Source of the DNA: Desulfobacteraceae bacterium
GTDB lineage: Bacteria; Desulfobacterota; Desulfobacteria; Desulfobacterales; JAABTS01
Assembly: GCA_011389735.1 (NCBI GenBank)
Contig: JAABTS010000060.1
Coordinates: 1 to 32,366, forward strand
Direction of reading: 5' to 3'
Length of the DNA stretch: 32,366 nucleotides
The notes under the pieces are model-generated. The model had not been told where the DNA came from and searched no databases. It was given only the letters and a program-made list of their open reading frames with translations. How positions within the stretch are numbered: the stretch's first letter is position 1; each line of letters begins with the position of its first letter. The position numbers and the translations under genes were made by a program. This document shows, one piece after another, positions 1 to 32,366 of the stretch.

Positions 1-81
1 ATCGAATTATTACGATTTCGATCCCGATCCCGATCCCGATCCCGATTTTGATGAAACTGTAAACAAGAAATGAAGGATGCC
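1..81. repeat. Hexamer-array element, family C, right part (cut by window start)
   Basis: Tandem CGATCC hexamers (about 19-47) are followed by an arm with GAAACTGTAAACAAG and the terminal sequence ATGAAGGATGCC ending at 81. The arm is the reverse complement of the left arm of the copy at 18056-18180, so this is the right part of the same element. Its left end lies outside the window. It sits about 35 bases upstream of the restriction endonuclease start. Non-coding; function unknown. Confidence 0.75.
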
Positions 82-114
82 CGTTAGCGGGAAACATTAA
101 ACTGACGAGGAAAG

Positions 115-1077
115 ATGGGAATTAATAACGACAAACCAAGCTTATGGAAAACAGATGTCGCAAAATCAGTGGACATGTACAACGAATGGTTCATAGAATT
201 TGCACCAGAGGCTTTTAGAACCACTCGGATTCAGACAACAACTGATGTGGAATCAGCACTTCATTCCACTGACAATATGACAAACATTCAACCTGCTATC
301 ATTCGACAGTATCCAGAAATACTCTCAACTTTGCGAATGTCCACTTGCCCTCCCCTCGCTGTGGATCGTCTTATTGGACTTGCCGGTGTCCCGAATAATC
401 TTGTAAAAAGTATTGAGCTTAAAAAAAGAATCCCTCCTCGTATGAATCCTTCAGACGTTGATCAAGGATTATCAAAAATTGCCACAATTATCGCAAAAAT
501 GGCAGACCCGGATATATTCGTTTGGCTTGAGCGTGATGAAACACCGAAAGAGTCTCAAATTTACCGTGCAGCCACCATTGTTGCCGACAGACTTTGCGGG
601 GCTGTTGCAAATCCGATTATCCGCAATGCACAGGAGAAACGACAACTTTCTGCCATAAAGACATGGCTTGAAACCAGAGGGTATAATTTATTATCTGGAA
701 ACGATGGGACATATTTTAATGAAATGCCGCCGGGTACATTCTCCTTCCGCATGAATGTACCGGTTAAGCTTGAAGGTGGCGTAAGAAGTGTCAACATACC
801 TGTTGACGCTGTGATAATGCCTATGGAATCCAGAAAAAATGATCTCCCAATTTTTTTCGAGGCCAAATCGGCGGGAGACTTCACGAATACAAACAAGCGA
901 CGAAAGGAAGAAGCTGTAAAAATATCACAACTTCGTACCACTTATGGAAAAAAGGTTCAGTTAAATCTCTTTCTCTGCGGTTACTTCGACACCGGGTATC
1001 TTGGTTATGAAGCCGCCGAAGGTATTGATTGGGTTTGGGAGCATCGCATTGATGATTTTGCACTTTTTGGGATATGA
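115..1077 (+). CDS. XamI-like type II restriction endonuclease
   Basis: A 320-residue cytoplasmic protein with no signal peptide or membrane segment. The N-terminus (WKTDVAKSVDMYNEWF, then FAPEAFR) and the central block STCPPLAVDRLIGLAGVP are what I recognise from the XamI restriction endonuclease family, whose founding member cuts GTCGAC. The C-terminal half has a PD-(D/E)xK-like arrangement: D in IPVDAVIMP near residue 227, then FFEAKSAGDF, where E and K fit an ExK pair, near 245-250. The ATG at 115 follows GAGGAAAG. The stop overlaps the next gene by 4 nt (ATGA), and that gene is a DNA adenine methylase, so the pair forms a restriction-modification unit. Both genes are clearly richer in A+T than the chemotaxis genes, which suggests acquisition by transfer. 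Cleavage specificity cannot be read from sequence. Confidence 0.78.
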   Translation: MGINNDKPSLWKTDVAKSVDMYNEWFIEFAPEAFRTTRIQTTTDVESALHSTDNMTNIQPAIIRQYPEILSTLRMSTCPPLAVDRLIGLAGVPNNLVKSIELKKRIPPRMNPSDVDQGLSKIATIIAKMADPDIFVWLERDETPKESQIYRAATIVADRLCGAVANPIIRNAQEKRQLSAIKTWLETRGYNLLSGNDGTYFNEMPPGTFSFRMNVPVKLEGGVRSVNIPVDAVIMPMESRKNDLPIFFEAKSAGDFTNTNKRRKEEAVKISQLRTTYGKKVQLNLFLCGYFDTGYLGYEAAEGIDWVWEHRIDDFALFGI

Positions 1078-2654
1078 TTATGGAACTTTCTATCAATATT
1101 GTTGAACAAAACCGAGTTAAACTTCAGAAAAAACTTGATTCTGAGAAAAGTCAGGACGAAAGAAACCGTCTTGGTCAATTTGCGACACCGGAAACATTAG
1201 CTCTGGATATTCTTCAATATGCAAATACTATAGTACCTCCCAATATAGAAATAAGATTTCTTGATCCGGCCATCGGAACAGGAGCCTTTTATTCAGCACT
1301 TACGACTGTTTTTCCGAGAGAGCGTATAACAGAAGCCCTTGGATTTGAAATTGATCCACATTATGGCAAACCGGCCTTGGATTTATGGAAAAATTCCGAA
1401 GTCACAATCAGCATCGATGACTTTACCAAAACGCGTCCTTCATCTTGCTTCAATTTAATAATATGCAATCCACCTTACGTACGGCACCATCATATAGACT
1501 ATAATGATAAGATTCGATTGCAAAAACAAGCGATTGAATCGAGTAGTATAAAAATTAGTGGGCTTGCAGGATTATACTGTTATTTCCTGCTGCTCTCACA
1601 CAGATGGATGGTTGATGACGGTGTTGCGGGGTGGCTTATACCTGGTGAATTTATGGACGTTAACTATGGGAAAGGATTAAAAAATTATCTTCTCAACAAA
1701 GTTACTCTGTTACATATTCACCGCTTTGATCCGGGCGATGTACAATTTTCTGACGCATTAGTTTCATCTGCTGTTGTTTGGTTCCGAAAATCATTGCCGC
1801 CTAAAAATCATTCTGTAATTTTTTCATTTGGCGGTATGCTTTCACAACCGAATATTTCACGCCATATTCCGGTTAAAAAATTATTAAAAGAGGCAAAATG
1901 GACACGGTTCCCAAATTCTGATAACAATAGAAAAGAAAAAGTTCCAACACTTTCGGATTTTTTCCAAATTAAAAGAGGAATTGCGACAGGGGGTAATAGT
2001 TATTTTATACTTAATGCAGAGGAAATAGAATCTCGCAATCTCCCAATGGAAGTGTTCAAACCGATTTTGCCAAGTCCTCGTTATTTGCCTAACTACGAAA
2101 TACTTTCTGATGAAAACGGTTTTCCTTTACTTGAACGTCAACTATTTCTTCTTGACATCCGACTCCAAGAAGATGAGATCGAACGACGCTATGCAATGCT
2201 GTCCGATTATCTCGAATATGGCAAATCGCTCGGTATTCATGTACGTTATCTATGCCGACATCGTAAACCCTGGTATTCTCAGGAAAACCGTCCGCCCTCG
2301 CCAATAGTTTGCACTTATATGGGGCGTACCAATGCAAAAGGCGGAAGGCCGTTTCGCTTTATCCTTAATAAATCAAAAGCAACCATACCAAATGTGTATC
2401 TCGCAATGTATCCAACACCGATTCTTAAAAAAGAAATTGAAAGCAACTCAGAGCTAATTCATAAAATTTGGAAAGCTCTTAACCAAATAACACCGGAAAT
2501 GTTAATTGGTGAAGGGCGTGTATATGGAGGTGGACTTCATAAAATCGAACCTGGTGAACTTTCAAACGTGGACGCCTCTATGATAGCCGCCTTGATTCCA
2601 GGATTCAAAACAAGCCCTAAAGGCAAACAACTAAGTTTATTTGATGTTAATTGA
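1074..2654 (+). CDS. Eco57I-class N6-adenine DNA methyltransferase, partner of the XamI-like nuclease
   Basis: A 526-residue SAM-dependent methylase that should protect host DNA from the overlapping upstream nuclease. Visible motifs in order: motif X-like GQFATPE near residue 35, motif I DPAIGTGAFYSAL near 63 (SAM binding), and motif IV CNPPYV near 130 (NPPY, the catalytic motif of N6-adenine methylases). The order X-I-IV with a long C-terminal half is the gamma-type or Eco57I layout. The C-terminal half (about 290-520) probably holds target recognition. It includes FFQIKRGIATGGNSYF, a block common in this methylase class. The start ATG overlaps the nuclease stop, so translation is coupled. 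Base composition is AT-rich like the nuclease. The gene is followed by a long hairpin at 2686-2720. Confidence 0.88.
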   Translation: MIMELSINIVEQNRVKLQKKLDSEKSQDERNRLGQFATPETLALDILQYANTIVPPNIEIRFLDPAIGTGAFYSALTTVFPRERITEALGFEIDPHYGKPALDLWKNSEVTISIDDFTKTRPSSCFNLIICNPPYVRHHHIDYNDKIRLQKQAIESSSIKISGLAGLYCYFLLLSHRWMVDDGVAGWLIPGEFMDVNYGKGLKNYLLNKVTLLHIHRFDPGDVQFSDALVSSAVVWFRKSLPPKNHSVIFSFGGMLSQPNISRHIPVKKLLKEAKWTRFPNSDNNRKEKVPTLSDFFQIKRGIATGGNSYFILNAEEIESRNLPMEVFKPILPSPRYLPNYEILSDENGFPLLERQLFLLDIRLQEDEIERRYAMLSDYLEYGKSLGIHVRYLCRHRKPWYSQENRPPSPIVCTYMGRTNAKGGRPFRFILNKSKATIPNVYLAMYPTPILKKEIESNSELIHKIWKALNQITPEMLIGEGRVYGGGLHKIEPGELSNVDASMIAALIPGFKTSPKGKQLSLFDVN

Positions 2655-2685
2655 GATTTATCCGCTAACCAATCAGTCAGCCGGA

Positions 2686-2720
2686 CGTGAAAAAGCTCCG
2701 TTTCACTCCGCTTTTTCACG
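2686..2720 (+). terminator. Strong hairpin downstream of the methylase (terminator-like, no clear U-tract)
   Basis: An 11-bp perfect inverted repeat, CGTGAAAAAGC (2686-2696) and GCTTTTTCACG (2710-2720), encloses a 13-nt loop. It lies 31 bases after the methylase stop and is the only strong hairpin before fabD. No T-run follows, so intrinsic termination is uncertain. It separates the AT-rich restriction-modification pair from the host-like fabD. Confidence 0.45.
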
Positions 2721-2729
2721 CCGCTTATG

Positions 2730-2795
2730 ATGCGTTGAATGTTGAATGCAACAATCCCGCGCCCGAGCCTCGTGAAATTTAATTTATGTAAACCT
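2730..2795. repeat. Half copy of palindromic family E (TTGAATG / CAACAATCCCG arm)
   Basis: The sequence runs GTTGAATGTTGAATG, then CAACAATCCC, then CTCGTGAAATTTAATT. The same order occurs at about 7885-7928 and 23008-23050, where it forms one arm of a larger palindrome. Only one arm is present here, immediately upstream of the fabD ribosome-binding site. Confidence 0.55.
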
Positions 2796-2814
2796 GTAAA
2801 AGGAGGGTGTAGCG

Positions 2815-3750
2815 TTGAAAAAGACTGCGTTTTTGTTTCCCGGCCAGGGATCTCAGTCCATTGGGATGGGCAAGGATTTATTCGACGAATTCGATGAAGT
2901 TCGCGAGCTGTTCGACATGGCCGAAGAGATTTGCGAAATTTCCCTGAAAAGACTGTGTTTTCAAGGCCCCATGGAAAAATTGACCGAAACGGTCAACCTT
3001 CAGCCCGCGATTACCGTGGTCAACCTGGCCTGTCTGGCCGCTCTGGAAAAGGCGGGCGCCTTTCCGGATCTTTCGGCCGGCCACAGCCTGGGCGAATTCA
3101 GCGCTCTGGCCGCCGCAGGGATTATCTCACGGGAAAACACGATCAAGCTGGTTTATGAACGAGGCCGTCTGATGCACCGGGAGGCGGTCAAAAATCGAGG
3201 CGTCATGCACGCCGTCGTCGGTCTCACAATCGATGCAGTCAACAAGCTTATTGAACAATCCGATGTAAAAGACAGGGTCGCCGTGGCAAACCACAATACC
3301 CAAACGCAGATCGTGATCACCGGCGAACCCGAGGCCGTCAAAAAAATCTCTGAAACGGCCGCAGCCCAAGGCGGCAAAGCTGTTCCGCTGAAGGTTAGCG
3401 GAGCCTGGCACAGCCATTTGATCAAAGGCGCCGAAGATGAATTCAGGGAAATTTTAAGCACCGTCGAATTCAAGACGCCCAACAGTATAGTGATTCATAA
3501 TGTAACGGCCGGCGCCGCCGATACCCCGGAAGAAATTCGGAATATCATGGCCGAACAGCTTTGCAGTCCCGTCAAATGGTACGATTCCATGCAAAGGATG
3601 ATTTCAGAGCATGTGGATGTATATGTAGAAGTCGGGCCCGGGATGGTGCTGCGCGGTCTGATGAAAAAAATACTGCCCAGGGACGGATCAGTCGTAGTGG
3701 CCGGAGTGAACAATCTGAAAAGCCTGGAAAAATTTGCGGCCGCCTTGTGA
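2815..3750 (+). CDS. fabD: Malonyl-CoA:ACP transacylase
   Basis: A 311-residue cytosolic enzyme that moves malonyl from CoA to acyl carrier protein for fatty-acid chain extension. It has full family length. The oxyanion-hole motif FPGQGSQ is at residues 8-14, the nucleophile Ser91 is in GHSLGEFSAL, the substrate-carboxylate Arg is in YERGRL (116-118) and the catalytic His199 is in GAWHSH; spacing matches E. coli FabD. The start is TTG at 2815 with a strong AGGAGGG seven bases upstream; no ATG fits. It stands alone: no fabH, fabG, acpP, fabF or plsX is adjacent, unlike the usual fatty-acid cluster, so it may be a relocated or second copy. A modular synthase acyltransferase is unlikely because the protein is free-standing. 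Confidence 0.93.
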   Translation: MKKTAFLFPGQGSQSIGMGKDLFDEFDEVRELFDMAEEICEISLKRLCFQGPMEKLTETVNLQPAITVVNLACLAALEKAGAFPDLSAGHSLGEFSALAAAGIISRENTIKLVYERGRLMHREAVKNRGVMHAVVGLTIDAVNKLIEQSDVKDRVAVANHNTQTQIVITGEPEAVKKISETAAAQGGKAVPLKVSGAWHSHLIKGAEDEFREILSTVEFKTPNSIVIHNVTAGAADTPEEIRNIMAEQLCSPVKWYDSMQRMISEHVDVYVEVGPGMVLRGLMKKILPRDGSVVVAGVNNLKSLEKFAAAL

Positions 3751-3866
3751 AGTGTCATTGCTGAAAACCGGCGTCAATGTGTTTTTCCGGACTTTTCAAC
3801 CCATACGTAATCAAATTCAATATCAGGAAGACTATAAAAGCAACCCAAAAAAAAAGGAGGCGAATG

Positions 3867-4973
3867 ATGGCAAGCAAAGTGTATTTTATGGATTTTAGAA
3901 CAACTTCTCAAGAGAACCTCCTTGACAAACTGGACAAACTTCTGGAAGCGGCGGATCTGAAGTCGGCCTTTTCAGAACGGGATCTGGTTGCGGTCAAGCT
4001 TCATTTTGGAGAGGCGGGCAACACCGCATACCTGAGACCCATTTATGTTCGCAAAATTGTCGAGAAAATCAAGGAGTTTGGCGGAAAGCCCTTTTTGACG
4101 GACGCCAACACGCTGTATTCCGGAGCCCGGAGCGATTCCCCCAACCATCTGATCACCGCGATACAAAACGGTTTTCCCTATTCCGTCATGGGGGCTCCCA
4201 TAATCATCGCCGACGGACTTCGGGGCAGAAGTGAAAGAGCCGTGTCCGTTGATTTAAAAGCCTTCAAGGAAGTTTATATCGGCAGTGAAATCATTGAAGC
4301 GGACGCTTTGATTTCCGTGGCTCATTTCAAGGGGCATGAATTGTCAGGTTTCGGCGGCGCGATTAAAAACATGGGCATGGGATGCGCTTCGAGACGCGGT
4401 AAAATGGCCCAACACGCCGATCTATCGCCGAAAGTGGTAAAAAAGAAATGTATCGGATGCGGAGAATGTGCGGAACATTGTTCCCAGGAAGCCATTACGG
4501 TGGAAAATGAAAAAGCGTCGATCGATTCCGACGCATGTATCGGGTGCGGGGAATGCATCCTCATTTGTCCGAACGAGGCCGTTACGATCCGATGGAATGT
4601 TTCCATACCGGTTTTTCTGGAAAAAATGGTCGAATATACAGCCGGTGTTCTAAAAGGCAAGGAGAACAACACTCTTTTTGTCAATTTCATCACGGACGTT
4701 TCCCCGGCCTGCGACTGCCACGGAAACAACGACGCCCCCATTGTCAGGAACATTGGAGTTCTGGCCTCGAAAGATCCCGTGGCGATCGACCAGGCGTGCG
4801 TTGACATGATCAACAACGAACCCGCCTTGCCCGGATGCTGCCTGGAAACCAACACAAAACCGGGGGAAGACAAATTCAAGGGCCTGTATCCCAAGGTGGA
4901 CTGGGAAATTCAGCTCGACTACGCTCAAAAACTGGGACTGGGGAGCCGGACCTATGAGGTCCTGTCCATATAA
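3867..4973 (+). CDS. DUF362 protein with a 2[4Fe-4S] ferredoxin domain
   Basis: A 368-residue predicted cytoplasmic iron-sulfur protein. The N-terminal 180 residues match the DUF362 family (VAVKLHFGEAGNTAYLRP near 41-58, SVAHFKGHELSGFGGAIKN near 150-168). Two CxxCxxCxxxC clusters follow, Cys195/198/201/205 and Cys224/227/230/234, enough for two [4Fe-4S] centres. A DUF362-type tail then carries CDCHG near 280. The family is common in anaerobes; its reaction is not established, and electron transfer is inferred from the clusters. Two adjacent ATGs exist at 3864 and 3867. I prefer 3867 because AGGAGG lies six bases upstream of it. A family A element is inserted exactly at the TAA stop, which is kept as part of the 6-bp target duplication. 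Confidence 0.88.
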   Translation: MASKVYFMDFRTTSQENLLDKLDKLLEAADLKSAFSERDLVAVKLHFGEAGNTAYLRPIYVRKIVEKIKEFGGKPFLTDANTLYSGARSDSPNHLITAIQNGFPYSVMGAPIIIADGLRGRSERAVSVDLKAFKEVYIGSEIIEADALISVAHFKGHELSGFGGAIKNMGMGCASRRGKMAQHADLSPKVVKKKCIGCGECAEHCSQEAITVENEKASIDSDACIGCGECILICPNEAVTIRWNVSIPVFLEKMVEYTAGVLKGKENNTLFVNFITDVSPACDCHGNNDAPIVRNIGVLASKDPVAIDQACVDMINNEPALPGCCLETNTKPGEDKFKGLYPKVDWEIQLDYAQKLGLGSRTYEVLSI

Positions 4974-5103
4974 ATAGTGGCTGAACGAAAAACGACTCAC
5001 GCTCCAAGGGGATTTGCAATCCCCGTTTGCCGAGAGAGGGTAGACGCGGGTTGCAAACCCGCTTGGAGCCGTATTTTGAGACTTCTCGTTCAGCCGCTAA
5101 ATA
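4971..5103. mobile_element. 121-bp MITE-like element, family A (copy 1) with 6-bp target duplication
   Basis: The element is 4977-5097, 121 bp. Its ends GTGGCTGAACG and CGTTCAGCCGC are inverted with one mismatch. It is flanked by the direct repeat TAAATA (4971-4976 and 5098-5103). Inside are two 7-bp-stem hairpins, GGGGATTTGCAATCCCC and GCGGGTTGCAAACCCGC. It encodes no transposase, so movement must be in trans. The left duplication contains the stop codon of the DUF362 gene. Copy 2 at 31951-32071 is also exactly 121 bp and has its own 6-bp duplication, which supports true transposition. Confidence 0.85.
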
Positions 5104-5221
5104 CCAATATACCCGTGAATGACACCATTCAGTCGGTTTTAATCCCGTAAAACAGTCGTCCTTGCCTGTTTGAACCGCGTAGAACAGGCATCCTTGCCTG
5201 TTTGAAGCGCCTGTCAGCGCC
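5104..5221. repeat. AACAGGC palindromic repeat, family D (copy 1)
   Basis: It begins CCAATATACCCGTGAATG and runs through CGGTTTTAATCCCGTAAAAC into two units of the palindrome AACAGGCATCCTTGCCTGTT, the first with two changes. It ends at CTGTCAGCGCC. A reverse-orientation copy lies at 18194-18294 with the same order of parts. It abuts the family A element. No reading frame is shared between copies. The remaining bases to 5314 show nothing further. Confidence 0.75.
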
Positions 5222-5314
5222 ATTTTTTATTTTGTTCAAAAATATGGAAAGCTTCAAAACATAAAAAGGTCCGATTTCACGGGTTCTAAAAAATTGAAGG
5301 TCGAAAATTAAACT

Positions 5315-5827
5315 ATGGATAAGGAAAACGAATTATCGGAAATTGAAAAAGCGGGAAAGGATTTGTTCGATTTCGCGATCGACCGCGAGGATGTGAAATA
5401 TCTCATGGCGAATCTCGCCGGAGAAGCCGATATCGACCGAAACACGGTGGAATACGAATTACAGATTTTGAAAATCGTCAGCGTCGGCTGGAGCGTTTCA
5501 TACTGCCTGGAAAACAATCCCTACAAAACACCGTTGCTGGAATTCTACTGGACCCGAATCCGCGAATTCGCCGGCCGGTTGTCTGAAACATCGGGACTGA
5601 TCGCAGGCGCCCCGATCGATTATTTTCAAACACTGAAAGACCGGCTAGACCACTATGTATCCTCTATGGCCGATAAAACGAACGCCGGTGATCCGGTCAA
5701 CGTTATCGGACCCGAATTCGCGGCCCTTTGCGGTAATGCGGACGATATTTTCACACTTTTGGCCGGGTCAAAAATGTTCTCCAATACAATCGCCCGGGTG
5801 AACGGATATCTGGAAACAGTCACATAG
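5315..5827 (+). CDS. Hypothetical protein (170 aa, acidic, helical)
   Basis: I do not recognise a family. The 170-residue product is acidic at its N-terminus (MDKENELSEIEKAGKDLFDF), has no signal peptide or membrane segment, and reads as mostly helical with few prolines. Codon use and base composition match neighbouring genes, and the frame stays open with a plausible ATG preceded by GAAGG, so I take it as real. The TAG stop lies inside a repeat arm (CATAGCTTTTGAG) that recurs at 6093-6105. It is flanked on both sides by mobile-looking repeats and is not in an operon. Function unknown. Confidence 0.65.
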   Translation: MDKENELSEIEKAGKDLFDFAIDREDVKYLMANLAGEADIDRNTVEYELQILKIVSVGWSVSYCLENNPYKTPLLEFYWTRIREFAGRLSETSGLIAGAPIDYFQTLKDRLDHYVSSMADKTNAGDPVNVIGPEFAALCGNADDIFTLLAGSKMFSNTIARVNGYLETVT

Positions 5828-6005
5828 CTTTTGAGGGCATCCTTCATCTGTCAGTTTACACTTTGAAATCGGGATCGCTATCGGGATCGCTATCGCTATC
5901 GCTATATAGAGCGAATTGTTTCGATCCCGATAGCGATCCCGATCCCGATCCCGACTTGGAAAGTGTCAACCACTTTCCTGGATTTATGAAGGATGCCCTT
6001 TTGAG
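5828..6005. mobile_element. 162-bp hexamer-array element, family C (copy 2) with 8-bp target duplication
   Basis: The element is 5836-5997. Its perfect 12-bp inverted ends are GGCATCCTTCAT and ATGAAGGATGCC, and it is flanked by the direct repeat CTTTTGAG (5828-5835 and 5998-6005). The interior is two opposing runs of hexamers: GGGATC/GCTATC on the left and GATCCC/GATAGC on the right, around a GAGCGAATTGTTTCGATC core. The two runs can pair into one long stem. No protein is encoded. The element split a pre-existing family E-like arm. Confidence 0.75.
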
Positions 6006-6253
6006 GTATAAATTCCTTGCTCTAAGCGGGTTTGCAACCCGCGTCTACCCTCTCGCGGCAAACGGGGATTGCAAATCCCCTTGGAGCGTGACATAGCTTT
6101 TGAGATATAAATTTCAGCGTTTTATCGGTTTTCAGAAATTAAATTTCCGGAATAATACAGGATTGGCCCTTTCAATTCCGGAGGGGCCGGGCGGCCCCCC
6201 GGAATTGAAAAGGGAATGAAACGTTTGATTGACAATTGGAATCTCCTGTCACC
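6006..6253. repeat. Twin-hairpin cassette without terminal repeats, plus family E-like arms
   Basis: Positions 6019-6090 carry, in reverse orientation, the internal cassette of family A (GCGGGTTTGCAACCCGC, then CTCTCGCGGCAAACGG, then GGGGATTGCAAATCCCC) but neither GTGGCTGAACG end. It is bounded by near-identical direct repeats, ACATAGCTTTTGAG(G)TATAAATT, split by the family C insertion at 5822-6014, and ACATAGCTTTTGAGATATAAATTT at 6092-6114. The rest to 6253 has a palindrome around GGCCGGGCGGCCCC (6186-6199) and no gene. Confidence 0.6.
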
Positions 6254-6580
6254 CTATTCTTTTTCAAGTTCGGAAATTCGCGTGTTTATCGCGTCCAGGG
6301 TGGACTTTACGGATTCCGCCTGCTGCTTGAGCATTTCGAGTTCATCGGGAACCGAAACCGGATACGCCGCATGATAAGGAGCATAACCCTGTACGTATCC
6401 TCGACCAAAACCTCTTCCGAAGCCCGCTCCGCCTCTGAAACCGCGTCCGAATCCCATGCCGCCGTATCCGCGCCGTGGAACCGGTCCGCCGTATCCGGCG
6501 TTTCCGGGATTGCAGTAACCTCTGCCCCATCCCGTCATCGGGCCTTCGCCCGCCGGGCCGCCGCCATCAAATCCTGGCAT
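6254..6580 (-). CDS. DUF5320 family protein, Gly/Arg-rich
   Basis: A 108-residue protein opening MPGFDGGGPAGEGPMTG, the typical start of DUF5320 proteins of anaerobes. Residues 15-75 are a low-complexity Gly/Arg/Phe/Tyr stretch with repeated GFGRGFRGG and GYGG units. Residues 80-108 form a short coiled coil (ELEMLKQQAESVKSTLDAIN, then ISELEKE). The strong site AAGGAGGAG lies just upstream of the ATG at 6580. No cysteine cluster and no membrane segment. The biochemical role of the family is not established, and no dinitrogenase-cofactor-type protein, sometimes found near such genes, is present here. Confidence 0.82.
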   Translation of the reverse strand: MPGFDGGGPAGEGPMTGWGRGYCNPGNAGYGGPVPRRGYGGMGFGRGFRGGAGFGRGFGRGYVQGYAPYHAAYPVSVPDELEMLKQQAESVKSTLDAINTRISELEKE

Positions 6581-7161
6581 AATATCATCTCCTCCTTTCC
6601 AAAATACAATTATTTTTGCCGATAAAAAGTACGGATCGATCGCCCGTCTTTTAAACAGTAAGGGTGCAAATCTTATGCCATTTGCCGGTTGGGACTCGAT
6701 TAAAACTTCGGTTTTATTTTGCTGAACGTTGAATGATAAGTGTTGAATGATGAATGATGAATGATGAATGTTGAATGCCAGATGTTAAATGCTAAATGTT
6801 AAATGCTAAATGAGGGGATCCATCTTTCAACATTCAACATTCAAAATTCAACATAATAAAATTCGTATATCCCCGGGCCGACAACACAGTGAAATTAATT
6901 ATCTGAAAAGCTTTAACATTTAGCATTCAACATAATAATAAGCCCCCGTTATCGAGCGGCGTGTATAATCCGCATCAGGATACGACCGGATAAAATGGAC
7001 AGGCGGGGCCTGGAACGTAGACGCACTATTGCAACTGTCGCAACGCAATCTTGCAATCCCCGGTTCAAAGTCCGGCTGTAAACCTCAAATTGAATCGGAT
7101 CGACGCCGGATAAGATTCATCCGGGAAATAGTTATTCGGGTGGCGGCGTACTGCTCATCCG
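6581..7161. repeat. Gene-free stretch with TTGAATG heptamer tracts and a family E palindrome
   Basis: Positions about 6723-6812 are a run of degenerate heptamers (GTTGAATGATAAGT, TTGAATG, ATGAATG, CTAAATGTTAAATG). They face CATTCAACATTCAAC at 6826-6842 and CATTTAGCATTCAAC at 6918-6932, so the region folds on itself. ATATCCCCGGGCCGACAAC (6868-6886) and GTGAAATTAATTATCTGAAAAGC (6890-6912) are family E arm sequence. Positions 6940-7161 hold imperfect hairpins (for example around CGCCGGATAAGATTCATCCGG) but no gene or RNA family that I recognise. Confidence 0.55.
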
Positions 7162-7476
7162 TCAGGTGACAATTCCATAATTACCTTTGATTTTCTTGAG
7201 AGTACAACGGCATTGTCCGATGACGACACCGATTGAATCATCCAGAGGAAGCTTCCCGTTGCATACAGGACAGGTTGGGATACGGTCAAATTCAACGAAT
7301 ACTCTTTGCAGTTTGTCGGTCAAGGGACCACAGAACCCGTTTTGCGACTGGTACATATCTTCTCCAAGGGATTCCCAGTTTTCATTGACAGGGATATCGG
7401 CGTCGATGATAGTGGTGTTCAGCCAGGGATCTTTTTCAATAATAATCAAGGCTTTTTTAGCTTCTTCCAATTTCAT
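7162..7476 (-). CDS. Small zinc-ribbon-like hypothetical protein
   Basis: A 104-residue protein of unknown function. The N-terminal half is helical (MKLEEAKKALIIIEKDPWL). The C-terminus has CPVCNGKL followed about 18 residues later by CRC, a likely four-ligand zinc site of the CxxC...CxC kind. I chose the ATG at 7476, which follows GAGGGGGGAC. An upstream ATG at 7521 would add MNKSIEKRHKREGGR and is possible but has a weaker site. It stands alone, with repeats on both sides. Composition is like host genes. No family recognised. Confidence 0.62.
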   Translation of the reverse strand: MKLEEAKKALIIIEKDPWLNTTIIDADIPVNENWESLGEDMYQSQNGFCGPLTDKLQRVFVEFDRIPTCPVCNGKLPLDDSIGVVIGQCRCTLKKIKGNYGIVT

Positions 7477-7623
7477 GCGTCCCCCCTCTCGTTTATGACG
7501 TTTTTCGATGCTTTTATTCATAAAAGCACATTATCCTGATCAAAAGCAACCATTTTTGTGATTTTACAGACAAGTGCAAGGCGCCTTGAATGCTCTTCCT
7601 GCGCACAGGTACATGGATCGATA

Positions 7624-7795
7624 GGGCTTGGTTCTGATTTCGGCCATAATTTCTCGGGTTGGAGCGCCAAAGTCGGAGACCGCGCTTCGTAAGTCGCGGG
7701 TTACAAACCCGCTCAGAGCAAGAGACCCGCTCAGAGGGGGTTTGCAACCCCCGGCTTACCCTGGCGGCGCTCCGGCCGATCTTAGAATCAAGCCC
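7624..7795. mobile_element. 172-bp element, family B (copy 1), GGGCTTG ends
   Basis: It begins GGGCTTGGTTCTGATTTCGG and ends CGATCTTAGAATCAAGCCC, imperfect inverted ends. Inside are the hairpins GCGGGTTACAAACCCGC and GGGGGTTTGCAACCCCC around AGAGCAAGAGACCCGCTCAGAG. About 90 percent of the interior is identical to the copy at 31290-31463. No direct repeat flanks this copy. Its right end abuts a family E arm. Between 7477 and 7623 I see nothing else. Confidence 0.75.
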
Positions 7796-7940
7796 TTAAT
7801 TTCACTGCGTTGTCGGCACGGGAATATGCGAATTTTACTATGTTGAATGTGTGTCCCCTCATTTAACATTTAGCATTCAACACAAAATGCAACAATCCCG
7901 GGCCTGCCGCCTTGTGAAATTTAATTCCTAAAAACTATAG
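7796..7940. repeat. Family E palindrome, left arm truncated
   Basis: The arm TTAATTTCACTGCGTTGTCGG, then ATATGCGAATTTTACTATGTTGAATG, faces CATTTAGCATTCAACACAAAATGCAAC, then CCCGGGCCTGCCGCCTTGTG, then AAATTTAATTCCTAAAAACTATAG. The complete form is at 22867-23064. The outer part of the left arm is missing where the family B element ends. A second partial right arm (CAGGCCCGTCGCCTTGTGAAAAC) follows to about 7980. Confidence 0.6.
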
Positions 7941-7995
7941 CAGGCCCGTCGCCTTGTGAAAACTAAATTTCTGAAACCTTAAGGGATGTAAGGTC

Positions 7996-9051
7996 TCAAA
8001 CCGCCGAGATATTCATCCCGAACCGTTCAAACAAATCAAAAGATATTTCGGTGATGACGTCGTTTAATTCGAGTTCTTCCTTCCATTTTTCCGGTATTCG
8101 GCCGACGCCGTATAGAGCGCCGAGGAAATTGCCGGTGACGGCCCCGGTGGAATCGCTGTCCCCGGAATGATTTACCGCCAGCAAAACGCCTTTACTGAAA
8201 TCCCCGCCGGCAATCATCGCGGCGTAAATACTCATGGCCAGGGCTTCCTCCGCCAACCACCCGGCGCCGATTTTTTCAATGGTTTCAGGAGATTCTTCGC
8301 CTTTGGAGACATATTCCAGAGCCGTCTCCACGGCTCGGAGGCACTCTTCCATACCGCGGCGGGTTTTCAAGATCCGGACGGCGTTATCGACGGCGTCTTC
8401 GAGAGAAGCCCCCGCTATAATATCGGCGATCAGGGCCGCAGCCGCTCCGGACGCCAGATAACCGGATGGATGCCCGTGCGTCAGGGCGGCGCATTCGCAA
8501 CCCACGTCAAACGCTTCTTCAGCGTCAGGAAAAGCGAGTCCCACCGGAGCTGTGCGCATGACGCCGCCGCATCCTTTGCTGTTATTTATCGGAGAACCGG
8601 TATTGCCGATGTTGCCGGATCGCAAGGCGGACAAACAGGTGTTCCCAGGGGCTCTTTTGCAGTGAAGCTCCTTGTATCCGGTCAGCACGCCGTCAACGAT
8701 CGAACAGGTTCCATACCCCTTGATCAGTCTCTTTTGGATTTGAGCGTCCTGGGTGTAAAGCCACCGCAAGTAGGCGTGATAAACCGCCAGGACGATGTTG
8801 TCCGGCCCGGCGTATTCCTGTCGCGCCTTGCTGAGTATAAGGCCTTCAGCGGTGAAAAGGGTCATCTGAGTGTCGTCGGTGATCGCCCCGCGCCTTCCAT
8901 ACGCAGTGTCGTAATCGGTGACGCCTTGCTCGCCGTACAGCATCCGTATTCGGGGCAGTCTTGTAAATTCTATGGGAGCTCCCAGAGCGTCGCCGACCGC
9001 CCCGCCAATAAGACAGCCCGTAAAATGGTCCAATGTTCGTCTGTCGTTCAT
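7996..9051 (-). CDS. ADP-ribosylglycohydrolase family protein
   Basis: A 351-residue protein of the DraG/ARH family, which removes ADP-ribose from proteins or nucleic acids using two Mg ions. Metal-binding motifs are intact: GDALGAP at 20-26, TDDTQM at 58-63, and NHSGDSDSTGAVTGNFLGA at 294-312, whose Asp residues complete the dinuclear site. The middle block CGGVMRTAPVGLAFP is also typical. The ATG at 9051 is preferred over a TTG six bases upstream because GAGGTGA stands six bases before it. There is no DraT ADP-ribosyltransferase and no nitrogenase gene in the window, so the target is unknown. The gene is monocistronic and flanked by repeats. Confidence 0.88.
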   Translation of the reverse strand: MNDRRTLDHFTGCLIGGAVGDALGAPIEFTRLPRIRMLYGEQGVTDYDTAYGRRGAITDDTQMTLFTAEGLILSKARQEYAGPDNIVLAVYHAYLRWLYTQDAQIQKRLIKGYGTCSIVDGVLTGYKELHCKRAPGNTCLSALRSGNIGNTGSPINNSKGCGGVMRTAPVGLAFPDAEEAFDVGCECAALTHGHPSGYLASGAAAALIADIIAGASLEDAVDNAVRILKTRRGMEECLRAVETALEYVSKGEESPETIEKIGAGWLAEEALAMSIYAAMIAGGDFSKGVLLAVNHSGDSDSTGAVTGNFLGALYGVGRIPEKWKEELELNDVITEISFDLFERFGMNISAV

Positions 9052-9130
9052 CTGCAATCACCTCTTTATTAAAATATTTCTCCCCGTTCAACACAAGGTT
9101 CTCAAACAATAACACAATGAAAGTTATTTT

Positions 9131-9351
9131 GAAGGCTAAATGTTAAATGGGGGACTCATATTCAACATTCAAGAATAATTCGCCTTTCGCCGCTTTCAAT
9201 GCATTTCTTCCATTTTCCCGAAGAAACCTTTCAATCTCGCGGAACTCCGGGTCGGGCAATTTTTTGTGTAGCTCTTCGGTGAAGTGGGCGCGACGAACTT
9301 CTGCGGGCCTTCAAACAGGGAGTCGAACAAAATGTTTTCTTTCATCTTCAT
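9131..9351 (-). pseudogene. Frameshifted remnant of a small unknown gene
   Basis: Read leftward from the ATG at 9351, the frame opens MKMKENILFDSLFEGP. One base later, in another frame, it continues through AEVRRAHFTEELHKKLPD and then EIERFLRENGRNALKAAKGE, ending in VEYESPI and a TAA near 9132. The second part looks like a real charged helical protein, and neither frame alone is satisfying, so a single-base shift near 9315 in GGCCCGC is likely. Its last codons run into TTGAATG-type repeat sequence. I do not recognise the family. It could also be intact if the real start lies in the second frame. Confidence 0.4.
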
Positions 9352-9460
9352 AACCCTTTTGAACCACTAATGGACGCGAATGAACACGAATTTTTTGTTT
9401 CAGATTCGTGTTCATTTACGGTTTTTCTTTTCATCTTCATAATCCTTTTTGAATCACTAA
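9334..9460. repeat. 39-bp direct repeat around a 13-bp inverted repeat
   Basis: TTTCATCTTCATAACCCTTTTGAACCACTAA (about 9340-9370) recurs with few changes at about 9430-9460. Between the copies, AATGAACACGAAT (9379-9391) and ATTCGTGTTCATT (9404-9416) form a perfect 13-bp stem. ACACGAA-type intergenic repeats of this sort are widespread in environmental genomes. From 9461 to 9699 I see no gene. Confidence 0.55.
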
Positions 9461-9699
9461 CCGGATTCCATTTTTAAAATCAAGATACATGATATTTATT
9501 GGAAAATCAAAACTTATGGCCTATGCGTATCGGAAGAGCATCATCTTTTCCCAAATCCGTCAAACCCGGTAAAATTTTACATCGATTTCGGAATATTCAT
9601 TGACTACAACGCCCGCTTTATGCCATTTATGGTTATGCTTGAAGCCTCTTTTACAACGTTTCAAAAATTAAACACAGCCTATTATTACCGGTTTGTTTC

Positions 9700-10392
9700 A
9701 TGGTCGATAAACTACGATTTAAAAATGTCAAGGTATTGCTCATTTGCCGGCAAGGGGAGGTGCTCCGGAAATATTCGGAAATCCTCAGCGACTTCGGTAT
9801 TCAATTCGATATAGCGTCAACCTACGAAAACCTTTATCAGAATTTAACTCAAAAACGATATAACGGCGTCATGATCGATATCAAGACGAAGATACGCGAC
9901 TTGAAACCCCATAAGGAATCGGTCAATTCCATTCTGAAAAAATATCCGTTCCTTCATCTCCGGTATGACGGACAAGCCCGGAAAATGTTCACGTTTTTTT
10001 ACGGGCAGACGAAAGGGAAAGGGAGTATCGAGGATTTCTTGGAAATTCACTGTGCTACGAATCAGCCAAGAAAGCTTCGAACATTCAATATCCGGCGGGA
10101 TATCCATTTTAACGTTTATTTATCCAAATTCAAGGACATCGATGTCAATTATTGTGAACGCACCGTTACCATGAACGTATCCACCAACGGATGTTTTATC
10201 TTTTCGAACGGAATATGGAAACTGAATGAAAACGCATGGTTTATTTTCAAGGAATTGAGCGGTACCGAGCCGATCTGCGGATTGGTCAGATGGCGGACGG
10301 CGTGGGGGACGCCCATGCGGATACCGGGAATCGGTCTGGAATTCACATCTATTACAAAACATCAAACAGATGAAATATTATCCATTTTATAG
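9700..10392 (+). CDS. PilZ-domain protein with a degenerate receiver-like N-terminus
   Basis: A 230-residue soluble protein. Residues 8-65 (FKNVKVLLICRQGEVLRKYS, then GVMIDIKT) have the alternating strand-helix look of a receiver domain, but the acidic pocket is reduced to one Asp and no phospho-acceptor motif is convincing. Residues 125-228 read as PilZ: an Arg-rich entry (RTFNIRRD), then NVSTNGCFIF matching the (D/N)xSxxG c-di-GMP motif, VRWRTAWG, and PGIGLEF near the end. The first motif has four residues rather than three between its arginines, so c-di-GMP binding is likely but not certain. The ATG at 9700 has only a weak ribosome site. It stands alone upstream of corA. Confidence 0.72.
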   Translation: MVDKLRFKNVKVLLICRQGEVLRKYSEILSDFGIQFDIASTYENLYQNLTQKRYNGVMIDIKTKIRDLKPHKESVNSILKKYPFLHLRYDGQARKMFTFFYGQTKGKGSIEDFLEIHCATNQPRKLRTFNIRRDIHFNVYLSKFKDIDVNYCERTVTMNVSTNGCFIFSNGIWKLNENAWFIFKELSGTEPICGLVRWRTAWGTPMRIPGIGLEFTSITKHQTDEILSIL

Positions 10393-10530
10393 TTATGCCC
10401 TTCCAAATATAAATTTTCAGCAAACTATAGCCTTCCGGAAATCAAATTTCACTGGTTGTCGGCCTGGGATCATACGTTTTGTATATCTTGAGCTGACAAT
10501 TGCCGGGCCGCCGTTACGCCGCAGGGGAAA
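10393..10530. repeat. Degenerate family E arm and hairpin
   Basis: CTATAGCCTTCCGGAAATC, then AAATTTCACTGGTTGTCGGCC, matches the family E left arm at 22867-22909. GGGATCATACGTTTTGTATATCTTG resembles the hairpin at 22621-22656 (GGGATCATAC...GTATATCCC). It lies in the leader of corA. Confidence 0.5.
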
Positions 10531-10551
10531 ATGTTTCAAGGGGGATGTACA

Positions 10552-11628
10552 ATGAAATTTTATTTTAAACGACATTCTAAGCGACATTCGGAAAAATCGG
10601 GGCTTCCGCCGGGAAGCCTGATTCACATTGGTGAACGGAAAATTGATAAGGCCGATGTTTCATTGACTGTGTTCGATGAAGCACAATTAGTGGAAAAAGA
10701 AACGGAGGATATCCAGGAGATCGTCGGCGCTTTGGATTTCAAGAGGGTTAACTGGATACAGGTCGAAGGACTACATGATCCGGAAATCATCAAGAAGCTG
10801 GGCAAGGCGTTTAAACTGAACGAGATGGTGCAGGAAGATATTCTCAATACAGAGCAACGGCCCAAGCTGGAGGAATACCCGGACTGGTTGTTCATCGTTT
10901 TGAAAGCCTTTTACACAACCGCTGGAGAGGAGGGGATCGAGGTCGAGCAGATCAGCGTCATCGCCGGTGAACACTATGTGATTACCTTTCAGGAAAGCGG
11001 CCGGGATATTTTTGCAGCGGTAAAAAAAAGAATCCAGGATAATACAAGACGAATTCGAAAGTCGGGCGCCGATTATCTGGCCTATACGTTGCTTGACACC
11101 ATCGTTGATCAATATTTTCCGGTGACCGAACGGATTGAAGAAAAATTGATCAGCGTCGAGGAATCGCTCATGGATGAATTGACCCAATATACTTTGAATC
11201 AAATTTATCAGTTAAAAAGGGAAATTCTATTTCTCAGGAAATTGATTCTTCCGCTGCGGGATTTGATATACGGTTTGAAAAAAACGGATAATCCGTTCTA
11301 TTCCGAAGGCATGCAGATCTATTTTCAAGATTTGTACGATCATACCGTCCAGCTTTTGGAAACGGTCGAAACTCACAGGGAACTGGTCAACGGCCTGCTG
11401 GATCTTTATCATACGTCCGTAAGCAACAAAATGAACGAGATTATGAAAACGCTCACCATTATCGCAACGCTTTTCATTCCGTTGACTTTCGTGGCCGGCG
11501 TATATGGAATGAATTTCAAATTCATGCCTGAGTTGGATTGGATTTATGGATATCCGGTTATCATCGCCGTGATGCTCGTTATGGCGGTTTTCATGCTTGG
11601 GTATCTGAGAATCAAAAAATGGTTGTGA
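10552..11628 (+). CDS. corA: CorA-family Mg2+/Co2+ transporter
   Basis: A 358-residue inner-membrane channel for divalent cations, functioning as a homopentamer. A large cytoplasmic domain of about 295 residues (including LEEYPDWLFIVLKAFY and VERIEEKL-type helices) precedes two C-terminal membrane helices: IIATLFIPLTFVAGVYGMN ending in the signature GMN at 319-321, and VIIAVMLVMAVFMLGYL. The tail ends with basic IKKWL as usual. I chose the ATG at 10552, seven codons inside the longest frame, because GGGGGAT lies just upstream. It is followed after 34 bases by the MscS-family gene, so the two may be co-transcribed as a membrane-homeostasis pair. Confidence 0.93.
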   Translation: MKFYFKRHSKRHSEKSGLPPGSLIHIGERKIDKADVSLTVFDEAQLVEKETEDIQEIVGALDFKRVNWIQVEGLHDPEIIKKLGKAFKLNEMVQEDILNTEQRPKLEEYPDWLFIVLKAFYTTAGEEGIEVEQISVIAGEHYVITFQESGRDIFAAVKKRIQDNTRRIRKSGADYLAYTLLDTIVDQYFPVTERIEEKLISVEESLMDELTQYTLNQIYQLKREILFLRKLILPLRDLIYGLKKTDNPFYSEGMQIYFQDLYDHTVQLLETVETHRELVNGLLDLYHTSVSNKMNEIMKTLTIIATLFIPLTFVAGVYGMNFKFMPELDWIYGYPVIIAVMLVMAVFMLGYLRIKKWL

Positions 11629-11662
11629 AACTGCGATTGTCGCCTGAATCAAGGAGGAGTAT

Positions 11663-14290
11663 ATGAGGATTGGAACCATGTCAACCCGTTTATACATTTT
11701 TATAACCGTTATCGCTTTAATGCTCCCGGGGCTCTGCGGGCTTACAGGAAGGACGCCTCTTGCATACGCTCAACCGCCGTTTCCCGGCGGAACTCCCGGA
11801 AACGAACAAACCAAATACAATGATCTGCAAAAAACCATCGAAGCATCGATCCAGGTGGAAAAAGAGAACATCGACCGGTTGAAAAAGCGATTCGAGGCGG
11901 CCAAGGCGTATGAAAAGGAGCTTGATTCCAAAATCAACACCTATAAAATTCTTTTATCCTCTCACGGAAGCCTGCTGATTTCCTCCGACGTGAACCTCAA
12001 AGCGATTGAAAACGCCAGAGGCGCTCACATGGCGGTGATGGAAGAAATCCAAAATCACGTTCAAAAGGTTCGCGAGGAGCTTGATTCAAATACAAGACTG
12101 CTTCAACAGGCCGAAGAACAATATAATCTGAACACAAACCAGTTGTCTCAGATCAATACCGAAGGCCAAAACGTCGTCGAGGCTCAGCGCCTTATCGAAA
12201 CCCTACAACCTCTTATACGATTACTGGCCCAAAAAGTTCAACTCCTGGAAATTTTAGACGCCGTTTATGGGGAATTGCTTGAAAAGCTCAACGGCCTCAG
12301 CCGCTCATTCGTTGAATTAAAGGAAAAGTTCGACAAAACCATTACGGAAATGGAAAAAAAGGCGTTGTTCAAGCGGAAATTCGATCCCCTGTTTCTGTTG
12401 AACACCGATGAACTAAAGAAAGACTTATCCGGTTTCGCCGAACAGGCTCAAGCTTTAACGGAAAAACAATTCTGGAGCAATCAGTTTCAGGCTGTTCGAA
12501 GTTCCGGAATTTTTTTGCTGATATCCTGTATCATCCTTTTCGGCCTGTTTCAGTTCATTGTATTCAGAGGCCTGCGCCACCTTGAATCGATTGCCGAAAA
12601 GACTCGGGCCGAGAAACCGGATTCATGGTTTTACATTGTACTCCGGATCCTTTGCAAGTCCATGCTGCTTTTGGGCGTCGTCCTTTTCATCTATGTTTAC
12701 GCCAAAGTACGCTTGTTTTGGGACGCCGTTTCCATTGTACAGGCTCTGGTGTATTTGCTGATGAGCATTTTGTTCACCAGGTGGGGACTGGATTGTTTGT
12801 CGCTTATCAGCGAATGCGGAAAATTGAAATTCAGGGAAGGACAGTTTTCTAAAATCCGCTCATTAATCCGGCTGATCCGCTATTTCGCCCTTTTCCATAT
12901 AATTATGAAATGGTTGCTCGGTGTGGATAACATGATTGTTTTTCTGGGACGAGGCGTTTTTGAATTCCTGCTGCTTATCTGGTGTGTTACGTTCTGGAAG
13001 GAATATCGTAACATCATCGAGACCGATTCGGACGCCGACGTGCTGAAAAGAAAAAAAGTTCTATGGATTATGGTGTTTAGCTATGGGATCATTCTGGGCG
13101 GAATTTTGATTGATATCGCCGGCTATGGATCATTCGCCCTTTATTGGTACAAATCCTGGGGGTTGAGCGCCGTGGCGATTATGTGGTTTGTTCTCTTTTT
13201 TCTCCTGATCTATGAATGGAATCAGTGGTTTAAAGAAGCCAAGGCCGAAGTGCCTCAAGGCTCCGTCAAAGTATCCAACACCATTCGCTGGTTTTTCGTC
13301 CAGGTGGCGTGGATGGCACTGTTTATCGGCGCCATTGTAGCGCTTTTGTTCGCATGGGGCGCCAAACAGACGATCATTGTCGGCTTTTTCAAGGTGTTGA
13401 ACAAATCCATTTCATTCGGAAATATCGATGTAAGTATACTAGGGTTCGTTTACGCGGTTCTGGCGGTGGTGTTCACCCACGCTCTCGTCGGGATATGGAA
13501 GCATCGAATTCTTGAAGGAATTCTGGCTGGGAGCGGTTTTGAAATCGGGATCAAAAATTCCATCCAAAGCATTTCCACCTATTTACTGTGGGCGCTGGGC
13601 GTTTTAATCGCGTTGAATTTCGCCGGAGTCAGCGGCACATCCCTGGCCGTCATATTCGGGGCCATCAGTATCGGGCTTGGTTTCGGTCTCCAGAATATAT
13701 TCAACAACTTCGTCAGCGGGATCATCCTGTTGTTCGAACGGCCCATTCAGGTAGGCGACGCAGTGGAAGTCAACGGCGTATGGGGCGAAGTTAGAAAGAT
13801 CAATGTCCGGTCCACCCTGGTGCAGACCTATAACAATTCGACTCTGATCATTCCGAATTCGGATTTTATAAGCAGCCTGGTCACTAACTGGAGTTTCAAG
13901 GATAAACGAGTCAGACGGCTTATCACCGTGGGAGTGGCGTATGGAAGCGATGTGCAGTTGGTACGGAAAACACTGCTGGAAGCGGCCTGGAATGTCCCGG
14001 ACGTAAACCGGTATCCGGAGCCGAGCGTGATTTTTTCGGATTTCGGGGACAGCGCACTGGTGTTTGTCCTGCGAATATGGGCGCATGTGGATCTTTGCCT
14101 TACCGCGGAATCCGACGTCCGGTTTGAAATCGACAGGCTGTTCGCACATCGAAATATTACAATTCCGTTCCCTCAACGGGATGTGCATTTGTTTACGAAA
14201 GATTCGGTCGCGGTCGGAGAGTCCCCCGAGGCTGAGACTGAAACCGATACCGAGACCGAGTCCGAATCCGGGAAAGGCGGACAAGTATAA
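11663..14290 (+). CDS. Large MscS-family mechanosensitive channel (MscK-like layout)
   Basis: An 875-residue inner-membrane protein. A signal peptide or first helix (residues 8-35, ending in ALAYAQPP-like sequence) is followed by a periplasmic coiled-coil region of about 230 residues rich in Lys, Glu and Gln. Several membrane helices lie from about 275 to 620. The MscS core starts near 640: the pore helix AVIFGAISIGLGFGLQNIF, then NNFVSGIILLFERPIQVGD, then the beta domain with GEVRKINVRSTLVQT and LIIPNSDFIS. A Glu/Thr-rich acidic tail (ETETDTETESES) ends the protein. Long N-terminal coiled coils plus extra helices are typical of the MscK/YbdG-large subgroup. The start has AAGGAGGAG. The TAA stop coincides with the left flank of a truncated family A element. 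Confidence 0.9.
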   Translation: MRIGTMSTRLYIFITVIALMLPGLCGLTGRTPLAYAQPPFPGGTPGNEQTKYNDLQKTIEASIQVEKENIDRLKKRFEAAKAYEKELDSKINTYKILLSSHGSLLISSDVNLKAIENARGAHMAVMEEIQNHVQKVREELDSNTRLLQQAEEQYNLNTNQLSQINTEGQNVVEAQRLIETLQPLIRLLAQKVQLLEILDAVYGELLEKLNGLSRSFVELKEKFDKTITEMEKKALFKRKFDPLFLLNTDELKKDLSGFAEQAQALTEKQFWSNQFQAVRSSGIFLLISCIILFGLFQFIVFRGLRHLESIAEKTRAEKPDSWFYIVLRILCKSMLLLGVVLFIYVYAKVRLFWDAVSIVQALVYLLMSILFTRWGLDCLSLISECGKLKFREGQFSKIRSLIRLIRYFALFHIIMKWLLGVDNMIVFLGRGVFEFLLLIWCVTFWKEYRNIIETDSDADVLKRKKVLWIMVFSYGIILGGILIDIAGYGSFALYWYKSWGLSAVAIMWFVLFFLLIYEWNQWFKEAKAEVPQGSVKVSNTIRWFFVQVAWMALFIGAIVALLFAWGAKQTIIVGFFKVLNKSISFGNIDVSILGFVYAVLAVVFTHALVGIWKHRILEGILAGSGFEIGIKNSIQSISTYLLWALGVLIALNFAGVSGTSLAVIFGAISIGLGFGLQNIFNNFVSGIILLFERPIQVGDAVEVNGVWGEVRKINVRSTLVQTYNNSTLIIPNSDFISSLVTNWSFKDKRVRRLITVGVAYGSDVQLVRKTLLEAAWNVPDVNRYPEPSVIFSDFGDSALVFVLRIWAHVDLCLTAESDVRFEIDRLFAHRNITIPFPQRDVHLFTKDSVAVGESPEAETETDTETESESGKGGQV

Positions 14291-14345
14291 ATAGTGGCTG
14301 AACGGAAACCTCTTCGCGCTCACAGGGGATTTGCAAGCCCCAAAT
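14288..14345. mobile_element. Truncated family A element (left end only)
   Basis: TAAATA (14288-14293) is followed by GTGGCTGAACGGAAACCTC from 14294, then the first hairpin in altered form (GGGGATTTGCAAGCCCC). The homology fades near 14345, so the second hairpin and right end are gone. TAAATA contains the TAA stop of the MscS gene, the same position and the same hexamer as in copy 1 at 4971. Confidence 0.75.
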
Positions 14346-14420
14346 CGCCGCACTGGATGCGGAAAACGCCGGGGCGCTCGATTCAATTCGAAATATAATC
14401 CGCGGCGCAGGGAGCGCGTT

Positions 14421-14819
14421 ATGAGTTTAGACATTCGATGGAAACAGAGGCTGGATAATTACGCCAAAGCCCTGGCGCAGCTTACGAAATTTATCGACAA
14501 GGGCGAATTGAACGAACTGGAGCAGCAGGGCCTGATTCAAAGCTTCGAATACACTTACGAACTGGCGTGGAACGTCATCAAGGACTATCTGGAATTTCAG
14601 GGACAAACCGGTATCATGGGAAGCCGGGACGCTTTCCGGCGGGCGTTCAGCCTGGGACTGGTCGAAAACGGCGAAGTCTGGATGGAGATGATCCGGAGCC
14701 GGATGCTCACCAGCCACACCTACAACCCGGACGTGGCCGACGCCGTAGCCCATAGTATCGCCAACACATATTATGCGGAATTCATAAGCCTGCACGACCG
14801 GCTCGAAGCATTGCACTAA
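14421..14819 (+). CDS. Nucleotidyltransferase substrate-binding protein, HI0074 family (orphan)
   Basis: A 132-residue helical protein of the HI0074 (KNTase C-terminal-like, HEPN-related) family. Recognisable blocks are RWKQRLDNYAKAL, ELEQQGLIQSFEYTYELAWN, GSRDAFRRAFSLGLV and MLTSHTYNPDVA. Such proteins normally pair with a small MNT-type nucleotidyltransferase (HI0073) encoded next door, forming a toxin-antitoxin-like pair. Here neither the 130 bases upstream nor the 129 bases downstream hold a nucleotidyltransferase, so it is an orphan. The ATG at 14421 has AGGGAG seven bases upstream. The upstream region begins with the broken family A element, which may have removed the partner. It converges on the chemoreceptor gene. 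Confidence 0.83.
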   Translation: MSLDIRWKQRLDNYAKALAQLTKFIDKGELNELEQQGLIQSFEYTYELAWNVIKDYLEFQGQTGIMGSRDAFRRAFSLGLVENGEVWMEMIRSRMLTSHTYNPDVADAVAHSIANTYYAEFISLHDRLEALH

Positions 14820-14948
14820 TCCTTTTAATCCCGGTTCCGGCAAGGGCCTGATGATTATCCGTTCGCCGCAAAAATGGGAATGCGCTTCAATCGCCTGAAT
14901 TAGTAATTTTACGAGCCGGGATTCCGTCGCCGTCTGTTGAAATCGTTT

Positions 14949-17828
14949 TTAAATCTTGAATCGCCGGACAATTTCATTAAGCTTTTTAGCCATTTCAGAC
15001 AATTCAATTGAAGATAAATTAGTTTTGGATGCTCCCTCAGATGTGTCTTTCGCAGCGGAAACAATGCCCCGGATGTTTTTCGATATTTCGTTGACGCCTC
15101 TGGCCGCTTCGTTCGAAGATTTGGCGACTTCGTTGACGCCGTTCCTCAGTTCATCCACATTTCTGGCGATCTCGGAGGCCGAGGTCGATGCTTCCTGTGT
15201 CGAATTGGCGATATCGTCAACCAGCCTGGATGAATCATCCGCTTTATTGGCGACATTCTGGATATTGGCGGACGCCTGAGCGACTGATTTGGAAATTTCC
15301 GCGGCCGTTGCATTTTGTTCTTCCACGGAAGACGCAATCATTGTATTGATATCAATGATATCGGCGATAACTTTGCTGATTTCCTCGACCGACAAAACCG
15401 CTTCATCGGTGGCGGTCTGGATTTTTTCGATTTGTCCGGCGATCTCGTCCGTGGCATCGGCCGACTGTTTCGCCAATTCTTTAACTTCGCCGGCGACAAC
15501 GGCGAATCCCTTGCCCGATTCACCCGCTCCAGCCGCCTCGATAGTCGCGTTTAAAGCCAGCATGTTGGTTTGATCTGCGATATCCTTGATAAGGCTCACA
15601 ACCTTTCCGATCTGCTTGGACGCCGATACCAGCACTGATATTTTCGCATTGACGTCTTCTGTTCGGTCGCCTGCTTTTTGAGAAATTCGACTGGCTTTAG
15701 ATGTATTGCGCGCCACCTCATTTAAAGATGATGTCATTTCTTCCAGGGCGGATGCTACTGTATTGATCTGGTCCGCCATGTCCCCGGCGCCTTGAGCCAT
15801 CTCGGAGACATTTTGAGACGCCTTTTTTGAAAAATCAGCGACATTTCTGAATGTAGACGACATCTCTTCGGTCATGGAAGCGATATTGTCCGTGGATGCG
15901 CCGGCCTGTTCGGATGCGGCGGCCACAGTGGAAACGCCCGCGCTCACCTGTTCGGACGCCGAGGCGGCGACATTCGCCTGCGCGTTCATTTCTTCCGCGG
16001 CTGAAGCCATCTGAGTGGAAACGGCGGACAGGTTATGCGATGATTTTTGAATCGGGCCTGACGCGTCGGCTATTTCAACGATAATCGCACGGAGTTTAGC
16101 AACAAAGGTATTGAACCATCCGGCCATGTCTCCGATTTCATCCTTTGATACGACATGAATGGTTTTTCTTAAGTCGCCTTCCCCTTCAGCCATATCGATT
16201 AATCCTTCGACCACCTGATTGACCGGTTTTACAATCCTTGAAGCCGAAAAATAGGAGATAATCAATGCGATTAAGATCGCCGAAGCTCCAAATAGATAAA
16301 TCAGAAATTGGGACGTGGATGCAATCCCTTCCGCCTTTTTTTGTCTTTCCGCCATCAAGGATTCTTCCCTTTCCTTGAAGGTTTTAAGCTGCCCCCGGAA
16401 TTTATCGAAAAACTGTTTGCCTTTGGCCTGGCCTACCACGTCGGCCATATTGTCCATGGTCTCGGAATGGCCTATTTCACGCCGAAGGTTGATTAACTCA
16501 GAGGCGACATTTTCTTTCCATTTCGTAAGAGTATTTTCCATTACAGCCAAAAGTTCAACCTGCTCGGGGTTGTCCGAAACGGTCGCTTTCAATTCCGAAA
16601 CAAGACTGAAAAATCTGTTTTCCCCCTCTTTTAAAGGGTGTAAAAAACTTTCTTTGCCCGCAAGCAGATATCCGCGCACGCCGGTTTCCATATCAACGGC
16701 GGCGCCCATAATCGACAACGCCGTCCGGATCACATGATGCGTATGATCCACCCATTTAATGGCTTCAACCATTTCCTTAAAATGCGTACGCATTTGATCC
16801 GAGGCTGTTTCCGAATCTTTCTTCCTCTCAACTATCAACTCTTTTTCAACATCGATGAAGCTGTTTATACTTGCACAAAAAGCATCGATTAAATGTTTTC
16901 CTTGCTTTTCGGATACAAAATCAGAGATATCCGAAAACGGCCTCACGCCGATAGATACATCTTTTCGAAGTTGAATCGCAGGATTCGCAATTTTCGCCCG
17001 CCATTCATTCATTACAGCTTCAGCATCCGCGAGCGCCTTGATCCGGGATGGATTGTTCAATATCATTTCCTTCAACTCCTTAATATTTTCGAACACTAAC
17101 TCATTCCCGGCGTGATAAGGCTCCAAAAAAACATCCTCTCCGGACAGGAGAAAACCGCGCAGGCCGGATTCCATATTTGCGGCGCGCCCCACGATTTGCT
17201 CCGCTTTGATCATAACCTGATAGGTATGGTTTACCCGGTATCCGGAGTCTTCCATGTTTTTTAGATTATTCGCCGTCCTGAATTGGACAGCTTCGAGATG
17301 CTGAATACGTTTTTCGATCAGTTCCTCTTCCCTGACAATGAACGTATTTATCTGAGTTCGGAGTTCATCGAACAACACCTTCCCCCGCGCCTCCTGAACG
17401 CTTTTCGCCATATCGTTCATGTTCGCCGCATCGCCGATTCGTTTTCGAAGTTCGATGTTAGGCGAGGCGGCCTTTTCCTTCCATTCATGGATCGTCGCCT
17501 TTATCTCTTCGAGCAGCTTCACCTGCGCCTTGTTGTCATTCACGGTTTTTTTCAATTCAGCGACCAAAGCATCGAATTCAGTTGCGCCATTCCAGTAAGG
17601 TTCCAGGAACTCTTCTTTTCCCGCCAGGAGATATCCTCGCATCCCTGTCTCCATGTTAACGGCGGATGCTTCTATTTTCATCGCCTCCTGTATCACCTTG
17701 TGAGTATGATCCACCCATTGGTTACTTTCCGTCAACGACGTTATTCCGTAAACGCCGACCATGACAAGGAGTAAAAGCAGTAAAAGAGCGGGAACCGACC
17801 CCAAAACAATTTTCTTTTTTAGTTTCAT
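14949..17828 (-). CDS. Methyl-accepting chemotaxis protein with three tandem CHASE3-like sensor units
   Basis: A 959-residue inner-membrane receptor. After the first membrane helix (8-29), the periplasmic region holds three repeats. Each starts near an [W/R]V[D/N]HTHxV block and contains [15 protein letters not shown] (near 58), [15 protein letters not shown] (near 218) and [15 protein letters not shown] (near 378), so the period is 160 residues; each is the CHASE3 signature. A second membrane helix (about 505-527), a HAMP linker and a long signalling coiled coil follow, with the hairpin tip [20 protein letters not shown] near 760-780. The usual Arg in this tip (IEAARAGE) is Gly. The C-terminus lacks an NWETF-type CheR/CheB docking peptide. 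It is oriented with the che genes, 497 bases downstream of cheR. Confidence 0.95.
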
Positions 17829-18055
17829 TTTTTTATTCCGCCTTGTTTATGGTTTTACGATGAGATGTTCGAATTTTGAAGTATCCCTTACTGTATTTAG
17901 CCTTTTCCTGGCATTATTTCAACATCAAAGTTCATGAAAATAATTCGTTCGCATCTTGACCGTGTCGAATTGTTTGGGCCTGGTTCTAATTTCGGCTATT
18001 TTGAAAAAACCACGAAATACACGAAACACACGAAAAAAAATTTCATCAGCATTTT
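17829..18055. repeat. Gene-free stretch with a family B end fragment and ACACGAA-type repeats
   Basis: GGGCCTGGTTCTAATTTCGG (17976-17995) matches the left end of family B, but the cassette and right end are absent. AAACCACGAAATACACGAAAC, then ACACGAAAAA (about 18007-18037), belongs to the widespread ACACGAA intergenic repeat type. No gene is seen. Confidence 0.55.
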
Positions 18056-18180
18056 GGCGTCCTTCATTTCTTGTTTACAGTTTCATCAAAATCGGGATCG
18101 GGATCGGGATCGAAACAATTCGCTCTCGATAGCGATAGCGATCCCTATTTCAAAGTGTAAACTGACAGATGAAGGATGCC
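18056..18180. repeat. Hexamer-array element, family C (copy 3)
   Basis: This 125-bp element runs from GGCGTCCTTCATTTC to GATGAAGGATGCC. Left arm: TTGTTTACAGTTTCATC, then AATCGGGATCGGGATCGGG. Core: CGAAACAATTCGCTC. Right arm: CGATAGCGATAGCGATCCC, then TTTCAAAGTGTAAACTGACAG. Its right half is the reverse complement of the left half of copy 2, and its left half matches the copy at the window start. No clear target duplication. Confidence 0.7.
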
Positions 18181-18193
18181 CAAAATTAAAATT

Positions 18194-18294
18194 GCGCTGA
18201 CAGGCGGGGATGCCTGTTCTACTGTTTAAACAGGCAAGGATGCCTGTTTTACGGGGTTAAAACCGGTTGAATGGTGTTCATTCACGGGTATTGG
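18194..18294. repeat. AACAGGC palindromic repeat, family D (copy 2, inverted)
   Basis: GCGCTGACAGGCG, then two palindromic AACAGGC...GCCTGTT units, then ACGGGGTTAAAACCGGTTG, then CATTCACGGGTATTGG. This is the reverse-strand order of the copy at 5104-5221. It lies between a family C element and the 3' end of cheR, just as copy 1 lies next to a family A element. Confidence 0.72.
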
Positions 18295-18325
18295 AATTAT
18301 AACCTGGCCCACAAAGTCTGCTTTT

Positions 18326-19201
18326 TCAAAAATTCAAGCATTTCCGGTATACCAGAGAATTTCCGATGCGCATTGATTCAAATTTGTCGGTCAGCATGTA
18401 AGTGCTTTCCATTGCGCCGAGAAATAGGTATCCGTCATCCGCCAGCAGGCGGTATAACGTTTCGAAGACTTTCCGTTTGGTGTGGTCGTCGAAGTAAATC
18501 AATATATTACGACAGAAAATGACATCGAATTTCAGCCCGAAAATTGAATACGGTTCGACGATATTCAATTGATGGAATTTAACCATGGTGCGGATCAAAT
18601 CAATGATTCGCCATCGATCGCCGCATTTTTCAAAATATGTGGTTTTTCTCCGGTCTGAAAGTCCCCTGCTGATTTCGCCGTTCGAGTATTTTCCGGCGAC
18701 GGCGGCGCCGAGGGCTTTTTTAGAAATATCCGTGGCCAGGATATTGAAATCCTCGCGTCTGACACCCGAATCCGGACGTGCTTTTACATATTCATCGATC
18801 AGGATTGCAATGCTGTATGGTTCCTGCCCCGTCGAAGCTCCGGCGCAAAGAATATTCGCTTTCATGGCCGCTCCGCAATTCGGGAAAGCCGTTTTTCGAT
18901 GTTCGATGAGCCGGGCGAGCTGATTTAGAATATGGTTTTCAAAGGCGTTAAACGGATGAACATCCCTGAAAAATGAAGTTTCATTGGTGGCGATGGACAA
19001 GATGATTTCATTGCGAAGGAGGACCGAATCGTCATGGGCCAATTTTTCGCCAAGCTCCGTAAAGTCTTTGCAACCGAAGGCCCGGGCCACCGGCTCCAAA
19101 CGCTGTCTGATCAGATAAGATTTGTCATTGGTGACGGATATCCCGGACACTTTATAAATGTAGGATCTTATGACGTCAAAATCTTTTGAAGAGAGATCCA
19201 C
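18326..19201 (-). CDS. cheR: Chemotaxis protein methyltransferase CheR
   Basis: A 291-residue cytoplasmic SAM-dependent enzyme that methylates glutamates on chemoreceptors. The N-terminal helical domain spans about 3-60 (FDVIRSYIYKVSGISV). The catalytic domain has NETSFFRD (73-80), the SAM motif LCAGASTGQEPYSIAI (118-132), the acidic ribose-binding strand LATDIS and FCRNILIYFD (229-238). I chose the GTG at 19201, ten bases after the cheB stop with AAAGGCGGG just upstream. Longer ATG-started versions run back into cheB and have no homology there. It is the last gene of the contiguous MCP-cheB-cheR set. Confidence 0.94.
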   Translation of the reverse strand: MDLSSKDFDVIRSYIYKVSGISVTNDKSYLIRQRLEPVARAFGCKDFTELGEKLAHDDSVLLRNEIILSIATNETSFFRDVHPFNAFENHILNQLARLIEHRKTAFPNCGAAMKANILCAGASTGQEPYSIAILIDEYVKARPDSGVRREDFNILATDISKKALGAAVAGKYSNGEISRGLSDRRKTTYFEKCGDRWRIIDLIRTMVKFHQLNIVEPYSIFGLKFDVIFCRNILIYFDDHTKRKVFETLYRLLADDGYLFLGAMESTYMLTDKFESMRIGNSLVYRKCLNF

Positions 19202-19211
19202 CGGCCCGCCT

Positions 19212-20273
19212 TTATTTGTTGACGATTTGAAACACAATATCGGGAATTTTTTCCAGAGGCAGGATACGGTCCACATGGCCGGCGGCCGCCGCGCTGCCCG
19301 GCATACCCCATACAACCGAGGTGGCTTCGTCCTGGGCGATTACACAGCCGCCCGCACGTTTCACGGCCCCGGCGCCCTGGGTTCCGTCAACCCCCATGCC
19401 GGTCAGGATCAAAGCAATGACATGCTTTCCGTAGATCGCCGCCGCAGATCGAAAGAGCACGTCCGCAGAGGGTCTTGTTCCGTTTTCCGGTGGTTGCCGG
19501 TTGAGGATCGTCAAAATTTCGCCGTCTTTTTTGCGAACCAGCAGATGTCTGTCCCCGGGCGCGATATATACGTGATTCCGTCGCACCGTCTCACCGTTTC
19601 GCGCCTCGAGTACCGTGTAAGCGCATTTATTGTTCAGGCTATCAGCCAGGGACCGGGTAAACGTCGGCGGCATATGCTGCACCACGAAAATCGGTATGGT
19701 CAAACGTTCACATAGAGCCGGCGTCAGTATGGACAATGCTTTCGGGCCTCCAGTGGAAACGCCGATAAACAAAGCCCTGGCCGCCGGAACGGCCCGCGGG
19801 GATTGGGGCGGGTCAAAAACCGGCGGCGACATCGAATGAGGGGAAAAACCGCGGCGGGATGCAAAATACCGGATTTTCACAAGCAGTCTCCGCCGCAGAA
19901 TTTCATGGCTTTCATTGAGGGATGCGGCCTCCGGTTTGGAGATAAAATCAAAAGCTCCTGATTCCAGAGCTTTGATCGTGGTGTCGGCTCCTTTTTGGGT
20001 ATGTGCGCTGACCATGATGACGCCGACGGGAGGGGCTCCGGGGTTGGAACTGTTGAACGCTTGAATTTCTTTCAATGTTTCCAGCCCGTCCATTTCCGGC
20101 ATTTCGACATCAAGCGTCACCAGATCAGGACGTTCCGACCGGATGAATTCCATAGCTTTCACGCCGTTCCGGACGGAACCGGCCACCTCGATATCTGTTT
20201 CCCCGGAAAGGCTTGATTCAACGGCCTTTCGGAAAATGAGGGAATCATCCACGATCAGGACTTTGATTTTCAT
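19212..20273 (-). CDS. cheB: Chemotaxis response regulator protein-glutamate methylesterase CheB
   Basis: A 353-residue cytoplasmic enzyme that demethylates or deamidates receptor glutamates when its receiver is phosphorylated by CheA. The receiver domain (1-120) has DD at 9-10, phospho-acceptor Asp55 in TLDVEMPEMDG and Lys113 in ISKPE. After a linker, the esterase domain shows nucleophile Ser173 in FIGVSTGGP, His200 in VVQHMPP and Asp296 in LTGMGVDGT, the full catalytic triad. The ATG at 20273 is 12 bases after the chemoreceptor stop, and cheR follows 10 bases on, so the three genes form one unit. Confidence 0.96.
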   Translation of the reverse strand: MKIKVLIVDDSLIFRKAVESSLSGETDIEVAGSVRNGVKAMEFIRSERPDLVTLDVEMPEMDGLETLKEIQAFNSSNPGAPPVGVIMVSAHTQKGADTTIKALESGAFDFISKPEAASLNESHEILRRRLLVKIRYFASRRGFSPHSMSPPVFDPPQSPRAVPAARALFIGVSTGGPKALSILTPALCERLTIPIFVVQHMPPTFTRSLADSLNNKCAYTVLEARNGETVRRNHVYIAPGDRHLLVRKKDGEILTILNRQPPENGTRPSADVLFRSAAAIYGKHVIALILTGMGVDGTQGAGAVKRAGGCVIAQDEATSVVWGMPGSAAAAGHVDRILPLEKIPDIVFQIVNK

Positions 20274-20285
20274 AGCGCCGCGATC

Positions 20286-22526
20286 CTAAACCTTGAATTT
20301 GCCGACCATATTGTGCAAAAGCGCGGCGACGCCGGTCAATTTTTCCGAAAGGGCGTTGATCCGGCGGGCTTCGGTGTTTGAATCGGCGGCGGCTTGACTG
20401 ACGCCCTGAATGTTCATGGACACGTCGTTCACGCCCCTGGCCGCTTCGCCCGCGTTTTTGGCCACGTCTTCCGTGCCCTTGGCGATTTCAGCGATGGCGG
20501 ACGCGATGTTGTTGACGCCTGTGTTGGCCTGCTGAACGTTTCCGGAAATTTCGTTAGCGGTGATGGTCTGCTGTTCAACGGATTTGGTGATGGTCATCGA
20601 TGAGTCGTTCAAATTGGTGATGATCGTGGAAATTTCGGAAATGGCCTGAACCGCGTTTTTGGTGTTGCCTTGAACGTCTTCGATCCGCTTGCCGATATCT
20701 TCGGCCGCCTCGGCGCTCTGCTTGGCCAGTTCCTTGATTTCATTGGCCACCACGGCGAATCCTTTTCCGGCGTCTCCGGCCGAAGCCGCTTCGATGGTCG
20801 CGTTGAGCGCCAGCAGGTTGGTCTGTTCGGCGATTCGCTTGATCACGGTGGTCACCTGGCCGATTTCTTCGGCCGCTCCCCCCAGGATATTCATGGTGCT
20901 CGAAGTCGAATCCGACATCTCCCTGGCCTTCTGAGCGACCTCGGAACCCTCCCGGGCCGTTTTTTCAACGCTCTTGACCGTAACCGACATCTCTTCAATG
21001 GACGACGCCACGGAATTCATGTTCATGGATAATTCCTCGGCGGTCGATGATACGTTATGCGCATTGGCGCTCATTTCTTCCGCCGCCGACGCCATGGCGT
21101 TGATGCCGGCGGACATCTGTTCGGTCGCCCCGGCCACATTGTTCGCCTGACTGCTCATTTCCTCCGAACCCGACGCCAGACGCACGGACAGTTCATTCAG
21201 ATCCGACGCCGCCGTATTCAAGGTCTCCATGTTTTCGGCGATATCCTTGAACATCTGCTGGTGGTTCTCGATAAACACATTGAACCATTTGGAAAGATCT
21301 CCGATTTCATCTTCGCTGTCGATATTCAGCCGGGCGGTCAAATCGCCTTCACCTTCTGCAATGTCTTTCAGCCGGTCTCTGGCCTGATTGATGGGGCGGA
21401 CGATAAATCCGGACACAATCCAGAAAATGAGCATGGCGATCGCCAGTATGCCTGTTCCGGTAAAAATCTGGTAGGCGATATTTTTTTGATTTATATTCGA
21501 CAGTTCACGAATCTGTTTTTCAACATGCTCAAAGACAGCATTCTTGGGAACCTTGATAATCACCGACCAGGGCGTCTCCGTCCATCCGAGCTGAAACGAC
21601 GTAAGCACTTCGGCGAATTCGTCCGAAATTTCAAGCTTATCCTCGCCTCTGCGCGCCCGGTCGAGATCCGCCTCCCATCCGTTGGGATTCAAATGCTTAT
21701 AATGTTTGCCGACTAAATCTGGTTTGTCGCTAACCGCCGCCAGTATCCCGTTATAGCTCATAATCGTGACACTTCCGGCTCCATTGTAGATGCTCTCGTT
21801 CGCCTCTTCCGCAAGAGTCTGGATAAAATCGACCCGCATGTCCACTCCGGCCATACCAAAAAAATCGTCGTCAACCACAATCGGGACAACCAGGGATGTA
21901 ATCCAGACGATGTTACCCTGAACAGGGTATGGATATGGATCGATGACGCATTCTTTTTTCCGTTCCTTTGGAAGCAGGTAATAATCTCCTTTTCTGACCC
22001 CGTTGTCATGAGTCGCCTTCGCTTCATAGTCTTCGAGCGGCGCAAGGTCGATGGAGCCTTCCACGTTTCTGCTCCAATAGGGAATAAATCTGCCCGTGCC
22101 GTCATGGCCCTCCGAATTCACATAAATTTCGTCAAGCCCGTCGAGGGCATTGGGTTCCCAGCATGTATAGGTTCCTAAAAATGTTTCATTTTTCACCAGA
22201 ACCGTTTTTAACACCCCGTTCATTCGTTTTCTATCCATTCTGAGGCTAACATCCGGGTTCTTAACGCCGCTGAAAACATCGGCCATGGTTCGAGCCGTAT
22301 CCAGAGCGACTTCCAGCGCGGCGTCAATCTCGAAAGAAACAGCCTGGGCGTTTTTCAAAATGATTTTTCCAGCCGATTCCGTAGCGGTTTCCCGCGACGA
22401 TTGTTCGATATAATCCCCGTTTCTTTTCGCGGATATCAGCCCGATTACGCAAAACGCCCCGATGGCCGTAATCATGCAAATGCTGACAATGAACATTAAT
22501 TTGGTGCGAAGCGAATTGAATCTCAT
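20286..22526 (-). CDS. Methyl-accepting chemotaxis protein with a double-Cache sensor
   Basis: A 746-residue inner-membrane receptor. The first membrane helix (9-31) is followed by a periplasmic region of about 320 residues with Cache features: [30 protein letters not shown], then [20 protein letters not shown], where the last block is the typical end of the distal Cache module. A second membrane helix (about 355-378), HAMP, and a signalling domain with the tip [20 protein letters not shown] near 590 follow. There is no C-terminal pentapeptide tether. The ATG at 22526 has AAGGGGG upstream. It sits immediately before cheB and cheR, and 555 repeat-filled bases after the solute-binding gene, which makes that protein a candidate ligand carrier. 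Ligand unknown. Confidence 0.95.
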
Positions 22527-22866
22527 AACGGTTTTCCCCCTTTATTTACGGCGTTTTTCGGACGTCGAGTTTGTTTATTTGTTTATATATAGGTTTCAAA
22601 AGTCAATTTCAAAAGGCGGCGGGCCCGGGATCATACTGCTCGTATATCCCGGGCCGGCGACACAAAACCAGTCGGTGCGTTACGGCGCTCATACCGCCGC
22701 GCCTAACGCACCCTACATGGCGTTTCATAGCCCCGCAGGTGTGTCGAGCCCGGCGTAAAGGCCGATGATGAATAATGATCCAATTGACAAAAAAATTGGA
22801 AAAGCCGCATATACCGAGCCGTAACGCCCCGTTTAATTCGATTCAAAATCGAAGTATTAGCGGCGG
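22527..22866. repeat. Repeat-rich leader between the solute-binding gene and the MCP
   Basis: GGCCCGGGATCATAC (22622-22636) and GTATATCCCGGGCC (22642-22655) form a strong hairpin whose sequence is the core of family E. GGTGCGTTA (22674-22682) and TAACGCACC (22704-22712) are a 9-bp inverted repeat of a type seen widely between bacterial genes. No protein-coding gene is apparent. Confidence 0.55.
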
Positions 22867-23064
22867 CTATAGCTTTTCAGATAATTAATTTCACTGAGTT
22901 ATCGGCCCGGGTATATGCGAATTTTATTATGTTGGACGTTGAATGTGAGTCTTCCCATTTAGCATAAATAATTTAGCGTTCAACATAAATAATTTAGCAT
23001 TCAACACAAAATGCAACAATCCCGGGCCTGCCGACTTGTGAAATTTAATTCCTGAAAAACTATA
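22867..23064. repeat. Complete palindromic family E element
   Basis: The left arm CTATAGCTTTTCAG, AATTAATTTCACTGAG, GGCCCGGGTATATGCG, ATTATGTTGGACGTTGAATG is matched inversely by CATTCAACACAAAATGCAAC, ATCCCGGGCCTGCCG, TTGTGAAATTTAATTCCTG, AAAACTATA. Between the arms, TTTAGC(A/G)TTCAACATAAATAA units occur in tandem. The element can fold into one stem of about 70 bp with mismatches. Partial copies are at 2730, 6723-6932, 7796-7940 and 10393. No coding potential. Confidence 0.65.
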
Positions 23065-23081
23065 ATAACGCCGGCGTTGTT

Positions 23082-24071
23082 CTATTGATCGCCCAATGCG
23101 TCAATGATAGCTTTATTATTGAAAATGGTATCGATTTCAAAATCCCTGGTCTGCATCTGATTGTTTTTCAGAAAAACTTTCAGATTCTTCAAATACTCGA
23201 ACACTCCACCATCCTTCATGTTTCTCTCGAATGACATGTCTTTGTCGTGGATCCGAACCGCATCGACCAATTCTCGCAAATCTTTTTCCGAAAAAGCCGG
23301 ATCATCAGGAAAGGTATGGTCGTTTAAAATCTTCATGTATTCTTTCCAATTGCCGGGCGCCTTAATCCATTCCGCCGCCTTGATCCATCCTTTCATGATC
23401 TTGACGATATCGTTATGGGGAATCGTTTTCAAGACATCGCTCATCACTATAAAACCTTCGGGCATAACGCCTTCATAAGTGGCGGACGTGGCGACGATTT
23501 TCCCGTTACCCAGCCTTTCAGCCCGCATTGCGGCCGGATTGTAATTCACGATAATCCCGAACCCTCCGTTGATAAACGTGTCGGTTAGAGTGTCGGATTC
23601 CATTTCGATAATTCTGGTGTCGGACAATTTCAATCCTATGGACGACAAATATTTTCCCAAAAAGTAGGTTACCGACGGCTTGTTGAAAAAAACGCCGATC
23701 GGCTGTTTTTTGAGCGTTGCGGGGTCGATATCTTTTTTGACGATAATCTTGTCGCCGCCGTGCGACCAGTCGGTTTCAGCGAGAATAACGACCGGCGTCC
23801 CGTCCATGTACATTCCAACGGCCGATCCAAGCATATCCAACGTTAAATCAACCAGCCCGTCTTTAAATAGTGTCATATTGTCAATGGAATTGGATGTTGT
23901 AATCACATTGACATCCACACCTTCATCCTTCCAAAAGCCTTTCACATCCGCTACATGGCACGGAGCCCACCCCGGCCAGGAAACCACGCTGATCTTATAG
24001 GTTTTTGCATATCCGATCCCCGTAAACATCAGTGAAATAACAACCAAACAAACAGCAATACGATTTTTCAT
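23082..24071 (-). CDS. Secreted NMT1/SsuA-type solute-binding protein without a transporter
   Basis: A 329-residue periplasmic binding protein. A Sec signal peptide (MKNRIAVCLVVISLMF, cleaved after about GYA at 22) precedes a mature domain typical of the NMT1/SsuA/ThiY group: YKISVVSWPGWAPCHVAD, GFWKDEGVDVNV, then LVDLTLDMLGSA and PVVILAETDWSHGGD. There is no lipobox Cys. Two ATGs (24074, 24071) follow AAGGAGGAG; I use the inner one, with six bases of spacing. No permease or ATPase lies nearby, while cheW and cheA precede it and an MCP, cheB and cheR follow, so a role in delivering ligand to a chemoreceptor is more likely than uptake. This is inference. The ligand (nitrogen, sulfonate or pyrimidine-like for this group) cannot be read. 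Confidence 0.87.
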   Translation of the reverse strand: MKNRIAVCLVVISLMFTGIGYAKTYKISVVSWPGWAPCHVADVKGFWKDEGVDVNVITTSNSIDNMTLFKDGLVDLTLDMLGSAVGMYMDGTPVVILAETDWSHGGDKIIVKKDIDPATLKKQPIGVFFNKPSVTYFLGKYLSSIGLKLSDTRIIEMESDTLTDTFINGGFGIIVNYNPAAMRAERLGNGKIVATSATYEGVMPEGFIVMSDVLKTIPHNDIVKIMKGWIKAAEWIKAPGNWKEYMKILNDHTFPDDPAFSEKDLRELVDAVRIHDKDMSFERNMKDGGVFEYLKNLKVFLKNNQMQTRDFEIDTIFNNKAIIDALGDQ

Positions 24072-24089
24072 CATTCTCCTCCTTTTTTA

Positions 24090-24213
24090 TAGTTAGTAGC
24101 TTAACAAAAACCTCCTCACGATCTCAGAGGATTTGCAATCCCCGTTGGCCATGAGAGGGACACGCGGGTTGCAAACCCGCTCAAAGCCTTGGTTTGCGGC
24201 TTTTCGTTCAAGC
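24090..24213. mobile_element. Diverged family A element between cheW and the solute-binding gene
   Basis: The left end GTAGCTTAACAAAAACCTCC starts at 24096, preceded by TAGTTA. The interior has GAGGATTTGCAATCCCCG and GCGGGTTGCAAACCCGC. The right end is CTTTTCGTTCA, after which the expected GCYRC and a matching TAGTTA are missing. The TCA at 24208-24210, the reverse-strand TGA stop of cheW, lies in this terminal repeat. The copy has diverged more than copies 1 and 2. Confidence 0.72.
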
Positions 24214-24690
24214 AATATCGAGATTCGCTAGCAAATGGTTCGGATTCAAAATCACCATTAGCGCTCCGTCCAGCTTGCATACTCCGGAACCTAGATCGGC
24301 TTTACGCCGATCCGCCGTTTCCGGAGGGTCTCCACGATCTTCCCTGCGGCGGTCTTCGATACGCCGTTCATCGACCTCCTCGACATCGCCGATGCAATCC
24401 ACCAGCACGCCTAAGTTTTCCCCCACCCTCTGTTTGAACAAAACGAGACGGCTGTTTGAATCTACGGGTTTCGGATCCAGCCCGATCATCAGCCGCAGAT
24501 CCAGAATTAAGTGAATCCGGCCTCGGATATTGACATATCCCTTCACCGCCCGGGGCGCATGGAATATGGGGGTGAATTGGGTTTCCCTATTGATTTCCTT
24601 GACATCCAGAATATCCACGCCGAAAAGGCGGTCTTCGATTTTAAAGGTGCATATCTGCCGTTTGCGATCTGATTCCGGGGTGTTTTTCAT
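24208..24690 (-). CDS. cheW: CheW-type coupling protein
   Basis: A 160-residue cytoplasmic adaptor that couples chemoreceptors to CheA. CheW features are QICTFKIEDRLFGVDILDVK (12-31), the receptor-facing GYVNIRGRIHLILDLR (51-66) and the closing LMVILNPNHLL. An unusual highly charged segment at about 107-132 (DERRIEDRRREDRGDP, TADRRKAD) sits where the second subdomain loop normally is. The ATG lies 4 bases after the cheA stop (TGA, ACCC, ATG), so the two are coupled. The TGA stop is supplied by the end of a family A element, so the last residues may not be ancestral. Confidence 0.93.
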   Translation of the reverse strand: MKNTPESDRKRQICTFKIEDRLFGVDILDVKEINRETQFTPIFHAPRAVKGYVNIRGRIHLILDLRLMIGLDPKPVDSNSRLVLFKQRVGENLGVLVDCIGDVEEVDERRIEDRRREDRGDPPETADRRKADLGSGVCKLDGALMVILNPNHLLANLDIA

Positions 24691-24694
24691 GGGT

Positions 24695-27600
24695 TCACCG
24701 TTTGCCGGGGTTTGCCGGTTTTCTTTTTTTGCGTAACAGATTTGAGATGACGGTCAACAATTCCTCCCTGTCGATCTTGATGACATAGGCGTCAAACCCC
24801 GCTTCCACGGCGGCCGATTTATCGGCTTCCGAATCCAGGGCCGTGAGCGCCACGGCCGGCGTATCCGCCCACTTCGATTCGCTGCGCGCCGCTTCCATGA
24901 ACCGCCATCCGTTCATGACCGGCATTTCAAGATCCGACACGATCAGGTCGAATTCGGCGTTATTCATGATATCGAGAGCTTGTTTACCGTTTTCGGCCGT
25001 GGTCACCTCATAATGGTCCGATTCCAGGTATCCGCTTACAAGCCGCCTGAAAAAGGATGCGTCTTCGACCAGCAGGATTTTTTTCATTATATCAGGAGGC
25101 GGGGCGAGTTTTCGTCGTTCGGAAAACCATTCCGGTTCCGCCAGCTCGATCAGACGAAAAACATCCAGGAACAAGGTGGTTTTGTTCCGGATAATCGCCG
25201 TCCCCATGAGTCCGTCGGCCATGTAGCTGTCGGTGTTGAGGCTTAGCGGCGCGTCGGCGATATCGATTATTGCGGATATGAGAACGCCGAAAGGCCGTTT
25301 CATGTGTTTGGGCAACAACAGGAACGGTTCCTCGACCGGTTCATAGCCCGACACGTTCATTACTTCGTCCATGACGAGGATCAGGGTGGTGACGCCGTCG
25401 ATGGTGATACAGGTTTTATCTCCTATTTTTTCGATCCGTGATGCCTGGATTCTTTCGATCCGGCGGATCAGGGGGAGCGTGACCGCGAATTGTTCCTGGG
25501 GCCCGCTCTTGAAAAGCAACACGGTTTGATGATCGTCCCGCCGGCCGGTCCGGTCTTCCTGCTGTTCCTGGAGCGTTCTGAACATGATTCCGGCGTGCCG
25601 GGCCACGCCTTCTATATCCAGGATCATCGCCACCCGACCGTCGCCCATAACCGTGGCGCCCGAATAAATCCCCAGGGATTTCATGGCCGAATGCATGGGT
25701 TTGACCACGATTTCTTCGGCGCCTTGCACCGAATCCACGATCAGCCCGTAACGCTGAAGGCCGAACTTGACGACCGCGAAATGCAGGGAGATTGAACCTT
25801 GATCCTGAAACTCGCCGGGAGACTTGTAATAAGAGTCGGTGATTTCCCGTTTTGTTTGTTTGGTGAACGGACGCGGGCGGTTCAATATTTCAGACAACCG
25901 CACCATGGGAAGCAGCCTGTCCCGAAGGCGAAACACTTCCTGGTCTTCGGCCTTTTCGATCCCGGCGTATGCGTCCTCATCGTACAAACATACCAGTTCG
26001 ACCAGATTGACCTGCGGTATCGCGTACTTATGTTCGCCGACCGTCACGATCAGGCAGGGAACTATGGCCAGAGTCAGGGGGAGTCTGAGATGAATTACGG
26101 TTTGCCGGCCGGGCGCCGAATCAATGTCCACGGAACCTCCCAGGGAATCCATGGCGGATTTCACCACGTCCATACCCACGCCGCGCCCCGATACGGCGTT
26201 GACGGATTCGACGGTGGAAAAACCGGGCAGAAACACCAGGGACAGAATATCCTTGTGATCCATGGCCGACAATTCTTCATGGGTTTTCAGCCCCCGTTCC
26301 ACAGCGGCCTGTTTGACCGCCGACGGATCGATTCCCCCGCCGTCGTCCCGGATTCGAATGTTGATCTGTCCCGCTTCGTGATAGGCCTCCACGGCGACAG
26401 AACCGGTTTCCGGTTTTCCCGCCGCATTCCGGATTTGCGGCTCTTCGATCCCGTGGCCGCAACAATTACGAATCAAATGAATCAAAGGGTCCGTCAGCGT
26501 TTCCAGGATGGTTCTGTCCAGTTCCACATCGCTTCCCGATATGGTGATTTCAATAGGTTTGTTCAGCTTTCCGGAAAGATCGCGCACGATTCGCGGGAGT
26601 TTGGCGAAAATGTTTCCGAGCGGCTGCATCCGCGTGCGCATGATAGTTTCCTGAAGCTCAGTGGTGACGATATCCAGACGCTGGGAAACTCCCCTTGAGG
26701 CCGAAGAAGCGTTTTCAGCGATGGTCATTTGCTGGTTGCGCACCAGCACCAGCTCTCCGGCCAGTTCCATCAGCCGGTCCAGGATATCGACCTTTACACG
26801 GACGGTTTCGCCGTGTTCCGAATGATCCGGATGAGTCGCCGGATCTCTATTGATTTTGCCGGCGGCGCCGGCTTCCGGACATGGATCCGAGGGTTTTTTA
26901 TCCAAAAGGTCGCCGGGGCTCCGGCTTTCCGGAACCGGCGCGAATGACGATTTCTCGATCCTGGTGATCCGGTCCCCTTTCAGCCCGGACTGGGACTCTA
27001 TATCTTCCGGCTTGACGTTCGACGCATAAAGGATCAGATAAATCAAAGGAACCGAAGCCGGATCATCTTTCAAGCCGGCGGCGCCGGTTTCGATCCGTGT
27101 TTCCACGACGGCGCCGCGCCTGAGCAAGTTCCGGACCAGAGACACAGGCGTGGTTCCGCTTTTACTTTGATATTCGTGGAGATCGTATTTGAGCAGGTAT
27201 AAATAATCATAGTTCGGGAGGGTCTGGTTCAAGGTGAACTCGTTGACATGAAGCGTGTCGCCGTCCGAATTGGAAACGGCGATCCGGGTCTCCATCTGTT
27301 TCTTTGACCGGGGCGATGATTTCCCTTCGATAATGTCCGCCAGGCGGGTGTGAATGTGGCTGGTGTCGACATCTTCGACGCTTTCCGGATCGTCTAACAG
27401 TCCTTTCAATGTGTCCACTCCCGACAGAAGAACGTCGATATAGCTGTATTCCGGGGAAATATCTCCGGCGCGCATCATTTGAAGCACGGTTTCCATGACA
27501 TGAGCGAGACCGTTGATTTTTCCATACCCCATGAATCCGGATGCGCCCTTGATCGAATGAATCGACCGAAACACCTCCGCAATCAATTCGAGCCGCTTTT

Positions 27601-27715
27601 CGTTCGGACTTTTTTCCAGTTCAAGGAGCCTGGATTCGACTTTGTCGAGATGTTCTCCTGTTTCTACCAGAAACTCGTCAAGCAGTTCGTTGTGCAGTTC
27701 CGGGTTCAATCCCAT
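24695..27715 (-). CDS. cheA: Hybrid chemotaxis histidine kinase CheA with two CheW-like domains and a receiver
   Basis: A 1006-residue cytoplasmic kinase. P1/Hpt (about 1-105) carries phospho-acceptor His53 in IHSIKGASGF. Residues about 150-270 form a P2-like region. Dimerisation helices start near 305 (LDRLMELAGELVLVRN). In the ATPase domain the N-box is HLIRNCCGHGIE near 412 (Gly where many CheA proteins have Asp in NxxDHG), followed by DDGGGID, PGFSTVE and GRGVGMDVV near 510. The first CheW-like domain is about 545-690, the second about 705-850, and a C-terminal receiver is about 880-1000 with Asp near 928 (VSDLEMPVMNG) and Lys in YVIKID. The start codon shares a base with the preceding stop (TAATG). 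The receiver may act as a phosphate sink in the absence of CheY. Confidence 0.95.
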   Translation of the reverse strand: MGLNPELHNELLDEFLVETGEHLDKVESRLLELEKSPNEKRLELIAEVFRSIHSIKGASGFMGYGKINGLAHVMETVLQMMRAGDISPEYSYIDVLLSGVDTLKGLLDDPESVEDVDTSHIHTRLADIIEGKSSPRSKKQMETRIAVSNSDGDTLHVNEFTLNQTLPNYDYLYLLKYDLHEYQSKSGTTPVSLVRNLLRRGAVVETRIETGAAGLKDDPASVPLIYLILYASNVKPEDIESQSGLKGDRITRIEKSSFAPVPESRSPGDLLDKKPSDPCPEAGAAGKINRDPATHPDHSEHGETVRVKVDILDRLMELAGELVLVRNQQMTIAENASSASRGVSQRLDIVTTELQETIMRTRMQPLGNIFAKLPRIVRDLSGKLNKPIEITISGSDVELDRTILETLTDPLIHLIRNCCGHGIEEPQIRNAAGKPETGSVAVEAYHEAGQINIRIRDDGGGIDPSAVKQAAVERGLKTHEELSAMDHKDILSLVFLPGFSTVESVNAVSGRGVGMDVVKSAMDSLGGSVDIDSAPGRQTVIHLRLPLTLAIVPCLIVTVGEHKYAIPQVNLVELVCLYDEDAYAGIEKAEDQEVFRLRDRLLPMVRLSEILNRPRPFTKQTKREITDSYYKSPGEFQDQGSISLHFAVVKFGLQRYGLIVDSVQGAEEIVVKPMHSAMKSLGIYSGATVMGDGRVAMILDIEGVARHAGIMFRTLQEQQEDRTGRRDDHQTVLLFKSGPQEQFAVTLPLIRRIERIQASRIEKIGDKTCITIDGVTTLILVMDEVMNVSGYEPVEEPFLLLPKHMKRPFGVLISAIIDIADAPLSLNTDSYMADGLMGTAIIRNKTTLFLDVFRLIELAEPEWFSERRKLAPPPDIMKKILLVEDASFFRRLVSGYLESDHYEVTTAENGKQALDIMNNAEFDLIVSDLEMPVMNGWRFMEAARSESKWADTPAVALTALDSEADKSAAVEAGFDAYVIKIDREELLTVISNLLRKKRKPANPGKR

Positions 27716-29934
27716 TACATGTCTCCTTTGCAGGTCGGCCGTATGGAATAGATTCGATCCAGACGGGTCATTCGAAAAAAATGATTCAAATCTTCGCCCG
27801 CATTGATGATTTCTAGTTCGGAGGGTTCGCCGGCGAGGGTTTTATCCAGAATCAGGAACGTGCTTAGCCCCACGGAATCGATGTCCTGCACCTTTTCAAA
27901 GTCGAAACGAAATTTAACGCACCCCTCCTCCACAAGTTCCTTCAGCAACGTTCGGAATTTATCCGCCACCGACGCCGTGATATCTCCGCTGGGCCGAATA
28001 TTTTTCCACTCATTTTCTTCAGTGACTTGAAACTGCGTTTCCTGATGAATTTTCACATAGGCGGTCACTTTGTTTCCTTTGTCGTTGAATTCGATTTTTT
28101 TGCTGAACGCATTGATGATGGCATACCCTCGATTTCTGACCTGCCTGGAATTTTTGGGAATCGACATATCCAGCGAGTTGTAGTCGAAACCGCCGCCCTG
28201 GTCGGAAACTTCGATTTTGAACAAATCGCCGGGTAAAATTGAAATCGTGCAGCCTGCAGCTTGATCGGGTTGATTCCGGTTACCGTGTTCCACGGCGTTG
28301 ATCAATAATTCGCGCAGCACCAGTTTGAATTCGGAAAACGTTTCAAAACCGTGTTTTTTTAGGAAACGGCGTGATTCAGCAACCACTCGATCCACCAGAT
28401 GCATTTGCGAAGAGAGGGTAAAAGCGATGGATGCGCCGTTTTCGACTATTTCGAACGTTTGAGGCCGGATATCGATGGATTCACGTTCCATCCGGCGATT
28501 GATCATCGATGCCACGATCGATGCTGAATCACGCATCAACGACGGCCGCCGCCCTTTTCCGCCTGCTCCGATGACAGCGTCGGCGAACCGTAAGTCGACG
28601 AATCGTTCCAGATCGACCGGTTTCCCCAGGCCCATCGGCGATTTCATGTATCGCTGAATCCTGTCCAAATCTTCGATCACGGGAAACATGTCATCCGTCT
28701 TCAACCCTTTCGGATCTTTCAACACGGTTTCAATCAGGGAAAGGTTCAACCCAAACCGTTTTTCCGGGTCGAGAAAATCAACGGCGATCCGGGCCGCGGA
28801 TTCAGGTTCCCGGGCGATAAAAAGGCCCGCTTTGACCAGCATTTCCACAAACTCATGAGCCGCATCTTCATAATCTTCGATAAACCGCTTTTGCATGAGC
28901 AGGACGCAGCAAGGATGGTTTTCCCATAATTCGCCCGACAGGAACATCAGGCTTCCGGCCCCTTCCCGAATCGCTTTCGTCCCCATGGGTTCGGCCACGA
29001 TGAAACCGCATGAATCCGGATTGTTCGACAAAAATTCAGGCATTAGAACCGGCGGCACGACTTCATAAAACACGTCGATGTCCGGTTTTCCCACAGGGCC
29101 CAATTTCAACCCGATCTCCCGTAAAAACATGTCCGCCAGCATATGATGAATCGACAAAATATGCGGCAGGAAAAAGGTTTTCCCCTTGAGAAAATCGTGC
29201 AGGGCTTCCTGATTCGTGCTATCGGCGCTTCTGACGCAAATGCTTCCGTTTTTATGCGCAAACAAGACCAATCGAACAGGAACGTCGGCGCTGAACAGAT
29301 CCATCCCCATCGGAGCGAGTATAAAGGCTGCATCGGCCTCGCCCGATTCCAGGGCGTCCTGAACCGGATTCCAGTTGGGCATGCTCAGGGTTTCCAGTTC
29401 GAAATAACGGGGCGTCCAGGTTCCGTTATCGATAAAATGGCTTAAAACTCCCAATGCAAGGTGGTCGGTGATTTGAATATGGGCCGCTTTGATTCGCTTT
29501 TTCACAGGAGAGCGCTTTGTATGAACGGACCGGCTGTCGGCGCCGTCCGCTGAATGACGCCGGAACGCTTTATCAATGGCGGCCTTGAGTTCTTCGGCGC
29601 CGAAAGGTTTTGTGATAAAGGCGGAAACTCCCGCCAGCTTAGCCTTTTCGGCCTGGCTTCGTTCCCCCTGAGCCGTGGCGATAATAAACGGGACGTTTTT
29701 ATAGGCGTCGTCGGATCGAACAGCCTCCAGAAGTTTGTATCCATCCAGGCCCGGCATGTTCCAGTCGCTGATGATCAAATCGATGTCCGTCCGTTTGCCG
29801 AGTATTTTCAAAGCCGATTCTCCGTCCCCGGCTTCGACGACGGTTGCGTATCCCAGATGTTGAAGCACCTGAATTTCGGCTTTCCGGGTAAATTCGAAAT
29901 CTTCGACCAGCAAAACAGTGACCTGATCATTCAT
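27715..29934 (-). CDS. REC / NrtA-like ligand-binding / RsbW-like kinase / STAS four-domain fusion
   Basis: A 739-residue soluble protein with no signal peptide or membrane helix. Residues 1-125 are a receiver: ED at 11-12, Asp57 in ISDWNMPGLDG, Thr87 and Lys109 in FITKPFG. Residues about 147-400 resemble a nitrate/bicarbonate-type binding protein (AAHIQITDHLALGV, ESGEADAAFILAPMG at 196-210), here cytoplasmic, as in the regulatory domain of NrtC. Residues about 500-635 are an anti-sigma-type HATPase: ELLINAVEHGN near 545, DQGGGFD and RGYAIINAF. Residues about 640-735 are STAS with IDSVGLSTF, Ser687 being the likely phospho-site. The stop shares a base with the cheA start, and the start overlaps the phosphatase gene by 4 nt. 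A kinase fused to its usual substrate is unusual. Confidence 0.88.
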   Translation of the reverse strand: MNDQVTVLLVEDFEFTRKAEIQVLQHLGYATVVEAGDGESALKILGKRTDIDLIISDWNMPGLDGYKLLEAVRSDDAYKNVPFIIATAQGERSQAEKAKLAGVSAFITKPFGAEELKAAIDKAFRRHSADGADSRSVHTKRSPVKKRIKAAHIQITDHLALGVLSHFIDNGTWTPRYFELETLSMPNWNPVQDALESGEADAAFILAPMGMDLFSADVPVRLVLFAHKNGSICVRSADSTNQEALHDFLKGKTFFLPHILSIHHMLADMFLREIGLKLGPVGKPDIDVFYEVVPPVLMPEFLSNNPDSCGFIVAEPMGTKAIREGAGSLMFLSGELWENHPCCVLLMQKRFIEDYEDAAHEFVEMLVKAGLFIAREPESAARIAVDFLDPEKRFGLNLSLIETVLKDPKGLKTDDMFPVIEDLDRIQRYMKSPMGLGKPVDLERFVDLRFADAVIGAGGKGRRPSLMRDSASIVASMINRRMERESIDIRPQTFEIVENGASIAFTLSSQMHLVDRVVAESRRFLKKHGFETFSEFKLVLRELLINAVEHGNRNQPDQAAGCTISILPGDLFKIEVSDQGGGFDYNSLDMSIPKNSRQVRNRGYAIINAFSKKIEFNDKGNKVTAYVKIHQETQFQVTEENEWKNIRPSGDITASVADKFRTLLKELVEEGCVKFRFDFEKVQDIDSVGLSTFLILDKTLAGEPSELEIINAGEDLNHFFRMTRLDRIYSIRPTCKGDM

Positions 29935-31193
29935 CTTTTTTTACCTTCCCCCGATACGCCGGGCGGCCGCTTGCCGGGAATTTCAATCCCTGCAAGCAGC
30001 ATGTCGTCGTTCGGTTTGGCGTCGCAAAAGGCCAGAACATCACTCCACGCCCGCGACACCATCTCCGCCAGAGGCAGGCTGCGGTGCGAGGCCAGGATTC
30101 GTTCAAGACCGTGATCCGATAAAAGTTTCATTCTCTCGTCCGACGTATCCAGCCGTGAAACGCCGGTCACGCCGTCCGTATACAAAAACAAGCGATCACC
30201 CGGATCCAATTCGAATTTAAGCGATTCAAATTCAACCTGGTCGTATATTCCCAGCACCATGCCGTTTGTAGACAGGCTCCGGCGCTCCCCGTCCGGCCCC
30301 CCGGAAAAGTGGATCAGAGGAGGATGTCCAGCAGTTACGATATCCCCGGTCATGGCCTTCAAATCGATACGAAGAAACAGCGCCGTAATCATCCGCTCGT
30401 TCTTTTCGCTTTCCCGAAGATGCCTGTTCAAAAGATAAAATAAGGTCGGTCCGTCATTGGCCTTTCTGGCGTTTTCTTCGAAAAAGGCTTTGATCAAAAT
30501 GGTGTGAAACGATGATCCCAGGTCATGCCCCGCCACATCGGCGACCAAAATGTCATAGCCGTCCCGTCCGCTCTCGATGCCGATGAAATCGCCCCCCAAA
30601 TCCGCAAGAGGCCGGTTTTCCCAGGCGAACGGAATATCGTAATCCTCCGGTGAAACTTCAACCAGCTTGTGGTAAATATCCACGGCGGATTCAAATTGCT
30701 CACTCAGCCGTTCAAGATTCAACTTGTATGTCCGGATATCTCGCGCCGAAACGGTCTCATTATTTCCAAACCCTACGCCGCCATTCGATTTACCGGCGTT
30801 TTCCCTTTCAATATCATGAAATACGGTTTCGATACATTCAAGAAGCTCCTCGCCGGAAAACGGCTTTTCAATATAATCCCTACAACCGCTTTTCAGCAAC
30901 CGCACCACGGTCTCCTTGTTGCCGAAACCAGTCATGGCCACAACCGGTATGGAAACATCCGTCTTCTTCAGAAGACCCGCCAAATCAAGTCCGCTGATTC
31001 CGGGCATCTTGATATCGGTCAGTAGAAGATCCGGACGATTTTCCGTTCCATAACTTTCCTTTATCGTTTCAAACGCTTCAGCGCCGTCCTCCACCGTTGT
31101 AACCGTATAACCGGCCCCTTTCAATATCAGGGCCAGAGACAATTGAGTCCGCTTTTCATCTTCAGCTATCAAAATATGCTTTTTTGCGCTCAT
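29931..31193 (-). CDS. Receiver-PP2C (RsbU/SpoIIE-type) phosphatase response regulator
   Basis: A 420-residue cytoplasmic protein, first gene of the signalling operon. The receiver (1-125) has ED at 11-12, Asp60 in LLTDIKMPGISG, Thr88 and Lys110 in YIEKPF. A helical linker (150-180) leads to a PP2C domain with metal ligands Asp198 (LADLGGDF), Asp219 and Asp224 (VADVAGHD), then AGHPP, LYTDGVTG and Asp396/397 (KPNDDMLLAGIEI). Such phosphatases dephosphorylate a phospho-STAS protein, and the STAS domain of the next gene is the obvious substrate. It overlaps that gene by 4 nt (ATGA). The ATG at 31193 has CAGGGGG upstream. Response-regulator control by CheA is inferred from operon context. Confidence 0.94.
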   Translation of the reverse strand: MSAKKHILIAEDEKRTQLSLALILKGAGYTVTTVEDGAEAFETIKESYGTENRPDLLLTDIKMPGISGLDLAGLLKKTDVSIPVVAMTGFGNKETVVRLLKSGCRDYIEKPFSGEELLECIETVFHDIERENAGKSNGGVGFGNNETVSARDIRTYKLNLERLSEQFESAVDIYHKLVEVSPEDYDIPFAWENRPLADLGGDFIGIESGRDGYDILVADVAGHDLGSSFHTILIKAFFEENARKANDGPTLFYLLNRHLRESEKNERMITALFLRIDLKAMTGDIVTAGHPPLIHFSGGPDGERRSLSTNGMVLGIYDQVEFESLKFELDPGDRLFLYTDGVTGVSRLDTSDERMKLLSDHGLERILASHRSLPLAEMVSRAWSDVLAFCDAKPNDDMLLAGIEIPGKRPPGVSGEGKKR

Positions 31194-31280
31194 GGCCCCC
31201 TGTTAAATCCTTAATTAAAAACAGCGTCGTGAAGCCTCGTTACGGCTTTTATGAAATCCTTCCGGTAAGGCCGTCTGTTA

Positions 31281-31472
31281 CACCCATTCGGGCTTGATTA
31301 TAATTTCGGTCATAATTTCTCGGGTTGCTCCGGAGCCCCAAAGCCGGAGACTGCGCTTCGTAAGTCGCGGGTTACAAACCCGCTCAGAGCAAGAGACCCG
31401 CTCAGAGGGGGTTTGCAACCCCCGGCTTACCCTGGCGCTCTGGCCGATCTTAGAATCAAGCCCCACCCATTC
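31281..31472. mobile_element. 174-bp element, family B (copy 2) with 9-bp target duplication
   Basis: The element is 31290-31463. Its ends GGGCTTGATTATAATTTCGG and CGATCTTAGAATCAAGCCC are imperfect inverted repeats. It is flanked by the exact direct repeat CACCCATTC (31281-31289 and 31464-31472). Inside are GCGGGTTACAAACCCGC and GGGGGTTTGCAACCCCC. No protein is encoded. It lies about 90 bases upstream of the signalling operon, so it may carry or interrupt the promoter region. Confidence 0.82.
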
Positions 31473-31944
31473 CCAGGGTTTCAGAGATATTGAAATCCCC
31501 CGTGAATCGCCTTTACCGGTTTTCGACAATTGAACTCCCGGAAAACTACAGTACGATACATATGAAAAATGCGTGCCGGGAACGCAAAAAATTTCATTAT
31601 TACCGTATTTCCAGCTTTCATGGACGACCAAAGCCGTTTGAGGGAAAACCCGTATATCAATTTACGTTGATCATTTTTTAAGCCATAACGCCGAAAAAAG
31701 CTGTATAATAAGGCATGAAAGTCGAATCAAGATATATTGACGCCTATCAATATCGCTGAATACGGTTTGCCTGATAGGCAGGTTTTCAGAAATTGGAAAG
31801 CCTTACATTAAAGTATTGACAAATCAGCAACAAATAAAGTAGAAGTGTTCAAAAACAAACTGAATGTAGCCGATAAGCTGATAAAAGGTGCAAAAATCGG
31901 TGTGTTCGCCAATTCATGTATTCAGTTTCATAAAGGAGGTGATT
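31473..31944. other. Gene-free stretch before the IS end
   Basis: No convincing gene is seen. A 45-codon open stretch (about 31815-31950) includes KNKLNVADKLIKGAKIGVF and is followed by AAAGGAGGTGATTT, but it lacks a start with a ribosome site and is cut by a family A insertion. It may be a gene remnant. The left end of the transposase-bearing element probably lies here or just beyond, but I cannot place its terminal repeat. Confidence 0.35.
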
Positions 31945-32077
31945 TAATTCGTGGCTGAACGAAAACCTCCTCGCGCTCCAAGGGGATTTGCAATCCCCGT
32001 TTGCCGCGAGAGGGTAGACGCGGGTTGCAAACCCGCTTAGAGCCGTATTTTGAGACTTCTCGTTCAGCTACTAATTC
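31945..32077. mobile_element. 121-bp MITE-like element, family A (copy 2) with 6-bp target duplication
   Basis: The element is 31951-32071, 121 bp, from GTGGCTGAACG to CGTTCAGCTAC, flanked by the direct repeat TAATTC (31945-31950 and 32072-32077). The internal hairpins are the same as in copy 1, and the two copies are nearly identical from CGCGCTCCAAGGGG to CTTCTCGTTCAGC. The conservation suggests recent activity. It is inserted about 115 bases upstream of a transposase gene. Confidence 0.85.
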
Positions 32078-32192
32078 TACGGACTTAAATTGGAACCTAA
32101 TAATTGCAAGCGGCTTCATTTTTTTGTAGATTTTTTTTTAAATCTATGGCATATTAGCCTCAAAAACTTCAACAAAAGGAGGCACGAAAAAC

Positions 32193-32366
32193 ATGAACGA
32201 GGTAAAAGTAGAATTCACGGAAAAAAATCTGACGGGGAATGCTGGGCTTGTTCACTATGGCAAGTTCATCAAAAAGCTCGGCTTGGCGCAGGTTATAGAT
32301 GAGAAAGTGAGCATTAGTCGAGGCGATAACGCTGAATACACTATTTCGGGCGTTATCATTATGATG
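32193..32366 (+). CDS. Transposase N-terminus, IS1380-like (cut by window end)
   Basis: The first 58 codons of a gene that runs off the window. It starts MNEVKVEFTEKNLTGNAGL and continues VHYGKFIKKLGLAQVIDEKV, the layout I associate with the N-terminus of IS1380-type DDE transposases (a short beta stretch, LTxxAGL, then a FxxxLGL helix). The DDE residues are outside the window. The ATG at 32193 has AAAGGAGG ten bases upstream. A T-rich hairpin (TAGATTT...AAATCTA, 32129-32148) precedes it. Too little sequence is present to exclude another DDE family. Confidence 0.6.
   Translation, partial: MNEVKVEFTEKNLTGNAGLVHYGKFIKKLGLAQVIDEKVSISRGDNAEYTISGVIIMM

Follow-up and report, generated by a model that had tools for sequence, protein, structure and literature searches.

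A chemosensory operon of Desulfobacteraceae encodes a serine kinase fused to a STAS domain, a receiver and a predicted cytoplasmic binding domain

In classical partner-switching systems, the serine kinase and its STAS partner are separate proteins (PMC5085249, PMC10120452). The 32,366-nucleotide contig of a Desulfobacteraceae bacterium, from a group of sulfate-reducing type, analysed here as a whole (JAABTS010000060.1; hereafter, the window) encodes both in a single chain of 739 amino acids, together with a receiver (REC) and a domain related to transporter binding proteins. This raises the question of whether a partner switch can operate with the kinase and its substrate joined, and what signals it would receive.

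The 739-residue protein and its operon

A preliminary description of this DNA, made from the sequence, had given the correct coordinates of the gene, which lies on the minus strand (Table 1). The four domains that it assigned were all found by Pfam above the curated cut-offs (Response_reg, 3.7e-24; NMT1_2, 8.2e-23; HATPase_c_2, 4.4e-13 at residues 523-625; STAS, 5.7e-10). The profile searches that it proposed as a check matched the middle region to NMT1_2 and to NrtA, NrtC and CmpC, and the later region to HATPase_c_2 and SpoIIAB/RsbW. The receiver residues D12, D57, T87 and K109 are invariant in 16 REC-NMT1 proteins, as in response regulators. The kinase domain belongs to the RsbW/SpoIIAB family: it has the HATPase_c_2 fold, the N-box Glu and Asn and the DxGxG motif, and lacks HisKA. 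The last domain has the STAS fold with the acceptor Ser directly after Asp (D686-S687), as in the RsbV/SpoIIAA antagonists. Residues D57, E542, N546, D578 and S687 are intact in the protein and invariant or nearly so among its relatives. Thus, the kinase and STAS domain do lie in cis, as first described, with catalytic and acceptor residues preserved in one chain. No signal peptide or transmembrane segment is evident in the 739-residue protein; therefore, its binding domain should be cytoplasmic.

Table 1. Features of the protein and its operon (window positions)
Feature	Position	Strand	Details
REC-NMT1_2-HATPase_c_2-STAS protein	27715..29934	-	739 aa
REC domain	29575..29916	-	residues 7-120; phosphoacceptor D57; Pfam Response_reg 3.7e-24
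NMT1_2/NrtA-type binding domain with C-terminal extension	28582..29502	-	residues 145-451; Pfam match 146-384
SpoIIAB/RsbW-type serine kinase domain	28039..28455	-	residues ~494-632; E542, N546, D578, G580, G582, G603
STAS domain	27733..28017	-	residues 640-734; presumed acceptor S687
REC-PP2C (SpoIIE) phosphatase, presumed opposing enzyme	29931..31193	-	Pfam SpoIIE 5.6e-35, Response_reg 1.9e-25
CheA (Hpt, dimerisation, HATPase, CheW x2, REC), presumed phosphodonor	24695..27715	-	Hpt His53
CheW	24208..24690	-
NMT1 (PF09084) solute-binding protein	23082..24074	-	signal-peptide-like N-terminus
MCP chemoreceptor	20286..22526	-	weak PDC-type sensor match
CheB	19212..20273	-
CheR	18326..19315	-	true start probably downstream of listed TTG

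The full-length AlphaFold model, built from 3 sequences, had a pLDDT of 53, and most of the binding domain was below 50. A 250-residue model of the HATPase-STAS module was usable (75.5). In structure comparison this module matched RsbV/SpoIIAA and, separately, SpoIIAB, and a profile search of the PDB likewise retrieved SpoIIAB/RsbW and STAS antagonists. None of the best structural matches was a solved chain spanning both halves.

Among the relatives, N546, H550 and G551 are unchanged, and residues of the DxGxG motif are altered only twice (L125 and L124). The catalytic Glu is kept in all domains but two (E>Q in L120, E>A in L124). In both of these loci a second HATPase retains the Glu, as a requirement for kinase activity would predict. 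Only L125 lacks the STAS Ser, with Ala in its place and Lys in place of the HATPase Asp, and the D686-S687 pair is retained in nearly all fused STAS domains. Such a pattern is expected if phosphorylation of the attached STAS domain matters and can cross subunits. An extra HATPase was seen in the operons of L120 (7905-8342), L108 (1432-1848), L122, L123 and L124.

On the minus strand the genes run in the order REC-PP2C, REC-NMT1-HATPase-STAS, CheA-REC, CheW, periplasmic-type solute-binding protein (SBP), MCP, CheB and CheR. This is a chemosensory operon, with CheA, CheW, MCP, CheB and CheR plus a receiver output. The stop codon of the REC-PP2C gene overlaps the start of the 739-residue gene (ATGA), and the stop of the latter overlaps the cheA start (TAATG). 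The REC-PP2C protein carries its metal motifs (GGDF/GHD/TDG/NDD) and presumably counteracts the kinase, supplying the other arm of a partner switch. This run of genes includes no recognised stand-alone gene for CheY or STAS. The internal NMT1_2 domain is not a copy of the operon's SBP, to which it has no significant similarity. A periplasmic-type NMT1 SBP precedes the MCP gene in only three mapped operons (the window, L113:4384-5403 and L114:12628-13647), where it may feed the chemoreceptor.

Other features of the window were noted. A second MCP of 959 residues (14949-17828, minus strand), inspected by eye, seems to have, in its N-terminal half, three copies of a helical segment sharing a 19-residue motif and resembling repeated CHASE3-type sensors. 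Upstream of the operon, a 28-nucleotide repeat, AGTCGCGGGTTACAAACCCGCTCAGAGC, occurs in intergenic direct and inverted copies at 31363-31427 and 32016-32043. An open reading frame at 32193-32366 (plus strand), which runs off the end of the window, resembles by eye the start of a transposase.

Relatives of the fusion and of its modules

It turned out that the same four domains are present in Desulfobacterales bacterium HSG16 (L028) and Desulfobacteraceae S08.Bin136 (L029). The exact order occurs in five other genomes, counting these as two (they appear to be G210 and G145 of the genome search), and in a paralogue on another contig (C104) of the window's own genome. Other four-domain copies are found in G247, G105 and G022, with a second one in G210; in a variant from G280 an extra N-terminal HATPase stands ahead of the four domains. 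The recurrence of the architecture at ~46-69% identity excludes chance or chimeric assembly. The order had been thought to belong to no named system. This agrees with the open-access papers searched, in which we found no description of a kinase-STAS fusion in a che operon, of REC-NMT1 or of the four-domain order; the genome search showed that it is not confined to this genome.

The HATPase-STAS core was detected in 21 of the 291 genomes of the class (17 of 123 genera), mostly as proteins of ~250 residues, and in one further genus only in the phylum sample. Domain databases may contain such fusions from other phyla. In the sample, HATPase-STAS by itself outnumbers the four-domain form, and the REC-NMT1 part, present in only some members, was probably added to the core.

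We mapped 28 loci and counted their neighbours by hand, some of the contigs being short. A REC-PP2C gene lies directly upstream in 25 loci, a CheA gene downstream in 25, and both are present in 22. Three loci have no recognised REC-PP2C and two no recognised CheA. In many of the mapped loci CheW, MCP, CheB and CheR come next, and no stand-alone STAS or CheY gene was recognised inside the 28 operons. Kinase, STAS and PP2C genes thus stand together, as in partner switches. The conservation of this trio indicates that kinase and STAS, fused together, work as a functional unit within a chemosensory partner switch. The gene order also supports CheA as the likely phosphodonor. The preliminary description had proposed that the protein integrates CheA input with an internal metabolite; the likely role of CheA stands, and what was missing is the overlapping, opposing REC-PP2C gene upstream. 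Since the operon encodes this phosphatase as well, the input is likely two-armed.

Judged by the partners to which it is joined, the REC-NMT1 half is a portable module. It is fused to CheW (L003, L010, L011, L013, L014 and L017), to CheA (L110) and to PP2C (L140, L141 and, weakly, L012), and stands in tandem with CheW in L005 and L158; other proteins end after NMT1. In a tree of 42 REC-NMT1 blocks, the kinase-STAS forms group apart from most CheW-fused and stand-alone forms, with two label changes. The grouping is slightly better than this count, because L166, which carries the label 'alone', is the C104 paralogue in truncated form, and a single origin of the kinase-STAS forms is compatible with the tree. 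We tentatively suggest, at somewhat less than even odds, that REC-NMT1 proteins form a class of soluble, phospho-gated sensors not described before, which derive from the type of binding protein used by an ABC importer. They would report how much of an imported solute is present inside the cell to whichever output is fused to them (CheW, CheA, PP2C or kinase-STAS), and here would drive an intramolecular partner switch without a free STAS protein.

The binding domain and its link to an ABC transporter

A profile of 16 relatives of the binding domain matched S. aureus 3un6 (3.5e-24), NrtA (5e-10) and the cytoplasmic domains of NrtC and CmpC (~1e-9). Both this and the NMT1_2 homology place the domain in the NrtA/CmpA type, and the residues of its pocket motifs do not vary among 16 diverse proteins. 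In NrtA, we take W102, H196, P222 and K269 to be the residues that bind nitrate. In the alignment, W188, H263 and P295 fall at or beside the first three, and an invariant Cys343 occupies the position of Lys269. Therefore, nitrate, one of the candidate ligands named in the preliminary description, is judged unlikely, and the transporter described below suggests another solute. The precedent of NrtC itself has held: the middle domain is homologous to the cytoplasmic NrtC/CmpC domain in the profile search, and the regulatory domain of NrtC has a putative nitrate site and is a proposed internal nitrate sensor (PMC6603209).

The nearest exported homologues found were Tat-signal SBPs of an NrtABC/TauABC-like transporter, which share HPCC and other pocket motifs with the cytoplasmic module. 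REC-NMT1 or a cytoplasmic stand-alone form is present in 78 of the 291 genomes, including all 60 that carry the Tat-exported SBP. The Fisher p value of this co-occurrence, 2e-46, ignores phylogeny and is inflated by kinship; outside family f35 the association still holds in 18 of 18 genomes from 12 families. The genes for the exported SBP and the cytoplasmic module lie within 6 kb of each other in 44 of the 60 genomes, 39 of these linked cases being from one family. Two gene orders occur: REC-NMT1-CheW before the transporter (families f23 and f7) and REC-NMT1 after it (f35). In the window's genome, this transporter is on another contig (C424; L130). Co-occurrence and proximity suggest that the ligand of the cytoplasmic module is the substrate of the transporter. 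The link is genetic and is most simply explained if the cytoplasmic domain senses the solute that the transporter carries.

REC-NMT1-CheW genes adjoin ABC genes in L152, L153, L154, L157 and L134, and ABC genes are followed by REC-NMT1 in L135, L155, L156, L159 and L160. In this last group (f35), a conserved gene of ~180-280 codons follows REC-NMT1 (L135:10231-11076, L155:5791-6333, L156, L159 and L160); its L135 copy had no Pfam match. Stand-alone NMT1_2 proteins beside REC-NMT1 or ABC genes (L136:6432-7367, L137:5752-6687 and L135:4281-5219) have no evident signal peptide and are possible cytoplasmic solute-binding proteins.

A possible mechanism and known systems

The domains, catalytic residues, operon, conservation and transporter linkage are seen in the sequences themselves. 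From these we predict that CheA is a phosphodonor, that Ser687 becomes phosphorylated, that a ligand is bound and gates the kinase, and that the STAS domain has a target. In this reading (probability about 0.6), the serine kinase would be fed by CheA, gated by a solute and directed at the STAS domain attached to it. We infer that the attached HATPase phosphorylates Ser687, in cis or across a dimer, and that the REC-PP2C encoded upstream would strip the phosphate. CheA, driven by the MCP of the operon, would phosphorylate both receivers and so set the balance of kinase and phosphatase. As a second input, added in this lineage, the cytoplasmic NMT1_2 domain would bind a solute, most likely the substrate of the Tat-dependent NrtABC/TauABC-type transporter, and gate the kinase. 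The output would be the binding of a target by phospho- or dephospho-STAS.

The kinase might instead act in trans on a separate STAS protein, the attached STAS serving for docking or as a pseudo-substrate and keeping the kinase occupied until it is released, in an intramolecular partner switch. The separate partners of the classical systems (PMC5085249, PMC10120452) speak for this. So do the two loci in which the STAS-linked HATPase has lost the Glu but a further HATPase retains it, so that trans action probably does occur in relatives. However, almost every fused STAS domain retains the acceptor Ser and the Asp before it, which is unexpected for a mere adaptor, and the mapped operons have no recognised separate STAS gene; we consider this explanation unlikely. 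To the same degree we doubt that the receiver attached to the kinase obtains its phosphate from some other histidine kinase, with the CheA of the operon serving REC-PP2C only. A stand-alone HATPase-STAS without REC does occupy the same operon elsewhere, so CheA signalling to REC-PP2C alone suffices there, but the overlapping genes, and the addition of a REC to the gene at this place in the operon, suggest one donor for both receivers.

Less probable still is that NMT1_2 has lost ligand binding and persists as an inherited spacer, structural or for dimerisation, that separates REC from the outputs. One REC-NMT1 block does carry CheW, CheA, PP2C or kinase-STAS outputs, as a spacer could; yet the pocket-motif residues invariant in the 16 proteins are common to exported SBPs, and the genes are linked to a matching ABC transporter. 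If the CheA-fed, solute-gated reading is right, a partner switch can run even when one polypeptide holds both kinase and substrate, and a transporter-type binding protein has been recruited to gate chemosensory signalling from the cytoplasm. Linkage to the transporter gives an unbiased route to the ligand. With kinase and STAS fused, two point mutants would allow a direct test of whether serine-kinase switching works in cis or in trans.

In partner switches kinase and STAS are separate, and here they are fused; despite this the 739-residue protein probably works like a partner switch. The kinase and STAS domains of SpoIIAB/SpoIIAA and RsbW/RsbV of Bacillus have the same catalytic and acceptor residues. 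However, kinase and STAS are there distinct proteins, which exchange partners with a sigma factor, and no receiver is present. In HptB-HsbR-HsbA of Pseudomonas aeruginosa, as here, a receiver-controlled PP2C and an RsbW-type kinase set STAS phosphorylation below a histidine phosphorelay, but HsbR unites kinase and phosphatase and leaves the STAS protein HsbA free (PMC5085249), whereas here the kinase and STAS are joined and the phosphatase is separate. In addition, phosphate here probably comes from a chemosensory CheA, and the protein has a binding domain as well. SypE of Vibrio fischeri also combines REC with serine kinase and PP2C activities that govern a STAS protein, SypA; it differs in its order (kinase-REC-PP2C), in the separate STAS, in having no binding domain and in not being described in a che operon (PMC10120452). 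SiaABCD of P. aeruginosa shares a PP2C, an RsbW-type kinase, a SpoIIAA-like protein and a non-sigma target, but all its proteins are separate and no chemosensory operon is involved (PMC9239204). NrtC and CmpC likewise carry a cytoplasmic NrtA/CmpA-type domain fused to another protein; there the partner is an ABC ATPase rather than signalling domains, and the position of NrtA K269 is Cys in our protein. A weak structural match of the modelled module, over 158 columns only, was to LvrC of Leptospira (PDB 9qih), titled a response regulator.
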